The notes below the pieces were generated by a model. It made no database searches, was not told the DNA's origin, and saw nothing but the letters and a program-made list of their open reading frames with translations. From positions 209,112-273,111 of the forward strand of contig CACJMO010000001.1 in assembly GCA_902594545.1 (NCBI GenBank): a stretch of DNA of 64,000 bases, in the 5' to 3' direction. The translations under genes and the position numbers were made by a program. Position 1 is the first letter of the stretch. Every line of letters starts with the position of its first letter. Positions 1 to 64,000 of the stretch are shown one piece after another. This stretch comes from an uncultured SAR86 cluster bacterium (lineage in GTDB: Bacteria > Pseudomonadota > Gammaproteobacteria > Magnimaribacterales > Magnimaribacteraceae).

Positions 1-231
1 GAAGGAATATCTTTATATGGGTCTGATAACGACATGCGATTAACTGGTCTGCATGAAACTCAAAGTATAGATACATTCTCCTACGGAGTAAGTGATAGAG
101 GTGCCAGTATCAGAATTCCTATTTATACAGTTGAGCATGATTGGAATGGTTACCTTGAAGACAGAAGACCTGCTTCTAATGCTGATCCATACAAGATTGT
201 GGCTCACATAGTAGGTACTTTAACCTCATAA
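1..231 (+). CDS. glnII: Glutamine synthetase type II, C-terminal part (5' end outside window)
   Basis: Reading frame 1 is open from the first base to the TAA at 229-231 and gives the last 76 residues of a glutamine synthetase, which makes glutamine from glutamate, ammonia and ATP in the cytoplasm. The text around [12 protein letters not shown] and [12 protein letters not shown] is the C-terminal signature of the shorter, eukaryote-like GSII family (rhizobial GlnII). GSI would show a different arginine-rich segment and continue further. An internal ATG at 34 is not the start, because the homology continues upstream of it. It is followed by a hairpin terminator and by ntrB-ntrC, the usual nitrogen-control neighbours of glnA. 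The N-terminal catalytic half is not visible. Confidence 0.85.
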
Positions 232-247
232 TTAATTTAGTTAATTT

Positions 248-270
248 AACCGGAGGCTTGGCCTCCGGTT
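248..270 (+). terminator. Hairpin terminator after glutamine synthetase
   Basis: A perfect 10-bp GC-rich inverted repeat (248-257 with 261-270) has a 3-base loop and lies 16 bases after the glutamine synthetase stop. No strong T-run follows on the plus strand, so it may be a weak terminator or an mRNA 3'-end stabiliser. It separates glutamine synthetase from ntrB and could lower read-through into it. Confidence 0.6.
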
Positions 271-286
271 ACAACTTGCGGGTAAA

Positions 287-1372
287 TTGGATAAATCTCT
301 CCTCCTAGAACTCAATACGGGCATTGTTATCCTAGATACGTCTTTGAGAGTTAAATTTATCAATCCCTCTGCTCTATCTATTTTAGATACCTCTGAGAAA
401 GCTTCTCTAGGTCAAAAAATTGACCAACTTTTTTTTGAAGAACCTGAGAGTCTCGATAGTTTTCAAGATTCTATTAACGAAAAAAGGAGCTTTACAAAGA
501 CAGATGCAATACTAAATCTTAAAAGAGGAAATAAAGTTTTGTGCACATACATAGTCCACCCATTCAATAGCTATGAAGAAAATGGATTACTTCTGGAAAT
601 TATCAATAAAGAAGCTTCGTCAGAATTAATAGAGAGATACAGAATGAGGACTAACCAACAAATCTCTCAAGACTTTGTAAGGGGGTTAGCTCACGAAATC
701 AAGAATCCTCTTAGCGGCATAAGAGGTTCAGCACAACTATTGAGAAATAAATTGAAAGAGCTAAACCTGAGAGAATATACCGATATAATCATTAAGCAAA
801 CTGACCGGTTAACAACTTTGGTGGATAATATTTTAGGTCCCAACAAAAAACCAGACTTTCAGCTCCAAAATATTCACTATCCCATAGAAAATGTTCTGAA
901 ACTTGTTGAGAATGAGAGTGGCTATGATTCAATCAAGATAACAAAAGATTTCGATCCTAGCATCCCCGACTTGTACATAGACAGTTATTTAATTGAAAAC
1001 ACCATTCTTAATTTAACTAAAAATGCTAAAGATGCCTTGATAAATTCAAGTACCCCTTCACCAAAGATAAGCATAGTTACTAGAATTTCTCATGGAGAAA
1101 TAATTGATGGAGAAAGAAATACAACTGTCTGCAAAATATCAGTAATAGATAACGGTCCAGGAATCCCCGAAGAGATAAAAGATTCTATATTCTTCCCCAT
1201 GATTACTGGCAAAGACAAAGGTTCTGGGCTGGGCCTATCAATTACACAAGGAATTGTTTCGCAACATAAAGGAAATATTCATTTCAGCAGCGAACCTAGC
1301 AGAACAGAATTTTTTATAAATATACCCATCAATCCCAAAAAAGAACTAAACTTGAAAATGGCTAATGGATAA
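287..1372 (+). CDS. glnL: Nitrogen regulation sensor kinase NtrB (GlnL)
   Basis: Cytoplasmic two-component kinase/phosphatase that sets the phosphorylation of NtrC in response to the PII protein. The 361-residue protein has an N-terminal PAS-like domain (about 1-110), a HisKA dimerisation domain with the phospho-acceptor His136 in LAHEIKNPLSG, and a HATPase domain with the N box near NLTKNAKDAL and the G boxes DNGPGIP and GSGLGLSI. There is no membrane segment, as expected for NtrB. It starts with TTG at 287, which fits the family's N-terminal length. Its 3' end overlaps ntrC by 8 bases, so the two are translationally coupled. Confidence 0.93.
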   Translation: MDKSLLLELNTGIVILDTSLRVKFINPSALSILDTSEKASLGQKIDQLFFEEPESLDSFQDSINEKRSFTKTDAILNLKRGNKVLCTYIVHPFNSYEENGLLLEIINKEASSELIERYRMRTNQQISQDFVRGLAHEIKNPLSGIRGSAQLLRNKLKELNLREYTDIIIKQTDRLTTLVDNILGPNKKPDFQLQNIHYPIENVLKLVENESGYDSIKITKDFDPSIPDLYIDSYLIENTILNLTKNAKDALINSSTPSPKISIVTRISHGEIIDGERNTTVCKISVIDNGPGIPEEIKDSIFFPMITGKDKGSGLGLSITQGIVSQHKGNIHFSSEPSRTEFFINIPINPKKELNLKMANG

Positions 1373-2744
1373 GAGTATTTGGGTAGTTGATGATGATGAG
1401 TCTATAAGATGGGTTCTTGAAAAAGGCTTGGCAGACAGTGGGATGGAAGTTCAAACCTTTGATTCAGCAAACAAAGTAATTAAGAAGCTAGAAACAGAAA
1501 ATCCTCAACTGATTCTCACAGATATCAGAATGCCTGGTCCAAGCGGAATAGATCTTCTTGATAAAGTTAAAGAACTAAGACCGGACATACCGGTCATCAT
1601 AATGACCGCACATTCAGATTTGGATAGTGCAGTAGAGTCGTACGAACATGGAGCCTGGGAGTATCTACCCAAACCATTTGATATTGAAGAGGCTGTATCA
1701 ATGGTTCAACGCGCTACAGCTACAAACGAAGAAAAAAATGAGGAATTTTCTGAATCTCAAGCTGAAGTAATTGGGGAAGCTCCTGCAATGCAAGAGGTTT
1801 TCAGGGCAATTGGAAAACTTTCTAATTCAAATTCGACTGTACTTCTCAGCGGTGAATCTGGAACAGGTAAAGAATTGGTCGCAAAAGCTCTTTTTCAACA
1901 CAGCCCTAGAAAAGACAAACCCTTCATAGCTCTTAATATGGCGGACATCCCAAAAGAACTGTTAGAAGCTGAATTGTTTGGGCATGAGAAAGGAGCCTTT
2001 ACAGGAGCAGACGAGAGACGAATAGGAAGATTTGAACAAGCCGATGGGGGAACACTATTTTTAGATGAAATTGGAGACATGCAACTGGAAACTCAAACTA
2101 GACTACTGCGTGTTCTGTCGAATGGGGAGTTTTATAGAGTTGGGGGCAGAGAACCAATACAGGTGGATGTAAGGATCATAACTGCTACGCACCAAAACAT
2201 AGAAGACCTTGTAAAGGAAGGTAGCTTTAGAGAAGATCTTTTTCATAGACTTAATGTTATTAAACTCTCGCTTCCCAAATTAAGTGAAAGAAAAGAAGAC
2301 ATACCCACTTTGGTGAAGCATTTTTTCCAGAAATCTTCCGACGAGCTGGCAGAAGAAAAGAAATATCTATCAGCTGAAGTTGAAGAGTATTTTATGTCTT
2401 TATCTTGGCCTGGTAATGTTCGTCAACTTGAGAATACATGTAGATGGCTGACTGTAATGTCCCCTACGAGAGAAGTTAAGTTAGAAGATTTACCTGATGA
2501 TCTCAAAGTGGAAAATGTTGAAAACTTAAATGACTGGACAAAAGTTCTTCAATCGTGGTCAGAGAATTATTTGGCTAAAGGTAAAAATAATCTTTTAGAA
2601 GAGGCAATACCTGAGTTTGAAAAGACAATCATTAAAGTGGCCCTCAACAAGACTATGGGACGCAAAAAGGAAGCTGCAGAACTTTTAGGTTGGGGTAGAA
2701 ATACTCTAACTAGAAAAATTAAAGAACTTGGATTGGATAATTAA
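1365..2744 (+). CDS. glnG: Nitrogen response regulator NtrC (GlnG)
   Basis: Sigma-54-dependent activator of nitrogen-assimilation promoters. The receiver domain (about 1-120) has the phospho-acceptor Asp53 in LTDIRMPG. The central AAA+ domain has Walker A GESGTGKE (about 165-172) and the sigma-54 contact loop GAFTGA. The C-terminal Fis-type helix-turn-helix lies around [19 protein letters not shown]. At 459 residues it is close to the usual 460-480. The ATG lies inside the end of ntrB. The stop TAA shares the palindrome TTAA (2741-2744) with the stop of the convergent rhodanese gene. I found no clear sigma-54 promoter in the window. Confidence 0.95.
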
Positions 2745-3157
2745 TTCTTAACAAGCGGCATTCCACTTTGCGTCCAATTCATCATCCCTCCGGAAAGTAC
2801 ATTTATATTTGTAAACCCTTGTTTCTTAAGCTCTCCTGCTGACTTAGCAGAAGTTGTTCCGGTTTTACAAATTAGAATAACGCAATCACTTTCTGAAGCT
2901 TTAAATAAAGCATCCCCCTTTACTAAATTAGAAGGTTGTAAGTTTATCGCTCCTGCTATTGAACCGGCATTAAATTCAGCAGCACCTCTCAAGTCATAGA
3001 CAAAAGGATTTTCTTTATTGATAAGTCTTGTCATCTCGCCAGTATCGACTTTTGTTCCACCTTTTCTTTTCTCGTACATAACCAATATCAAGATAAGAGA
3101 TAACAGCAGTAATACTGCTAAGAAATTATCGTTAAGAAAAGTAAAGAATTTATCCAT
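2741..3157 (-). CDS. yibN: Membrane-anchored rhodanese-like protein (YibN type)
   Basis: A 138-residue protein with one N-terminal membrane helix (about 9-27) followed by a rhodanese domain (about 38-136). The candidate catalytic Cys97 sits in ILICKTGTTSA, so the sulfur-transfer loop is intact. The layout matches YibN of Enterobacteria and Pseudomonas, which is encoded back-to-back with a phosphoglycerate mutase. Here too a phosphoglycerate mutase starts 54 bases away on the other strand. A TATAAT-like hexamer lies on the minus strand at 3169-3174, very close to the ATG, so the message may have a very short leader. The physiological sulfur donor and acceptor are unknown. Confidence 0.82.
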   Translation of the reverse strand: MDKFFTFLNDNFLAVLLLLSLILILVMYEKRKGGTKVDTGEMTRLINKENPFVYDLRGAAEFNAGSIAGAINLQPSNLVKGDALFKASESDCVILICKTGTTSAKSAGELKKQGFTNINVLSGGMMNWTQSGMPLVKN

Positions 3158-3211
3158 ATCGTGTCAGGATTATATAGATTAGTGAGTTAAAATATAAAAA
3201 AGTTTTATGTT

Positions 3212-3820
3212 ATGAAAAAATCTATTCTTGTTCTAGTTAGGCATGGCCAAAGTGAATGGAATCAAAAAAACTTATTCACGGGATGGAAAGATCCAAAACT
3301 AACACACCAGGGTATAAATGAAGCCGTAGAGGCGGGTAAATCGTTAAAGTCTGAAGACATGAATTTTGACATTATGTTCACTTCAGATCTATTTAGAGCT
3401 CAAGAGACAGGTCGTTTAATCTTAAAAGAGATGGATCAAACTGATATACCATTTGTAAAGCATCAAAGCCTCAATGAAAGAAACTATGGAGATTTAGCTG
3501 GTTTAAACAAAGATGATGCCAGGGAGAGATGGGGTGAAGAACAAGTTCATATATGGCGAAGGTCTTTTGATATTCCACCCCCGGGAGGTGAAAGTTTAAA
3601 AAATACAGCCGAACGAGTTCTTCCTTATTTTGAGTCTGAAATAATGCCGAAAATAGATGAAGGTCTAAATGTGCTCATAGCTGCACATGGCAATTCTCTG
3701 AGGGCTCTTGTAATGCAATTAGAGAATATTGGTCCTGAAGAGATAGTAAAATTAGAAATTGGCACTGGTGATCCATTGATATACGATTGCACGCATCAAA
3801 CAATCACCAGAAGAAACTAA
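3212..3820 (+). CDS. gpmA: 2,3-bisphosphoglycerate-dependent phosphoglycerate mutase
   Basis: Interconverts 3- and 2-phosphoglycerate in glycolysis/gluconeogenesis. The N-terminal [10 protein letters not shown] carries the phosphohistidine His11. The [11 protein letters not shown] segment, [11 protein letters not shown] with the acid/base Glu, and [10 protein letters not shown] with the second active-site His are all present. At 202 residues it belongs to the compact form common in alphaproteobacteria rather than the roughly 250-residue enterobacterial form. The locus beside yibN usually carries the unrelated cofactor-independent enzyme gpmI in gammaproteobacteria. The stop overlaps the stop of convergent hisF by 4 bases. 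Confidence 0.93.
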
Positions 3821-4584
3821 ATTCTTACTTCTATTCCGGAGGCTCGCATCGCTTCTTTTGCCTCTGCAATACTGTATTCTGAAAAATGAAATATACTCGC
3901 AGCTAAAACAGCTTCAGCTCCGCCAATTTTAATACCATCAATTAAATGATCTAAATTTCCAACTCCGCCTGAAGCTATCACTGGAATTGGAATACTGCCT
4001 GAAACTTTTGAAACCAAATTATTATCGAAACCCTCCTTTGTTCCATCCCTATCCATGCTTGTTAAAAGAATCTCTCCTGCCCCGTATTCTTGAACTTGCT
4101 GAGTCCATTCAACTACGTCTATGTTTGTTCTGTTTCTTCCACCATATGTAACAACCTCCCAAGAACCTTCTTCACCATTCCTAGCTTTAGCATCAACAGC
4201 TACAACGATACATTGAGAGCCAAACTTATCTGCAGCTGCTTTTACAAAATCGGGATTCTCTACAGCGGAAGTGTTAATACTTACCTTATCAGCACCAGAC
4301 CTAAGCAGTGTTTTTATATCATCAATATTTCTTACCCCTCCTCCCACAGTTAAAGGAATAAATACCTGACTGGCTATATCTTCAACTGTCTTATAGGTCG
4401 TATCTCTAGTCTCATGACTTGCAGTGATATCAAGCATGGTGATTTCATCAGCACCTTCGTTGTCATATCTTTTTGCTATTTCGACAGGATCTCCAGCGTC
4501 TCTGATGTTTAAAAAATTTACGCCCTTTACTACTCTTCCTTTATCAACATCCAGGCAGGGTATTATTCTTTTCGAAACGCTCAT
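3817..4584 (-). CDS. hisF: Imidazole glycerol phosphate synthase, cyclase subunit HisF
   Basis: The (beta/alpha)8 cyclase half of IGP synthase. It takes ammonia from HisH and converts PRFAR to imidazole glycerol phosphate plus AICAR. It has 255 residues, the usual length. The catalytic aspartates are seen in [15 protein letters not shown] (Asp11) and [12 protein letters not shown] (Asp130 region), and VGGGVRN and ASGGVG are phosphate-binding loops. It is the last gene of the minus-strand hisB-hisH-hisA-hisF operon, 2 bases downstream of hisA. Confidence 0.96.
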
Positions 4585-4586
4585 GA

Positions 4587-5309
4587 TTACTCTCTTGCAG
4601 TTTTCTGAGCCTCAGCATAAGTAAAGGCTTTCTCATACAAAGCTCTGCCGCAAATAGCTCCAGATATTACTTCCTGCTCAGCCAATCGTTTTATATGTAA
4701 CAGAGAAGAAACTCCACCTGAAGCAATAACAGGGATTTTAGTGGAGCGTGCCAGATCTTTTGTAGCTTCAATATTGGGTCCAGCCATCATTCCATCTTTC
4801 GAAATATCCGTGAAGATAATGGACGCAAGGGGGAGGTTTTCAAAAGATTTTACTAATTGTATAGGAGTTAGATCAGAGCCTTTGAGCCATCCTTGAGTCT
4901 TCACATAACCATCAAGAGCGTCTATTCCTAAAACGACTCTATTGGGATAAGCTCGACAAAAACTTTTTAGCATCTCAGGATCTTCAACAGCCGATGTACC
5001 CATTATTACCCTTTCAATGCCATTTTCTAAATATCCTTTTGCGGTTTCAAAAGTTCGGATACCTCCTCCAACTTGGATTCTCTTAGAAGGAAATTCTTTA
5101 CAGATAGACAAGATTATATCTTCGTTTAATGGCTTACCATGGACCGCACCGTCTAAGTCGACTATGTGTAATATATCAGCACCTTGAGAGAACCAGAATT
5201 CTGCCATTGAAACGGGCTCTTCAGAAAAGACGGTTTCCTGGTCCATCTTACCTTCTTTTAGCCTAACACATTTTCCTTGCTTTAAATCTATTGCGGGAAT
5301 TATGTTCAT
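4587..5309 (-). CDS. hisA: ProFAR isomerase HisA
   Basis: The 240-residue (beta/alpha)8 isomerase converts ProFAR to PRFAR in histidine synthesis. Characteristic pieces are [14 protein letters not shown] with the N-terminal catalytic Asp, VGGGIRT, and [14 protein letters not shown] with the second catalytic Asp. ASGGVSS is the C-terminal phosphate site. Its start codon overlaps the hisH stop by one base and hisF follows after 2 bases, so the operon is tightly coupled. Homology to HisF reflects the known duplication of this fold. Confidence 0.95.
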
Positions 5310-5920
5310 TAAATAGACCAGTCTAAAAAGTTTTTATATAACTTAAGTCCTTCAGCTTGACTCTTTTCAGGATGAAATTGCACAGCAAAGATATTATCTT
5401 TTTCTAAAGCAGAGATAAAATTTCGACCATGTTCAGTTTCTGCCAATGCGTCAGATGATTCTAAGCAGCAATAGCTGTGAACAAAGTAAAAAAATGAGGA
5501 ATCGGGGATATTTCTTAGCAAGAAATGATCTTTTAAAAACTTCACCTTATTCCAGCCCATATGAGGTACCTTAATATGATCATTTGATTTTATTTTTGTT
5601 ATTTTCCCGTTGAGAATATTCAGCCCTTCAACTCCATCATTTTCTTCGCTTGATTCCAATAACATTTGCATACCTACACAAATGGCAAGGGTGGGCTTAT
5701 TTTTAATTTGCTCAAGAACTGTCTCTCTTAAATCCAGGGAAAGAGCTGCCATACAGTCTTTGATAGCGCCTACTCCAGGAAAAACAATTTTATCTGCCTG
5801 TTTTAATTGCTCCTTGTCTGAGGATATTATTACTCTTTCAAATTCAGCTACAGACTCAAGAGCTTTGCCAACGGAATGTAAGTTACCCATTCCATAATCA
5901 ATTACAACAACCCGTGTCAT
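5309..5920 (-). CDS. hisH: Imidazole glycerol phosphate synthase, glutaminase subunit HisH
   Basis: Class I glutamine amidotransferase that supplies ammonia to HisF. The 203-residue protein shows the nucleophile Cys in PTLAICVGMQMLL, the oxyanion-loop region FPGVGAIKDCM, and the His/Glu pair in VQFHPEKSQ near the C-terminus. Some hisH copies belong to O-antigen clusters, but here it sits between hisB and hisA, so it serves histidine synthesis. Confidence 0.95.
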   Translation of the reverse strand: MTRVVVIDYGMGNLHSVGKALESVAEFERVIISSDKEQLKQADKIVFPGVGAIKDCMAALSLDLRETVLEQIKNKPTLAICVGMQMLLESSEENDGVEGLNILNGKITKIKSNDHIKVPHMGWNKVKFLKDHFLLRNIPDSSFFYFVHSYCCLESSDALAETEHGRNFISALEKDNIFAVQFHPEKSQAEGLKLYKNFLDWSI

Positions 5921-5931
5921 TAAAATTTATT

Positions 5932-6519
5932 TTAAAGTGCACCCTTTGTAGAAGGAATCATATTTTCTTGTTTCGAATCAACTTCAAGTGCCATTCGAAG
6001 AGCCCTGCCAAAAGCTTTAAAAATAGTTTCAATCTGATGATGGGTATTTTCACCAGAAAAGTTTTCTATGTGCAAGGTTATGAAAGCATGATTGCAGAAA
6101 GATTGAAAAAAATGCTCAAACATATTTACATCTATGCCGCCTACCTCTTCTTTAACAAAGTCTACTTTCATGAAAAGACCTGGTCTGCCGGAAAAATCCA
6201 AAACAACTCTGGAGAGGGCTTCATCTAGAGGTATGTAGGAGTGACCATATCTTCTTATACCTTTTTTGTCTCCTACGGCTTTGTTGAAAGCTTCACCTAG
6301 TGTAATTCCAATATCTTCGATGGTGTGATGATCATCTATGTGCAAATCGCCTTTGGCTTTTATGCTAAGATCAATCATTCCATGCCTTCCTATCTGGTCA
6401 AGCATGTGCTCAAGGAAAGGAAGTCCTGTATCAAATTCAGTTTTACCAGATCCATCAAGATTTAAGTCGATAGTTATTTGGGTCTCAGAAGTTTCTCTGT
6501 TTATTTTTGCTTGTCTCAT
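5932..6519 (-). CDS. hisB: Imidazoleglycerol-phosphate dehydratase HisB
   Basis: Mn-dependent dehydratase making imidazole acetol phosphate. The two duplicated metal motifs are visible: [16 protein letters not shown] and a C-terminal [16 protein letters not shown]. At 195 residues it is the single-function form, without the HisB-N phosphatase domain of E. coli. The frame is open to 6633, but I place the start at the ATG at 6519 because [13 protein letters not shown] is where IGPD proteins begin; the upstream 38 codons do not look like the family. It is the first gene of the operon and is divergent from mutY. Confidence 0.94.
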
Positions 6520-6595
6520 AATCAATATAAAAGGTCGCGCATTATAGCTAATATGCTCAAGTTGTTCATTACTTGTACAATTGAATCTTAAATTT

Positions 6596-7618
6596 ATGTC
6601 CGAATTAAGCAAAAAGATAATTAAATGGCACAAAGAAAGCGGTCGTAAGAATCTTCCCTGGCAAAGAGATACTAACCCCTATAAGGTTTGGATTTCAGAA
6701 ATTATGCTCCAACAAACGCAGGTCAATACTGTAATTCCTTATTACCAAAGGTTCATTGAAAGATTTCCAGATATAGAGGCTTTAGCTAATTCTAACGAGG
6801 AGGAAGTATTAAGTTACTGGTCAGGTCTAGGTTACTATTCAAGAGGCAGAAATATTTTTAAATCTGCTAGATTACTTAAAGAACAATTTAATTGCTCCAT
6901 GCCCTCAAGTTTAGAGTTACTCGAGTCTCTTCCTGGGATTGGTAGATCCACTGCAGGGGCCATACGTTCTCTAGGGTTCAAAAAGCAAGCTGCTATCCTA
7001 GATGGAAATGCTAAAAGATTACTAGTTCGATACTTTTGTATAAAGGATATGATCGATTCTTCCAAAACTATTAATAAGTTATGGGAAATTGCAGAAGCTC
7101 AAGTACCTGCTAAGGGTTGCAATATTTATACTCAAGCCATAATGGATGTTGGCTCCTTGATATGTAAGAGAACAAATCCTCAGTGCGACGTATGCCCTTT
7201 AGAAGATGACTGCCTATCTAAACAGCAAGGTATGCAAACACTTCTACCAAATAGGTCTCCCAAGAAAAGAAAACCATTGAAAAAAGTTTATTGGATGCTT
7301 TTACAAAATGAGAGAGAGGAGATCTTGCTTGAAAATAGAAATACGAAAGGTATCTGGGAAGGTCTTTGGTCGTTTCCAGAATTCAAAAAAAAGGCAGAAA
7401 GGCAAGACTACATAGAATCTCTTAAAATAGATTATGAATTGATCGAAAAAGATATGAAACTCAAACATTCATTTAGCCACTATGACCTTGATATTGATCT
7501 TATATCCTTGAAAGTGAGTAAAATGCATAACCTAGAGAATAATAAAGCCTGGTTTGGAACTCGGAATATAATGAAAGTAGGAATACCAGCACCCGTGTCA
7601 AAAATTTTAAATAAGTAG
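6596..7618 (+). CDS. mutY: A/G-specific adenine DNA glycosylase MutY
   Basis: Removes adenine mispaired with 8-oxoguanine. The catalytic domain begins with [17 protein letters not shown] and has the catalytic Glu in EIMLQQTQV. The helix-hairpin-helix is [12 protein letters not shown] and the catalytic Asp lies in [10 protein letters not shown]. The iron-sulfur ligands are C-x6-C-x2-C-x5-C around [12 protein letters not shown]. The C-terminal third is the NUDIX-like 8-oxoG reader. The ATG at 6596 fits homologues; an in-frame TTG at 6581 is possible. The 340-residue length is normal. yggX follows after 6 bases. Confidence 0.95.
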
Positions 7619-7624
7619 CGTCAA

Positions 7625-7894
7625 ATGGTTCGTAAAGTTTTTTGTAGAAAATACCAAGAGGATCTAGAAGGAATGTCCTCTCCCCCCTATCCAGGTGAAA
7701 AAGGAGAAGACATATTCAATAATGTATCCAAGAGGGCCTGGGAAGAATGGCTAGAGCATCAAAAAATGCTCATTAACGAAGGTCAGATAAATCTTGCCGA
7801 TAGAGAATCCAGAAAATGGCTTAACGAGCAAATGGATTTATTTTTGTCTGGAGAAGAATATGCAAAACCAGCAGGATTTAAGCCCAAAGAATAA
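7625..7894 (+). CDS. yggX: Probable Fe(2+)-trafficking protein YggX
   Basis: An 89-residue protein matching YggX along its whole length. It starts MVRKVFCRKYQEDLEGM with the single conserved cysteine, and has PPYPGEKGEDIFNNVS and the conserved tryptophans of KRAWEEWLEHQ. The family is linked to iron handling and protection of iron-sulfur clusters from oxidative damage. Coupling to mutY (6-base spacing), an iron-sulfur glycosylase for oxidised DNA, is the common gammaproteobacterial order. Confidence 0.94.
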   Translation: MVRKVFCRKYQEDLEGMSSPPYPGEKGEDIFNNVSKRAWEEWLEHQKMLINEGQINLADRESRKWLNEQMDLFLSGEEYAKPAGFKPKE

Positions 7895-7945
7895 AACATT
7901 CTTTTTAAGAGTGGATTAATTGTATACAATCGCAACACCTTTATT

Positions 7946-8021
7946 GCCCAGATAGCTCAGTCGGTAGAGCAAAGGACTGAAAATCCTTGTGTCGGTGGTT
8001 CGATTCCACCTCTGGGCACCA
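7946..8021 (+). tRNA. tRNA-Phe (GAA), CCA encoded
   Basis: A 76-base cloverleaf: acceptor stem 7946-7952 pairs with 8011-8017, the D arm holds AGTCGGTA, the anticodon loop CTGAAAA gives anticodon GAA, the variable loop is 5 bases, the T loop is TTCGATT, and the discriminator A and CCA are genomically encoded. A TACAAT box at 7925-7930 could be its -10 element, but a matching -35 is poor. The yheS start codon lies only 11 bases after the CCA. Confidence 0.97.
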
Positions 8022-8032
8022 CTTACCATCTT

Positions 8033-9886
8033 ATGCTTTCATTTAATAATCTATCTTTACGAAGAGGTTCGAATCTTCTTTTCCAAAGTGTTTCTTTCAC
8101 TATTCATAAAAGAAATAAAGTTGGTTTAGTGGGAGCAAATGGAACAGGAAAAACTAGTTTATTTAAAATGATTCAAGGCGAGTTCGAATCGGATTCAGGT
8201 GATTTTAATTATCCTCCAGACTTGAGGATTTCTTGTCTTGATCAGGAAGTACCTGGATCAGAAGAACATGCTTTGTCATATGTTCTATCGGGTGATCACA
8301 AACTCGCGAACATCCAAAATGCTATTAAGAAAGCTGAAAAAGAAGAAGATTATGCAGCCTTGGGCGATCTGCACTCGCAATTTGAAGATCATGACGGATT
8401 TTCTGCTAAATCCAGAGCTGAACAATTGATGGTTGGCTTAGGGTTTACAGAAAGTGATTTCAGTAAAGCTTTAAATGACTTTTCTGGAGGATGGAGAGTC
8501 AGGTTGAACTTAGCAAAAACTCTCATGCAGCCATCTGACCTGCTCTTATTAGATGAACCTACAAATCATCTAGACTTAGATACTATAATTTGGCTAGGCA
8601 ATTGGATTAAATCGTTTCAGGGTGCTCTGCTGCTTATTTCTCATGATAGGGAATTCTTGGACGAATGCGTTGATCATATAGCCCATATTCATAACCAACA
8701 GATCGAGCTTTACTCCGGGAATTACACTCAATTTGAAGCAAGAAAGGCAGCCAGGCTTGCAGAGCTTGAAAGCAATTATAATAAGCAACAACGTGAAATA
8801 GCTCACATGCAAAGCTTTGTAAGGAGGTTTAAAGCAAAAGCCACTAAGGCAAGACAGGCCCAAAGCAGAATTAAGGCACTTGAGAGAATGGAACTTATTG
8901 CACCAGCTCATATTGATTCACCTTTTTCCTTCAACATTCCAGAAACAGACAAAATATCTAATCCTTTATTAACTCTAGAAGGTGCAGTATTAGGATATAA
9001 AACTTCGATTGTGTCCGATGTAAAGGTTAGTTTCAGACCTGGAGACCGTATTGGCTTGCTGGGTGTAAATGGAGCAGGAAAATCTACTCTAATTAAGAGT
9101 CTGAACGGAGATATCGATTTACTTGACGGACTGAAAAGAGAAGGAAAAAATCTAGTGGTGGGTTATTTTTCTCAACACCAAGTGGATGATCTGGATTTAC
9201 AAAAAAATGCCATTCAACATATTCAAAGTATTGATGAGAGGGCTTCAGAAGCGGAGATAAGAAATTTTCTTGGAGGTTTTAATTTCAGAGATAACAAGGC
9301 TAAAGATGCTATTAAAAACTTCTCAGGAGGAGAAAAAGCCCGATTGGCTTTAGCAAAAATTGCCTTTCGAAAGCCTAACCTACTCCTAATGGATGAACCA
9401 ACAAATCACTTGGATATGGATATGAGACAGGCTTTGACGGTAGCACTGCAAGATTTTGAGGGAGCGATATTACTCATATCTCATGATAGACATCTTTTAG
9501 CCAATACAGTTGATGAGTTTTTAATAATAGATAAAGGTAAATTAAGTAGATTTAATGGTGACCTAGAAGACTATCGAACATTAATCCTTAAAGGCTCTGT
9601 TAATAATGAATCAGTTAAAGATAAAAAAGAGGCTATAAGTAAGCTGCAAAAAAAAGAAGTTAAGTCCATCAAAACAAATATTATCTCTTTAGAAAAAACT
9701 CTAAAAAGATTGCAAAGAAAGCTTTCTGAAGTAAATGATAAATTAAACTCTCCCGATTCATATAATGAAGATTCAGGGAACAACTTTCATGACTTATTGA
9801 GGGAGCAAGTAAACTTGATATCAGAAATTGAAAATGCAGAACAAGAATGGCTTGAGTTAAATCAAAAACTTGATGAATTTATTTAA
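8033..9886 (+). CDS. yheS: ABC-F family ATPase YheS
   Basis: A soluble twin-ABC protein of 617 residues, of the ABC-F class that acts on the ribosome rather than in a membrane. Domain 1 has Walker A GANGTGKTS, signature FSGGWRVRL and Walker B LLLLDEPTNHLDL. The arginine/alanine-rich interdomain linker (about 240-300, with RRFKAKATKARQAQ) is characteristic. Domain 2 has GVNGAGKST, FSGGEKARL and LLLMDEPTNHLD. A charged coiled-coil tail (about 530-617) follows. The sequence tracks E. coli YheS closely (ERMELIAPAH is shared). No Shine-Dalgarno is visible before the ATG, which sits right after tRNA-Phe. Confidence 0.92.
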   Translation: MLSFNNLSLRRGSNLLFQSVSFTIHKRNKVGLVGANGTGKTSLFKMIQGEFESDSGDFNYPPDLRISCLDQEVPGSEEHALSYVLSGDHKLANIQNAIKKAEKEEDYAALGDLHSQFEDHDGFSAKSRAEQLMVGLGFTESDFSKALNDFSGGWRVRLNLAKTLMQPSDLLLLDEPTNHLDLDTIIWLGNWIKSFQGALLLISHDREFLDECVDHIAHIHNQQIELYSGNYTQFEARKAARLAELESNYNKQQREIAHMQSFVRRFKAKATKARQAQSRIKALERMELIAPAHIDSPFSFNIPETDKISNPLLTLEGAVLGYKTSIVSDVKVSFRPGDRIGLLGVNGAGKSTLIKSLNGDIDLLDGLKREGKNLVVGYFSQHQVDDLDLQKNAIQHIQSIDERASEAEIRNFLGGFNFRDNKAKDAIKNFSGGEKARLALAKIAFRKPNLLLMDEPTNHLDMDMRQALTVALQDFEGAILLISHDRHLLANTVDEFLIIDKGKLSRFNGDLEDYRTLILKGSVNNESVKDKKEAISKLQKKEVKSIKTNIISLEKTLKRLQRKLSEVNDKLNSPDSYNEDSGNNFHDLLREQVNLISEIENAEQEWLELNQKLDEFI

Positions 9887-9958
9887 CTTCAGCCAGAAAC
9901 TCTTTCAAAGAATAACAAGAATCTCTTAAAAAGAGACAAAAGTGATAAAGTTATCGTT

Positions 9959-10141
9959 ATGTTGGTGGGGTTGATTGTATTGATTACAGCATGGGAAATT
10001 TACTGGACTTATCATGCTTGTTGGATAGCTTCCAAGCTTAATGAAAAAAGGAATTTCCTTTTTTTCTTAGTTTTTAATCTTCTAGGAATACCTGAGATTA
10101 TCTATATTCGTAAGAAACAGAAAGAACTTAGAAATGACTAA
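9959..10141 (+). CDS. Small membrane protein, DUF5652-like
   Basis: A 60-residue protein with two predicted membrane helices (about 2-24 and 32-50) and a charged C-terminus RKKQKELRND. The pattern of tryptophans and the NLLGIPEIIYI segment resemble the small DUF5652 membrane family; this is from memory of the family's look and is not certain. Function is unknown. It lies between yheS and another unrecognised gene, 28 bases upstream of the latter. Confidence 0.55.
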   Translation: MLVGLIVLITAWEIYWTYHACWIASKLNEKRNFLFFLVFNLLGIPEIIYIRKKQKELRND

Positions 10142-10169
10142 ATGAATTATTATATTTTATGGGTAAGTA

Positions 10170-10649
10170 ATGAATAAAAAATTTAAAGATTGTTTGTTTG
10201 AAGTTTATTTAGGGGAACAAGCAGGTGAAATGATATTCGAGTCCTTACTGGCTTCTGTCGAGGATAATGATCACAAGTATATTTATAGCAATATGCTTCA
10301 ACTAGAAACCGAAGGTAAGGCAATAATGAGACCTTTGTTAGTAGAACTAGGATTACCAATAGAAGAAAATAAACAATTGAGAAATCAAGGAGTAGAAATA
10401 GCGGAAGCATTCAAGAATCTATCCTTTAAAGAACAAATTCAGAATATCCATAAATCAGTTAATGAAATATATCTTCCTCAATATGAAGAGCTAGCTACAC
10501 TTGTAGATGAAGAGAATACTCAAGCGCATTTCATTGCAAAGTTTATGGGAGACCATGAACGAGCGATCCTTCAAGCCTCGGAAAATATACTCAAAGGCAC
10601 AAACAACCCTATCGAGCCCATTACAAAGCTACTCAAGTTTCCCATTTAA
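10170..10649 (+). CDS. Uncharacterised helical protein
   Basis: I do not recognise this 159-residue protein. It is acidic, appears all-helical, and has no signal peptide or membrane segment. Helices carrying Glu/His such as YSNMLQLETEGKAIM and FIAKFMGDHERAI, spaced along four predicted helices, are reminiscent of ferritin-like bundles, but the two classical ExxH motifs are not clearly present, so this is only a hint. Length, codon use like its neighbours and an ATG preceded by a G-rich stretch support it as a real gene. Confidence 0.7.
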   Translation: MNKKFKDCLFEVYLGEQAGEMIFESLLASVEDNDHKYIYSNMLQLETEGKAIMRPLLVELGLPIEENKQLRNQGVEIAEAFKNLSFKEQIQNIHKSVNEIYLPQYEELATLVDEENTQAHFIAKFMGDHERAILQASENILKGTNNPIEPITKLLKFPI

Positions 10650-10711
10650 AGTTCCAAATAGTCTTAGTCAGTTACATTGACGGCTGTTGCTATTGGATTT
10701 AATGTGAATAA

Positions 10712-11593
10712 ATGAAAAAGACACTGATCATATATCTTCTTTCATTTGCCTCTTTGAATATCTATTCAAGCTACACGGCTGATCAAGAAACAATAACTGC
10801 GAAAATTAATGATGTGTCTATAGCCTATGTGACCACCGGAAAAGAGGATGGCCCGCCAGTTTTGATGGTAATGGGCCTGATGGCTTCTCATAAAGTCTGG
10901 GGAGAGCGAATAGTAAATGGACTCGTAGAAGAAGGATATCGGGTTATTCTTTTTGATAATAGGGATACAGGTAATTCAGAGAAATTGGATAGGTTAGGTA
11001 AACCGAATTTGTATTGGAAGTATTTTCTTTACTCTTTAGGGATTCGTTTTAGTGCTCCATATACTTTAGAGGATATGGCTAATGATGGTGTGGCATTATT
11101 AGACCATCTTCAGATAGAGAGAGCGCACATAGTAGGTGCTTCAATGGGAGGAATGATAGCTCAAATAATAGCCTCTAAATATCCTGATCGCACTTACAGT
11201 TTGGTATCTTTAATGTCTTCTCCCAAAATTCCTACGAGATCAGATATATCTGAAAGAAATCAAGATAATCTCCGAAACATGGAAAATGTCGAAACAAAAG
11301 ATGTTCAAGAATACGGTTTTTACCCTAGAGCCATGCCGAGACAGTTAACAGCAATTTTCGAAGCTGGAGACAGATCTGATATCGTAAGTAAAATTGAAGT
11401 ACCTGCTTTAGTGCTCCATGGTGAAGAAGACACTCTTGTGCCTGTTAAATATGGAAAACTTACAGCAGAACTTATTAAAAACTCTAAACTTAAGATATAC
11501 CAAAATATGGGTCACAACTTGCCTGAAGAAGTAATCCCCGCCTTAATAGGAGATATTGTGAGTTTTTATGACGAAATTAATGAAGTTCTTTAA
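10712..11593 (+). CDS. Exported alpha/beta hydrolase
   Basis: A 293-residue alpha/beta hydrolase with a likely N-terminal signal peptide (about 1-22, hydrophobic IIYLLSFASLNIY after Lys2-3). The nucleophile elbow is GASMGGMIAQ, the acid is Asp in HGEEDTLVP, and the catalytic His lies in NMGHNLPEE, so the triad is complete. The oxyanion region is around MVMGLMASHKVW rather than the usual HG, as in many esterase-like relatives. The substrate cannot be read from sequence. It overlaps the next hydrolase gene by 26 bases. Confidence 0.82.
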   Translation: MKKTLIIYLLSFASLNIYSSYTADQETITAKINDVSIAYVTTGKEDGPPVLMVMGLMASHKVWGERIVNGLVEEGYRVILFDNRDTGNSEKLDRLGKPNLYWKYFLYSLGIRFSAPYTLEDMANDGVALLDHLQIERAHIVGASMGGMIAQIIASKYPDRTYSLVSLMSSPKIPTRSDISERNQDNLRNMENVETKDVQEYGFYPRAMPRQLTAIFEAGDRSDIVSKIEVPALVLHGEEDTLVPVKYGKLTAELIKNSKLKIYQNMGHNLPEEVIPALIGDIVSFYDEINEVL

Positions 11594-12542
11594 AAAAGAA
11601 AATACTTTATATCAACCAATCAAGCCCTTCGATTCCGGTTTTATCAAAACGGGTATACACGAAATTTATTACGAGCAATGCGGGAATCCTCATGGAAAGC
11701 CAGCAGTTTTTCTTCATGGTGGTCCCGGGGGTGGTGCCGGGAGTTTTTCAAGACGATTTTTCGATCCGAAAAAATATCGAATAATACTTTTTGATCAAAG
11801 GGGATGTGGTAAAAGTAAGCCACATGCATGCCTTGAAGATAACACTACTTGGCATCTTATTGAAGATATTGAATCAATAAGAAAGAAGCTAGAAATTAAG
11901 AAATGGCTTGTTTTTGGAGGTTCTTGGGGAAGTACACTGGCCCTAGCATATGCTCAGCGACATCCAGAAAATGTCACTGAGTTAGTGCTAAGAGGAATCT
12001 TCATGCTCAGAAATAAAGAGCTTAGGTGGTTTTATCAATATGGAGCAAGTGAAGTTTATCCTGAAGCATGGCAAGGATTCTTAAAAGAAATTCCTGAAGA
12101 AAAAAGATCCGATCTAATAGAAGCCTACAGAGATATTTTTAATGGGGATGACGAAGAAAAAAAATTATCTGCCGCAAAAGCTTGGTCTAAATGGGAAGCT
12201 TCCACAAGCTATATAAATCATAACCCAGAGGCAATTAAAGAATCTGTAAATAGTGAATTTGCTCTAGCTTTTGCTCTTATTGAAAATCATTACTTTGTGC
12301 ATAAAGGTTTTTTGGACTATGAAGAGCAACTGTTAGATAACATAGATATTATTCGTCACATTCCTACTGTAATTGTTCAGGGCAGGTATGATGTGGTTTG
12401 TCCTCCTACCACAGCTTATGAGTTGCATTCTAGATGGCCTGAATCAGAGCTTAAAATAGCTCCCTACTCCGGACATTCTGCTTTTGAAAAAGAAATAACT
12501 CATCTATTGATTGAAGCAACAGACAGATTTTCAAAAAACTAA
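11568..12542 (+). CDS. pip: Proline iminopeptidase
   Basis: Cytoplasmic serine peptidase (S33) that removes N-terminal proline from peptides. The signature LHGGPGGGAGSFSRRFF, the motif FDQRGCGKS, the nucleophile loop GGSWGSTLAL, Asp in GRYDVVCPP and His in YSGHSAFE are all as in bacterial Pip. At 324 residues it is the usual length. The frame's first ATG is 11568 and a second is 11580; both lie inside the preceding hydrolase gene, so translation is probably coupled. Confidence 0.92.
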   Translation: MTKLMKFFKKENTLYQPIKPFDSGFIKTGIHEIYYEQCGNPHGKPAVFLHGGPGGGAGSFSRRFFDPKKYRIILFDQRGCGKSKPHACLEDNTTWHLIEDIESIRKKLEIKKWLVFGGSWGSTLALAYAQRHPENVTELVLRGIFMLRNKELRWFYQYGASEVYPEAWQGFLKEIPEEKRSDLIEAYRDIFNGDDEEKKLSAAKAWSKWEASTSYINHNPEAIKESVNSEFALAFALIENHYFVHKGFLDYEEQLLDNIDIIRHIPTVIVQGRYDVVCPPTTAYELHSRWPESELKIAPYSGHSAFEKEITHLLIEATDRFSKN

Positions 12543-12649
12543 TACAGTGGAGACGATAACTCCATGGATGGAAAATAATTCTATCTTTAGAAAAAATTTC
12601 AAATTGAAGCTTAATTCTCAATTATACGAAATTGGTTTAAACTAATTTT

Positions 12650-13537
12650 ATGGCAGAGGTAAAGCACGTCACAATCAGCACACCTATTGAAGAAATACTT
12701 AATATAATAGATGAAGACGCTGGTGTTATCATCGATGGCTTTCTAAACACAAAGCAGATAGATCAAATCAAGAACGATTTAGATCCTTTTTTGAAAAGTA
12801 CTAGAAAGGGCCAAGACCAATTCACCGGCTTTGAAACCAAAAGAGTTGGTGCCTTAATGGCACGTTCGAAGGCTTGCCAAGAACTTGCTTTGAATTCGAC
12901 TATCAACGAAATGGCGGCATTATTTTTAGAACCTCATGGTGAGGGTTACCAACTTCACTTCACTTCCGCAATTCAAATTGGGCCGGGTGAGACAAGTCAA
13001 ATACTACACAGAGACAGAGGAGTTTGGGGAGGTTATATACCCAGAAAAATTGAAACCCAATTTAGTACTGTTTGGGCAATTAATGACTTTACAAAAGCAA
13101 ATGGAGCAACGCAGTTAGTTCCAGGTTCACACAGATGGGATAAAAATAGGCTGCCTAAGCCAGAGGAAATTGCTTATGCTGAGATGAAAGCAGGTTCTGT
13201 ATTTATTTATACAGGTTCCGTGCTGCATGGAGGCGGAACTAATACAACAGATCAAGCCAGATTGGGGGTATTCTTGCACTATGCACCTAGCTGGTTAAGA
13301 CAAGAGGAAAATCAATATCTTTCATGTCCTCCTGAGATTGCGAAAGACTTTAGTCCAGAACTGAGATCCTTGATTGGATACTCTAAAGGAGGATATGTTT
13401 TAGGCTTTTTCAGTGATCCAGAAGACAAAGAAGGGAAGCTAGAGTCAGTATCGCCGGAAAAACTATTTGGTGAATCAAAGGATAAATACGAATCACTTGC
13501 CACACCCGAAAACTTAGTAAAAGAATCTACAAAGTAG
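12650..13537 (+). CDS. Phytanoyl-CoA dioxygenase (PhyH) family protein
   Basis: Fe(II)/2-oxoglutarate oxygenase of 295 residues. The facial triad is visible: His and Asp in LHRDRGVWGG and the distal His in VLHGGGTNTT, with an Arg in DQARLGVF suited to bind 2-oxoglutarate. The core NDFTKANGATQLVPGSH is typical of PhyH proteins. The substrate is unknown; members hydroxylate fatty acyl-CoAs, but also osmolytes and natural products. It lies 15 bases upstream of a MATE exporter, and a second PhyH protein sits beyond that exporter. Confidence 0.88.
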   Translation: MAEVKHVTISTPIEEILNIIDEDAGVIIDGFLNTKQIDQIKNDLDPFLKSTRKGQDQFTGFETKRVGALMARSKACQELALNSTINEMAALFLEPHGEGYQLHFTSAIQIGPGETSQILHRDRGVWGGYIPRKIETQFSTVWAINDFTKANGATQLVPGSHRWDKNRLPKPEEIAYAEMKAGSVFIYTGSVLHGGGTNTTDQARLGVFLHYAPSWLRQEENQYLSCPPEIAKDFSPELRSLIGYSKGGYVLGFFSDPEDKEGKLESVSPEKLFGESKDKYESLATPENLVKESTK

Positions 13538-13552
13538 CAGTCTAGAGGATTA

Positions 13553-14902
13553 GTGGATAACAGAACTCAAGAGTTCCTTTCTAAGCCTATAATGCCCTTG
13601 CTGATTAGAATGTCAGCACCCAATACTATTGCATTCTTTATTCAATCACTGGTTGTACTAACAGAAGTCTGGTTTATTAGTAAATTAGGTACAAACTCTC
13701 TTGCTGCGGTTGCTCTGGCTTTCCCTCTACTAATGATTACCCAAACTATGTCTGGTGGCGCATTTGGTGGTGCAATTACTTCTGCGGTAGCAAGGAGTAT
13801 GGGTGCCAATGATATTGATAGAGTTGAAAAATTGATTTGGCACTCCATAGTAATTTCTCTAGGGGGAGCGTTAATCTTTTTAATTCTATTTTTATTTTTT
13901 GGCCAACAATTACTGTTTGCATTGGGAGGCAGAGGAGAAATTCTTCAAGAGTCATATGCTTATTGCTCAGTCTTATTTTTCGGTGGTGCACTCTTATGGC
14001 TATCAGGAAGTCTAAGTGCGGTATTGAGAGGAATGGGGAATATGCGTTTTCCGGCAACACTGATGGTTATTGCATCTTCTTTTCAAGTTGTCTTATCTGC
14101 AGGATTTATTCTCGGATGGTTTGGATTTCCTAAATTGGGAGTTCCTGGTGCCGCAGTTGCAGTCTTAATTACAAGCGCAATAATGGTTATAGTCATTCTA
14201 ATAAAACTTCAGAGTAATTCTGTTCCAGCTTCTTTGAAGAAAGAAAAATTTCAACTCAGCAAGAGTTTATTTGATAACATTTTTGAAGTAGCTATACCTG
14301 CATCAGTCTCTCCGCTGTTAACTGTTGGAACCATACTTGTTCTAACAGGTCTTGTTGGAACATTTGGTACAGAAGCGCTTGCAGGTTATGGCATTGGATC
14401 AAGAGTAGAGTTTCTTATGATTCCTCTAATATTCGGTATAGGAACTGCAATGACGTCCATAGTAGGTGCTAATATAGGTGCTAAAGAAATTATTAGAGCA
14501 GAGAAAGTTGGAATCTATGGGGGTTCTACAGCAGGGATTGTTTCTGTTTTTATAGGTCTAACACTAGCTCTATTTCCAGAATCTTGGATTCAATTTTTTA
14601 CAAATGATCCAAAAGCTTTTGAGGTAACAAAGCAATATATCCAATTAGTCGGACCTTTTTATATTTTTCAGGGAGTCGGGCTATCGCTTTATTTCGCTTC
14701 TCAAGGTGCCAATGCCATGAAGTGGCCTACGATAGCCACAATAATTAGGTTTTTAGTAGCCGGTATAGGCGGTGCTGTATCTGTATATTGGCTAGGCTTG
14801 GGTATAGAATCTATTTTTATTTCATCTTCAGTTGCAATGACCATCTTTGGAATCATGATCTTTGTTTCGATCAAAAGAGGTGCGTGGAGAGTAAATATCT
14901 AA
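13553..14902 (+). CDS. MATE family efflux transporter
   Basis: A 449-residue polytopic inner-membrane protein with about 12 helices in two similar halves. The beginning FLSKPIMPLLIRMSAPN and the motif MTQTMSGGAFGGAITSAVAR correspond to MATE multidrug/toxic-compound exporters, which use Na+ or H+ gradients. The start is GTG at 13553 with AGAGGA 5 bases upstream. It probably forms one transcript with the preceding dioxygenase. The exported compound is unknown. Confidence 0.88.
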   Translation: MDNRTQEFLSKPIMPLLIRMSAPNTIAFFIQSLVVLTEVWFISKLGTNSLAAVALAFPLLMITQTMSGGAFGGAITSAVARSMGANDIDRVEKLIWHSIVISLGGALIFLILFLFFGQQLLFALGGRGEILQESYAYCSVLFFGGALLWLSGSLSAVLRGMGNMRFPATLMVIASSFQVVLSAGFILGWFGFPKLGVPGAAVAVLITSAIMVIVILIKLQSNSVPASLKKEKFQLSKSLFDNIFEVAIPASVSPLLTVGTILVLTGLVGTFGTEALAGYGIGSRVEFLMIPLIFGIGTAMTSIVGANIGAKEIIRAEKVGIYGGSTAGIVSVFIGLTLALFPESWIQFFTNDPKAFEVTKQYIQLVGPFYIFQGVGLSLYFASQGANAMKWPTIATIIRFLVAGIGGAVSVYWLGLGIESIFISSSVAMTIFGIMIFVSIKRGAWRVNI

Positions 14903-14907
14903 ATTAT

Positions 14908-15684
14908 CTAGATATTATTCACGAGACCTGATTTCAACATCGCTCTATTTTCGGGCTGATAAGTAATAATATATGCTCGTCTTTCTTTTTTTGAAGTATT
15001 TGATGAAGAGCCATGCACTAGATGAGGATTAAAAAAAATTACCGACCCTGCTGCTGCTTCAAGATCAACAGTATTTTTCAAATCAAAGGTCTCTTGATCA
15101 GTATAGAAACCACCAAGTTGTGTTCCATCTGCTGTTCCGGGCAAACATCCTTTTGTATGGCTGCCGGCAATTACACTGAAACAGCCGTTAGACTTACTTG
15201 AATCATCCAGACAAAGATACACATTGGGTAATGAGTCTACGTCAGTACTATTATGCACCCAATAGGGTGAATCTTGATGCCATCCGAAGCCAGACCCTAC
15301 TTCCGGTCTCTTTAAATTCAATTTATCAGTCCACAGGCTGATTTTGTTAACCGATAAAATAGATTTAATCGGATCTGTTAGACGCCTATCCTTGATAATC
15401 AATTCAAGTTGGGAGTTTAGAGAATGAGCTGGTTCAATAACCCTAAGGCAATTATCATTAGGCTTGGGCTCGTATTGAAGTGTTAACGAATCTACATCTA
15501 CAAATTTTTTTTTATCAAGAAAATACACCTTTCCATGCTTGGAGGCTAAATCAGCACTCCGAACAGTGGCTTCAACTATTTTCCTATATGAATCTAGTTC
15601 ACCAGATGAGAACTGAGCTTCACGAAGAATAAAACCTTCTTCGGCATATTGGCTCTTCTCCTTCTCAGAAAAATAATAATTCAA
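14908..15684 (-). CDS. Phytanoyl-CoA dioxygenase (PhyH) family protein
   Basis: A second Fe(II)/2-oxoglutarate oxygenase of 258 residues, only distantly similar to the one at 12650. The metal ligands are His and Asp in GWHQDSPYW and His in HLVHGSSSNT. RRAYIITYQPENR supplies the 2-oxoglutarate Arg, and CFSVIAGSHTKGCLPG is the typical strand-turn. It is convergent with the MATE gene (5-base gap) and 4 bases downstream of the MAPEG gene, so it probably shares that message. The substrate cannot be read from sequence. Confidence 0.87.
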   Translation of the reverse strand: MNYYFSEKEKSQYAEEGFILREAQFSSGELDSYRKIVEATVRSADLASKHGKVYFLDKKKFVDVDSLTLQYEPKPNDNCLRVIEPAHSLNSQLELIIKDRRLTDPIKSILSVNKISLWTDKLNLKRPEVGSGFGWHQDSPYWVHNSTDVDSLPNVYLCLDDSSKSNGCFSVIAGSHTKGCLPGTADGTQLGGFYTDQETFDLKNTVDLEAAAGSVIFFNPHLVHGSSSNTSKKERRAYIITYQPENRAMLKSGLVNNI

Positions 15685-15688
15685 AGGC

Positions 15689-16051
15689 TTAAACTAGCGC
15701 AAAAGCCATCGAAAATAAGCAAAATATTGAGGCAACCCATAGCACTGTTCGAAGATATAGGATCCCAAAAATATAAGTGAAGTAGTAAAGCACTCTAGAT
15801 CCCAACCAGAACATAGCCATATTGTAGTTCTCAACATCTAATACTATTGAAAGAATCGCTAAAGCCAAAAAAGCGGGTAAGCTCTCAAGTATATTTGAAC
15901 CTGCTCTTCTTGCCCTACCCACGATTGCCGCCTCATCCACAGAACCCTCACGGTTGGATATTAAAAAATCTAGATTTTTTGCATTTAAAATAGTTGGAGT
16001 AACAAGTTGTATAAAAGTTAGTAACAGAGCAAGCAGAATTAATGTAATCAT
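15689..16051 (-). CDS. MAPEG family membrane protein
   Basis: A 120-residue protein with four predicted membrane helices. The segment VGRARRAGSNILESLPAFLAL is the hallmark of bacterial MAPEG proteins (relatives of microsomal glutathione transferase), with the conserved Arg/Asn/Glu pattern. Bacterial members of this short type have no firmly known substrate. It starts 18 bases from a divergent permease gene, so both promoters must lie inside the coding regions or overlap. Confidence 0.85.
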   Translation of the reverse strand: MITLILLALLLTFIQLVTPTILNAKNLDFLISNREGSVDEAAIVGRARRAGSNILESLPAFLALAILSIVLDVENYNMAMFWLGSRVLYYFTYIFGILYLRTVLWVASIFCLFSMAFALV

Positions 16052-16069
16052 AGTAAGTATCCTGTGTTA

Positions 16070-16795
16070 ATGTCCTTCAAGGTTAAACTAGATTCTTGGG
16101 GATTTAAACAATATTTTTTAGACAAAATGAAAATCCTTAACCAAATTTTTACTATCAAAGAGGTGCCGTCGGTAAACTGGAGTTCAGAACTACCCCTCAA
16201 CATGAGGCCCAGGCTAAAGACTCTCCTAATGTTAATTGTTGGGCTTTTTCTGTTTGGTCTTGGCGAAGCAATATTGATCAGCAGTGGTCTGGGGGTAAGT
16301 CCTTGGACTGTTCTTGCTCAAGGATTAGCACTAAACCTTGAAATTTCTATTGGGATGGCAACTTTTATTGTGAGTATTGTGATTCTTGCTCTATGGATTC
16401 CTCTTAAACAAACTCCTGGAATAGGAACTGTCCTCAATGCAATCATTATTGCCTCAGCAATAGATTTAACGCTTCCTTATCTGCCCGTTCCTGAAATGTT
16501 TCTTTTGAAGTTGGCGCAGGCATGCTTAGGGATAATGATAGTAGGAATAGGTAGTGGCATCTATTTAATAAGCAATCTGGGGCCCGGCCCACGGGATGGT
16601 TTAATGATTGGTTTACAAAAAAAAACCAATTTATCAATTCCGGGTATAAGAACCATCATAGAGCTCACAGCAGTGATTGCAGGTTGGATCTTGGGAGGAA
16701 TTGTGGGCCTCGGAACTGTGTTATTTGTAATAGGTATAGGACCTTGCGTAGGTCTTGGATTAACTTTAGTAAAACGTATTTCGCAAAATTCCTGA
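16070..16795 (+). CDS. YczE/YyaS-type integral membrane protein
   Basis: A protein of about 241 residues with about six membrane helices after a soluble N-terminal stretch of some 45 residues. GLGVSPWTVLAQG and SNLGPGPRDGLMIGLQ are the paired glycine/proline-rich motifs of the YczE/YitT-like family, whose role is unclear. The start is uncertain: GTG 16064, ATG 16070, ATG 16127 and ATG 16202 are all in frame, and the last would start just before the first helix (MRPRLKTLLML). I use 16070. Confidence 0.75.
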   Translation: MSFKVKLDSWGFKQYFLDKMKILNQIFTIKEVPSVNWSSELPLNMRPRLKTLLMLIVGLFLFGLGEAILISSGLGVSPWTVLAQGLALNLEISIGMATFIVSIVILALWIPLKQTPGIGTVLNAIIIASAIDLTLPYLPVPEMFLLKLAQACLGIMIVGIGSGIYLISNLGPGPRDGLMIGLQKKTNLSIPGIRTIIELTAVIAGWILGGIVGLGTVLFVIGIGPCVGLGLTLVKRISQNS

Positions 16796-16858
16796 GTTAA
16801 ATTGCTTGAAATATGAGCATTTGTCTCTTCTAATAGGTGCTTAAGTTATCGAGTAATC

Positions 16859-17725
16859 ATGAAAAAAAGAGTAACAATTCCTTCAACAATTTTATCAATC
16901 CTCATAGGCGTTTTGATAGCAATGGCTGGTAGTGACGGGTCGGAAACCTATAATGGAATTTCATTATTCATTATCTGTGCTTCTGTGAGTTTCGTATTGC
17001 ACTGGATAATCTTCATACCTTCTTTTGCTTTTCAAACCGAACACTACTTTGATTTAACTGGATCGATATCCTATCTAAGTGCAGTCGCTTTAGCTTTTTA
17101 CCTTAATCCCTCAGTGGATCCTAGAGACGTTTTAATAGGTTTGCTAATAGTGGTTTGGGCCGTTCGTTTAGGCTCTTTCCTGTTCATGAGAGTCAAGCAA
17201 GATGGTAAAGATGATAGGTTTACGATTATGAAGACTCAATTTCACTGGTTTCTCATGACTTGGACTCTTGGAGGACTGTGGGTATTCCTCACAATGGCTG
17301 CAGGATTGGCAGCTATTACCTCTGATACAACGCAACCATTCGGATTGATGGCATACCTTGGCCTGGCCCTTTGGATTTTTGGATTTTCTATTGAGGTGAT
17401 AGCTGATAGACAAAAAAGAGTATTCAAAAAGAATCAACAAAAAGATAAAGAGTTTATAACCTCTGGGTTGTGGGCTTGGTCTAGGCACCCAAATTATTTC
17501 GGAGAAATAACTTTGTGGATAGGTCTTACTCTAATTGCTCTTCCGGTCTTGAGTGGATGGCAGCTGGTAACGCTTATTTCTCCAGTATTTGTCTATATAT
17601 TGCTAACAAAAATTAGTGGCATCCCTTTGCTTGAAAACAGAGGTATGAAAAAATGGGGATCAGATCCTGAATACATAGATTATGTAAATAGAACCCCTGC
17701 TTTGATACTAAAGAAGCCAAAATAA
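16859..17725 (+). CDS. DUF1295 family membrane protein (steroid reductase/ICMT-like)
   Basis: A 288-residue membrane protein with about seven helices. The C-terminal motif GLWAWSRHPNYFGEITLWIG is the conserved cofactor-binding signature of the DUF1295 group, which resembles steroid 5-alpha-reductases and isoprenylcysteine methyltransferases. It may act on a lipid in the inner membrane, with NADPH or SAM as cofactor; neither can be settled here. A second, shorter DUF1295-like gene lies at 39190. The GFA-family gene follows after 18 bases. Confidence 0.82.
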   Translation: MKKRVTIPSTILSILIGVLIAMAGSDGSETYNGISLFIICASVSFVLHWIIFIPSFAFQTEHYFDLTGSISYLSAVALAFYLNPSVDPRDVLIGLLIVVWAVRLGSFLFMRVKQDGKDDRFTIMKTQFHWFLMTWTLGGLWVFLTMAAGLAAITSDTTQPFGLMAYLGLALWIFGFSIEVIADRQKRVFKKNQQKDKEFITSGLWAWSRHPNYFGEITLWIGLTLIALPVLSGWQLVTLISPVFVYILLTKISGIPLLENRGMKKWGSDPEYIDYVNRTPALILKKPK

Positions 17726-17743
17726 AACAAAATAGGAGGAATA

Positions 17744-18166
17744 ATGGATAATGAAAAACAAACCGGTAGTTGTCTTTGCGGAGTGGTAACCTATGAGTTT
17801 AATCAGTTGGAGGCCCTTTCAGCTCATCACTGTCACTGCCGCGATTGTCAAAAAATAACAGGAAGTGGCAAGGCCACAATTCTTCTTGTTCCTTCAAAGT
17901 CGTTAACTGTAAGTGGAGATCTGAAATTTTATACAGTGGAGGGTTCTGCCGGTTCTCATGTATCAAGAGGGTTTTGTTCGGAATGTGGATCTCAACTCAT
18001 ATCTTATGTTGACGAAAATCCTGATCTAAAATTTATTAAAGTTGGAAGTATTGATGATTCTTCATGGGTTTCAATAAGCTCCAATTTTTGGAGCTCCACA
18101 GCCAATCCATGGTCACCAGCCGATGATTCGGTTCACTGTTTCACACATAATCCAGACTTCGCCTAA
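17744..18166 (+). CDS. GFA family zinc protein (glutathione-dependent formaldehyde-activating enzyme-like)
   Basis: A 140-residue protein with the zinc pattern of the GFA/CENP-V family: CLCGVVTYEF, HHCHCRDCQK and RGFCSECGSQL. Family members were proposed to help glutathione react with formaldehyde; most are uncharacterised. It has one of the best ribosome sites in the window: AGGAGGAAT ends 2 bases before the ATG. It is probably in one transcript with the DUF1295 gene and zapE. Confidence 0.88.
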   Translation: MDNEKQTGSCLCGVVTYEFNQLEALSAHHCHCRDCQKITGSGKATILLVPSKSLTVSGDLKFYTVEGSAGSHVSRGFCSECGSQLISYVDENPDLKFIKVGSIDDSSWVSISSNFWSSTANPWSPADDSVHCFTHNPDFA

Positions 18167-18169
18167 AAG

Positions 18170-19225
18170 TTGAAACCTTCTGAACTTTATTCCAGCTTAG
18201 TTGAAGCTGGAAAACTCAGCTTTGACGAGGAACAGAGCAACCTATTAGCTACACTTGATGGTTTAGGTAAGTCATTAGAATCAAGCTCTAGATCCTGGTT
18301 TGGAAGAAAGAAAGTCAAAGGTTTATATATAAAAGGAGAAGTAGGTAGAGGTAAAACTCAAATGATGGACATCTTCTTTGAAACACTTGATATAGAGAAG
18401 AAAAAAAGGGTTCACTTCCATAGATTTATGAAATCACTTCATGAAGATCTGGACAAAAACTCAGGGCAAAAGGACCCTCTCAAGAAAGTTGCAAAAGATA
18501 TATCGGTTGAGACAGTTGTTCTTTGTTTTGATGAATTTTATGTAGAAGATATTGGAGATGCGATGTTGCTAGGTCGCCTTTTCAATGCTTTGTTTGAATA
18601 TCGCGTTACTCTTGTGGCTACCTCCAATACACACCCAGACAATTTATATAAAGATGGCTTGCACAGAAGCAGGTTTTTATCTGCCATAGAATCTATCAAG
18701 GAAAACTGTGAGATTTATGAATTGAATTCTTTGCAAGACTATAGACTGAGAACCCTCGAGCAATTAGAAATATTCGTAATCAGCAAAGATGATGGTATTA
18801 AAGAGCTCGATGAAAATTTCTCTGACCTTACTAATAATGAATTTATATTGGAAAAGAATATAGAGATATTAGGGAGGAAAATTAAAACCATAAAACTGGC
18901 CAAAGGGTCAGTATGGTTATCTTTCAAAGAAATCTGTGAAGGTCCAAGAAGTGCCAAAGATTACATAGAAATCTGTACTGAATTTCATACCGTGTTTGTA
19001 TCTGGTGTACCAATCTTTAATGAAATTAATAACGACTCAGCCAGGAGATTTATTGCTCTGGTTGACGAATGTTACGAAAGAAACGTCAATCTGATACTGT
19101 CCATGAAAACAGACCTAAATAATATCTATAGCGGAGAAAGCCTTAAAGAGCCCTTTAAAAGGACAATCAGTAGATTGGAAGAAATGAGGTCCAGAGAGTA
19201 TCTATCCAGACCTCATCTAATTTAG
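18170..19225 (+). CDS. zapE: Cell division protein ZapE (AFG1-type ATPase)
   Basis: AAA+-related ATPase of the AFG1/ZapE family, which affects Z-ring constriction in gammaproteobacteria. The 351-residue protein has Walker A IKGEVGRGKTQMMD, the motif RVHFHRFMKSLHEDL, Walker B LCFDEFYVEDIGDAM and sensor TSNTHPDNLYKDGLHRSRFL. The start is TTG at 18170, 3 bases after the previous stop, matching the normal N-terminus. Its stop directly abuts the stop of the convergent ABM gene. Confidence 0.92.
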   Translation: MKPSELYSSLVEAGKLSFDEEQSNLLATLDGLGKSLESSSRSWFGRKKVKGLYIKGEVGRGKTQMMDIFFETLDIEKKKRVHFHRFMKSLHEDLDKNSGQKDPLKKVAKDISVETVVLCFDEFYVEDIGDAMLLGRLFNALFEYRVTLVATSNTHPDNLYKDGLHRSRFLSAIESIKENCEIYELNSLQDYRLRTLEQLEIFVISKDDGIKELDENFSDLTNNEFILEKNIEILGRKIKTIKLAKGSVWLSFKEICEGPRSAKDYIEICTEFHTVFVSGVPIFNEINNDSARRFIALVDECYERNVNLILSMKTDLNNIYSGESLKEPFKRTISRLEEMRSREYLSRPHLI

Positions 19226-19507
19226 TTAAACCGCTTGTAATATCTTAACCTCAGGCGCTCCTCCCATAAAAGGTGCCATTTGCGCTCCGAGCTCTCTAAA
19301 ATAATCTGTCTTTCCATGAGCTTCGTGAGCAGCTTGATCTTTATATCTCTCCAAGAAAACATAAGTCGTCTCATCTTGCTTATATAAATCATAGTAAACA
19401 ACACCATCTTCATTGGCGTTTACTTTCTCAACAAGTTGAGAGGCTACGGCTTCAAAATCAGCTCCGGACCCTTCCTTTATTTTTAAAGTTGCTACAATTC
19501 CTATCAT
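19226..19507 (-). CDS. Antibiotic biosynthesis monooxygenase (ABM) domain protein
   Basis: A 93-residue single-domain protein of the dimeric alpha/beta barrel type. It begins MIGIVATLKIKEGSG, with YYDLYKQDETTYVFLERYKD in the middle and HGKTDYF in the loop, the usual ABM/YgiN pattern. Relatives act as quinol or heme monooxygenases, or only bind small molecules. There is no clear catalytic residue to choose between these. An FAD-dependent reductase is divergent from it at 19585, a possible but unproven partner. Confidence 0.88.
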   Translation of the reverse strand: MIGIVATLKIKEGSGADFEAVASQLVEKVNANEDGVVYYDLYKQDETTYVFLERYKDQAAHEAHGKTDYFRELGAQMAPFMGGAPEVKILQAV

Positions 19508-19584
19508 TTTTTTTCTCCCTTATTTTGAAATTAGTTGTAGACTTTAGTTAGTTTCAAAAAAATAATCGAGAACTATTTTTAGGT

Positions 19585-20799
19585 ATGGAAAGCTTAGTCA
19601 TTATTGGTGCAGGACAATCCGCAGTTCAATGCGTTACGTCTTTAAAAAAAGAAGGTTATGAGGGCTCAATTACACTGATTGGAGAAGAAGAACATCTTCC
19701 CTATCAGCGCCCTCCTCTTTCAAAGGGCTTTCTTGAAGATTCAGTTGCCAAAGAAAGACTATATTTCAAAAAACTAGATTATTTTATTGAGAATAAAGTG
19801 CAGCTCAAACTAGGCGCTTCAGCTAACCAAGTGAATGTAGCTTCGAAAGAAGTAATTTTGTCTGATGACTCAAAATTAAACTTTGATAAGTTGGTTTTTG
19901 CCACGGGTAGTAGAGTAAGAAAACTCGATTTCCCTGGAAAAGACCTCTCGTCAATATACTACTTAAGAGGATTGGATGATGCCGAAGAGATAAAAAATGA
20001 TCTAGAAATCAGCAAAAACCTGGTCATCATAGGTGCTGGATATATTGGCCTCGAAGTAGCCGCTGTAGCATCACAAAAAGGTATATCCGTTACTGTCTTA
20101 GAAATGGCCGATAGGGTTATGAATCGAACAGTTGATAAACAAATTTCTGAGTACTATCGCAAACTTCATGAAGAACATGGGGTAAATTTCAAATTTAATT
20201 CTAGCTTGGAGGCTATCAAGGGAGGAGAAAAGGCGGATGTTGTAATTTGTTCAGATGGGTCTGAAATAAAAGCTGATATGGTTGTAATTGGAGCAGGTAT
20301 TATTCCTAACTACGAACTAGCAGAGCAGTCAGGAGTTAGTTGCGATAATGGTATAAGCGTTAATGAATTTGGGCAAACTAACATAAAAGATATTTTTGCA
20401 TGTGGTGACTGTACTAATCACCCAAATAAATTACTTGAAATGCAACTTAGATTGGAATCGGTTCACAATGCCATGGAACAATCAAAGACGGTAGCCTCTA
20501 CAATTCTTGGTAGGCCTATAGAATATAATCAAGTGCCATGGTTTTGGTCAGATCAATATGATCACAAGCTTCAGATAGTCGGGCTATCCGGTAAGCACAA
20601 TCAGGTCGTCATGCGAGGAAATCTTGAAGACAAGAAATTTATGCTCTTTTACATGCTTGATGACGAACTTATTGCTGTTGATGCAGTCAATAATTCAAAA
20701 GAATTTTTAATTTGTAGAAAGCTAGTAGCAAATAAAGTTACAATAAAACCTGAAATGATTTCCGATACCGAGACAAATTTAAACGATTTAATTGCATGA
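19585..20799 (+). CDS. FAD-dependent ferredoxin reductase-like oxidoreductase
   Basis: A 404-residue flavoprotein of the rhodocoxin/putidaredoxin-reductase group. The FAD motif is VIIGAGQSAVQC, followed by the conserved YQRPPLSKGFL. The NAD(P)H motif is LVIIGAGYIGLEVA, and the second FAD motif with the Asp is IFACGDCTNHPN. Relatives pass electrons from NAD(P)H to a [2Fe-2S] ferredoxin for a P450 or oxygenase; no ferredoxin or P450 gene is in the window. The stop overlaps the hspQ start (ATGA). Confidence 0.88.
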   Translation: MESLVIIGAGQSAVQCVTSLKKEGYEGSITLIGEEEHLPYQRPPLSKGFLEDSVAKERLYFKKLDYFIENKVQLKLGASANQVNVASKEVILSDDSKLNFDKLVFATGSRVRKLDFPGKDLSSIYYLRGLDDAEEIKNDLEISKNLVIIGAGYIGLEVAAVASQKGISVTVLEMADRVMNRTVDKQISEYYRKLHEEHGVNFKFNSSLEAIKGGEKADVVICSDGSEIKADMVVIGAGIIPNYELAEQSGVSCDNGISVNEFGQTNIKDIFACGDCTNHPNKLLEMQLRLESVHNAMEQSKTVASTILGRPIEYNQVPWFWSDQYDHKLQIVGLSGKHNQVVMRGNLEDKKFMLFYMLDDELIAVDAVNNSKEFLICRKLVANKVTIKPEMISDTETNLNDLIA

Positions 20800-21128
20800 A
20801 AAAAACAGTAAATACCGAGTACTCCCTAGGACAAGTTGTTAAACATAAATACCTTGATTTCAGAGGTGTAATTTATGATGTTGATCCAGAGTTCAACAAT
20901 ACAGAAGAATGGTACCAGTCTATTCCAGCAGCAATCAGGCCAAAAAAAGATCAGCCCTTTTATCATGTGTTTGCAGAAAATGATCAGGTCTTTTATTCGG
21001 CCTATGTTTCACAGCAGAACCTTGCAATAGATGATAGCCAGATCCCAGTAGAACATCCAGATGTGCCTGTTTTTTTTGGAGGGTTTGACGGTAAATCTTA
21101 TGAGATTCTAGAGCACAGCAAGAATTGA
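20796..21128 (+). CDS. hspQ: Heat shock protein HspQ
   Basis: A 110-residue YccV-like protein. SLGQVVKHKYLDFRGVIYDVDPEF at the N-terminus, the QPFYHVFAEND segment and YVSQQNLAIDD in the middle match HspQ, which binds hemimethylated DNA in vitro and modulates Lon-dependent proteolysis in E. coli. The C-terminal third differs from the enterobacterial protein and is closer to the alphaproteobacterial type as I remember it. It overlaps the upstream reductase by 4 bases, an unusual partner for this gene. Confidence 0.85.
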   Translation: MKKTVNTEYSLGQVVKHKYLDFRGVIYDVDPEFNNTEEWYQSIPAAIRPKKDQPFYHVFAENDQVFYSAYVSQQNLAIDDSQIPVEHPDVPVFFGGFDGKSYEILEHSKN

Positions 21129-21132
21129 GCCT

Positions 21133-22326
21133 CTATCCCTGTGTGTAGGCGAGACCTACACAGCAAGAAAAAACTTCCATAGCAGCTTCTAGTTCTTCAA
21201 GACTGCATGCAGTTGGAGCTAGCCTAATGTATTTGTCATCCTCATCGACTCCGTAAGGATGTGTTGAGCCAGCAGGTGTAAGCTTAAGGCCAAGCTCAGA
21301 AGCATAGGAAATTATCTTTCTTGCCAAACCCTTTTCAGATTCAAAAAGAACAAAATAACCCCCTTTTGGACTGGTCCAAGATCCCAACCCCAAAGATTTG
21401 AGTTGTCTTTCAACCAATTCAAATTTAGGTCTAATAATTTCAGCATGAAGTTTCATGTGTTCCATCAAATCATTTTCTTGAAAGAATCTCACATGTTTAG
21501 CTTGGTTGAGTTTATCCGGTCCTATCATTAAGGCTGAATAGAAAGGTAAAAATAACGCTTGATTTGCCTTAGACATTGCAATAAATCCTATCCCCGCTCC
21601 AGCAAAAGTGATTTTTGAAGTTGAACCAAATTCCACTACGCAATCCTCATGGCCTCTTTTAAATGCAATATCAAAAATATCATCTAGGGGAAGTTGATCT
21701 GATAGGTCGTGAACAGCGTATGCATTGTCCCAGAAAATAACACTCTTGTTATCGGATTTTCCAAAAATATCTAATAATCCCTCCATATTTTTTTTGCTAT
21801 AAACCTCTCCAGTAGGATTGGAATACTTGGGGACACACCATATGCCTCTTATGGATTTATCTTCGTCCACAAGTCTTTTAACTTCCTCGAGATTAGGGCC
21901 TTCTCCAGTTAATGGAACAGGAATCATGTTAATGCCGAAAGTTTCACAAAGCTTAAAATGTCGATCATAGCCAGGAACTGGGCATAAAACTGAAACACGC
22001 TCTTGGGCTCCCCAAGGCCCTGCTCCATTGCCTTCAACTAATAAGAAAGATAAGTATTGGGACATAAGAGAAAGACTGCTATTACCTCCGGCCCATACAA
22101 GATCTTCTGTACAACCCAAAATCTGCGAGCCTAATTTTCTACATGAAGCTAAACCGGTAATTTCACCATAATTTCTTAAATCTAAACCGTCTTTATCTAA
22201 GTTCTTGACCATTAATTCTCCCATGGCATTTGATAAATCTAACTGAGCTGAAGAGGGCTTTCCTCGAGTGAGATCTAAAGAGAGATTTTTTGACTTTAAT
22301 TCTTCAAACTTTGCTGAATATTCCAT
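21133..22326 (-). CDS. PLP-dependent aminotransferase (aspartate aminotransferase class Ic type)
   Basis: A 397-residue fold-type I PLP enzyme. LTRGKPSSAQLDLS near the start, NPTGEVYSKKNMEG, the Asp-x-Ala-Tyr of WDNAYAVHDL, and the PLP Lys in FGSTSKITFAGAG are seen. This set fits the Corynebacterium AspT-like family (Pfam Asp_aminotransf), often mis-annotated as a MocR or alanine-glyoxylate enzyme. It would make aspartate from oxaloacetate and glutamate. It stands alone, divergent from gcvT across a 217-base spacer. Confidence 0.85.
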   Translation of the reverse strand: MEYSAKFEELKSKNLSLDLTRGKPSSAQLDLSNAMGELMVKNLDKDGLDLRNYGEITGLASCRKLGSQILGCTEDLVWAGGNSSLSLMSQYLSFLLVEGNGAGPWGAQERVSVLCPVPGYDRHFKLCETFGINMIPVPLTGEGPNLEEVKRLVDEDKSIRGIWCVPKYSNPTGEVYSKKNMEGLLDIFGKSDNKSVIFWDNAYAVHDLSDQLPLDDIFDIAFKRGHEDCVVEFGSTSKITFAGAGIGFIAMSKANQALFLPFYSALMIGPDKLNQAKHVRFFQENDLMEHMKLHAEIIRPKFELVERQLKSLGLGSWTSPKGGYFVLFESEKGLARKIISYASELGLKLTPAGSTHPYGVDEDDKYIRLAPTACSLEELEAAMEVFSCCVGLAYTQG

Positions 22327-22459
22327 TGAACTTAAGGGTTAAAAAAGAACGTGATATTACCATCGAGAGCAAACGATAGAAATATATAAATACTGTTCAA
22401 TTTTTATACAATTTTATTTCAGACACTTAACAAAGGCATTTATAAATCAGTCAACATAC

Positions 22460-22482
22460 TTATCCACAATTCCAGTGGATAA
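22460..22482. promoter_or_regulatory. Inverted repeat with a perfect DnaA box upstream of gcvT
   Basis: TTATCCACA at 22460-22468 is the consensus DnaA box on the plus strand. An 8-base inverted copy GTGGATAA lies at 22475-22482, leaving 7 bases between the arms. It lies in the 217-base spacer between the aminotransferase (minus) and gcvT (plus), which otherwise shows only AT-rich promoter-like sequence. It could be a paired DnaA site or the operator of an unidentified dimeric regulator. Confidence 0.45.
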
Positions 22483-22543
22483 CTTAGGAAAGCGAAGACA
22501 TTAATTTCAAGAAATAGTACAATTCTGATTTAACAAAATTCAT

Positions 22544-23641
22544 TTGAACAAAAGAACCTCTCTATACCAAGCTCACGTCGAACTGAATGCCAAAATGGTA
22601 GACTTTCATGGCTGGTCTATGCCCATAAACTATGGCTCACAAATTACAGAACACAATGAGGTAAGAGAGAGCTGTGGCATATTTGATGTCTCTCATATGA
22701 CCATTCTTGATTTTCATGGAGAAGACTCGGAGTTATTTATACGTAAATTGATTGCAAATGATGTTAAGAAGTTAAAACAAAATTTCGAAGGGCTATATTC
22801 TGCAATGCTAAACGACAATGGAGGAGTCATAGACGATTTGATTGCATATCGATTGGAATCTGGATACAGACTTGTAGTGAACTGTGCAACAAGAGGTGAA
22901 GATCTCAAGTGGATTTCAACTAAAGTGAAAGATTACGAGGTTGAAATGATAGAAAGAGATGATCTCTCTATGGTGGCAATACAAGGACCTAAGTCATCTG
23001 AAGTCCTTTCAAAGTGTCCTGCTCCAATTGTTAGGGCCCTAGAATCAAAAAAGAAGCAGCAAGGGGTTTTTGGCAACAATATGTTTGCAACTAAAACGGG
23101 ATATACAGGTGAAATAGGCTTTGAAGTCATATTGCCTCATGATCAAGCAATTAATCTTTGGAAAAATGCTGTAGAAGCTGGAGCTGCACCAATCGGTCTA
23201 GGTGCCAGAGACACACTGAGATTAGAGGCTGGAATGAATTTATATGGTTTTGAAATGAATGAATCTATTTCACCCTACGAATGCAATATGTCATGGACAG
23301 TAGATTTAAAAGATGAGAAAAGAAGTTTCTTTGGTAAAGAAAGCCTATTAAAACAAGCTTCTGAAGAGCAGCATCAGGAACTGGTTGGATTAATACTAGA
23401 GGATAGAACCATACTTAGACAAGGTCAAAAACTTCAGTTTGAGAGTTCTGCTGACTTAGAAGGCATAGTTACAAGCGGAACCTATTCTCCTACTCTAAAA
23501 AAACCGATTGCCTTAGCAAGAATTCCTAAAACAACTGAACAAATTTGCTTTGCAGAGGTGAGAGGTAAGAAGGTTTTTGCTAAAATTGGTACGCCCAGAT
23601 TTATTAAAGAAGGACAATTTATATTTAAGGAAAAAACATGA
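22544..23641 (+). CDS. gcvT: Glycine cleavage system T protein (aminomethyltransferase)
   Basis: Transfers the methylene of the H-protein-bound aminomethyl group to tetrahydrofolate and releases ammonia. The 365-residue protein has the N-terminal HVELNAKMVDFHGWSMPINYG, the FDVSHM motif, and TGYTGEIGFEV and LGARDTLRLEAGMNLYG of the folate site with the catalytic Asp. It starts with TTG at 22544, which aligns with the family start. gcvH overlaps its end by 4 bases. I see no glycine riboswitch in the leader. Confidence 0.96.
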   Translation: MNKRTSLYQAHVELNAKMVDFHGWSMPINYGSQITEHNEVRESCGIFDVSHMTILDFHGEDSELFIRKLIANDVKKLKQNFEGLYSAMLNDNGGVIDDLIAYRLESGYRLVVNCATRGEDLKWISTKVKDYEVEMIERDDLSMVAIQGPKSSEVLSKCPAPIVRALESKKKQQGVFGNNMFATKTGYTGEIGFEVILPHDQAINLWKNAVEAGAAPIGLGARDTLRLEAGMNLYGFEMNESISPYECNMSWTVDLKDEKRSFFGKESLLKQASEEQHQELVGLILEDRTILRQGQKLQFESSADLEGIVTSGTYSPTLKKPIALARIPKTTEQICFAEVRGKKVFAKIGTPRFIKEGQFIFKEKT

Positions 23642-24021
23642 GCATCACTAATGAGATCAGATACCTGGCTAGTCACGAATGGGGCAGAATTGATGACGAA
23701 GGCATCCTTACTGTAGGAATAAGCGATCATGCTCAAGATCTCTTGGGAGATATTGTTTTCGTCGAGTTGCCAGATATTGGAAAAACTCTGGAGGCTGAGG
23801 AAGAATCAGCAATAGTGGAATCTGTTAAAGCAGCTTCCGATGTTTATTCGCCTCTATCTGGTGAAGTCATTGAAGTAAATGAAAAACTTCTTGATGAACC
23901 AGAAATAGTTAATGACTCTCCCTATGAAGAGGGTTGGTTCTTCAAGATAAGACTGGATGGTAGTTCTGAATTTGAAAATCTTATGACGGAAGAAGAGTAT
24001 ACAAACTCTTGCGAGGAGTAA
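23638..24021 (+). CDS. gcvH: Glycine cleavage system H protein
   Basis: Lipoyl carrier protein of 127 residues. The lipoylation site is the Lys in [17 protein letters not shown], preceded by [21 protein letters not shown] at the N-terminus and [10 protein letters not shown] near the C-terminus are normal. Lipoate would be attached by the LipB/LipA products encoded at 55962-57532. Overlaps on both sides (4 bases with gcvT; gcvP begins at or inside its end) indicate one operon. Confidence 0.96.
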
Positions 24022-24035
24022 TTCCAAGAAAAGCT

Positions 24036-26864
24036 TTGACTAATCTAAAAAAAAATAACCTTTTTTCTAAAAGACACATAGGAACAAATCCTAATGATAG
24101 GGAGCATATGCTTGAATCTATTGGATTTAGCACAATGGACGAGTTTATTGATGCTGTTGTACCGACAAATATCTTAAAAAGAGACAATATTGAAATAGGT
24201 GAAGAAAGAACTGAAGAAGAAGTACTTGTTGAGCTCAAAAAAATTGCTTTAAAAAATAAAGTATATAAAAGTTTCATAGGCCAAGGTCACTACAATACCC
24301 ATACACCAAAGGTCATACTGAGAAATGTATTTGAAAATCCAGGCTGGTATACATCCTATACACCCTATCAGCCTGAAATATCTCAGGGCAGACTTGAAGC
24401 TTTAATAAACTTTCAGACCATGGTCAGTGACTTAACTGGCATGGAGCTTTCGAATGCTTCTCTTTTAGATGAGGCAACTGCAGCAGCAGAAGCTATGACT
24501 TTGGCAAAAAGAGCCAGCAAGAACACTTCTGATAATTTTTATGTTGATGAAAATAGTTTTGAAAATACTATCAATGTTTTATTAACTCGAGCAAAACCTC
24601 TTGGTATAAATATCAAAGTTGGCCCATTAGATAGAGCTACTGAAGAAGACTGTTATGGAGTTTTCATACAAAACCCAGGATCAGATGGATTGATCAAGGA
24701 CTATTCCTCCTTGGTAAAATCTTTACACGAAAAGAATGGTATTGCTGTATTCGCCAGTGACTTGTTAGCTCTAACATTGACTAAGCCTCCTGGAGAGATG
24801 GGGGCCGATATAGTCATAGGATCTTCTCAAAGATTCGGGGTTCCATTAGGGTGTGGAGGACCGCATGCAGCCTTTATGTCTGTTAAGGATGATCTCAAGA
24901 GATCTCTTCCAGGGAGGATAGTGGGAGCATCAGTAGATAGTTCGGGTGATCTTGCCTACAGACTGGCGCTTCAGACTAGAGAGCAACATATTAGACGGGA
25001 GAAGGCAACCAGCAACATTTGTACAGCACAAGCACTTTTGGCAATAATGGCTGGCTTCTATGCTGTCTACCATGGGAAGGAAGGTCTTTGTGAAATTGCA
25101 AAAAAGATCAATATGCTTACCTGCAATTTGAAAGAAAACCTTACTCAAGCAGGTTTTGATGTACTGAACGAAAATTTCTTCGACACGCTTGTAATTAAAA
25201 CGAATGAACACACCCAACAGATTCATAAAAGAGCTCTGGATCATCAAATCAACCTAAGGGTTATAGATTCTGAAAACATAGGAGTTTCTTTAGATGAAAC
25301 CACTACTGTTGAAGACCTGCAGATTTTGTTAAACATATTCACAGATTCAAATGCAATACTCAAGATAGCAGAATACTCTTCCATACCAGAAAATCTAATC
25401 AGAAAAACTGACTTTCTTCACCACCCCATCTTTAATGAATTTCATACTGAAACTGAAATGTTGAGATACATTCGCAGGTTATCTGATAAAGATATAGCTC
25501 TAGACAGGGCTATGATACCTTTAGGCTCTTGTACAATGAAGCTAAATGCAACTTCAGAAATGATACCTGTAAGTTGGCCTGAATTTTCCAACATCCATCC
25601 TTTTGCCCCCAAAGATCAGCTCTCTGGTTATTCACAACTGGTTCAAGAAATGGAAGAAATGTTAGCAAATCTTACTGGGTACAGTGCCATTTCTTTGCAA
25701 CCTAATGCTGGATCTCAAGGAGAATATGCAGGTCTTTTAGCCATAGATGCATTTCATAAAAAGAATGGTAGAGAAAATAGAGACATTTGCCTAATTCCAA
25801 AATCAGCTCATGGAACAAATCCTGCTTCAGCTCAAATGGTGGGTTTGAAAGTTGTTCCAATCGAGTGTGATCAGGATGGGAATATAGATATAGAGGATCT
25901 AAAAGAGAAGGCTTCAAAACACTCAGAGAATCTTTCATCTTTAATGATAACTTATCCCTCTACACACGGTGTATTTGAAACATCTGTAACAGAAGTTTGC
26001 GAAATCATACATTCTCATGGAGGTTTTGTTTATATTGATGGTGCTAACTTTAATGCTATGGTTGGGCTTTGTTTTCCAGGTTCTTTTGGAGGAGATGTTT
26101 CTCACTTAAATCTCCACAAAACGTTTTGTATTCCTCATGGTGGGGGCGGCCCGGGCATTGGGCCAATAGGTGTAGTAGAAGAACTGAAAGACTTTATGCC
26201 ATCTACTCACGAAGAAGCAAAAGCTGTGGGACCAGTATCAGGAACGGATTGGGGCAGTGCCAGCATACTTCCTATAAGCTGGATGTACATAAAAATGATG
26301 GGAACAAAAGGCCTCATTCAAGCCACTCAAAATGCCATTCTTAATACAAATTACATTGCATCTAAACTAAAGGATCATTATGACATCTTATATAAGGGAG
26401 AAAACGGACTTGTGGCCCATGAATGCATAATAGATATTAGGCCGTTAAAAGAAACTGCAGGAGTAGAAGTAGAAGATGTTGCAAAGAGACTTATTGATTA
26501 CGGTTTTCATGCTCCAACTATGTCTTGGCCTGTAGCTGGAACATTGATGATAGAGCCTACTGAATCTGAATCTTTGAAGGAACTTGATAGATTCTGCGAA
26601 GCAATGATATCTATTAGAGAAGAAATAGCAGAAATTGAAAATAATGAAGCTCCAAGAGAAGACAATCTCTTAAAAAATTCACCACACACAGCTAAAAAAC
26701 TAATTTCAGACTCTTGGGAGCATTCATACGACAGAGTTAAAGCAGGTTATCCCGTAGAAGGTTTATATGAAAGCAAATACTGGCCACCTGTAGGCCGAGT
26801 GGATAACGTCTATGGAGACAGAAACTTAGTTTGCAGTTGTCCTTCTATGGAAGACTACGAATAA
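24036..26864 (+). CDS. gcvP: Glycine dehydrogenase (decarboxylating), fused P protein
   Basis: PLP-dependent decarboxylase of the glycine cleavage system, in the long fused form (about 942 residues) rather than split gcvPA/gcv[11 protein letters not shown] is the conserved N-terminus. The PLP Lys is about residue 695 in [17 protein letters not shown]. The frame is open from a TTG at 24009 inside gcvH. I prefer the TTG at 24036, which gives the family N-terminal length, but the GAGGAG at 24013-24018 is too far upstream of it to be ideal, so the true start is uncertain. Confidence 0.94.
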
Positions 26865-26868
26865 CAAG

Positions 26869-27516
26869 CTATCTATCTATTATTGCCCACTTTCTTTTCG
26901 TTGCAACTTCCCTCAGATTAGCGTCTGGACTTATTGCAAAAGGAATATGAGAAAATTCTAGAAGCGGAAGATCGTGTATGGAGTCAGAATAAGCATATAT
27001 CTCTTCAAACTCTTGACCATTAGCCCATTCTTCCACCCTTCTTACTTTTTCTTCAGAAAAGTTTGGCTTTCCAAGAACCTTCCCTGTAAATTTTCCTTCA
27101 ACATATTCTGGGTCAGTTCCAAAATTTACATTTATTCCCAATTTCAGACCAATTTCTTTAACTAAAAAAGACAATGAACCAGAAGTGAGGACTCGAAGAT
27201 CATTTTTATGTTTGTCCAATAACTCTTGAGAAAGAGCATCGGTGAATTTATCTACAGTTTCTTGAGTAAACCTTTCAATATCATTCTTAAGATCTTTTAA
27301 ACTTTTTCCAATCAAAGGGCTCAGCAAGAACTCTGAATATTCATCTACATCTAATTTTCCACCTCGATAGTTGTTTGTAAACTCTTCCATCTTAATAAAG
27401 AAGGACGGATCTTTGATAAAACCATTTGTATCCATAAATTTGGTCCACTCAGCTTCTGTGTCACCGTCAAAAAGCGTATCATCTAAATCAAATAAAGCTA
27501 ATTTCATTTTTTTCAT
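26869..27516 (-). CDS. HAD-IB family phosphatase (SerB-like)
   Basis: A 215-residue haloacid-dehalogenase-fold hydrolase. The nucleophile motif is LALFDLDDTLFDGD, motif II is VLTSGSLSF, the Lys is in GKPNFSEEKVRRV, and motif III is YAYSDSIHDLPLL. Subclass IB enzymes include phosphoserine phosphatase, but this group is broader and the substrate is unknown. A HAD gene of this kind next to rppH is also seen in Pseudomonas. It is convergent with gcvP with a 4-base gap and divergent from rppH. Confidence 0.85.
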   Translation of the reverse strand: MKKMKLALFDLDDTLFDGDTEAEWTKFMDTNGFIKDPSFFIKMEEFTNNYRGGKLDVDEYSEFLLSPLIGKSLKDLKNDIERFTQETVDKFTDALSQELLDKHKNDLRVLTSGSLSFLVKEIGLKLGINVNFGTDPEYVEGKFTGKVLGKPNFSEEKVRRVEEWANGQEFEEIYAYSDSIHDLPLLEFSHIPFAISPDANLREVATKRKWAIIDR

Positions 27517-27549
27517 TATTATAGTTAAAAGAAAATTGGATTCTGAAAA

Positions 27550-28053
27550 ATGACATTATACAGACCAAATGTAGGCATTATTATCTGTAACGATGAAGGT
27601 AAGTTGTTATGGTGTAAAAGAAAATCAGGGGACGGATGGCAGTTTCCACAGGGAGGTATAGACGAGTACGAAGCTCCGTTAGAAGCTGTAATAAGGGAAA
27701 CTTATGAGGAAGTAGGCATAGAAGAGAATAAACTAAAATTTATCAAAGAAAATGATAGGTGGATCAACTATGATGTTCCTAAAGAAAAAATTCCTAAATA
27801 TTTCTCTCTAAAAAATAGAAAATTTAAGGGCCAATCTCAAAAATGGTTCCTAGCTAAGTACCTTGGATTGGATGAAGAAATTAATCTTTCTTTGCACAAT
27901 CAAATTGAATTTACGGATTGGATCTGGGCTAGTTATTGGCATCCAATTGCAGCAGGAGTAGAGTTCAAAAGGAGTGCCTATAGAGAAGTCTTAACTGACT
28001 TTCTTCCTTTCTACAGAAAATATATCAAGGCTAATTTTTTACGTCGAAGGTAA
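27550..28053 (+). CDS. rppH: RNA pyrophosphohydrolase RppH
   Basis: Nudix hydrolase that removes pyrophosphate from the 5' end of mRNAs and starts RNase E decay. The 167-residue protein begins YRPNVGIIICN, has the RppH-specific WQFPQGGID, and the Nudix box from the GGID glycines to ETYEEVGI. QKWFLAKYLG and EFKRSAYREVL are also family-typical. Its 3' end overlaps the convergent TANGO2-like gene by 23 bases. In Pseudomonas ptsP normally follows; here it is absent. Confidence 0.95.
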   Translation: MTLYRPNVGIIICNDEGKLLWCKRKSGDGWQFPQGGIDEYEAPLEAVIRETYEEVGIEENKLKFIKENDRWINYDVPKEKIPKYFSLKNRKFKGQSQKWFLAKYLGLDEEINLSLHNQIEFTDWIWASYWHPIAAGVEFKRSAYREVLTDFLPFYRKYIKANFLRRR

Positions 28054-28804
28054 ACTGGACAGATCTGCCCTCTACTCCTTCTTTGAGATAGGTTTGCTCC
28101 AGCATCTTTACCTCTCCTGAAGGTTCAGTAGAAAAAACCGTTGTACATCTAGTGCCATAGATCGGAGATCTTATAAACCTAAAAGGAATCTCTTCTCCAT
28201 CTCTTACTTTTAACTCTCTTTTAGTTTTTTCGTGCAGGCTTCCATAATCTTTTTTCATCAAGGCTATTGCCTTTGCCTGCGAAAAACCCTCATGAAGCAA
28301 TCCATCAAGATCCATTTTTATTGCTTCAACTTTTTGAGTTGAAGCATTAAGGGTTAAATTTCCTAATGCATGAGTTCCTTCATTCAAAAAAAAGATGCCC
28401 TCCATACGATTACATAAATAGAACAAACCATGTTTATCTCCCACAATAAGGTTAAACCCAGCAAAATTGTCTTTATCAGGTTCTAAATTTTCAAGGTATG
28501 TTTTGGCCGACTCATTTGACTCCAAGAAATCCGTTACCAATGATCCTCGTGATGACTGATATTTGCGATCATTACTCTCCTTGAGATTAGTAATTGCAGC
28601 AAACTTCCCTTCTTTATTAGTCCCCAACCAAGTGCCACCTGCTAGCTCATCTTTTCCTGCAAGGATCAGCTTGTTTGACCACCAATGCATCTGTGTTGTT
28701 TGTCTCTCATGGTACTCATCTCGGTTTGCTACAACCTTAAAAAAATAGGAATCCTTACCATTCCAATCCTTGGATTTGACAACAGATAATGCAATCAAAC
28801 ACAT
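28031..28804 (-). CDS. TANGO2/NRDE family protein
   Basis: A 257-residue protein with the defining N-terminal Cys-leading MCLIALS, the NRDE motif in VVANRDEYHERQT, LAGKDELAGGTWLGTN, and AITNLKE. The N-terminal Cys2 suggests an Ntn-hydrolase-like site. Eukaryotic TANGO2 is implicated in heme or lipid handling; bacterial function is open. It is convergent with rppH (23-base overlap) and divergent from the TSUP gene, so it interrupts the normal rppH-to-lgt run. Confidence 0.9.
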   Translation of the reverse strand: MCLIALSVVKSKDWNGKDSYFFKVVANRDEYHERQTTQMHWWSNKLILAGKDELAGGTWLGTNKEGKFAAITNLKESNDRKYQSSRGSLVTDFLESNESAKTYLENLEPDKDNFAGFNLIVGDKHGLFYLCNRMEGIFFLNEGTHALGNLTLNASTQKVEAIKMDLDGLLHEGFSQAKAIALMKKDYGSLHEKTKRELKVRDGEEIPFRFIRSPIYGTRCTTVFSTEPSGEVKMLEQTYLKEGVEGRSVQFTFDVKN

Positions 28805-28830
28805 AATTTAAAAGGAGATAAGAAACATTA

Positions 28831-29634
28831 ATGATAAAATATATTTACTTGGAAATTCTACTTTACTTCTTGCTTGGAACATTTTCTGGCGTTTTAGCTG
28901 GATTGTTTGGCATTGGAGGAGGAATAATTATTATTCCAACTTTTTTTTATGTATTTTCTTATTTGGGATTTCCACAGGAAATTCTATCACACATGGTCTT
29001 GGGAAGTTCGCTTGGGGTAATTGTCTTTAGCTCGATCTCATCTACCTTCTCCCATAATACTAAAGGAGCTGTAAATTGGGGTCTTATTAAGTTAGTGGTT
29101 CCAAGTATTGTCATTGGTTCTTGCTTAGGCAGTCTTACGGCTGGATATCTTGAAAGCAATACCCTGCAGGGCCTTGTAGCTTTATTTTTAGTTGTTGCTT
29201 CTGTGCAACTTATATTTGAATTTCCGCCGCCGCCGCAGAACCCCCAAACAAATTTAGTAGGTCCAGTCGTAGCAGGTGGTGGAATTGGTTGGCTATCAGG
29301 TGTTTTTGGAATCGGCGGAGGAATATTTTCTGTACCTTACTTTTATCATAGAGGTCTGAAAATGATGAATGCAATAGGTACCTCAGCAGCTTGTGGTATA
29401 CCTATAGCTGTTGCTGGATCAATTTCCTATATGATTATCGGGATAGACAGTATCGATCTTCCTCAAAACAGTATAGGCTATGTATATCTCCCTGCCACCA
29501 TCATTGTCGGCCTTACGAGTTCAATTACAGCGAAATATGGAGTTAATATAGCTCATAGGATGAAGCAGAAAAAATTAAGAATAGCTTTTGCGTTTTTGGT
29601 TATGATAATGGCTCTTAACCTTTTAATGCGCTAA
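28831..29634 (+). CDS. TSUP family permease (TauE/SafE type)
   Basis: A 267-residue membrane protein with about eight helices in two repeats; each repeat carries the family signature, first GVLAGLFGIGGGIIIIP and then GWLSGVFGIGGGIFSVP. The family transports sulfite, sulfoacetate and other anions; the substrate here is unknown. A TSUP gene upstream of lgt is a known gammaproteobacterial arrangement. The stop overlaps the next start (TAATG). Confidence 0.9.
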   Translation: MIKYIYLEILLYFLLGTFSGVLAGLFGIGGGIIIIPTFFYVFSYLGFPQEILSHMVLGSSLGVIVFSSISSTFSHNTKGAVNWGLIKLVVPSIVIGSCLGSLTAGYLESNTLQGLVALFLVVASVQLIFEFPPPPQNPQTNLVGPVVAGGGIGWLSGVFGIGGGIFSVPYFYHRGLKMMNAIGTSAACGIPIAVAGSISYMIIGIDSIDLPQNSIGYVYLPATIIVGLTSSITAKYGVNIAHRMKQKKLRIAFAFLVMIMALNLLMR

Positions 29635-29891
29635 TGAATAATAAAAACAAGAAATACTGGAAGTCTAATCTCAAGATTGTTTTTTCTCTTTTGATAATTT
29701 GGTTCGTATCTTCTTTTGGTTTTGGAATTTTGTTTTCAGACTATCTTGATCAATTCCAATTAGGAGGCTTCAAGCTGGGATTCTGGTTTGCTCAACAAGG
29801 AAGTATTTACGTGTTTGTTATCTTAATATTCCTTTATGTCTGGTTGATGAAAAGACTGGATAAGAGACTATCTGAGGAGGAAGATAAGTGA
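29634..29891 (+). CDS. DUF4212 small subunit of a sodium:solute symporter
   Basis: An 85-residue protein with two membrane helices. YWKSNLKIVFSLLIIWFVSSFG, then GFWFAQQGSIYVFVILIF followed by a charged tail, is the DUF4212 pattern. These small proteins are encoded directly ahead of VC_2705-type acetate/solute symporters and are thought to be their accessory subunit. It overlaps the symporter start by 4 bases. Confidence 0.9.
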   Translation: MNNKNKKYWKSNLKIVFSLLIIWFVSSFGFGILFSDYLDQFQLGGFKLGFWFAQQGSIYVFVILIFLYVWLMKRLDKRLSEEEDK

Positions 29892-31636
29892 GCACTCAGG
29901 TTCTAACTTATCTTTTTGTAGGGGCTTCTTTTGCTCTATATATAGGCATTGCTATTTGGTCCAAAGCGCAATCTACAAATGACTTTTATGTTGCGGGTAA
30001 GGGTGTGCATCCTGTTGCTAATGGAATGGCAACAGCAGCTGACTGGATGTCGGCAGCTTCTTTCTTGTCTATGGCAGGTTTAATAGCATTTTTAGGTAAA
30101 GATGGTTCTGTTTATTTGATGGGCTGGACAGGAGGCTATGTATTACTTGCGCTTCTTCTAGCACCTTATCTTAGAAAATTTGGAAAGTTCACAGTCCCTG
30201 ACTTCATAGGTGAGCGCTACTACTCCAAAACAGCAAGAAAATTAGCTGTTCTCTGTTTAATCTTCATATCATTTACCTACATAGCCGGACAAATGAGAGG
30301 AGTTGGTATTGTCTTTTCAAGATTTTTGGAAGTGGATATCAATACTGGAGTAATTGTTGGTATGGCCATTGTCTTCTTCTATGCAGTTCTCGGCGGAATG
30401 AAAGGCATTACATACACTCAAGTAGCGCAGTATTGTGTTCTGATTTTTGCCTATCTTGTTCCAGCTATTTTCATATCCATACTCATGACTGGCGAGGTTA
30501 TGCCTCAAGTTGGCTTCGGCAGTAAGCTTGTTGATAGTGATATTTATCTGCTAGACAAGCTAGATCAAGTAACAAAAGACCTAGGTTTCACTGCTTACAC
30601 AGAAAATGTTAAGAGCAACATTGATATATTTTGTATCACAGCTGCTTTAATGTTTGGCACGGCAGGCTTGCCCCATGTAATTGTTAGATTCTTTACTGTT
30701 CCAAATGTGGGAGCAGCTCGTCAATCAGCTGGGTATGCTCTTATCTTTATTGCTCTTTTATATACGACAGCCCCTGCAGTATCAGCTTTTGCCAGAATGA
30801 ATTTAATTGATTCCATTCAGGATCAACCTTACAGCTCGTCCCCATCTTGGTTTAAAAACTGGGAAGAAATAGGATTAATTGCTTGGAAAGATAAAAATGA
30901 AGATCAAAAAATACAGTACTCATCAGGCAATGCTCTTGAAAACATAAAGCCTAACTACATTGAAGGAAAAGGTTCTAGTGGAGAAAGAATGTTAGCGAAC
31001 AATCCTGATCTATCAAATGAAAATGAGGTCTACATAGATAGAGACATAATAGTACTAGCTAACCCAGAAATAGCTCAACTACCCGGTTGGGTAATAGCGC
31101 TTGTAGCTGCTGGAGGATTAGCAGCTGCTCTATCTACTGCTGCTGGACTGCTGCTGGTGATTTCCTCTTCAATATCGCATGATCTTTTGAAAAAAACCTA
31201 CATGCCGCAAATTACAGAAAAACAAGAATTGAGATATGCCAGAATTGCTGCAGCCATTGCTATAGGTATTGCTGGTATTTTTGGAATATATCCCCCTGCT
31301 TTCGTTGCTCAAGTGGTAGCCTTTGCATTTGGTTTAGCTGCTGCAACTTTTTTTCCAGCTCTATTCCTTGGAATCTTCTACAAAAGGTTAAACAAGGAAG
31401 GGGCGGTGATTGGAATGATGGCTGGCCTTATTTTTACCGCCACTTATATTATTTATTTTAAATTTATAAACCCTACTCTTAATTCAGATGAGTATTGGCT
31501 GTTTGGTATTTCTCCTGAAGGAATTGGATTTCTTGGTATGCTCTTAAACCTATCTCTTGCCCTGATATTGTCGAGTTTCTACGAACCCCCTCCAGAAGAA
31601 GTAATTGAAATGGTCGATGAAATTAGAAGGCCTTAA
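29888..31636 (+). CDS. Sodium:solute symporter, VC_2705/ActP-like
   Basis: A 582-residue polytopic symporter with about 13 helices of the SSS family. The start is GTG at 29888. DFYVAGKGVHPVANGMATAADWMSAA near the N-terminus is typical of the acetate-permease-like branch, and GLAAALSTAAGLLLVISSSISHDL is the C-terminal signature. A long soluble insert (about 305-390, hydrophilic with NPDLSNENEVYIDRDI) separates two helices, as in this subfamily. Likely a carboxylate, such as acetate, enters with Na+. It overlaps lgt by one base. Confidence 0.9.
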   Translation: MSTQVLTYLFVGASFALYIGIAIWSKAQSTNDFYVAGKGVHPVANGMATAADWMSAASFLSMAGLIAFLGKDGSVYLMGWTGGYVLLALLLAPYLRKFGKFTVPDFIGERYYSKTARKLAVLCLIFISFTYIAGQMRGVGIVFSRFLEVDINTGVIVGMAIVFFYAVLGGMKGITYTQVAQYCVLIFAYLVPAIFISILMTGEVMPQVGFGSKLVDSDIYLLDKLDQVTKDLGFTAYTENVKSNIDIFCITAALMFGTAGLPHVIVRFFTVPNVGAARQSAGYALIFIALLYTTAPAVSAFARMNLIDSIQDQPYSSSPSWFKNWEEIGLIAWKDKNEDQKIQYSSGNALENIKPNYIEGKGSSGERMLANNPDLSNENEVYIDRDIIVLANPEIAQLPGWVIALVAAGGLAAALSTAAGLLLVISSSISHDLLKKTYMPQITEKQELRYARIAAAIAIGIAGIFGIYPPAFVAQVVAFAFGLAAATFFPALFLGIFYKRLNKEGAVIGMMAGLIFTATYIIYFKFINPTLNSDEYWLFGISPEGIGFLGMLLNLSLALILSSFYEPPPEEVIEMVDEIRRP

Positions 31637-32406
31637 TGTTAATCCCTGAAATAGACCCTATTGCTCTTCAAATTGGTCCTATCGCTATTAGATGGTACGG
31701 ACTGACTTGGCTAGCAGCTTTTTCAACAATCTATTTTCTTATAAATAGGTATCAAAAAGATCTAAACAGTGAACAAGTGAGTGACTTGATGTTCTATAGC
31801 TTGTTAGGTGCAATCATAGGAGGAAGGGCTGGATACATTTTTTTCTACTCCATAGACCAATTCTTCGCTAACCCGTTATCTTTATTTTTTATTTGGGAAG
31901 GAGGTTTGTCATTTCATGGAGGCCTTTTAGGGGTTTTAGTAGCATGTTATTTTCAATCTAAAACATTAAATGTAACTTTCTTTTGGTTGATGGATAAAGT
32001 TGCTACCTATGTACCGCCTGGTCTTGGACTTGTCAGGCTTGGTAATTTTATGAATTCTGAACTCCTTGGCAGGCCCACGGAAATGAGTTGGGGAGTAATC
32101 TTTCCTTCAGACCCTTTGGGCTTAACAAGACATCCCTCTCAACTCTATCAAGCTTTTGGTGAAGGAATTGTATTGTTTATTTACTTACTATGGGTGTCTA
32201 AGAAAGAACAACCTGTAGGATATATATCTGGTCAGTTTTTATTAGGTTATGGATCTATAAGGTTTGTTACAGAGATTTTTAGAATGCCCGATCAGCATAT
32301 TGGATTTGTTGCATTTGAAGCCATAACAAGAGGTCAAATGCTTTCAGTTCCAATGATAGTAATTGGTTTATTTCTAATTTATCATTCTCAAACAAGACAA
32401 GTATGA
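31636..32406 (+). CDS. lgt: Prolipoprotein diacylglyceryl transferase Lgt
   Basis: Inner-membrane enzyme that puts diacylglycerol on the lipobox cysteine of prolipoproteins. The 256-residue protein has about seven helices, the conserved IRWYGL near the N-terminus, [13 protein letters not shown] with the essential His, the signature [16 protein letters not shown], and [13 protein letters not shown]. It is slightly shorter than the E. coli protein. thyA and folA follow, the usual gammaproteobacterial order. Confidence 0.95.
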
Positions 32407-32410
32407 ATTG

Positions 32411-33313
32411 ATGAAGCAATATCTAGACTTACTCAAAGAAATCAAAGACAAGGGTGTCAGAAAAGAAGATAGGACCGGTACTGGAACAATCAGTATTTTC
32501 GGTCATCAGATGAGGTTCGATCTTCAAGAAGGTTTTCCTTTAGTAACCACCAAGAAAGTAAATTTTGACTCTATCTTACATGAGCTTTTGTGGTTTGTTA
32601 GGGGTGATACAAATATTGAATATCTAGTAAAAAATAAAGTTAATATTTGGAATGAGTGGCCTTTTAAGAGCTGGCTTGAGAAGACCAATCAATTACAAGA
32701 TATAGAAATGCATTCAGAGGAATGGAAAGAAAAGCTAAATGAGTTCGTTGATAAAATTAAAAATAGTGAAGCTTTTGCAAGAGAATATGGTGATCTAGGG
32801 CCTGTTTATGGAAAACAGTGGAGAGACTTCGAAGGTGTTGATCAATTGAATCAGGTCATAGAGGACTTAAAAACTAATCCAAATTCAAGAAGGCATATTG
32901 TTTCAGCATGGAATCCAAAAGAAATTCCTGTAATGATTAAATCTGGTCTTCCTCCTTGCCATACTCTTTTTCAATTTTATGTGAGTGAAGGAAAGCTCTC
33001 ATGTCAGTTATATCAGCGAAGTGCAGATGTTTTTCTGGGCGTGCCATACAACATTGCATCCTACGCGCTGCTCACATGTATGATCGCTTCTGTGATAGAC
33101 CTTGTTCCAGGTGAATTTGTTCATTCTTTAGGAGATACACATATTTACTTAAATCATCTAGAGCAAGTAGATGAACAACTTTCAAGAGATCCTCATAGAT
33201 TACCTAAAATAGAAATCAATAAAAAAACTTCTCTATTTGATTACGAATATGAAGATTTTGAACTTATAGAATATAAGTCTCATCCCTTCATTAGCGCACC
33301 AATTGCAGTCTGA
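32411..33313 (+). CDS. thyA: Thymidylate synthase ThyA
   Basis: Makes dTMP from dUMP and methylene-tetrahydrofolate. [20 protein letters not shown], the nucleophile Cys in [12 protein letters not shown], and [21 protein letters not shown] are canonical. At 300 residues it is longer than the 264-residue E. coli protein because of an insert around 85-130 ([18 protein letters not shown] and on), like the Lactobacillus casei form. The ATG at 32411 is used; a TTG just before it is in frame. It overlaps folA by one base. Confidence 0.95.
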
Positions 33314-33792
33314 TGGAAATCATATTGATAGCTGCCGTTGACAAAAATCTAGCTATTGGAAAAAATGGCCAGATACCTTGGAGAATATCTGAAGACCTTC
33401 GGTTTTTTAAAGAAAAGACAGAAGGGACAGCAATTATCATGGGAAGAGCCACTTTTGATTCTATAGGCCGTCCACTGCCAAATAGAAAAAACATTGTTAT
33501 GACTAGAACTCCGAAAAATAGAGAGGGAGTTATAGAAGTTAAGTCTGTTAATGAAGCGTTAGCTGAAGCTCGAGAATTCTCAGATAGAATAAATATTATT
33601 GGTGGCGAATATATATACAAGGAATTTCTAAACTCAGCAACAAAACTCCTAATTACTGAAGTAAATCTAGAAGTAAATGCTCCAGATGCTTTCTTTCCAA
33701 AGTGGGATTCGTCTCAATGGAAAGAGTTGTCTAGAAGAGAAAGCTCAGAAGATAATATAGATTTTAGCTTTGTTGAATATATAAAGAGTTAA
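33313..33792 (+). CDS. folA: Dihydrofolate reductase FolA
   Basis: Regenerates tetrahydrofolate used by ThyA. It has 159 residues, with AAVDKNLAIGKNGQIPWRISEDLRFF (catalytic acid in SEDL), MGRATFDSIGRPLPNRKNIV and INIIGGEYIYKEF of the NADPH site. thyA-folA coupling is functional, since ThyA oxidises the folate that FolA reduces. The stop shares TTAA with the convergent TPR gene. Confidence 0.95.
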   Translation: MEIILIAAVDKNLAIGKNGQIPWRISEDLRFFKEKTEGTAIIMGRATFDSIGRPLPNRKNIVMTRTPKNREGVIEVKSVNEALAEAREFSDRINIIGGEYIYKEFLNSATKLLITEVNLEVNAPDAFFPKWDSSQWKELSRRESSEDNIDFSFVEYIKS

Positions 33793-35252
33793 ACTCCAAG
33801 GGCTTTTCTTTTAAGCTTTAATGCTTCGACCCTTTCCTCTTCACCTTCAGTATAGGTTACCCACTTACGGGCCTGATCTTGTACTCTTTTCTTTTTCTCT
33901 TTTTGCTTTTCTTTCTTATCATCAAATTGATTTTCAGCCACGTCGATACATTTTCTGAAGGACTCAATAGCCGATTCCCATTTTTGATTCTCAAAGTTGA
34001 TCTGTCCAAGCAGCATATAAGCTGCAGCTTCATCCTTTAACTTACCCTTTTTGATACCTTCTTTGATAGATTTCTCAGCTAGGTCAAATTCATCTAAACT
34101 GAAATGGACTTGTCCTAAGAAAATAAAAAGTTCACCTTCTTTTGATTTACTAGCTGCCTGCTGATAATAAGGCTTAGCCCTTTCTAGTTCCTTTGCAGCA
34201 TGCCAATATTGAGCAGCGGCTTTTAAAGTCTTTTCTTCTTTTTTAACTATTCCTTGATTTAATCCATCTTCAATTACTTTTGCTGCCTTACGAGGATTTT
34301 CAAACATGAAGAGTAGCTGTGAAAGAGCTGTGAATTCCCTTTGCTTATCCAACAACCTATCATCATAAGCAGCTTCTAGAGCACCCATCTGGTCAAGCTG
34401 TCTATCCTTCTGTCCATAAAGCCCCGACAGATTTGTCCAATATCTCTTCTTAGGATAATGTTGAACAAGAATTTCATAGATTGGAAGTACTTCTAAATCT
34501 TTCTTAAGTTCTGAGTAAAGAGCCATTTTCAACAGATAATGATTTTCTTTTGCAACACCTTTCCTAGTTTCACCAGTTTCTATCATCTCACCAGTTTCAT
34601 TTCCTTCTTCATCTAGTACCGCAACCTTTATAGGTATATCTCTGGATTCTTGGATGTCTATGGCTGTATCTACGGCTTCTACCGATTTTTGATAATCTTC
34701 TATTTGGTAGTAGGCCTGAGCTAAGAGGCCATATCCATCTGAACTAGGCTCCTCTTCATTGTCCAACCACTCTAAGAGGTAGCCAATGGATGTTTTATAA
34801 TCCTCAGCTATGTATGCTAGCTGAGATAAGGAATAAATTGCACCTTGCCTTTCTTGATCATTGGAATCTTCTTCAGCAATTAAATTTTTATAAGCAGTTT
34901 CAGCTAACCCGTATTTTTCTTGAGAGAAATATATATATCCCTGATAGTAGTACATTTTCGATCTATCGGTACTAGTAAATTTTGAGTCAGGCATTGCAAC
35001 AGGCTCCAAGGCTAGCAATGCTTCTTGCCACTGCTCAGCTTCAATAAAAGGGACAATGGTCTGCAATATTCTTTGCATTTTTTTGCTAGGCAACTTGGTA
35101 CGTCTTCTTTTCTTTTTCTTTTTCTTTTCGTCTTCAGCTGCTTCTAGGGAAGATCCTTTATAGTCTAAAGGAGCTACACCTAAAGTGACAGGCAATAAAC
35201 TAATCACAGTTGATATTAGAAGGATTTTTATCGGGTAACTTAATTTAATCAT
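33789..35252 (-). CDS. TPR-repeat protein of the TonB cluster
   Basis: A protein of about 487 residues with an N-terminal signal/anchor (IKILLISTVISLLPVTLG), a very basic stretch (EKKKKKKRRRTK) and then TPR repeats from about residue 95 to 450, for example YYQGYIYFSQEKYGLAETAYK and AYMLLGQINFENQKWESAIE. Periplasmic TPR proteins close TonB2-type clusters in Vibrio and other marine gammaproteobacteria, where they are needed for transport through the TonB2 system. The ATG at 35252 avoids overlap with tonB; the frame is open slightly further upstream. Confidence 0.85.
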   Translation of the reverse strand: MIKLSYPIKILLISTVISLLPVTLGVAPLDYKGSSLEAAEDEKKKKKKRRRTKLPSKKMQRILQTIVPFIEAEQWQEALLALEPVAMPDSKFTSTDRSKMYYYQGYIYFSQEKYGLAETAYKNLIAEEDSNDQERQGAIYSLSQLAYIAEDYKTSIGYLLEWLDNEEEPSSDGYGLLAQAYYQIEDYQKSVEAVDTAIDIQESRDIPIKVAVLDEEGNETGEMIETGETRKGVAKENHYLLKMALYSELKKDLEVLPIYEILVQHYPKKRYWTNLSGLYGQKDRQLDQMGALEAAYDDRLLDKQREFTALSQLLFMFENPRKAAKVIEDGLNQGIVKKEEKTLKAAAQYWHAAKELERAKPYYQQAASKSKEGELFIFLGQVHFSLDEFDLAEKSIKEGIKKGKLKDEAAAYMLLGQINFENQKWESAIESFRKCIDVAENQFDDKKEKQKEKKKRVQDQARKWVTYTEGEEERVEALKLKRKALGV

Positions 35253-35257
35253 AATTA

Positions 35258-35899
35258 CTACGCACAACCCTCAGGAGTATAGTCTGCAGGCTTATTAGGG
35301 TCTTCAATTTTAAAAACTATTATAGTCCTTACATTGGGTACCTCTATTGCCTCACCGTCTCTAATCTGAGGTTTATATTTATATTTTAAAGCGGATCTCA
35401 TTGCCGCACGATCAAAAATTCCTGGCGGTATCGCCCACTCTACTTCTGGTTCTTTTGTTGAGCCTACTTTAGTCACTGTAAATTTGAGCATAACGCAACC
35501 TTCAATACCTCTTTCTAAAGCCCTTCTAGGATATACCGGTGGGACTTGAAATATTGGTACATAAGAGCCATCTGCAAAAACACCTGCTTTTTTTCCTTTA
35601 AAGCCTAAATTAGGTCTTGCAGCTGAAGTGTCCAAGTCTGCTGGAGGCGTCATATCGAATTCAGGAGGCATCGTCTCAGGCGGGGGCTCTTCTTCTTGAG
35701 GGCGCTCCATATCCATCATAAGCTCAAGCTCCCTTTCTGGCATTGTCACATCTGCAATCTTTATTGATTTATCATCCAGCTGGACATCACCTACATCTAT
35801 TAGCCATTGCATAATATAAAAAATGGCAACAGTAAGAAGTAGAGAGCCTGTTAAGGTTGCCCCTAACATTTTTAAATTTTGTTCAGCAAAAAATCCCAT
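35258..35899 (-). CDS. tonB: TonB-like energy transducer
   Basis: A 213-residue protein with one N-terminal helix (about 11-33), a short proline/glutamate linker (ERPQEEEPPPETMPPEFD) and a TonB C-terminal domain (about 115-205) with PPVYPRRALERGIEGCVMLK. The periplasmic linker is much shorter than in E. coli TonB, typical of TonB2 proteins that work with a TPR partner. It couples the ExbB/ExbD proton channel to outer-membrane TonB-dependent receptors; no receptor gene is in the window. Confidence 0.92.
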   Translation of the reverse strand: MGFFAEQNLKMLGATLTGSLLLTVAIFYIMQWLIDVGDVQLDDKSIKIADVTMPERELELMMDMERPQEEEPPPETMPPEFDMTPPADLDTSAARPNLGFKGKKAGVFADGSYVPIFQVPPVYPRRALERGIEGCVMLKFTVTKVGSTKEPEVEWAIPPGIFDRAAMRSALKYKYKPQIRDGEAIEVPNVRTIIVFKIEDPNKPADYTPEGCA

Positions 35900-35904
35900 T
35901 TATT

Positions 35905-36315
35905 TTAAAATTTAGGTTCTGAGGCAAGAGAAATTGCATATACACCCGCCTCTCTAGATTGATCCATTACTTGGATAATAGCATCGGCCTGAGCTTTTTC
36001 ATCGGCCTGAATAACGACAGATCCCTGAGGATTGTCCGCTAAGAGCTTAGTTATATTTGCCTTAACCTGTCTAACATCAACCCTTCGACCATCTATCCAT
36101 ATGTCATTGGTTGCTCCAATGGCAATAAGGATAGCGGCATTTTCCTGAATATTTGAAGTCTCAGCATCTGGTCTATTTACTTCTAGACCAGGCTCTTTGA
36201 TGAAATTCGCTGTGACAATGAAAAATATAAGAAGAATAAAGACTACATCCAACATTGGAGTCAAATTAATATCTTCTTCTTCTGCTACAGCGCTACTTAT
36301 TGGTGATCTTCTCAT
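35905..36315 (-). CDS. exbD: ExbD-type proton channel subunit
   Basis: A 136-residue protein with a cytoplasmic N-terminus, one membrane helix carrying the essential Asp in NLTPMLDVVFILLIFFIV, and a periplasmic domain. I set the start at the ATG at 36315 (MRRSPISSAVAEEED), which has AGGAA 8 bases upstream; the frame is open from a TTG at 36348 overlapping exbB. It pairs with ExbB to harvest proton motive force for TonB. Confidence 0.93.
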   Translation of the reverse strand: MRRSPISSAVAEEEDINLTPMLDVVFILLIFFIVTANFIKEPGLEVNRPDAETSNIQENAAILIAIGATNDIWIDGRRVDVRQVKANITKLLADNPQGSVVIQADEKAQADAIIQVMDQSREAGVYAISLASEPKF

Positions 36316-36325
36316 AACAAATTTC

Positions 36326-36850
36326 CTATTCTGCGACCAATTGGTCAACCAGTGAATCTTTCTCTTTTTGAGCTCTATTAATTAAAAATTGATTGGCTAA
36401 TGTTCCAGTAAGAGCAACTGCAAGACCTGCCATTGCTGGTATCGTAGACCTTGAAACTCCTCCTGCCATGGCCTTCGCATCCCCTCCGCCTGTTACAGCT
36501 AAGAGATGGAATACTTCAATCATCCCAGTGATAGTACCGAATAGACCGAAGAGTGGGGCAATGCCAACACACATCTTGATAAGACCTAGATTCTGGTCAA
36601 TCCTTATTTCGTTCTGTGCAATTAACATATCCCTGATTGCTTTTGAGTTCCAAGAGCTCTTATCTTGTCTTGAATCCCACTCTTGAACTGACTTGCCTAG
36701 GTGGTTCCTGTGAGTAAAAAAGAAATACCACATTCTTTCAAAAATTAGAAACCACATTACAAAAGCTAGTAAGCCTATTAGGTATAAAACATCTCCGCCT
36801 CTTTGCATAAAAGCAAAAAGAGCATCTGAAAAGTTATAAAAAAATTGCAT
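36326..36850 (-). CDS. exbB: ExbB-type (MotA/TolQ/ExbB) proton channel protein
   Basis: A 174-residue inner-membrane protein with three helices (about 15-35, 95-115, 135-160). GLFGTITGMIEVFHLLAVTGGGD and STIPAMAGLAVALTGTLANQFL are the conserved channel helices of this family. This short form is the ExbB2 partner of the longer TtpC-like protein encoded just upstream. exbD follows 10 bases later. Confidence 0.93.
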   Translation of the reverse strand: MQFFYNFSDALFAFMQRGGDVLYLIGLLAFVMWFLIFERMWYFFFTHRNHLGKSVQEWDSRQDKSSWNSKAIRDMLIAQNEIRIDQNLGLIKMCVGIAPLFGLFGTITGMIEVFHLLAVTGGGDAKAMAGGVSRSTIPAMAGLAVALTGTLANQFLINRAQKEKDSLVDQLVAE

Positions 36851-36864
36851 TTCTTATATCTTTT

Positions 36865-38250
36865 TTAGTTGGTACCCTCTGAGCGTTTAGCTGCCATACC
36901 AGTACTGGACTCCTCAATAGTTCCTAATATTCCTCTTGAAATATTATTAACTGTTGCGTACATAAAGGTTGTAGGTATTGCAACCATTAATCCCAACCAA
37001 GTTGTTACTAATGCAGTAGAAATACCACTTGCCATAGTTTTAGGATCTCCTGTACCGAACAGCGTAATCATTGTAAAAGTTTCGATCATACCGATGATGG
37101 TTCCAAAAAGACCCATCAAAGGAGCTACTACAGACACAATTTTTAATACCCAATTTAGGCCTTCTACGGTAGGCCTTTCCTTAAGAATTTGTTCAGCCAT
37201 CTTAAGCTCTAGAGTTTCTGTATCTGCTTCTTTATCATCTTCAGCTATTTTTAAAATTCTACCAAGAGCATTATCATTGCTTAAGGTAGATGAACCTGCT
37301 TGGGCTATTACTCCACCTCTGATTCTCCATAGCTCATTAAATCTCCACAAGAATAGAAGAGTAGCTAAGACACCTATTGTCATAAGCATGTAGCCAACTG
37401 GACCACCTTCTTGCATTTTCCCCCATGTGCTTGGCATGGAAATTAGACTTGCGAGTAGAGAACCTCCCTGAGGGCCAGTAGGATCAACCGCAAACTGCAC
37501 TGGGAAAGAATCTCCGCTCAAAATATCTGAAGTTTGAGAAGTGTATCTACCCGCTGGTTGCGAAGGCAATTCAGAATAAGCTCCTCTAGAAGGCGAATAT
37601 GTTAAATATTGACCATCAGAAACAACATTGAAGTTACCGACTCTAACAACATCTCTATTCTCAACATTACCGTCAGTTGTTATAACTTCGGTATTGAACC
37701 TCACTACTTCACCAGAAGCGTTTATTTCTCTTTGGAGCTCGTACCACAGGGTTTCTAATTCTTCAATGGAAGCCAATTTAATACCCTCATTCATTTTTGA
37801 ACCTAAATCGGTCATGAATGCCTCTCTATCTTTTCCGAATTGAGCTGCGGTTATGGATTGTTCCATGATATTTCTGGCTTCGGTAGTATTGCCCGCAAGA
37901 TGTCCAAATATTTCATTCAAAGAACCGAGCCTTTCTCTTAACTGTTCTTCCGCAACTACAAGTAAAGCTTCATTTGCTTCGAACTTCTGTTCAAGTCTAG
38001 CTGCTTCTCTTTCGAGTCTAGCTCTTTCATCTTTAGCATCTGATAGAAGCTTAGCCTGTCTATTCTTTTCGTTTCTAAATTGAGCTTCTCTCGCTCGTTG
38101 TTGTTGAGTGTCTGCAAACTGCCCTTGTCTAACTATCTCTAATAGCTCTTGAGGGTTTGAAGGTTGAACTTCCTCTTCATCTTCTGCAATAGCAGAGGTA
38201 GAAATCAGACCAAAACTAAGAATAAGTATGTAAAGTTTTAGTTTTCTCAT
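36865..38250 (-). CDS. ttpC: TtpC-like MotA/TolQ/ExbB protein with periplasmic coiled coil
   Basis: A 461-residue protein with signal peptide (about 1-22, ILSFGLISTSAIAED), a charged coiled coil (about 45-110), a small beta-like module (VRVGNFNVVSDGQYLTYS), a membrane helix (about 277-300) and a MotA/TolQ/ExbB domain (about 350-445, LFGTIIGMIETFTMITLFG). This matches TtpC, the fourth component of Vibrio TonB2 systems. The C-terminal domain parallels ExbB encoded next. Confidence 0.9.
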   Translation of the reverse strand: MRKLKLYILILSFGLISTSAIAEDEEEVQPSNPQELLEIVRQGQFADTQQQRAREAQFRNEKNRQAKLLSDAKDERARLEREAARLEQKFEANEALLVVAEEQLRERLGSLNEIFGHLAGNTTEARNIMEQSITAAQFGKDREAFMTDLGSKMNEGIKLASIEELETLWYELQREINASGEVVRFNTEVITTDGNVENRDVVRVGNFNVVSDGQYLTYSPSRGAYSELPSQPAGRYTSQTSDILSGDSFPVQFAVDPTGPQGGSLLASLISMPSTWGKMQEGGPVGYMLMTIGVLATLLFLWRFNELWRIRGGVIAQAGSSTLSNDNALGRILKIAEDDKEADTETLELKMAEQILKERPTVEGLNWVLKIVSVVAPLMGLFGTIIGMIETFTMITLFGTGDPKTMASGISTALVTTWLGLMVAIPTTFMYATVNNISRGILGTIEESSTGMAAKRSEGTN

Positions 38251-38251
38251 T

Positions 38252-39016
38252 TTAGTTAGCCTCCTTTGCTGCTGGTAAAGGTAATTCCATAAGGTCTACC
38301 GTAGCCAATTTGTTTGCGATTCTCAAACCTCTTGTAGTCGGATTTCTGTAGCTATTATCAAGCTCAACCCAAGATCTTGTAGAATTATCCCAAGCATGAG
38401 TCTGGGTTTCATCTGCGGTCTGAAATACCATCGCCAACCTACCGACTCTTAAAATATTTCCTTCTCTTAATTCACCATCAATCATGATGCTGTCCTTATA
38501 GGCGTCGATTTTTCTTCCGTACTCAGCCTCAACATTGAAAGCCTCAAGTACCTGTCTTAGACCTTCAGCAGGTGAAACAGTAGGGTTGTCTAGAGCAGCC
38601 TTAGCAAAGGCTATTCTTTCTTTTCTTTCAGCTAGGTGAAAAGGAAGATCTAATTCTATGGAAGTTTCCACTCCCGCAAGCATCCTTCTTGTGAAAGGAG
38701 GTATCTGCCTTTGCATAACCTGAGCTTCTTTCATTGTGCGATCAATCTCTTTCAAGCGTTCCTCTTGTCGCTGAATTTGTTGTCTCATTTGAGCGTTGTA
38801 AACTCTTAACCCTTCTATCTGCTTACTAACTGTTTTGAATTCGCTGATGATTACTGAAGTTTGTTCTTCCATTTCATCTATTTTTGATTGAGATGTTTTC
38901 TCGGCAATCTGCCTAGCTGCGCCAACATCAAGAAGAGGTTGGATCTGGTCGCTAAACATTAAGCCAGAAACTGAAATTCCAGCCAGCATGAAAACAAATT
39001 TACAAAGACGCGTCAT
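38252..39016 (-). CDS. DUF3450 periplasmic coiled-coil protein
   Basis: First gene of the TonB2-type operon. The 254-residue protein has an N-terminal signal peptide (about 1-22), a long coiled coil (about 30-105, with QMRQQIQRQEERLKEIDRTM) and a C-terminal beta-rich part with ILRVGRLAMVFQTADE. It fits DUF3450, found almost only upstream of TtpC/ExbB/ExbD/TonB. Its molecular role is not established. A clear ribosome site AGGAGA lies 7 bases before the ATG. The stop is 2 bases from the ttpC start. Confidence 0.88.
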   Translation of the reverse strand: MTRLCKFVFMLAGISVSGLMFSDQIQPLLDVGAARQIAEKTSQSKIDEMEEQTSVIISEFKTVSKQIEGLRVYNAQMRQQIQRQEERLKEIDRTMKEAQVMQRQIPPFTRRMLAGVETSIELDLPFHLAERKERIAFAKAALDNPTVSPAEGLRQVLEAFNVEAEYGRKIDAYKDSIMIDGELREGNILRVGRLAMVFQTADETQTHAWDNSTRSWVELDNSYRNPTTRGLRIANKLATVDLMELPLPAAKEAN

Positions 39017-39189
39017 AGCTATCTCCTAATTCTTATTCTTATAATTAATTCCGTAAGCAAAAACTAGATGAAACTTAATGGTTTTGCAACACATTATTTC
39101 ACCTTCCCCATTGCGAACGGGTAAACTATAGAGTCAAACAAGAATCAATGCAATGCTAAATAAAATCGCTTTATTGTCTTAATATAAAT

Positions 39190-39954
39190 ATGTCAAATAT
39201 TGAGTTTCTATTATTTATCTTTTTGTCATCTTTTGTTTTACAGGTATACCTCGTCATTAGAAGCATTAGAAAAAAAAGCCCTAGGATCTTGATTAAGTAT
39301 TTTTTTGCTCCAGTTCTTATCTCTTTGGTTATAAGTTATTTACTGCAAGCTTTATTTGCTATATCTGAGGTATCAATGAGGCAGCTAATAGGAAACCTAC
39401 TGGTTGCTCTATGGTGCGTGAAGTCATTCTATTCATACAAGTCAGTCAAAATGGTCTTATTGATAAATACTTTGAATACAATGAGAAAATCTATATCCGA
39501 TAAGAATTATAAGAGCTTAATATCAACTGTCTTAAAGATCTCATGCATTCAGTTTCTATGCTTCTCTTCCATCTTCTCTTTAAACTATCTATCAGGTTAC
39601 TCAAAATTAAATTTTGTAGATTTAAGTGGACTGATAATTGCCGCAACAGGTATAGCATTAGAAATCTACAGTGAAAATAGATTCAAAAAATCTCAAAAAA
39701 ATATATTAGTAAATGATGGACTTTGGTCTTTTGTTAAGCATCCAAATTTGTTTGGAATATGGCTTTTCTTTTTAGGTATCCAAGTACTTGCCTTTGGGGC
39801 AGTTGGCTCTGAATGGTCTCTGATAGGACTAATACTGGTGAGTATTATAATTTTTAAATATGTATTTTTTGAATACGAGAATAAACTAGCTTCTAAATAT
39901 CAAAACTATATAGCTGGAGAAAATTTGTCTAGTTTTTTTCCTTTCTTAAAATGA
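39190..39954 (+). CDS. DUF1295-like membrane protein (putative steroid reductase/methyltransferase fold)
   Basis: A 254-residue protein with about seven membrane helices. The C-terminal segment NDGLWSFVKHPNLFGIWLFFLG is the DUF1295/ICMT-type motif with the conserved HPN. It is a distant paralogue of the gene at 16859. It overlaps psd by 4 bases, which hints at membrane-lipid chemistry, but the substrate is unknown. Confidence 0.78.
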   Translation: MSNIEFLLFIFLSSFVLQVYLVIRSIRKKSPRILIKYFFAPVLISLVISYLLQALFAISEVSMRQLIGNLLVALWCVKSFYSYKSVKMVLLINTLNTMRKSISDKNYKSLISTVLKISCIQFLCFSSIFSLNYLSGYSKLNFVDLSGLIIAATGIALEIYSENRFKKSQKNILVNDGLWSFVKHPNLFGIWLFFLGIQVLAFGAVGSEWSLIGLILVSIIIFKYVFFEYENKLASKYQNYIAGENLSSFFPFLK

Positions 39955-40781
39955 TGAGTAAAATTTTGCCACACTTATTTATTACAAAAATAATAGGAAT
40001 CCTTGCGAATAGTAAAATCTCGCTACTAAAAAATCTTTTCATAAATTTATTTTTAATCTTCTACAAACCTAATCTAGATGAAGCTTTAGATTCAGACCTT
40101 GATTCATACAAGACTTATAATGAATTTTTTGTTAGGAAGTTAAAAAAAGAAGTAAGGCCTATCAATAATAGAAAGGACTGCTTTATATCCCCTGTCGATG
40201 GAGAAATTGTTGATCATGGCTTTATAAAGGAAGGTCAGCTTATTCAAGCCAAAAAACATAAATATCCTCTGAAAGAGCTAGTTGGAGGTGAGTTGGAAAA
40301 CCGCTATGAAGAGGGATATTTCATCACTATATATTTGGCTCCCACCGATTATCATAGAATTCACTGCCCCTACGACGGTAATATTACTCACTCATCTCAT
40401 CTAGGCGAGTCTTTGTATAGCGTAAATAAGAAAGCTCAAGATTTAATACCTAAACTCTACATAAAAAACGAAAGGTCTGTTCTAAGTGTTGACTCTGAGC
40501 TAAGCGATTATGCTTTAGTATCTGTTGGAGCATCTGTAGTTGGAAGTATCGTTCCCTTTTGGAGCAAGACACATGGCAGCTCAAGGCTTGAATTGATAAA
40601 TAATTGGAATGAAGGGCCCGGAAGTCTATCTGAAGTCATTAAAGGTCAGGAATTAGCACATTTTAGAATGGGCTCAACAATTATATTGATACTAAAAAAA
40701 GCAAATTTATTTAATTTAGATTCCTTGAATGAAAAGAAGCTTGTAAAATTTGGATCTGAACTTATCTCACTTAAAACTTAA
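39951..40781 (+). CDS. psd: Phosphatidylserine decarboxylase proenzyme
   Basis: Makes phosphatidylethanolamine in the inner membrane. The 276-residue proenzyme has FFVRKLKKEVRPI, SPVDGEIVDHG, the catalytic His in APTDYHRIHCP, and a second His in WSKTHGSSRLE. The self-cleavage site appears as RMGST instead of the usual LGST; cleavage before Ser242 would create the pyruvoyl group. Two ATG codons (39951, 39954) are adjacent. Confidence 0.94.
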   Translation: MMSKILPHLFITKIIGILANSKISLLKNLFINLFLIFYKPNLDEALDSDLDSYKTYNEFFVRKLKKEVRPINNRKDCFISPVDGEIVDHGFIKEGQLIQAKKHKYPLKELVGGELENRYEEGYFITIYLAPTDYHRIHCPYDGNITHSSHLGESLYSVNKKAQDLIPKLYIKNERSVLSVDSELSDYALVSVGASVVGSIVPFWSKTHGSSRLELINNWNEGPGSLSEVIKGQELAHFRMGSTIILILKKANLFNLDSLNEKKLVKFGSELISLKT

Positions 40782-40793
40782 AGGAAAAATAAA

Positions 40794-41357
40794 TTGGTAT
40801 CTTACTCTACGAGCGATTTTAAAGTCGGTCTTAAAATTATCATTGATAATGATCCATGTGTGATTATTGAAGAAGAATTTAATAAGCCTGGTAAGGGACA
40901 GGCTTTTAGTAAAATTAAATTCAGAAACTTTCTGACAGGAAGGGTTGGTGAAAAAACCTGTAAAGTTGGAGAATCTTTAGAGTCTGCAGATGTAGAAGAA
41001 CTTGATATGCAGTTTCTTTATAGCGATGACAGTTCATGGTTTTTTATGCATCCAGAAACCTATGATCAAATACCCGTATCAGTTGAAACTGTTGGGGAAT
41101 TAGGCAAATGGGTTACCGAAGAAGATATTTGCAAAATCCTTTTGTGGAATGACAAACCTATATCTGTTGTAGCTCCAACTTTTGTAGATTTGGTAGTAAC
41201 GGAAACTGATCCAGGAGTAAAGGGAGATACCGCAACCGGAGGAACAAAGCCTGCAACTCTTGCGACAGGGGCTATTGTTAAAGTTCCTCTCTTTATTTCT
41301 GAGGGTGAATTAATCACTATTGATACCCGAAGTGGAGAATATCAAGGGCGTAAATGA
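40794..41357 (+). CDS. efp: Translation elongation factor P
   Basis: Relieves ribosome stalling at polyproline. The 187-residue, three-domain protein aligns with E. coli EF-P from its first residue, which fixes the start as TTG at 40794 with AGGAA upstream. Lys34 in NKPGKGQAF is at the position modified by EpmA/EpmB (beta-lysylation) rather than the Arg used by EarP; the modifying genes are not in this window. GVKGDTATGGTKPATLATG and ITIDTRSGEYQGR are the conserved C-terminal parts. Confidence 0.96.
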   Translation: MVSYSTSDFKVGLKIIIDNDPCVIIEEEFNKPGKGQAFSKIKFRNFLTGRVGEKTCKVGESLESADVEELDMQFLYSDDSSWFFMHPETYDQIPVSVETVGELGKWVTEEDICKILLWNDKPISVVAPTFVDLVVTETDPGVKGDTATGGTKPATLATGAIVKVPLFISEGELITIDTRSGEYQGRK

Positions 41358-41364
41358 TCTTCTC

Positions 41365-43107
41365 ATGAAAGATAATATTAAGAAAACCCTTTCAGAAATC
41401 CTAGAAGATCTATACTCCCAAGTAGAACCGGAAATCAAAAACCTAAAAATATCTATCCAGGATAATAAAGAGAAGGAACATGGTGATTTGGCAACGAATA
41501 TAGCCATGGTTCTTGCTAAACCTCTTAAAAAAAATCCTAAAGAAATAGCTGAAGAAATAAAACAAAATTTTGTTCTAGATGAAAAAATAATAAAAATCGA
41601 AGTTGCGGGACCCGGTTTTTTAAATTTCTTCCTATCCAAAGACTCGCATGGAGAAATTCTAGAACAGATTCAAAAAGAAAATAAAGATTTTGGAAAGTCT
41701 AGCTCTAAGCAAAGTAAAGTCTTGATTGAATATGTATCGAGTAATCCAACTGGTCCACTGCATGTAGGGCATGGAAGAGGTGCAGTCTTTGGTTCGGTTT
41801 TATCTAGCCTTTTGGAAGAGGCTGGCTTTGAAGTTGATCAAGAATACTATGTAAATGATTTTGGTAGGCAAATGAACATCTTAGCGACCAGTGTATGGAT
41901 TAGATATTGCCAGCTTTTTAGTAACGAAATAAAAATGATGCAGCAAGGCTATCAAGGAGACTACTTGCTTCCAGTTGCAAAAAAATTAAAGGACGAAAAG
42001 TCAGATAGTCTATTTAAAATTGAAGAGAGCTTAATTCAAAAGCTAAATTCTGAGGATCAAGATGACGAATTTACTGATCAATTGGTGGAAAATTTAAGGG
42101 TAATTTTAAAAGAAGAATTTCAGTATATTAGGGAGTTCGCATTGTCTGAAATCCTACACTTGATAAAAGCAGATTTAGAACAGTGTGGAGTTCATCATAA
42201 TGCTTGGTTTTCAGAATCATCCTTGTATGGAAATGACGGAAGCACTGACAACAAAGTTAATGGATCAATAGAAGAGCTTAAGTCCCGAGGTTTTATTTAT
42301 GAAGAAGGTGGAGCTATATGGTTTAAATCTTCTTCTCTTGGTGATGACAAAGATAGGGTTCTAAAAAGAGGTAATGGCGAATATACCTATTTTGCATCTG
42401 ATGTAGCCTACCATCTAGATAAATACGATCGTGGGTACGATAGAGTCATTAATGTATGGGGTTCAGATCATCACGGTTATTTACCGAGGGTAAGGGCGGC
42501 AATGGATGCATGCGACAGAGACATAAATAAGCTCGAAGTAATATTCATTCAGTTTGCAAATCTTGTAAAAGCCGGAAAAAAGGTATCTATGTCAACTAGA
42601 AGTGGAGATTTCATCACTCTTAATGAATTGATGAATGAAGTAACGACGGAGGCTGCAAGGTTCTTTTATATAAACAGAAAAGCTGATCAGCACTTAGAAT
42701 TTGATTTAGATCTGGCTAAAGAACAGTCCAAGGACAATCCCCTTTATTACATACAGTATGCGCATGCTCGAATTTGTAGTGTTCTAAGAAAGGCTGAAAA
42801 TGAATTTGAGGATTTTGGTAGTGTAGAGCTTGCACTATTGGGTTCGGAAAAAGAAATAGAGATATTAAAGCTACTTCGACATTATCCTCAGCTAATTGAA
42901 AGATCGGCCAAGGCTGGTGAGCCACACTTACTTTGTTACTTCTTAAGAGATTTATCTGGAGTTTTCCATAGCTACTACAACAGTGAAAAGTTTTTAATAG
43001 AAGATAAAGAGCTGATGACGTCTAGACTCTTTCTGCTCAAGGGGGTTAAGCAAGTTATTGCAAATGGGCTTAGGGTCCTAGGAATTAAAGCTCCTGAAAA
43101 AATGTAG
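41365..43107 (+). CDS. argS: Arginyl-tRNA synthetase
   Basis: Class I synthetase charging tRNA-Arg. The N-terminal additional domain (about 1-110) has KEHGDLATNIAMVLAK. The HIGH motif is SNPTGPLHVGHGRG (about residue 133), the KMSKS-like loop is KKVSMSTRSGD, and the DALR anticodon-binding domain is at the end (IQYAHARICSVLRKA). I place the start at the ATG at 41365 (MKDNIKK), as in Pseudomonas; TTG 41320 and GTG 41332 upstream overlap efp. The length is 580 residues. Confidence 0.95.
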   Translation: MKDNIKKTLSEILEDLYSQVEPEIKNLKISIQDNKEKEHGDLATNIAMVLAKPLKKNPKEIAEEIKQNFVLDEKIIKIEVAGPGFLNFFLSKDSHGEILEQIQKENKDFGKSSSKQSKVLIEYVSSNPTGPLHVGHGRGAVFGSVLSSLLEEAGFEVDQEYYVNDFGRQMNILATSVWIRYCQLFSNEIKMMQQGYQGDYLLPVAKKLKDEKSDSLFKIEESLIQKLNSEDQDDEFTDQLVENLRVILKEEFQYIREFALSEILHLIKADLEQCGVHHNAWFSESSLYGNDGSTDNKVNGSIEELKSRGFIYEEGGAIWFKSSSLGDDKDRVLKRGNGEYTYFASDVAYHLDKYDRGYDRVINVWGSDHHGYLPRVRAAMDACDRDINKLEVIFIQFANLVKAGKKVSMSTRSGDFITLNELMNEVTTEAARFFYINRKADQHLEFDLDLAKEQSKDNPLYYIQYAHARICSVLRKAENEFEDFGSVELALLGSEKEIEILKLLRHYPQLIERSAKAGEPHLLCYFLRDLSGVFHSYYNSEKFLIEDKELMTSRLFLLKGVKQVIANGLRVLGIKAPEKM

Positions 43108-43111
43108 GGCT

Positions 43112-43786
43112 GTGTCAGAAGAGAATCTAAAACAGATAAAAATCAGTATACAAAAATACTGTAAAGATGCTGACAGAGATCCTGAAGATGTAATACTCAT
43201 TGGTGCAAGTAAGTCTCAGTCCGCAGATAAAATTAATGTTGCTTATGAAGCCGGTTTAAATCATTTTGGAGAGAATTATCTTCAAGAAGCAGAAAATAAG
43301 ATTGCTCTAACCAATAAGGGTATTACATGGCACTTTATAGGCGCAATTCAGACAAGAAAAACAAAAAAAATAGCTGAATTATTTGATTGGGTTCATACAG
43401 TAGAGAACATAAGGGTGGCTGAGCGATTAAATAGTGCGAGACCTACTGACAAACCACCTCTTAATGTCTGTATTCAATTAAATATAGACGAAGAGGATAC
43501 AAAATCAGGGATAAAAAAAGAAGAACTGGAGAATTTAATTACTTCATTGAGCCATCTTGAGAATCTTGTTGTAAGAGGTTTGATGGTCATACCTAGACCT
43601 AGAGAGACCGAAATTGAACAAAGAAAAATATTTGAAGAAGTCACTAAAATTTATAAGTCTTTAAATCAAAAAGGCATGAATTTGGATACACTATCCATGG
43701 GGATGTCATCGGATTTTGGCTCAGCCATTAAAGAAGGAGCTACAATGATTAGAATTGGAACCGCAATATTTGGTTCAAGAAAATGA
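43112..43786 (+). CDS. yggS: PLP homeostasis protein YggS (PLPBP)
   Basis: A 224-residue single-domain PLP-binding protein with the alanine-racemase-like barrel and no known catalytic activity; it balances vitamin B6 pools. PLP Lys34 is in LIGASKSQSADK, with HFGENYLQEAENK, WHFIGAIQTRKTK and LSMGMSSDFGSAIKEGATMIR typical. The start is GTG at 43112. The yggS-proC-yggT order is conserved in gammaproteobacteria. Confidence 0.95.
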   Translation: MSEENLKQIKISIQKYCKDADRDPEDVILIGASKSQSADKINVAYEAGLNHFGENYLQEAENKIALTNKGITWHFIGAIQTRKTKKIAELFDWVHTVENIRVAERLNSARPTDKPPLNVCIQLNIDEEDTKSGIKKEELENLITSLSHLENLVVRGLMVIPRPRETEIEQRKIFEEVTKIYKSLNQKGMNLDTLSMGMSSDFGSAIKEGATMIRIGTAIFGSRK

Positions 43787-44601
43787 TTAAAGAAGATTTA
43801 AAGATAGGTTTTATTGGTGCTGGAAATATGGCCTCAGCATTGATATCGGGACTTATTCAAAGCAATCATTCCGCTTCATGCATTATGGCCTCCTCACCTG
43901 AACAAGAGCATCTCAATAATTTAAGCAAAAACTTTGATATAAAAACTACCAATAATAATGTCGAAATCGTCAATTTTGCTGATGCGGTTCTGCTTGCTGT
44001 AAAGCCTAATATGGTAGAAACAGTTCTTAGAGAGATCTCCGAAGACGTATCCAGAATTGATCCTCTTCTTATTTCAATAGCGGCTGGAATAAAAATCCAA
44101 GATTTAGAGTCATACTTATCATCACCCTCCAGGATTATAAGAGCCATGCCAAATACGCCCGCAAGTATCAGAGAAGGCGTCACTGCTATTTGCGCCAACG
44201 AGTATATAAATGAGATTGACGAAAATTTCGCTAAAGGTCTTTTTGCATGTGTTGGAGAAGTTGCAAAAATCGATGAGAAAAGTATAGATATATATACGGC
44301 CTTGATCGGATCTGGGCCAGCATATGTATTCTATTTAATTGAATCCATGCTCGAATCATCTTCCAACCTAGATCTTGATCAAAAAGAAAAAATTAATTTA
44401 ATAGCCGCTATGATCTCAGGAGCAGCAAATCTTGCTAGAGCCTCTAACGAACCTCCAGAAGTCTTGAGAAGAAATGTCACGTCTCCTGGCGGTGTTACTC
44501 AAAGAGCTATTGAAGAATTTGAGGATAATGAACTTAAGAAGGTTATCATCAAGTCTATGGAAGTTGCAGAGAAGAAATCTATTGAATTAGGAAATGACTG
44601 A
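43783..44601 (+). CDS. proC: Pyrroline-5-carboxylate reductase
   Basis: Last step of proline synthesis, NAD(P)H-dependent. The N-terminal Rossmann motif is IGFIGAGNMASALISGL. RAMPNTPASIREGVTAI and SGPAYVFYLIESMLESS are conserved, and the C-terminal signature includes RNVTSPGGVTQRAI. The 272-residue length is normal. It overlaps yggS by 4 bases and yggT by 8. Confidence 0.96.
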   Translation: MIKEDLKIGFIGAGNMASALISGLIQSNHSASCIMASSPEQEHLNNLSKNFDIKTTNNNVEIVNFADAVLLAVKPNMVETVLREISEDVSRIDPLLISIAAGIKIQDLESYLSSPSRIIRAMPNTPASIREGVTAICANEYINEIDENFAKGLFACVGEVAKIDEKSIDIYTALIGSGPAYVFYLIESMLESSSNLDLDQKEKINLIAAMISGAANLARASNEPPEVLRRNVTSPGGVTQRAIEEFEDNELKKVIIKSMEVAEKKSIELGND

Positions 44602-45169
44602 AGCCACATTCTTTCTCTTTAAGACACTCATGGATATTTTTACAATAGGAGTTGTTTTTAATTTTCTTTTTAGGCTACTCAAAGTAGATTATTACAACCC
44701 CCTAGTTCAGGGAATTATCAGAGCTGTAGACTTTCCCAGCCAATTAATTAGAACAGTCATAAAACCCCTATGGAGTTTTGATTTGGCATGTTTCTTAGTG
44801 GCTGTATTTATTCAAGCAGGTGCATTTTATTTAGCCGTTATTGCGGGAAGCATAAATTATGATCCGATCAAAATATTGCTGTGGTCTACCTATTCCGTGA
44901 TTTTATTGATGTTAAAAATGGTTTGGTGGATTTTATTGGGAGGAATAATAATCAGCTTCGTTGCTTCAAATGTTTTTCATCCTGCGGTATTGTTGATTAG
45001 ACAGATGTCAGATAAATTTTTCCATCCCTTTAGGTCCATACTACCTCCTACAGGTGGACTGGATTTTTCTCCAATTTTTGCGTTTCTTCTTCTAAACTTT
45101 CTGCAGATAGCTTTCATAGAGTTTGCAGTTGAGTCCGGCTTGCCCGTATGGCTCTCAGTTGGTTTCTGA
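44594..45169 (+). CDS. yggT: YggT family membrane protein
   Basis: A 191-residue inner-membrane protein with two YggT repeats, each of paired helices followed by a conserved loop: FLFRLLKVDYYNPLVQGIIRA in repeat 1 and SNVFHPAVLLIRQMSDKFF in repeat 2. The role is uncertain; it has been linked to osmotic tolerance and, in other phyla, to septum or thylakoid proteins. The metX riboswitch begins 24 bases after its stop. Confidence 0.92.
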   Translation: MTEATFFLFKTLMDIFTIGVVFNFLFRLLKVDYYNPLVQGIIRAVDFPSQLIRTVIKPLWSFDLACFLVAVFIQAGAFYLAVIAGSINYDPIKILLWSTYSVILLMLKMVWWILLGGIIISFVASNVFHPAVLLIRQMSDKFFHPFRSILPPTGGLDFSPIFAFLLLNFLQIAFIEFAVESGLPVWLSVGF

Positions 45170-45193
45170 AGCTATATTCAATATAATCGTTAA

Positions 45194-45244
45194 TTCGCCG
45201 ATTTGAGATAGCTTGCGGGCGTTTAATTGAAATACTGCTAATGC
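45194..45244 (+). ncRNA. SAM-II-type riboswitch (metA/metX motif) in the metX leader
   Basis: The leader carries the ordered conserved blocks of the SAM-II aptamer as I remember them: P1 5' strand CGCC (45196-45199), then GATTTG (45200-45205), GCTTGC (45211-45216), P1 3' strand GGCG (45218-45221), an A/T linker CGTTTAAT (45220-45227), and GCTAA (45237-45241). A pseudoknot can form between TAGC (45209-45212) and GCTA (45237-45240). P1 is short (4 bp). SAM would signal enough methionine and lower metX expression. The downstream gene is exactly the expected target. Only a covariance search would make it certain. Confidence 0.82.
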
Positions 45245-45252
45245 ATTAAATT

Positions 45253-45285
45253 AAACCTGTTTAGCTTAAGCGAACAGGTTTTTTT
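45253..45285 (+). terminator. Attenuator-like hairpin and T-run abutting the metX start codon
   Basis: AAACCTGTT (45253-45261) pairs with AACAGGTTT (45273-45281), 9 bp with an 11-base loop, and the right arm runs into T279-T285, directly before the ATG at 45286. This looks like an intrinsic terminator. It also buries the only AGG that could serve as ribosome site for metX, so the same hairpin could block translation. It probably is the expression platform of the SAM-II element upstream, 8 bases away. Confidence 0.75.
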
Positions 45286-46395
45286 ATGAGTAATTCAATA
45301 GGACTAGTAGAACCAAAAAAGGTTACCTTAGACAAAGGTCTGAGATTAGAAAGTGGTAAAGAGCTTAAAAAGATTGAGCTTATTTATGAATCTTACGGCA
45401 CCCTAAACGAGGACCTTTCAAACGCTGTACTTATATGCCATGCCCTAAGTGGCAATCACCATGCCGCTGGAATATACGAAGATGAAAAAAGAGCTGGTTG
45501 GTGGGATGCCTTAATTGGTCCTGGAAAAGCTATAGATACAAACAAATTTTATGTGGTTTGCCCAAATAATATTGGTGGATGCCATGGCTCAACTGGCCCC
45601 ACTTCTATCAATCAAGAGACTGGTGAAATATACGGTCCTGATTTCCCTATGATAACTGTTAAAGATTGGGTGAAATGCCAATCAATGCTTTCAGACCATC
45701 TTAAAATTAAAAAATGGCATGCAGTTGTTGGCGGAAGTTTGGGAGGAATGCAAGCTCTCGAGTGGTCGCGCTTATTCCCTAAACGAATAGAAAAAGCTGG
45801 GGTGATTGCCGCTGCTCCAAAATTAAGTGCCCAAAATATTGCATTCAACGAAGTAGCAAGACAGGCAATTTTGAATGATCCTGATTTTGAGGAAGGGAGA
45901 TACCTATCAAAAAATAAAACACCAAAACAGGGCTTGAGGTTAGCTAGGATGGTAGGTCATATTACCTACCTTTCTGAAGAAGCAATGAGGAATAAATTTG
46001 GCAGGGAGTTAAAAGAAGAAAAATTAAGTTTTGGTTTTGACGCTGAATTTGAGATAGAAAGCTATCTCCGACATCAAGGAGACGTATTTTCTGAACAATT
46101 CGATGCCAATACCTATTTGCTCATGACAAAGATTCTAGATTACTTTGATCCTGCCAATGAACACGAAGGTGATCTGGCTGCAGCCTTCAATCCTATTGAG
46201 GCGCAAATCCTTGTAATGTCTTTCTCAACAGATTGGAGATTCTCTCCTGATAGATCTAAAGAAATTGTTAATGCCTTAATCAAAGCCAAGAAAAAGGTAA
46301 GCTACATTGAGGTGAATAGTCCACATGGGCATGATTCATTCTTATTTGCTGATGATGCTTATGTAAAAGGCTTATCCTCATTCTTAGAAAGTTAG
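45286..46395 (+). CDS. metX: Homoserine O-acyltransferase MetX
   Basis: Activates homoserine by acetylation or succinylation, the first committed step of methionine synthesis. The 369-residue alpha/beta hydrolase-fold protein has [11 protein letters not shown], the nucleophile Ser151 in [25 protein letters not shown] with the Asp, and [10 protein letters not shown] with the catalytic His. Whether acetyl- or succinyl-CoA is used cannot be decided by eye; MetX proteins paired with MetW in gammaproteobacteria can be succinyltransferases. It is controlled by the leader RNA described at 45194-45285 and abuts metW. Confidence 0.95.
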
Positions 46396-46983
46396 ATGAA
46401 TACAATTGAAGTCATAAAAAACTGGACGTCAACAAAATCTGAAGTTCTAGATCTTGGTTGCGGCGACGGAGAAATTCTCAAGACCCTAAAAGACGAACTT
46501 CAAATAAATGCCTTGGGCGTAGAAATTAATCAGAGCAATATTAATATTTGTATTCAGTCCGGTGTAAATGTTATTCAACAAAATATTGATGATGGTTTAG
46601 GTAACTTCTCAGATAAAAGCTTTGATACGGTTATCATGAGTCAAACCATTCAAGTCCTAAAAAATCCAAAGCAGGCTCTGCTGGAAGTGACCAGAATAGG
46701 AAATGAAAGTATTGTGACGATCCCCAATTTTGGTTACTGGACAACGAGATTGAAGCTCTTATTTCTAGGAAAAATGCCAATCACAGGTTCTTTGCCAAAA
46801 ACCTGGCATGAGACAGAGAACATTCACTTATGCACAATTAAAGACTTTGAAATACTCTGCAAAGAGTGCGGTATAGATATAAAAGAAAAGAAATTTTTCA
46901 GTTCTTCAGGTAGAGAAAATTTATTAACAAATACTTTTCCAAACTTCTTTGCCACAAGTGCAATTTACAAAATATCCAAATGA
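46396..46983 (+). CDS. metW: Methionine biosynthesis protein MetW
   Basis: A 195-residue class I SAM-dependent methyltransferase-fold protein with motif I VLDLGCGDGEIL and TVIMSQTIQVLKNP, IVTIPNFGYW and PKTWHETENIHLCTIKDFE, all MetW-specific. It acts with MetX in homoserine acylation in several proteobacteria. The ATG follows the metX stop with no gap, so the pair is translationally coupled. rdgB overlaps its end by 4 bases. Confidence 0.94.
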   Translation: MNTIEVIKNWTSTKSEVLDLGCGDGEILKTLKDELQINALGVEINQSNINICIQSGVNVIQQNIDDGLGNFSDKSFDTVIMSQTIQVLKNPKQALLEVTRIGNESIVTIPNFGYWTTRLKLLFLGKMPITGSLPKTWHETENIHLCTIKDFEILCKECGIDIKEKKFFSSSGRENLLTNTFPNFFATSAIYKISK

Positions 46984-47561
46984 AAATTGCTGTAGCAACT
47001 CAGAATATAGGAAAATTGAAAGAGTTTAATGAGCTAGCCACCTTAACACCTTACGATTTCATAAAATTGCCATCCAACATAAACCAACTTCCTGCCGAAA
47101 CAGGCAAGACCTTTTATGAAAATGCATTAATCAAAGCCAAGTTTGTTTCAGATACATTAGGGATTCCAGCCATAGGTGACGACTCTGGGTTAGAGGTAGA
47201 TGCACTTGATGGAAGACCTGGAATATATTCTGCTAGATATTCGGATACAGGAACTGATCAAGATAATTGTTTGAAGCTTTTAAAAGAACTTGAGGAATGC
47301 AAAGATAAAACTAGAAATGCAAGATTCAAATGCAGTCTAGTTGGCTACTTTCAAGGAAAGATTATAAGCAGCAGTGGAAGCCTAGAAGGAAAAATAGCTA
47401 CACAATTCAAAGGCTCTAACGGCTTTGGTTATGATCCTATATTTGTTGTTGAATCGGGTTATCATTTAGCTGAATTAAAAAAAAATGAAAAGAATGAGAT
47501 ATCTCATAGGTCTTCAGCATTTTTAAAGCTTTTGAAAGAAATCCCTCTGCTGTTTAACTGA
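46980..47561 (+). CDS. rdgB: dITP/XTP pyrophosphatase RdgB
   Basis: House-cleaning Ham1-family enzyme that hydrolyses non-canonical purine triphosphates. The 193-residue protein starts MKIAVATQNIGKLKEFN (family SxNxxK motif as TQNIGK), has GDDSGLEVDALDGRPGIYSARY, SNGFGYDPIFV, and the C-terminal EISHRSSAFLKL. Its end overlaps convergent trmB by 8 bases. The metX-metW-rdgB order is as in Pseudomonas, without the intervening DUF4426 gene. Confidence 0.95.
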   Translation: MKIAVATQNIGKLKEFNELATLTPYDFIKLPSNINQLPAETGKTFYENALIKAKFVSDTLGIPAIGDDSGLEVDALDGRPGIYSARYSDTGTDQDNCLKLLKELEECKDKTRNARFKCSLVGYFQGKIISSSGSLEGKIATQFKGSNGFGYDPIFVVESGYHLAELKKNEKNEISHRSSAFLKLLKEIPLLFN

Positions 47562-48225
47562 TCTTTTTAAGAATGATCTCTTTTAAATCCCTCTTCGCAG
47601 ATAGTGCTTTCTTCTCAAATGAGGTTTGAGGTAAGCATTTTAAATAATTCGCCAGGTCTTCTCTTTTTTGTTCTTTCCAGCCATCACTGATTTGAACTAT
47701 CTTTTGAGCGTCACGAAAATAGTCTTCCCAGTCAGTTTTAAAGTAAAAAATAGAACCTTGCTTCAACTTTTTACTGATTAGGCTTAGAAAGTCTTGTTGG
47801 AAGAGACGTCTCTTGTGATGCTTCCTTTTGGGCCATGGATCTGGATAAAACATCAAAACTAAATCAAGACTGTTATCTGGAACCTTTTCTTCCATAAAGG
47901 GGACAACATCTCCGTTAAATATCCTTAAATTTTCTATTCCCTCTCTATATGCCCTGCTCAAAACTGAGCCTATACCTGAAAGGTACACCTCTACTCCGAT
48001 AACAGACAATTCAGGATTAGTTTTTGCAAGATGTATCGTCGTTTCCCCCGCACCAAAACCAATATCAAGAGCAACAGAAGTGTCATTAAATAATTCTATT
48101 TTGCTATCTTCATTTAAAAGATAGTGATCTTTAAGATCTATTAAGGCTTTCTTTTGATTGGAAGTAATTCGTCCTTTTCTAAGAACAAAGCTTTTTAAAC
48201 GTTCTCTAATAGGAACATTACTCAC
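47554..48225 (-). CDS. trmB: tRNA (guanine-N7)-methyltransferase TrmB
   Basis: Methylates G46 of tRNAs with SAM. The 223-residue protein has [19 protein letters not shown] (SAM site), [13 protein letters not shown], and the signature [19 protein letters not shown], with [10 protein letters not shown] further on. It overlaps rpoH by 8 bases and is probably read from the rpoH transcript. Confidence 0.95.
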
Positions 48226-49111
48226 CTGATGAAAAAGACTGTTTTATTTTTTTCATGGCATTCTTCTCTATCTGCCTCACCCTTTCAGCAGATATATCAT
48301 ATTTTTCTGCAAGCTCATGTAATGTGAGTTTTTCCTCAGCTAACCATCTGTCTTGCAATATATCCCTACTTCTATCATCAAGTTGGTGGATGGCTTCATA
48401 GAGTTGTGTTGTATTGGCGTTAATGAGATCGTCTTTTTCAAAGATATCAGCAGGATTGGCCTCTACATCTTCTAAGTATTGAGATGGAGCGAAAGATGCC
48501 TCATCGTCATCTGAATCTGCTAGAGGGTCGAAAGGCATATCAGTACCACTTAACCTTTTTTCCATTTCTCTTACCTCAGAAGGCTTTACACCTAAGTCCT
48601 TTGCCATAGCCTCAACCTCTTCTTCTGTAAGCCAACCTAAACCTTTTTTCTTGCTTCTTAGATTGAAGAAGAGTTTTCTTTGGGCTTTTGTAGTAGCTAT
48701 CTTTACAATTTTCCAATTCTTTAGAACGTACTCATGAATTTCTGCTTTAACCCAATGAACAGCAAATGAGACCAGCCTTACTCCCATTTCAGGATTAAAT
48801 TTTCTTATAGCCTTCATCAGGCCTACATTTCCTTCCTGAATGAGGTCAGCTTCAGGCAATCCATAACCAGAATAAGTCTTAGCTATATAGATTACAAACC
48901 TAAGATGTGCCAAAACTAACTTTCTAGCAGCATCTAAGTCATTTCTATAGTAAAGATCTTCTGCAAGTTTCTTTTCCTCCTCTGAAGTTAAAATACCAAT
49001 GCTGTGAACAGAGTTGATATAAGCTTGAAGGTCTCCACCCGGAGAAAGAGACTCCATCTCTTGAAGAGCTGTACCAGCAGAATTTTCACTTTTAAGCTCT
49101 TTTTTAGGCAT
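48218..49111 (-). CDS. rpoH: Heat-shock sigma factor RpoH (sigma-32)
   Basis: Directs RNA polymerase to heat-shock promoters. Region 2 has [19 protein letters not shown] and [20 protein letters not shown], the RpoH box [13 protein letters not shown] identifies it among sigma-70 relatives, and region 4 ends with [18 protein letters not shown]. The frame is open to 49162; I choose the ATG at 49111 ([10 protein letters not shown]), giving 297 residues, close to E. coli (284). A second ATG at 49117 is possible. I could not recognise an RNA thermometer in the short leader. Confidence 0.94.
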
Positions 49112-49203
49112 AATCATTGCGAATTTTACATTTTTAGTGATTGCTGGTGCAAATTTGAACAATTTTTAAGGGTTCAACCAGGAAAATTAACATTTATATT
49201 TAT

Positions 49204-50166
49204 ATGAAAACCATAGAAGTTAAAGATAAAACCTTACTTATAGGAGAAAGAGAAGAACCACAAATAGGAGATCATGAGGTTCTTATAAAGGTTAAAGCAT
49301 CTGGCATCAACAGAGCTGATATAGCTCAAAAAAATGGATTATACCCTCCTCCACCAGGAGCAAGTGACATACTGGGACTTGAATGCAGCGGAATTATAGA
49401 AGAGGTTGGTAAAGAAGTTACATCAAAAAAGCCCGGTGACGAAGTGATGGCGCTTTTAGGCGGTGGGGGTTATGCAGAATATGTTACTTGTCCCGAGTTT
49501 CATGCCATAGAGAAACCAAAGAATTTAAATTGGATTGAGGCTGCTGCTATCCCAGAAGTTTTCGCAACATGTTGGTTAAACTTATTTATGGAAGCTTCAA
49601 TGAAAGCAGGCGATAAAGTTGTTTTTCATGCAGGTGCCAGCGGGATAGGAACTGCAGGAATTCAACTTGCAAAAACTTTTGGTTGTGAGTCCTTCGTAAC
49701 TGCAGGAACAAAAGAAAAAATAGATTTCTGTATAAACTTAGGTGCCTCGAATGGAGAAGTTCGATCAAAAGATATATTTTCTAAGATAAAGGACTGGGCT
49801 CCTAACGGAGTTGACATCATATTAGATCCTGTTGGAGGAAATTACTTTGAAAGGAATTTAGAAGTTCTAGGTATAGAGGGTAATTTAATAATCATAGGTT
49901 TAATGGGAGGGGCTAAAACTGAACTCAATCTGGGGCTATTAATGATCAAGAGGCAAAAGATTATAGGGTCAACTATCAGGGCTCGTGATGAAAAAACCAA
50001 AAATGCAGTCATGACTGAGCTATCTAATAAGCTTATACCGCATCTAGGGGTTGGGGAAATTAAACCCATTATCCATCAATCTTTGCCTTTCGAAGATTGT
50101 CTGGAGGCTCATAGGATTATGGAATCTGACGAGAATATTGGTAAATTAATCCTGGAGTTAGATTAA
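49204..50166 (+). CDS. NAD(P)H:quinone oxidoreductase, PIG3 type (zinc-less MDR)
   Basis: A 320-residue medium-chain reductase without zinc ligands. SGINRADIAQKNGLYPPPPGASD is typical of PIG3/TP53I3-like quinone reductases. The nucleotide-binding motif is HAGASGIGTAGIQLAKTFG, with AGTKEKIDFC for the cofactor phosphate/ribose. It probably reduces quinones or reactive carbonyls with NADPH. The gene is divergent from rpoH and its stop overlaps cysQ's by 9 bases. Confidence 0.9.
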   Translation: MKTIEVKDKTLLIGEREEPQIGDHEVLIKVKASGINRADIAQKNGLYPPPPGASDILGLECSGIIEEVGKEVTSKKPGDEVMALLGGGGYAEYVTCPEFHAIEKPKNLNWIEAAAIPEVFATCWLNLFMEASMKAGDKVVFHAGASGIGTAGIQLAKTFGCESFVTAGTKEKIDFCINLGASNGEVRSKDIFSKIKDWAPNGVDIILDPVGGNYFERNLEVLGIEGNLIIIGLMGGAKTELNLGLLMIKRQKIIGSTIRARDEKTKNAVMTELSNKLIPHLGVGEIKPIIHQSLPFEDCLEAHRIMESDENIGKLILELD

Positions 50167-50967
50167 ATTACTGAACACTTCTTTCCAGGCATAAGAGCCA
50201 TCTCCTGTGCAATAAAATAAAGGATTCTTAGTTTCGGAAACAAACTCGTACTTTAGACTTCTTCCATTCAGATCAGACACATTTCCTCCAGCTGCTTCTA
50301 CAACAGCCTGACCTGCTGCAATATCCCATTGATAAGTTGGACCTAACCTGCAATAGACATCAGCCCTTCCTTCTGCAACTCGGCAAAGCTTTAAAGAACT
50401 GCCTGTGGGCAGTTCTTTAACTTCTTTAAATCTCTCCTCGCAAAGCTTTATAAAAAGCTCATCTTTTTCACTTTTGTGACTTTTACTAACAGTTACTAAA
50501 CAGAAATCTTTGGACTGGGAGCGACTATGTATTTTAGTTTTAACTCCTTCGGAAATTCTGTAAGCCTCACCATTGAAGCCTATAAATTTCTCCTCCAAAG
50601 CAGGTGCTGAAACAACCCCTAAAATAGGTCTTCCTCTTTGAATTAAGGCAACATTTACGGTGAATTCTCCGTTTTTATGAATAAACTCCTTGGTTCCATC
50701 CAAAGGATCAACCAGCCAAAATAAATCTATATTGGAGTCTTTAATTTCTCCTTCTTCCGATAGCACAGGTATAGATTTATCAATGGATGATAAAGTGGAA
50801 AAAAGAATTTCATGGGAAGCCTTGTCTGCAAGAGTTACAGGAGAGCCGTCACCCTTTTCCTCTATAGAAATATCTTCGTCATTGTATATATTAAGAATTT
50901 CGACTGAAGCTTCGTCTACTCCAGCCATTACTTGATCCAGTATTTTCTCTAAGTTTGAAACTTTCAT
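50158..50967 (-). CDS. cysQ: 3'(2'),5'-bisphosphate nucleotidase CysQ
   Basis: Mg-dependent, Li-sensitive phosphatase of the inositol monophosphatase superfamily that degrades PAP from sulfate assimilation. The 269-residue protein shows LSEEGEI, the metal site WLVDPLDGTKEFI, and YQWDIAAGQAVVEAAGG. The substrate assignment follows the CysQ-like EFIHKNGEFTVNVALI segment; related nucleotidases with other substrates are possible. Confidence 0.91.
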   Translation of the reverse strand: MKVSNLEKILDQVMAGVDEASVEILNIYNDEDISIEEKGDGSPVTLADKASHEILFSTLSSIDKSIPVLSEEGEIKDSNIDLFWLVDPLDGTKEFIHKNGEFTVNVALIQRGRPILGVVSAPALEEKFIGFNGEAYRISEGVKTKIHSRSQSKDFCLVTVSKSHKSEKDELFIKLCEERFKEVKELPTGSSLKLCRVAEGRADVYCRLGPTYQWDIAAGQAVVEAAGGNVSDLNGRSLKYEFVSETKNPLFYCTGDGSYAWKEVFSNLI

Positions 50968-51025
50968 TTCTTGAAGGGCCCTTTTCTTCTACAATATATC
51001 ATCAAAATTCAGATTAAATATTAAT

Positions 51026-51193
51026 ATGGAAAATAAAAGTAAAATTATAGAAAGTGCTGAAGAATTAAAAAAGGGATTGGACCTTTTGAGCAGAGAAAGA
51101 AAAGTTGTGATGCCTCATAACAAGGCCTTTGATCATGTTGATCAGCTTAAAGAAAAAATAGATGAGATAATAAATCTAGCGGAAACTGGATAA
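51026..51193 (+). CDS. Small acidic/basic ORF, hypothetical (55 aa)
   Basis: An ATG-started frame of 55 codons ending in TAA at 51191-51193, 16 bases before the crotonase gene. The peptide is helical and charged (SAEELKKGLDLLSRERKVV; DQLKEKIDEIINLAETG) with no cysteine or membrane segment. I do not recognise it. The upstream sequence is AT-rich with no strong ribosome site. Its position ahead of the crotonase gene and good codon use make it plausible but unproven. Confidence 0.5.
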   Translation: MENKSKIIESAEELKKGLDLLSRERKVVMPHNKAFDHVDQLKEKIDEIINLAETG

Positions 51194-51209
51194 AGATAAG
51201 GAGATAAAA

Positions 51210-52061
51210 ATGGAATACACATGCTTTGACTTTGAAATAAAAGACAAGATAGCTCACATAAAGATGTCGAGACCAGATGAGTTTAACTCTATGAATAAAG
51301 CCTTTTGGTCAGAGTTGCCTCACTTGGTGGAAAGCATTTCTGACAACGCATCGGCAAGGGTAATTGTCCTTTCTGGTGAAGGAAAACACTTTTGTGCTGG
51401 CATGGACCTTGCTAACTTTGCGCCTTCCGATAAACAACCCAATGCACATATGGGTATGAGAAAAGAATCAGGCTACAGAGTGACCTTAGATCTACAACAT
51501 ACTATAACTTGCTTAGAAAAAGCCCGGGTTCCGGTCATTGCAGCAGTTCAAGGTGCCTGCGTAGGTGGTGGAGTTGATCTTGCTACAGCTACAGATATGC
51601 GCTACTGCACTAAAGATGCTTTTTTCTGTATACAGGAGATAAATATAGGGATGGCAGCAGATGTAGGAACGCTGCAGAGAATACCTAGACTGATTCCGGA
51701 GGGGGTAGTTAGGGAGCTGGCCTATACCGGGAGAAGATTTTTACCTGAAGAAGCTTTAAGTCATGGTCTAGTTAATGAGGTATTTGAAACAAAAGAAGAA
51801 ATGATGGAAAAAGTAATGGAAATTGCTTCTGAAATTGCCTCTAAAGGACCTCTAGCAATAGCCGGTACAAAAGAGTCACTTAACTATGGAAGAGATCATA
51901 CTGTAGAAGAGTCTCTAAATCATATTGCACTCTGGAATACGGCAGTCGGCATTGGAGACGAAATGTCTGTAGCTTTTAAAGCTAAAGCCGAAAATAAAGA
52001 ACCAGAGTTTGAAGATATGCTACCTAGACGAAAATATTTAGATGGAGAAGTTGGGGTCTAG
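51210..52061 (+). CDS. Enoyl-CoA hydratase/isomerase family protein (dienoyl-CoA isomerase-like)
   Basis: A 283-residue crotonase. The oxyanion-hole segments are GKHFCAGMDLANF and GACVGGGVDLATATDMRY. INIGMAADVGTLQRIPRLIP closely resembles mitochondrial ECH1 (delta3,5-delta2,4-dienoyl-CoA isomerase), with the Glu of QEIN and the Asp of AADVG as catalytic pair. It would help oxidise unsaturated fatty acids. A good ribosome site, AAGGAG, lies about 8 bases before the ATG. An acyl-CoA dehydrogenase gene is near at 52835. Confidence 0.88.
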   Translation: MEYTCFDFEIKDKIAHIKMSRPDEFNSMNKAFWSELPHLVESISDNASARVIVLSGEGKHFCAGMDLANFAPSDKQPNAHMGMRKESGYRVTLDLQHTITCLEKARVPVIAAVQGACVGGGVDLATATDMRYCTKDAFFCIQEINIGMAADVGTLQRIPRLIPEGVVRELAYTGRRFLPEEALSHGLVNEVFETKEEMMEKVMEIASEIASKGPLAIAGTKESLNYGRDHTVEESLNHIALWNTAVGIGDEMSVAFKAKAENKEPEFEDMLPRRKYLDGEVGV

Positions 52062-52831
52062 CTCTTCCTTAAGAAAACAGGAGAATTCGCGATAGATTCT
52101 TTTTCGCTAAAGGAATAACCATCCAGATCAAAACCTTTTAAATCTTCAGCTTTCTTGATTCTGTTTTGGATTATGAATCTTGTCATTGAGCCACGAGCCT
52201 TTTTGGCAAAGAAACTAATGATCTTATATTTTCCATTCTTGTAGTCTTTAAAGACTGGGTTAATAACCGATAAATCTAAGTTGTCCTTTTTCAAGACAGA
52301 AAAATATTCCACTGAAGCTAAGTTAACTATGGCCTTTGATTTATTTTCTTTAGCTAACTTATTCACTGTCTGAGTTATTTTGTTTCCCCAAAACTCATAT
52401 AGATTAGCCCCTCTTTCATTTTTCATCTTTGTTCCCATTTCCAATCTATAGGGGTACATCAAGTCCAAAGGCCTCAATAAACCGTAAAGGCCTGAAAGAA
52501 TGCAGAGGTGTTTCTGAGCATAATTTATTTCAGCTTTAGACAAGGATGAGGCGTTGAGCCCTTGATAAACATCTCCTTTAAAAGCAAATATTGCTTGCCT
52601 AGTGTTCTCATTGAGCTTTGTAGGTCTAGACCAATTCATATTCCTATCAAAATTTAGTAAAGCCAGCTTTTCACTTAAGCCCATCAGCTTGGAAAGGTCC
52701 TCAGGACTTTTATTTTGAAGCTCTTTAATAAGGATTTCACTATCAGCAAGATGATTGGCTATAGAGAAGTCTTTCTGATTAAGATCAGATTCGTAATCTA
52801 AAGTTTTGGCAGGTGAAACAAGTACTAACAT
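52058..52831 (-). CDS. yaaA: Peroxide stress protein YaaA
   Basis: A 257-residue protein of the YaaA/DUF328 family, which lowers intracellular free iron damage during peroxide stress and binds DNA through a cantaloupe fold. VSPAKTLDYES at the start, FKGDVYQGLNA, LSGLYGLLRPLDLMYPYRLEMG and VINPVFKDYKNGKYK are family signatures. The stop shares CTAG with the convergent crotonase gene. It is 3 bases downstream of the acyl-CoA dehydrogenase gene, so probably cotranscribed. Confidence 0.94.
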   Translation of the reverse strand: MLVLVSPAKTLDYESDLNQKDFSIANHLADSEILIKELQNKSPEDLSKLMGLSEKLALLNFDRNMNWSRPTKLNENTRQAIFAFKGDVYQGLNASSLSKAEINYAQKHLCILSGLYGLLRPLDLMYPYRLEMGTKMKNERGANLYEFWGNKITQTVNKLAKENKSKAIVNLASVEYFSVLKKDNLDLSVINPVFKDYKNGKYKIISFFAKKARGSMTRFIIQNRIKKAEDLKGFDLDGYSFSEKESIANSPVFLRKS

Positions 52832-52834
52832 TCG

Positions 52835-54046
52835 TTATAAGCCTAAGACTAATTTAGCCATAATGTTTCTTTGTATTTCATTGGAACCGGCATAGATACT
52901 TGCTTTTCTATAATTAAAATACCTAGGAGCAGCAGTATTAGCAAACCTGCTCCCTATAGCGGGTTCATTAATTCCTATTTCAGGACCAGGATTATGAAAA
53001 GGTATGCCATAGTAACCAACCAGCTCAACAGCAAGCTCTGTTATAGCTTGTCCTATTTCTGTACCTCTCGTTTTGAGAAGAGAAGATTCTGGTCCGACAT
53101 TTTGACCAGCCGATAAACTTCCTAAGATTCTCAACTCTGTTGCTTCCATAGCATTTATCTGAACTTCTAGTTTTGCCACTGACTCCATAAAGCTTGGATC
53201 TTCAGATAATTTACTTCCACTAGCATCTTCAATTTGCGATTTGGCTTTAATTTGCTGAAGTTGCTGATAAAGCTCAGAGGAATACCCGTTACCTCTTTCG
53301 AACTCAAGAAGATATTTAGCATAAGTCCAACCTTTACCCTCTTCACCAATTAAATTTTCTTTAGGTACTTTCACATCTTCAAAAAAGACTGTATTAACTT
53401 CATGATGTCCGATGGGAGTATTGTCTAGGGTATTGATGGGTTGAACCTCAATTCCTTCAGAATGCATATCTATCAGCAGAAAAGAAATTCCCTTTTGTCT
53501 AATGTCTTCATTGCTTGTTCTAACTAGGCAAAAAATCATATCTGCGTGTTGAGCCATTGTGGTCCAAGTTTTTGCTCCGTTTACTAAATAATGATCCCCT
53601 TTATCTTCAGCTTTCGTCTTCAATGAAGCTAAATCCGAACCAGACCCAGGCTCTGAATAGCCCTGACACCACCATGTTTTTGATGACAATATATCTGGTA
53701 GGTACTTCTTTTTTTGTTCATCTGTTCCAAACGCCATAATTACAGGTGCTACCATTGATATTCCAAATGCTGTAAAGCCAGGAGCTCTTGCAGCTGCCAT
53801 TTCTTTTCCAAATAGATATTTCTGGGTAGCATTAAAAGATGCTCCTCCATACTCTTCTGGCCAATTAATGCCAGCCCAACCTTTCTTATATAAAGCTTGC
53901 TGCCACTGGACATGTTCTTCTTTGGTAATGTGGCCATTAGGGGCATGCATCAACCTTTCCTTCATGTCTTCAGGATAGTTTTCTTTAATCCAGTCTCTAA
54001 CTTCTTTTTGAAAATCGAGTTCTTCTTGTGTAAATTGTAAATTCAT
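52835..54046 (-). CDS. Acyl-CoA dehydrogenase
   Basis: A 403-residue FAD enzyme oxidising acyl-CoA to enoyl-CoA. WCQGYSEPGSGSDLASLKTKAE is the FAD/acyl motif, YLVNGAKTWTTMAQHADMIF the second signature, and IYAGSNEIQRNIMAKLVLGL the C-terminal motif. The expected catalytic Glu is probably the one in GSNEIQ, but the subfamily and chain length are not certain. It resembles large-substrate (sterol/branched) dehydrogenases by its extended 230-300 region. Confidence 0.9.
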   Translation of the reverse strand: MNLQFTQEELDFQKEVRDWIKENYPEDMKERLMHAPNGHITKEEHVQWQQALYKKGWAGINWPEEYGGASFNATQKYLFGKEMAAARAPGFTAFGISMVAPVIMAFGTDEQKKKYLPDILSSKTWWCQGYSEPGSGSDLASLKTKAEDKGDHYLVNGAKTWTTMAQHADMIFCLVRTSNEDIRQKGISFLLIDMHSEGIEVQPINTLDNTPIGHHEVNTVFFEDVKVPKENLIGEEGKGWTYAKYLLEFERGNGYSSELYQQLQQIKAKSQIEDASGSKLSEDPSFMESVAKLEVQINAMEATELRILGSLSAGQNVGPESSLLKTRGTEIGQAITELAVELVGYYGIPFHNPGPEIGINEPAIGSRFANTAAPRYFNYRKASIYAGSNEIQRNIMAKLVLGL

Positions 54047-54101
54047 ATATACCTCGCATTAATTATAATTCAAATTTTCATTATCAAAAAATAGATTAAC
54101 C

Positions 54102-54599
54102 TTGGAAAAAATAAGCTCCAATTTAGATAATTTTTCTGAATTTACCGGAAAGATATGCTCATGGTTTGTAGCCATCATGGTAGTTGTTACCTGTATTGTG
54201 GTTGTAATGCGTTATGGTTTAGATATGGGCTCCGTAATGCTTCAAGATGTTGTTCTCTATCTTCATGGAGGTCTATTTTTACTTGGTGCTGCTTTTGCCC
54301 TTAAGCGAGGTGCTCACGTTAGAGTCGATATTTTTTATAGGAATTTCAGTGATTCAAAAAAAGCTTTAGTAGATTTAGTAGGCAATCTTATTTTTCTTCA
54401 ACCAGTTTGCTGGGTCATTCTCCTTTACTCATGGGGTTATGTTGAATTCTCTTGGAGAATTATGGAGGTTTCTGCAGAACCCGATGGACTTCCCTTCGTA
54501 TATATCCAAAAATCTTTACTAATTGCTGTTGCCCTTTTATTGATGATCCAGAGTCTTTCTGAAATTCTAAAGTCAGCATTGAAAATCAAGAATGGTTGA
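54102..54599 (+). CDS. dctQ: TRAP transporter small permease (DctQ)
   Basis: A 165-residue membrane protein with four helices. The SVMLQDVVLYLHGGLFLLGAAFALKRG segment with GAHVRVDIFY following it is the DctQ pattern. It starts with TTG at 54102. The long MEVSAEPDGLPFVYIQKSLL loop is typical of the C4-dicarboxylate/keto-acid TRAP branch. It overlaps dctM by 8 bases. Confidence 0.92.
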   Translation: MEKISSNLDNFSEFTGKICSWFVAIMVVVTCIVVVMRYGLDMGSVMLQDVVLYLHGGLFLLGAAFALKRGAHVRVDIFYRNFSDSKKALVDLVGNLIFLQPVCWVILLYSWGYVEFSWRIMEVSAEPDGLPFVYIQKSLLIAVALLLMIQSLSEILKSALKIKNG

Positions 54600-55965
54600 G
54601 TTTATACCCCTATTGATGTTTGGAGTTATATGCCTAGTTTTACTGGCAGGATTCCCCGTAGCTTTTTCATTAGCTGGAACAGCTTTGATGTTTGCCGGGA
54701 TCGGAGTCTTAACTGGAACTTTCGAGAGTGCATTCTTAGGAGCTATACCAAATAGGCTTTATGGAGACATGACTAATATGACATTAGTAGCAGTGCCATT
54801 GTTTGTTTTCATGGGAGTTCTCTTGGAAAAATCCAACTTAGCTCAAGATCTCCTAAGTAACATGTCTGAAGTCATTGGAGGATTCAGAGGAAGTCTAGCA
54901 ATAGCAGTTATATTTGTGGGGGCGCTAATTGCAGCAAGTACTGGAATAGTCGGGGCTACTGTAATTGCAATGGGATTAATCTCTTTGCCAATAATGCTTT
55001 CCAGAAGCTATGATCCCAGCCTGTCAGCTGGAACAATTTGTGCCACTGGAACTCTTGGTCAAATAATACCGCCTTCTATAGCTCTGGTAATTCTGGGAGA
55101 TGTTTTATCGGCAGCCTATCAACAATCTCAATTGAATATAGGTAATTTTTCTGCAAGAACTGTTTCCGTTGGTGATTTATTTATGGGAGCACTTATTCCT
55201 GGAATCATTTTGGTTTTTTGCTATGCGCTCTATGTGATCATAAGGGCTTACCTTTCGCCGCAGATGGCCCCTTCCCAAAAAACTGAAATCATAGAAGGCA
55301 GATGGAAAATAATGCTCACCTCTCTTCTACCTCCCTTTGTTCTAATCTCTTCCGTATTAGGCTCCATACTCTTGGGCATTGCCACTCCAACTGAAGCAGC
55401 GGGTGTAGGGGCACTAGGAGCAATATTATTAGCTGTGAGTAAAAAAAGCTTAAATCGAAAAAACTTAACGGAAGCTGTAGAGACAACTACCGAAATAACT
55501 GCAATGGTTTTTATGATACTTTTAGGATCATCAATATTTTCATTAGTTTTCCGGGGCTTTGGAGGAGATGACTTAATTACAGGCATATTCACTGAACTGC
55601 CAGGAGGTGCCTTCGGAGCAGTTCTATTAGTCATGGTAATTATATTTCTGCTAGGGTTTATACTGGATTTTATTCAAATTACTTTAGTGGTTGTTCCGAT
55701 AGTCGGACCAGCACTTCTCATGTTGGGAGTTGATCCAATATGGTTGGGCATAATGATTGCCATTAATCTTCAAACTTCTTTCTTAACTCCACCTTTTGGA
55801 TTTGCCCTATTCTACTTAAGGGGTGTTGCCCCCGATACTTTAGCAACAAAGGATATTTACAGAGGGGTTATCCCTTTTATATTAATCCAAATTGGGTTGT
55901 TGATAGCTCTGGCTATATTTCCTGAGCTGGTTACAGCACTTCCTGAAGCCGTATACGGAAATTAA
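54592..55965 (+). CDS. dctM: TRAP transporter large permease (DctM)
   Basis: A 457-residue protein with about 12 helices, the Na+-coupled transport subunit. [43 protein letters not shown], and [20 protein letters not shown] are conserved. [22 protein letters not shown] is near the C-terminus. It pairs with DctQ; the likely substrate-binding protein is the one encoded on the other strand at 57529. The stop shares TTAA with convergent lipA. Confidence 0.93.
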
Positions 55966-56918
55966 TCTTCAATCAAATGCGCAATCCTATCTGCTCTATA
56001 GGATGATCTAACCATAGGTCCTGAAGCGACTTCCTGAAATCCTATTTTTAAGGCTAAATCTTTGTAGTAATTGAACTCTTCAGGGGTATACCATTTTTCA
56101 ACTGGCAAATGATTGGCAGTTGGCCTCATATATTGACCAAGCGTCAAGACATCGACTCCTGCAGACCTTGTGTCTTTAAAGGCTTCCAGCAGCTCTGCTT
56201 CATTTTCACCTAGCCCAAGCATCAAGCTTGTCTTAGAAATAGTTTTAGGAGAGTATTGTTTTGCGTATGAGAGGACCTCTAAAGTTTGGTCATAACCTGC
56301 TCTATGATCTCTTACTTTATGCGTTAATCTCTTAACAGTCTCAAGATTTTGAGCAAAGACTTCTAATTTTGAGTCCAGTAATGTTTCTATAGACTTCTCA
56401 TTTCCTAGAAAATCTGGAACCAGAGCTTCGATAATAACTCCTGGAGCCCTTTCTTTTATTTCTTTAACCGTATCTGCAAAATGGTTTGCACCTCCATCTT
56501 TTAGATCGTCTCTATTTACTGATGTTAACACTGCATACTTTAAATTCATTTGTGCAATTGATTTTGCAACTTTAATGGGCTCTTCGGTGTCTAACTGACC
56601 TTTAGGATTTCCAGTGTCTACAGCACAAAATTTGCACGCCCTGGTGCAAACAGATCCCAGCAACATAAAGGTTGCAGTACCGTGACTCCAGCACTCTTGA
56701 ATATTTGGACACATAGCCTCTTCGCAAACTGTATGAAGTTTTTTTTGGGAAACTATTTGTTTTAGTTCTCTAAATTTTGCCGAGTTCTGAGATTTAACTC
56801 GTAACCAAGTTGGCTTTCTCTCAATGGGAATGTGTTTATTGGGGTTAGGCTTAATGCCATTCTTGATGGCTATTACACCATTTTCTTTGATTGTTTTTGT
56901 GGGGATCAGGTTATTCAT
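55962..56918 (-). CDS. lipA: Lipoyl synthase LipA
   Basis: Radical-SAM enzyme inserting two sulfurs into protein-bound octanoyl groups. The auxiliary cluster cysteines are in [13 protein letters not shown], the radical-SAM Cx3Cx2C in [13 protein letters not shown], and the C-terminal Arg-Ser-Ser-Tyr is in VRSSYRAD. It has 318 residues, the usual length. It is coupled to lipB (one-base overlap) and serves the GcvH protein encoded at 23638 and dehydrogenase complexes. Confidence 0.96.
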
Positions 56919-57532
56919 TATGCTGCTTCTGTATTGTGATCTTTGATAAGCTCAATTAAATCAGCTTTGATTTGAGTCATAGAAATTTCAATAAAATCGG
57001 ATACTTGAACAACTTCAAGAGAAGGAATGCCACAAGTAACTATTCCACCAAAAGGCTTTAGATCCATGTCGACATTTAAGCTTATACCATGATAACAAAA
57101 GCCCCTTTTTATTTTTAATCCAATAGAAGCTATTTTCTTTTCATCAACATATATACCTGGAGCACCTTCTCTTCTTTGAGCATGTATTCCATATCTTTCG
57201 AGTAACTCGATAACCATGCTCTCCAGTTCGCAAATCAATCTTTTCGGACCCCAGCCTAATCGTTTTAGATTAATTAAAAAATAGATCATTAATTGACCAG
57301 GCCCATGATATGTAATTTGACCTCCTCTATCTGTTCTTACTACAGGGATATTGTTTTCTTCCAATAAAAATTCTTCATTCGCAGCATGGCCAAGGGTATA
57401 GACTGGATTATGTTCTGCTAACCAGACTTCATCTTGGTCTGTCGCAGATCTCCGGCTCACATTACTTTTCATGAGATCCCAGGCGTCTATGTAATCAACC
57501 AAATTAAGGTCTTTAATTTCTAAATGATTCAA
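56918..57532 (-). CDS. lipB: Octanoyltransferase LipB
   Basis: Transfers octanoate from acyl carrier protein to lipoyl domains. The 204-residue protein has [16 protein letters not shown], the signature [18 protein letters not shown], and the catalytic Cys in [14 protein letters not shown] with the Lys in [12 protein letters not shown]. It overlaps dctP by 4 bases upstream and lipA by 1 downstream. Confidence 0.95.
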
Positions 57533-58626
57533 TCTAATTCTCGTGTATCAATATACGCTTTCTCAGAAATCCTATGGTAATTAATGACCTCTTCTTTAAA
57601 GTCGTTATAGGATTTATAGACCTTCTGTGCCATTGGGTCATCCTTTATAAAATCTTGCATAACTTCTTCGGTTATTCTTTTTAGTTCAATTAGGACGCTG
57701 TCAGGAAGTTTTCTTAAATCTACATTATGCTTTTCTATTAATTCAGTAAGAGCTTTGTTATTCCTTGCTGTGTATTCATCTAGCATCTCTTGGTTAGCTG
57801 ATTTAGCGGCATACTTGATGATTGCTTTTAAGTCATCTGGTAAAGAGTTATAAGCCTCTTTATTAATGATGATTTCTAAAGTTGAGCCCGGTTCATGCCA
57901 ACCCGGATAGTAGTAATAATCCGATACTTGGTGGAATCCGAAAGTTAGATCATTATATGGCCCAACCCACTCAGCTGCATCTACAACACCTTGTTGCAGT
58001 GACAGGAATATTTCATTTCCAGGTAAGGTTACTGTCTCAGCCCCTGCTCGAGTAAAAACTTCACCAGCCAAACCAGGTATTCTCATTTTGAGCCCCTTTA
58101 AGTCGTCAAGTGAATTGATTTCTTTCTTAAACCAACCCGCCATTTGTACACCTGAATTGCCTCCAGCAAGCGGAACAAGATTAAAAGGTTCATAGGCCTC
58201 TTCCCAGAGCTCCATGCCTCCTCCGTAATGCAACCAGCCATTCATCTCCTGAGCTGTTAAGCCAAAAGGAACTGCGGTAAAAAATTGGGATGATTTTACT
58301 TTGCCGGTCCAATAGTAAGATGCACCATGCCCCAGTTGAACATTTCCTTGGGAAACAGCATCAAAAACTCCAAGGGCAGGAACAAATTCTCCAGCTCCAT
58401 AGACTTTAATTTGCATTCTTCCACAGGTCATTTCATTTACATATCTTGAAAAGTTCTCGGGTCCCATTCCTAGTCCAGGAAAATTTTTTGGCCAAGTTGT
58501 AACCATGGTCCATTTGTAAGTCTTACTTCCTGTAGAAAAGCAGCTGCCGTCTTCAGAGACAGCCTCCTCATTTCCTGAGCAAGAAATAATTAAGACGGAA
58601 ATTCCTAAAACTAATAATTTTTTCAT
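57529..58626 (-). CDS. dctP: TRAP transporter substrate-binding lipoprotein (DctP/TakP-like)
   Basis: A protein of about 365 residues. An N-terminal signal with lipobox LIISC (Cys about 18 after Met) suggests a lipoprotein, processed by Lgt encoded at 31636. The mature part is a DctP fold; WVGPYNDLTFGFHQVSDYYYY and PGWHEPGSTLEIIINKEAY resemble TakP-type proteins that bind alpha-keto acids or lactate. I take ATG 58626; an in-frame start at 58635 is possible. It lies between uvrD and lipB, on the opposite strand from its membrane partners. Confidence 0.88.
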   Translation of the reverse strand: MKKLLVLGISVLIISCSGNEEAVSEDGSCFSTGSKTYKWTMVTTWPKNFPGLGMGPENFSRYVNEMTCGRMQIKVYGAGEFVPALGVFDAVSQGNVQLGHGASYYWTGKVKSSQFFTAVPFGLTAQEMNGWLHYGGGMELWEEAYEPFNLVPLAGGNSGVQMAGWFKKEINSLDDLKGLKMRIPGLAGEVFTRAGAETVTLPGNEIFLSLQQGVVDAAEWVGPYNDLTFGFHQVSDYYYYPGWHEPGSTLEIIINKEAYNSLPDDLKAIIKYAAKSANQEMLDEYTARNNKALTELIEKHNVDLRKLPDSVLIELKRITEEVMQDFIKDDPMAQKVYKSYNDFKEEVINYHRISEKAYIDTRELD

Positions 58627-58641
58627 TGTTATCATCCTTAC

Positions 58642-60807
58642 TTATATGGTCTGTAGTTTAGCGTAAGAAACCATCAACCATTTAGTATTACTGGTATCAA
58701 AATTTACTTCGACTCTAGCATTAGAGCCTTCTCCTTCATAATTCAAAATCACTCCCTCTCCAAAGGCTTCGTGAAGAACTCTTTGGCCTAGTTTAAAACC
58801 TGTCTCGGGTACCTCGCCTGAAAGTTTCTTAGAAGAAGATTTAGAATTTCTAGGGACATTACCTCCAGTTCTTACTTCAACCGTTAGTTCTTCTGGTATT
58901 TCTCTTAAGAATCTAGAGGCAGGATTAAAATTTTCAGAACCGTATAAATTTCTCATTTCAGCATGAGTTATAAATAATTTTTCCATCGATCTAGTCATAC
59001 CTACGTAACATAGACGTCTTTCCTCTTGGAGTTGACTGGGGTCTTCAATGGATAGTTTGTGGGGAAAAAGACCTTCTTCAAAACCAGTTATAAAGACAAG
59101 TGGAAATTCAAGACCTTTAGCCGAATGAAGCGTCATCAATTGAATTGCCGACTCATGTTCCGATGCCTGCGTATCTCCCGCATCTAGCGCCGCGTGATCT
59201 ATGAACATTTTTAAAGCGCTTTCTTCAAGATCATCAAATGAATCTGGCTCAAAGTCTCGGGCTGCTCCGACTAACTCCGATAAATTTTCTACTCTTGTTC
59301 GCCCTTTTTCTCCCGCTTCTTTTTTGTGATACTCAATAAGCCCACTTCTCTCTATAGCCATATCTACTATATCTCGAAGGGGTAGATCTTTAGTATCGTC
59401 CTCTAAGGAGTTAAAACTCGACATAAAACCTTGAATGGCCTGAGATGCCCTTGATGTAAGGCCATCATTATCAATTAACTCTTCACAGGCCTTCCAAAGA
59501 GATATGCTTTTTTCTGCTGCCTTTGCCCTTATCAGATCTATTGTTTTTGCTCCGATGCCTCGTGGTGGAATATTGATAACTCTCTCAAATGCAGCATCAT
59601 CTTCCCTGCCATATATGAGCCTGAGATAACTCATAGCATTCTTTATTTCAGCCCGTTCGTAGAATCTTAAACCTCCGTAGATCTTGTAAGGTAAAGAATC
59701 TCTCAAAATAGCTTCCTCTAAAACCCTTGATTGAGCATTTGATCTATAGAGAATAGCAACCTCATCTAAACTACGTCCTTGTCCAATCCAGTTCTGAATA
59801 CTCCCCACTACATATCTTGCTTCATCGTCTTCGTTATAAGCTGAATAAACTGAAATAGGCTCGCCTTCTTTTTGATCTGTCCATAACTCTTTGCCCATTC
59901 TGCCTTGGTTATTCTTAATCACAGCATTGGCGGCATTCAAAATTACAGATGTAGATCTGTAGTTTTGTTCCAGCCTAACAATCTCTGTATTTTCAAAATC
60001 TTTAGTAAATCGATTTATGTTTTCACTTTTAGCTCCTCGCCATCCATAAATGGATTGATCGTCATCTCCAACAGACATAAAGTTAGCTCCGCCATCTGCT
60101 AATAGCCTTAGAAACTGATATTGAACCTCATTTGTATCTTGAAATTCATCTACTAAAATATGGCTAAACCTTCTTTGATAGTGCTTAAGAACTTCCTCAT
60201 TGCTCTTTAGCAGAATGTACACTCTCAAGAGAAGTTCCCCAAAGTCAACTAAGCTCTCGCGTTCGCATAATTCTTCGTATGCCTTATATACTTCGGTCAT
60301 TTTTTCAGCAAAGTAGTCATCTGCAATGTCTACATCTTTAGAGCGATTGCACTCATCTTTCTGTTTGTTGATGAACCATTGAATTTGTCTGGGTGGCCAT
60401 TTTGTATCATCTAAGCCCATAGACTTAACAACCCTTTTAATCACTCTGTACTGATCTTCTGAATCAAGAATGGAGAATTCTCTTCTCAGGCCGGCCTCTT
60501 CCCAATGAGTGCGCAATAATCTATGAGAAATACCATGGAAGGTTCCGCACCAAAAGTTTCCCATTTCTTCCTGAACGATACCTTCGATTCTTCCCCTCAT
60601 CTCTCGAGAAGCTTTATTTGTAAAAGTTACGGTTAAGATTGAATGAGGACTAACTTTCTTTGCCTTTATGAGCCAAGCCACTCTGTGTGCTATAACTCTA
60701 GTTTTGCCTGAACCCGCTCCAGCAAGGACTAACAAGTTTTTTGATTCCGAAGTTACGGAGTTCCTTTGGGGTTCATTGAGATTTTCAAATATTTCGGATA
60801 CATCCAC
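58642..60807 (-). CDS. uvrD: DNA helicase II UvrD
   Basis: Superfamily 1 3'-5' helicase for nucleotide excision and mismatch repair. The 721-residue protein matches E. coli UvrD (720) end to end. The Q-motif is NEPQRNSV, Walker A VLAGAGSGKTR, motif II VDEFQDTNEVQ, motif III DDQSIYGWRGA, motif IV QNYRSTSVIL and motif VI GMTRSMEKL. The C-terminal Tudor-like domain (VLHEAFGEGVI) is present. The start is GTG at 60807. It leads a uvrD-dctP-lipB-lipA run. Confidence 0.96.
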   Translation of the reverse strand: MDVSEIFENLNEPQRNSVTSESKNLLVLAGAGSGKTRVIAHRVAWLIKAKKVSPHSILTVTFTNKASREMRGRIEGIVQEEMGNFWCGTFHGISHRLLRTHWEEAGLRREFSILDSEDQYRVIKRVVKSMGLDDTKWPPRQIQWFINKQKDECNRSKDVDIADDYFAEKMTEVYKAYEELCERESLVDFGELLLRVYILLKSNEEVLKHYQRRFSHILVDEFQDTNEVQYQFLRLLADGGANFMSVGDDDQSIYGWRGAKSENINRFTKDFENTEIVRLEQNYRSTSVILNAANAVIKNNQGRMGKELWTDQKEGEPISVYSAYNEDDEARYVVGSIQNWIGQGRSLDEVAILYRSNAQSRVLEEAILRDSLPYKIYGGLRFYERAEIKNAMSYLRLIYGREDDAAFERVINIPPRGIGAKTIDLIRAKAAEKSISLWKACEELIDNDGLTSRASQAIQGFMSSFNSLEDDTKDLPLRDIVDMAIERSGLIEYHKKEAGEKGRTRVENLSELVGAARDFEPDSFDDLEESALKMFIDHAALDAGDTQASEHESAIQLMTLHSAKGLEFPLVFITGFEEGLFPHKLSIEDPSQLQEERRLCYVGMTRSMEKLFITHAEMRNLYGSENFNPASRFLREIPEELTVEVRTGGNVPRNSKSSSKKLSGEVPETGFKLGQRVLHEAFGEGVILNYEGEGSNARVEVNFDTSNTKWLMVSYAKLQTI

Positions 60808-60931
60808 TGCTATATTTTAACTAAGAATCGGAATTCTATCTCGCTAATTAAACTTAAAATTCAAATAAAATTGCAAAATTTAATTGATTGAACAATCTAT
60901 GAAAATATTGTCGTTTAGGTATCATTGAACT

Positions 60932-61345
60932 ATGGAAAATACAGAAAAATTCTTCGAAACTTATTGCGATTTTGTGACTAAAGTTACCAGCAATCCAAGC
61001 CTAAAAATTGATGACCTCAAATCCTCTTTAGACAACATACAAGAGAACTCACCTATTGACGCCCCTCGTCTACTGACCGCTGCATTGGGTCTAGGCAGCG
61101 AAACTGGTGAGTTTGTGGAGATAGTAAAAAAGATGGTCCTTCAAGGAAAGCCAGCGGATGAGGATAATATTTTTCATATGAAAAGAGAGCTTGGAGATGT
61201 CATGTGGTATTGGGTAACCGCATGCATGGCGCTTGACTTGAATCCTGTTGAAGTTATTACCGAGAATCAAAAGAAGCTAGAGGCAAGATATGGAGAACAA
61301 TTTACAGTTAACCAAAGTGAGGTTAGAGCTGAGGGTGATCTATAA
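60932..61345 (+). CDS. MazG-like nucleotide pyrophosphohydrolase
   Basis: A 137-residue all-helical protein. ALGLGSETGEFVEIVKKM with the EExxE-like metal ligands and KRELGDVMWYWVTACMAL with the ExxD motif are the MazG-superfamily NTP-PPase signature. The single domain fits short phage- and chromosome-encoded MazG-like enzymes that clear aberrant nucleotides. Its stop directly abuts the stop of the convergent 5-aminolevulinate synthase gene. It is divergent from uvrD across a 124-base AT-rich spacer. Confidence 0.85.
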   Translation: MENTEKFFETYCDFVTKVTSNPSLKIDDLKSSLDNIQENSPIDAPRLLTAALGLGSETGEFVEIVKKMVLQGKPADEDNIFHMKRELGDVMWYWVTACMALDLNPVEVITENQKKLEARYGEQFTVNQSEVRAEGDL

Positions 61346-62596
61346 TTAGTAGATTCTGGATACTGCAGGCTTTTCTTCCTGAGATTCTTCTGACCTTTGA
61401 AGATCCATTACTTTCCATACATCATCTAGCGCATCTAGGAAATGATCAATATCTCCTGCTTCATGTCGTGGCGTTATAGTAACCCTGAATCTCTCATCAC
61501 CTTTAGGAACTGTAGGGTAAAAAATTGGTTGGATATAAATACCGTGCTTTTCTAGTAAGAGATTAGCAGCTTCTTTACATAGTCGTGGGTCATATAAATG
61601 GATGGGGATTATGTGACTATCATTTTCTAAATATGGAATCTGTAAATCTGTTAATCCTTTTCTAATTCTCTCTGAATTGAGGCGTATATTTTCTCTAAGA
61701 TCTTCAGCTTCCTTGGCAATGTTAATAGCTGTAATTGAAGCAGCTGCGATAGAGGGGTTCATGGAAGATGTAAAAATAAAGCCTGGCGCGAAACTCCTTA
61801 TGTAATCAATGATATCGGAGTTAGCGGCCACATAACCACCCATTTGTCCGAAAGATTTAGATAAGGTTCCATTGATAATATCTATATCATCCTCTAGCCC
61901 TTTCTCGGAAGTAATCCCTCTTCCTTCAGGACCGTAAAGACCAACTGAATGAACCTCATCAAGATAGGTAAGGGCATTATATTTTTTTGCAAGATCTATG
62001 ATTTTTTGCAAGGGAGACCTAAGGCCTTCCATAGAGTAAAGAGATTCAAAAACTATAATTTTAGGTGTATTTGCGTTCGCAGTTTTTAGTAGCTCCTCTA
62101 AGTGATTGGTATCGTTATGTCTAAAGATATGAGTTACGACACCCGCATTCTTGATGCCTTGAATTAGAGAAGCATGATTTAGTTCATCTGAAAAAACTTC
62201 AACTCCTCCCAGGTTCTTACATAGAGTCCATAGCGTTGATTGATTAGCTGTATATGCAGATGGAAAAAGTAGAGCGGCTTCTTTATGGTGAAGATCTGCT
62301 AACAAATTTTCTAAATCCACATGATAAGTAGATGTTCCTGAAATATTCCTAGTTCCTCCAGATCCCGTTCCAAGTTGATTTATAACATCAATAGATGTTT
62401 TGGTAACTTCCGGGTGCTGACTCAAGTTTAAATAGTCATTACTGCACCATACTTCAACTTCTCTCTCTTGACCTTCAAATCGTTCTGTAGCTTTAGGGAA
62501 GCTGGCCTTGTTGCGATTTATGGCTCTAAACTTTCTGTATAAACCTTGAGACTTTAAGGAAATTAACTCGTCAGAGAAGAATTTTTTATAGTTCAT
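61346..62596 (-). CDS. hemA: 5-aminolevulinate synthase (C4/Shemin pathway)
   Basis: PLP enzyme condensing glycine and succinyl-CoA to 5-aminolevulinate, the first step of heme synthesis in alphaproteobacteria and mitochondria. In the 416-residue protein [62 protein letters not shown], the PLP Lys247 in [14 protein letters not shown], and [12 protein letters not shown] all match ALAS rather than KBL or BioF relatives. It is divergent from hemC, the next pathway gene but one, which supports a heme role. Gammaproteobacteria normally use glutamyl-tRNA reductase instead. Confidence 0.92.
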
Positions 62597-62703
62597 GAAT
62601 TAATTAGTGATAAAAGTTAAAATATTCTGGTGAAGCGGCGAGTATTGTAAATCAATACTGTTTTGTGTGTCTTCTTAAGAATAATTCTCATTTAGTTTTG
62701 ACT

Positions 62704-64000
62704 TTGAAAAACTTAAAAATAGTCTCAAGGAAAAGTCCTCTTGCAAGGATACAGGCACAGCTTGTAGCAAAAGCAATAAGGGATGAATTTCCCGACATCA
62801 TCTTTGAGCACATTTACAAGAGCACGCTTGGAGATGCTGACTTAACAACACCCTTAAATCAAATGCCAGATATTGGTGTCTTTACCAATGATATTAGAAA
62901 TGACTTGCTCCATGGAGAAGCCGACATAGCTGTTCATTCTTGGAAAGACCTACCGGTGGACTTGGAGGAAGGTACGGAAATCAGCGCCACTATCAATAGG
63001 GCCGATACAAGAGATATGATCTTTCTCAAAGAAGATAGTTTAGGTAAACAAAATTTATCCATATTGAGCTCATCTCCAAGAAGGGAAAAGAATTTATCTC
63101 TCTTTTTGCCTCTTGCTCTTCCTTTTCAGTCGAACATTTCTTTCAAAGACGTGCGTGGAAATATACACACTAGATTGAAAAAACTAATCGAAGGAGATGA
63201 CGACGGTCTTGTGGTTGCAAAAGCAGCTATAGATAGAATCATAGACCAAAATGTTGATGAATTTATTGAGGATAAGAAAGAGTTACTCGATATCACAAAG
63301 AATCTTAAATGGATGGTTTTGCCAATTTCTCAAAATCCATGTGCTGCAGCTCAGGGCGCTCTAGCAATAGAGTCAAGAGAAGGTGATTTGAAAGTTGAAG
63401 AGATAATGAAGAGAATTAATAACGAAGCGATCTTTGAAGAGGTGGAGAAGGAAAGAAGTTTATTAAAATCTTTTGGAGGGGGTTGCCATCAGAAAATAGG
63501 TGTTGCATGCGAAACAATAGACGGCTCGTCTCTTCTGACCGTAAAAGGAGAAACAGAAGATAGAGAAGAAATTTCGCAAAGGGCGCTAGAGAAAGATTAC
63601 GAAGATTATTTTAAGTCTATTGATGAAGAGAACTATTTTCCTTCCAACAAAGAGGAGCAAAAGTTTTTTGAACGGCTCCCAATTGAAGATTCAATTGATT
63701 CACTGAAACAATTAAAAAATGTGGGCATATATATAAGTAGATCCAATGCAATAGATGATTCTGATCTAATAGATAAATCTAACACCATTTGGACTAGCGG
63801 AATAGAGACTTGGAAGTCAATGGCACAAAAAGGTTATTGGGTAAATGGTACATCTGATAGCTTGGGTGAAGATAATTCTTTAGCTGAAGACCCTTTTAGA
63901 AAGCTCGATTGGTTAAAAGTAACTCATATAGACAATCAAGATGACCCTAAGAAATCTGTCGCAACCTATAAGCTTGAACCTTTGGAAGTCAATCAAAGGA
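62704..64000 (+). CDS. hemC: Porphobilinogen deaminase HemC with C-terminal extension (3' end outside window)
   Basis: Open frame to the window end (at least 432 codons); I start at TTG 62704 (TTG 62698 also possible). It makes hydroxymethylbilane from four porphobilinogens. VSRKSPLARIQAQL, GEADIAVHSWKDLPV with catalytic Asp82, SSPRRE, DVRGNIHTRLKK, NPCAAAQGALAIES and the cofactor Cys261 in FGGGCHQKIG are all there. A normal HemC ends near 310; here about 120 more residues follow, with IWTSGIETWKSMAQKGYWVNG, which looks like a HemD-related (uroporphyrinogen III synthase) domain. The gene is divergent from 5-aminolevulinate synthase. Confidence 0.88.
   Translation, partial: MKNLKIVSRKSPLARIQAQLVAKAIRDEFPDIIFEHIYKSTLGDADLTTPLNQMPDIGVFTNDIRNDLLHGEADIAVHSWKDLPVDLEEGTEISATINRADTRDMIFLKEDSLGKQNLSILSSSPRREKNLSLFLPLALPFQSNISFKDVRGNIHTRLKKLIEGDDDGLVVAKAAIDRIIDQNVDEFIEDKKELLDITKNLKWMVLPISQNPCAAAQGALAIESREGDLKVEEIMKRINNEAIFEEVEKERSLLKSFGGGCHQKIGVACETIDGSSLLTVKGETEDREEISQRALEKDYEDYFKSIDEENYFPSNKEEQKFFERLPIEDSIDSLKQLKNVGIYISRSNAIDDSDLIDKSNTIWTSGIETWKSMAQKGYWVNGTSDSLGEDNSLAEDPFRKLDWLKVTHIDNQDDPKKSVATYKLEPLEVNQR

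Follow-up and report, generated by a model that had tools for sequence, protein, structure and literature searches.

The leader of metX in the window, as we call the whole stretch of 64,000 nucleotides of SAR86 DNA analysed here, holds a SAM-II-type aptamer at positions 45194-45244. This leader probably works as a transcriptional OFF switch that descends from SAM-II, with a modified ligand pocket, an origin as a family-level copy and a rewired antiterminator. The element appears to be a SAM-II-derived variant, SAM-II-like on all tested features except for the cut-off score and A47, and because these two fail it is not filed as a standard member of RF00521.

Sequence landmarks and conserved pairing

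The preliminary description had read here a 51-base block with GATTTG, GCTTGC, a P1 helix and GCTAA in this order, forming a SAM-II-type aptamer with a possible pseudoknot. The sequence is exactly so, and both aptamer and pseudoknot are borne out by homologous leaders, in which P1 and the outer part of P2 show compensatory changes. The parts of the element are the following:

45194-45244, + strand: SAM-II-type block, landmarks in order, 42 bases 5' of the metX ATG at 45286
45196-45221, + strand: P1 hairpin, CGCC (45196-45199) with GGCG (45218-45221), around L1 and the P2 5' strand
45200-45205, + strand: GAUUUG (GATTTG), L1, third strand of the SAM-II triplex, with U10-U12
45208-45209, + strand: 5' strand of the outer P2, positions 15-16, partner of 45245-45246
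45211-45216, + strand: GCTTGC landmark, read from the sequence
45213-45216, + strand: UUGC, 5' strand of the P2 core, partner of GC(U)AA at 45237-45241; invariant
45222-45236, + strand: L3, UUUAAUUGAAAUACU, doubling as the predicted antiterminator partner of 45249-45255
45237-45241, + strand: GCUAA, 3' strand of the P2 core, with the SAM-contact U44 at 45239; invariant
45242, + strand: U in place of SAM-II A47, the base normally holding the aminoacyl end of SAM
45245-45246, + strand: 3' strand of the outer P2, positions 50-51, showing two-sided changes with its partner strand

The ordered pattern GATTTG-N4-8-GCTTGC-N10-25-GCTAA matches once in the 64 kb and in none of 100 dinucleotide shuffles, which together with the covariation rules out a chance match. 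The plain minimum free energy of the whole leader (z -1.66) is little informative, as is to be expected with a pseudoknot.

Alignment A1 gathers 39 distinct SAR86 copies of the element, and pairing is kept in 92.3% of its cells, compared to 31-51% in controls with the partner shifted by 1-3 columns. Two-sided changes affect four of the six pairs of P1 (GC to AU in 16 sequences, CG to UA in 7), a helix of 4 bp in the window and of 6 bp in many relatives. The outer P2 pairs, which are U-A and A-U in the window, show such changes in 14 and 10 of the 39 sequences (CG to AU in 12 and to UA in 2; CG to UA in 10). The inner P2, UUGC/GC(U)AA, never varies in A1 and covariation is uninformative there either way; its pairing agrees with the structures of SAM-II and SAM-V (PMC3764141, PMC6061858). 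The GAUUU of L1 is likewise unchanging across the 39 sequences.

Covariance-model scores and gene context

The gathering cut-offs are 36 bits for RF00521 and 44 bits for RF01726, and no Rfam model reaches gathering level on the window leader. RF00521 lists no match there at E<=10, and the best-scoring SAM model on the window is RF01726 (SAM-II long loop) with 13.5 bits (E 2.9). Identity with SAM-V was rejected, as the Rfam SAM-V model has no match in the region at E<=10. Model R1 gives 69.9 bits, a score that is not independent since R1 was built including the window sequence. The metX leaders of sister genera (g2 and g5) score 32-36 bits with RF00521 (G002:C122 35.6, G004:C1 33.3, G009:C19 32.4), 35.6 bits being the highest value for g2, and a second copy in the genome of the window, 5' of metY (an O-acetylhomoserine sulfhydrylase-type gene, named from its sequence), scores 35.7 bits. 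The element is present in the metX leaders of every genus of the window's family (f1) having an intact metX. The preliminary description had proposed to run RF00521 on this leader, and had set against its own reading the joint lack of a significant score and of compensatory changes in homologous leaders; the gathering score was missed and the compensatory changes are present.

The naming of the downstream gene as metX was confirmed with NCBIfam, and metW is probably co-transcribed with it:

45286-46395, + strand: metX, homoserine O-succinyltransferase-type MetX, NCBIfam NF047916 (MetX_succinyl) 608.9 bits, cut-off 560
46396-46983, + strand: metW, 3' of metX, TIGR02081 236.9 bits

On the 5' side lie yggS, proC and a yggT-like gene, which has no NCBIfam match and is so named from its position and sequence. 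The host, with a genome of 1.34 Mb at 71% completeness, is a gammaproteobacterium as had been proposed, namely SAR86, and MetX relatives at 76-79% identity are named 'SAR86 cluster bacterium'.

A replaced pocket base

A47 of SAM-II has been described as completely conserved and as belonging to the SAM pocket (PMC3764141). In SAM-V the aminoacyl group of SAM is held by the equivalent base, A50, and an inosine at this place caused a severe drop in SAM binding (PMC6061858). The 24 metX leaders of two sister genera, g1 and g6 (24 genomes, the window included), have U at this position in 23 cases and C in one. A47 is found in 9 of 9 metX leaders of g2, g4, g5 and g7, in all 66 other SAR86 copies read and in 58 of 58 readable copies from the class and phylum searches, which are the best-scoring ones and biased towards the consensus. 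The same genome keeps A47 before metY. The other pocket bases (U10-U12, U20, U21, G22, C23, G42, C43, U44, A45 and A46, as listed from PMC3764141) are all present and invariant in the 39 sequences. A pattern with a pyrimidine at 47, which takes in only gamma-type copies with GCUUGCGG, was searched in 369 genomes of the class and found the window and one other copy, L254. The latter (G541:C6:147603), a second copy of SAM-II, has C at 47; its terminator U-tract is broken and it is probably decaying.

Leaders with U or C at 47 form one group on the MetX tree (support 97/94), and the replacement of A47 arose once. Over the 24 genomes, identity amounts to 96.5% in the aptamer from P1 to position 47 and 94.2% in the next 16 bases, 55.5% in the spacer between the -10 box and P1, and 44.2% at metX fourfold sites. 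With 96.5% in the aptamer against 44% at fourfold sites, the altered element is under strong purifying selection and is maintained; a decaying copy in the window was rejected on this conservation. No compensation was seen at position 19 in the 39 sequences, C19 occurring alongside A47 and U47 alike. U47 could be tolerated thanks to a shifted outer P2, in which C19-G48 and G18-C49 would pair with base 47 bulged.

Promoter-like site, terminator and predicted antiterminator

The elements around the aptamer that may form its promoter and expression platform are:

45159-45164, + strand: -35-like box TTGGTT, overlapping the yggT 3' end, 17 nt from the -10 box, read from the sequence
45182-45187, + strand: -10 box TATAAT, a few bases 5' of P1
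45211-45265, + strand: predicted antiterminator, 5' side, GC (45211-45212), GCGGG (45215-45219) and UUUAAUU (45222-45228)
45211-45265, + strand: predicted antiterminator, 3' side, AAUUAAA (45249-45255), CCUGU (45256-45260) and GC (45264-45265)
45253-45285, + strand: intrinsic terminator, AAACCUGUU (45253-45261) with AACAGGUUU (45273-45281), U-tract into the AUG

TTGGTT matches TTGACA weakly and was left unscored by a simple scan. Five of the six letters of the -10 box are invariant in 20 aligned leaders and the first is nearly so (the row of the window starts one letter in), in contrast to the spacer down to P1, which is only 55% identical. The terminator folds with -12.3 kcal/mol and its pairing is kept in 99.1% of cells, and in two leaders a pair has changed on both sides, from GC to UA; a simple terminator scan of the window did not list it, though folding and conservation support it. 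Inside its 3' arm, at a distance of seven bases from the AUG, lies the SD-like AGG (45276-45278). In three leaders that are close relatives (L006, L009 and L010), the hairpin is retained with an interrupted U-tract, which would favour translational control there.

Truncated-transcript folds of metY leaders and of the metX leaders of g2 allow GCUAAAGAGG, on the 3' side of P2, to pair with the terminator arm CCUGUUUAGC. Compared to shuffled upstream sequence, this pairing is strong in L070 (reached by 0/1000 shuffles) and L025 (4/1000) and weaker in L157 (11/1000) and L001 (28/1000). The metX leaders of g1 and g6, including that of the window, have lost this complementarity. GCUAA:UUAGC alone, tried as the antiterminator of the window's genus, is not kept in L012-L018 (UUUUGC, GUGC) and is thus replaced by the P1/L3 partner given by folding. 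The same partner is predicted in all g1/g6 leaders folded as truncated transcripts, and it is incompatible with P1, P2 and the terminator. Its cells are paired at 99.3% with zero double changes, and its duplex energy is moderately better than that of shuffles (17 to 260/1000, with 39/1000 for the window and 260/1000 for L014); lacking double changes and having this moderate support, it remains a prediction. As to features of attenuation, the GC-containing hairpin and the U-tract are thus conserved, and the alternative partner of the 5' arm is predicted without covariation support.

Taken as a switch, the leader would be transcribed from a start near 45190. Ligand, in all likelihood SAM, would be enclosed by the folding of P1 and of the P2 pseudoknot, which would free AAACCUGUU (45253-45261); the terminator hairpin would then form and transcription would stop before metX; as the hairpin also masks the SD-like AGG, translation may be affected too. 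When ligand is lacking, the aptamer strand GC..GCGGG..UUUAAUU would pair with the 5' arm of the terminator, allowing read-through into metX-metW. The metX copy would have arisen in the SAR86 family of the window, probably from a metY leader with its terminator, and in the ancestor of the two genera A47 would have become U and the antiterminator partner, formerly the 3' strand of P2, would have become the P1/L3 strand.

Distribution and origin

At E<=0.001, RF00521 has matches in 112 of the 203 genomes searched from the order; for the class the figure is 118 of 369, spread over 87 of 272 genera, and for the phylum 84 of 398. Gammaproteobacterial matches mostly stay below the cut-off, with 30 of the 369 genomes above it. 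A survey of about 200 proteobacterial genomes, from 2014, reported SAM-II in Rhizobiales and Rhodobacterales only (PMC4239095). Its presence beyond alphaproteobacteria, in Coxiella for example and among gammaproteobacteria at large, had been published earlier (PMC1273637, PMC2258182). The preliminary description had stressed a location outside alphaproteobacteria, which is not surprising in view of these publications and of the counts in class and order.

Element-bearing metY leaders occur in the SAR86 families f1, f2 and f3. In f2 and f3 the element is missing from the metX leaders examined, with yggT and metX adjoining or nearly so. Within f1 the metX copy appears to have been gained, and in the simplest history a metY leader, terminator included, would have been copied into the yggT-metX junction of f1. 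This derivation from a metY leader is suggested by near-identical terminators (e.g., L001 and L028).

The preliminary description had also suggested a transfer of the regulatory RNA, together with the gene or independently of it. A recent horizontal transfer from alphaproteobacteria such as SAR11, with or without metX, could invoke the fact that SAM-II is commonest in alphaproteobacteria and that SAR11 shares the habitat (PMC2704228). We regard it as extremely unlikely, given the wide distribution in order and class and the SAM-II copies before metY across f1-f3. The window also has the signature of the sampled gammaproteobacterial copies (AGC-UUGC-GGGCG with AAAUACN-GCUAA) and is without the alpha-type one of the top copies of the phylum search (GGC-UUGC-AGCCACG with AACAAGUC-GCUAA). 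Outside SAR86, the best relatives of its MetX are betaproteobacterial (55-59% identity, with 47-49% for alphaproteobacteria), and the yggT-metX order is retained in families without the riboswitch. The preliminary description thus stands for the aptamer, the pseudoknot, metX and the host, and falls for the Rfam score, the stress on a location outside alphaproteobacteria and the transfer; it had noticed neither the terminator and the promoter-like site nor the A47U change in the ligand pocket.

Other SAM-II copies in SAR86 and gammaproteobacteria

Tandem pairs of SAM-II-type aptamers, with a terminator after the first, occur in gammaproteobacterial genomes (L206, - strand, about 1569-1410; L215, - strand, about 1567-1400), and the genome of L206 (G447) has five RF00521 matches. 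Gamma-type copies also lie 5' of metK-like genes (L204, L217 and L223). The sampled gammaproteobacterial copies L195-L223 often have a common expression platform, in which the aptamer's GCUAAAGC is complementary to the terminator-arm GCUUUAGC; most genomes with this type stay below the RF00521 cut-off, so that the Rfam model under-reports the gammaproteobacterial group.

Within SAR86, copies precede a small gene of apparent outer-membrane beta-barrel type, an unusual target for a SAM switch (L155, L158, L159, L161 and L081), and in several genomes they lie immediately 5' of the metY leader. Others are found 5' of TonB-receptor-like genes (L080 and L164). A divergent SAM-II-like group, GAUCCUAUUGC ... 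GCUAAAACGG (L078, L174, L176, L183, L184, L189 and L190), precedes homocysteine-methyltransferase-like, TonB-receptor-like and membrane-desaturase-like genes, these types, as that of the beta-barrel-like gene, being assigned from sequence only.

Alternative readings of the altered aptamer

The change at position 47 may instead have modified the ligand preference, towards a SAM relative without the usual aminoacyl recognition or towards higher SAM levels than those sensed by the metY copy. This would agree with the single origin of A47U and its retention in 23 of 24 leaders (one C) while the other pocket bases are invariant, with the canonical A47 before metY in the same genome, and with the precedent of SAM-I, of which some variants discriminate against SAM and respond to spermidine (PMC10853860). 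We nevertheless think it rather unlikely, as a single contact differs, the residues around the adenine and the sulfonium are unaltered and a methionine gene remains the target; moreover, Y47-G48-C49 could provide the C19-G48 and G18-C49 pairs with base 47 bulged, so that the change may be structural. A degenerate remnant, which would no longer bind and would leave only a constitutive terminator or a hairpin covering the ribosome-binding site, might explain the loss of the Rfam score and of A47 and the shrinkage of the outer P2, where one or two A-U pairs are left. It is very unlikely in view of an aptamer 96.5% identical over 24 genomes against 44% for metX fourfold sites and of the invariance of every other pocket base; by contrast, L254, the only other pyrimidine-47 match, has a broken terminator tract.

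In favour of the OFF switch we counted the covariation of P1 and outer P2, the orthologous leaders detected by RF00521, the metY copy in the same genome, the conserved terminator, the alternative partner of its 5' arm in metX and metY leaders, the conservation and single origin of the aptamer, and a methionine target gene as with most SAM-II. Against it count the missing RF00521 score of the window leader, the absence of A47, an antiterminator without double changes and moderate compared to shuffles, and the U-tract interrupted in three leaders.

Comparison with known systems and significance

With SAM-II (metA motif, SAM_alpha, RF00521), the window leader shares P1, the H-type pseudoknot, GAUUUG/UUGC/GCUAA, the methionine target, a promoter a few bases 5' of P1 and a terminator 3' of P2. 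It differs by U at 47, an outer P2 with one or two A-U pairs, an L3 two bases longer, a score below that of Rfam and the P1/L3 strand as predicted antiterminator partner. The gammaproteobacterial copies L195-L223 and the SAR86 metY leader L001 have the same AGC-UUGC-GGGCG, AAAUACN-GCUAA and CCUG..UUUAGC-type terminator; unlike the window, they keep A47 and a P2 3' strand (e.g., GCUAAAGAGG) complementary to the terminator 5' arm (CCUGUUUAGC). The SAM-II long loop, although the top SAM model on the window, stays at 13.5 bits for a cut-off of 44, and its extra loop stem is absent here. SAM-V has the same type of pocket, with A50 as the equivalent of A47, whereas the window has no evident P3 stem and has a terminator, SAM-V acting on translation.

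SAM-II-type regulation in an abundant marine lineage goes unseen at the Rfam cut-off, and the leaders indicate that rewiring of an expression platform is compatible with retention of the aptamer. The natural and long-kept replacement of A47, with a canonical copy elsewhere in the genome, opens the role of this contact to experiment; it is by replaced pocket bases that variant riboswitch classes with new ligands usually come to light. A tentative and rather improbable extension is that the two sister SAR86 genera possess a variant class, in which A47 to U alters ligand or affinity, alongside the canonical metY copy; if true, consecutive steps of methionine synthesis would be under two sensors of different tuning in these bacteria.
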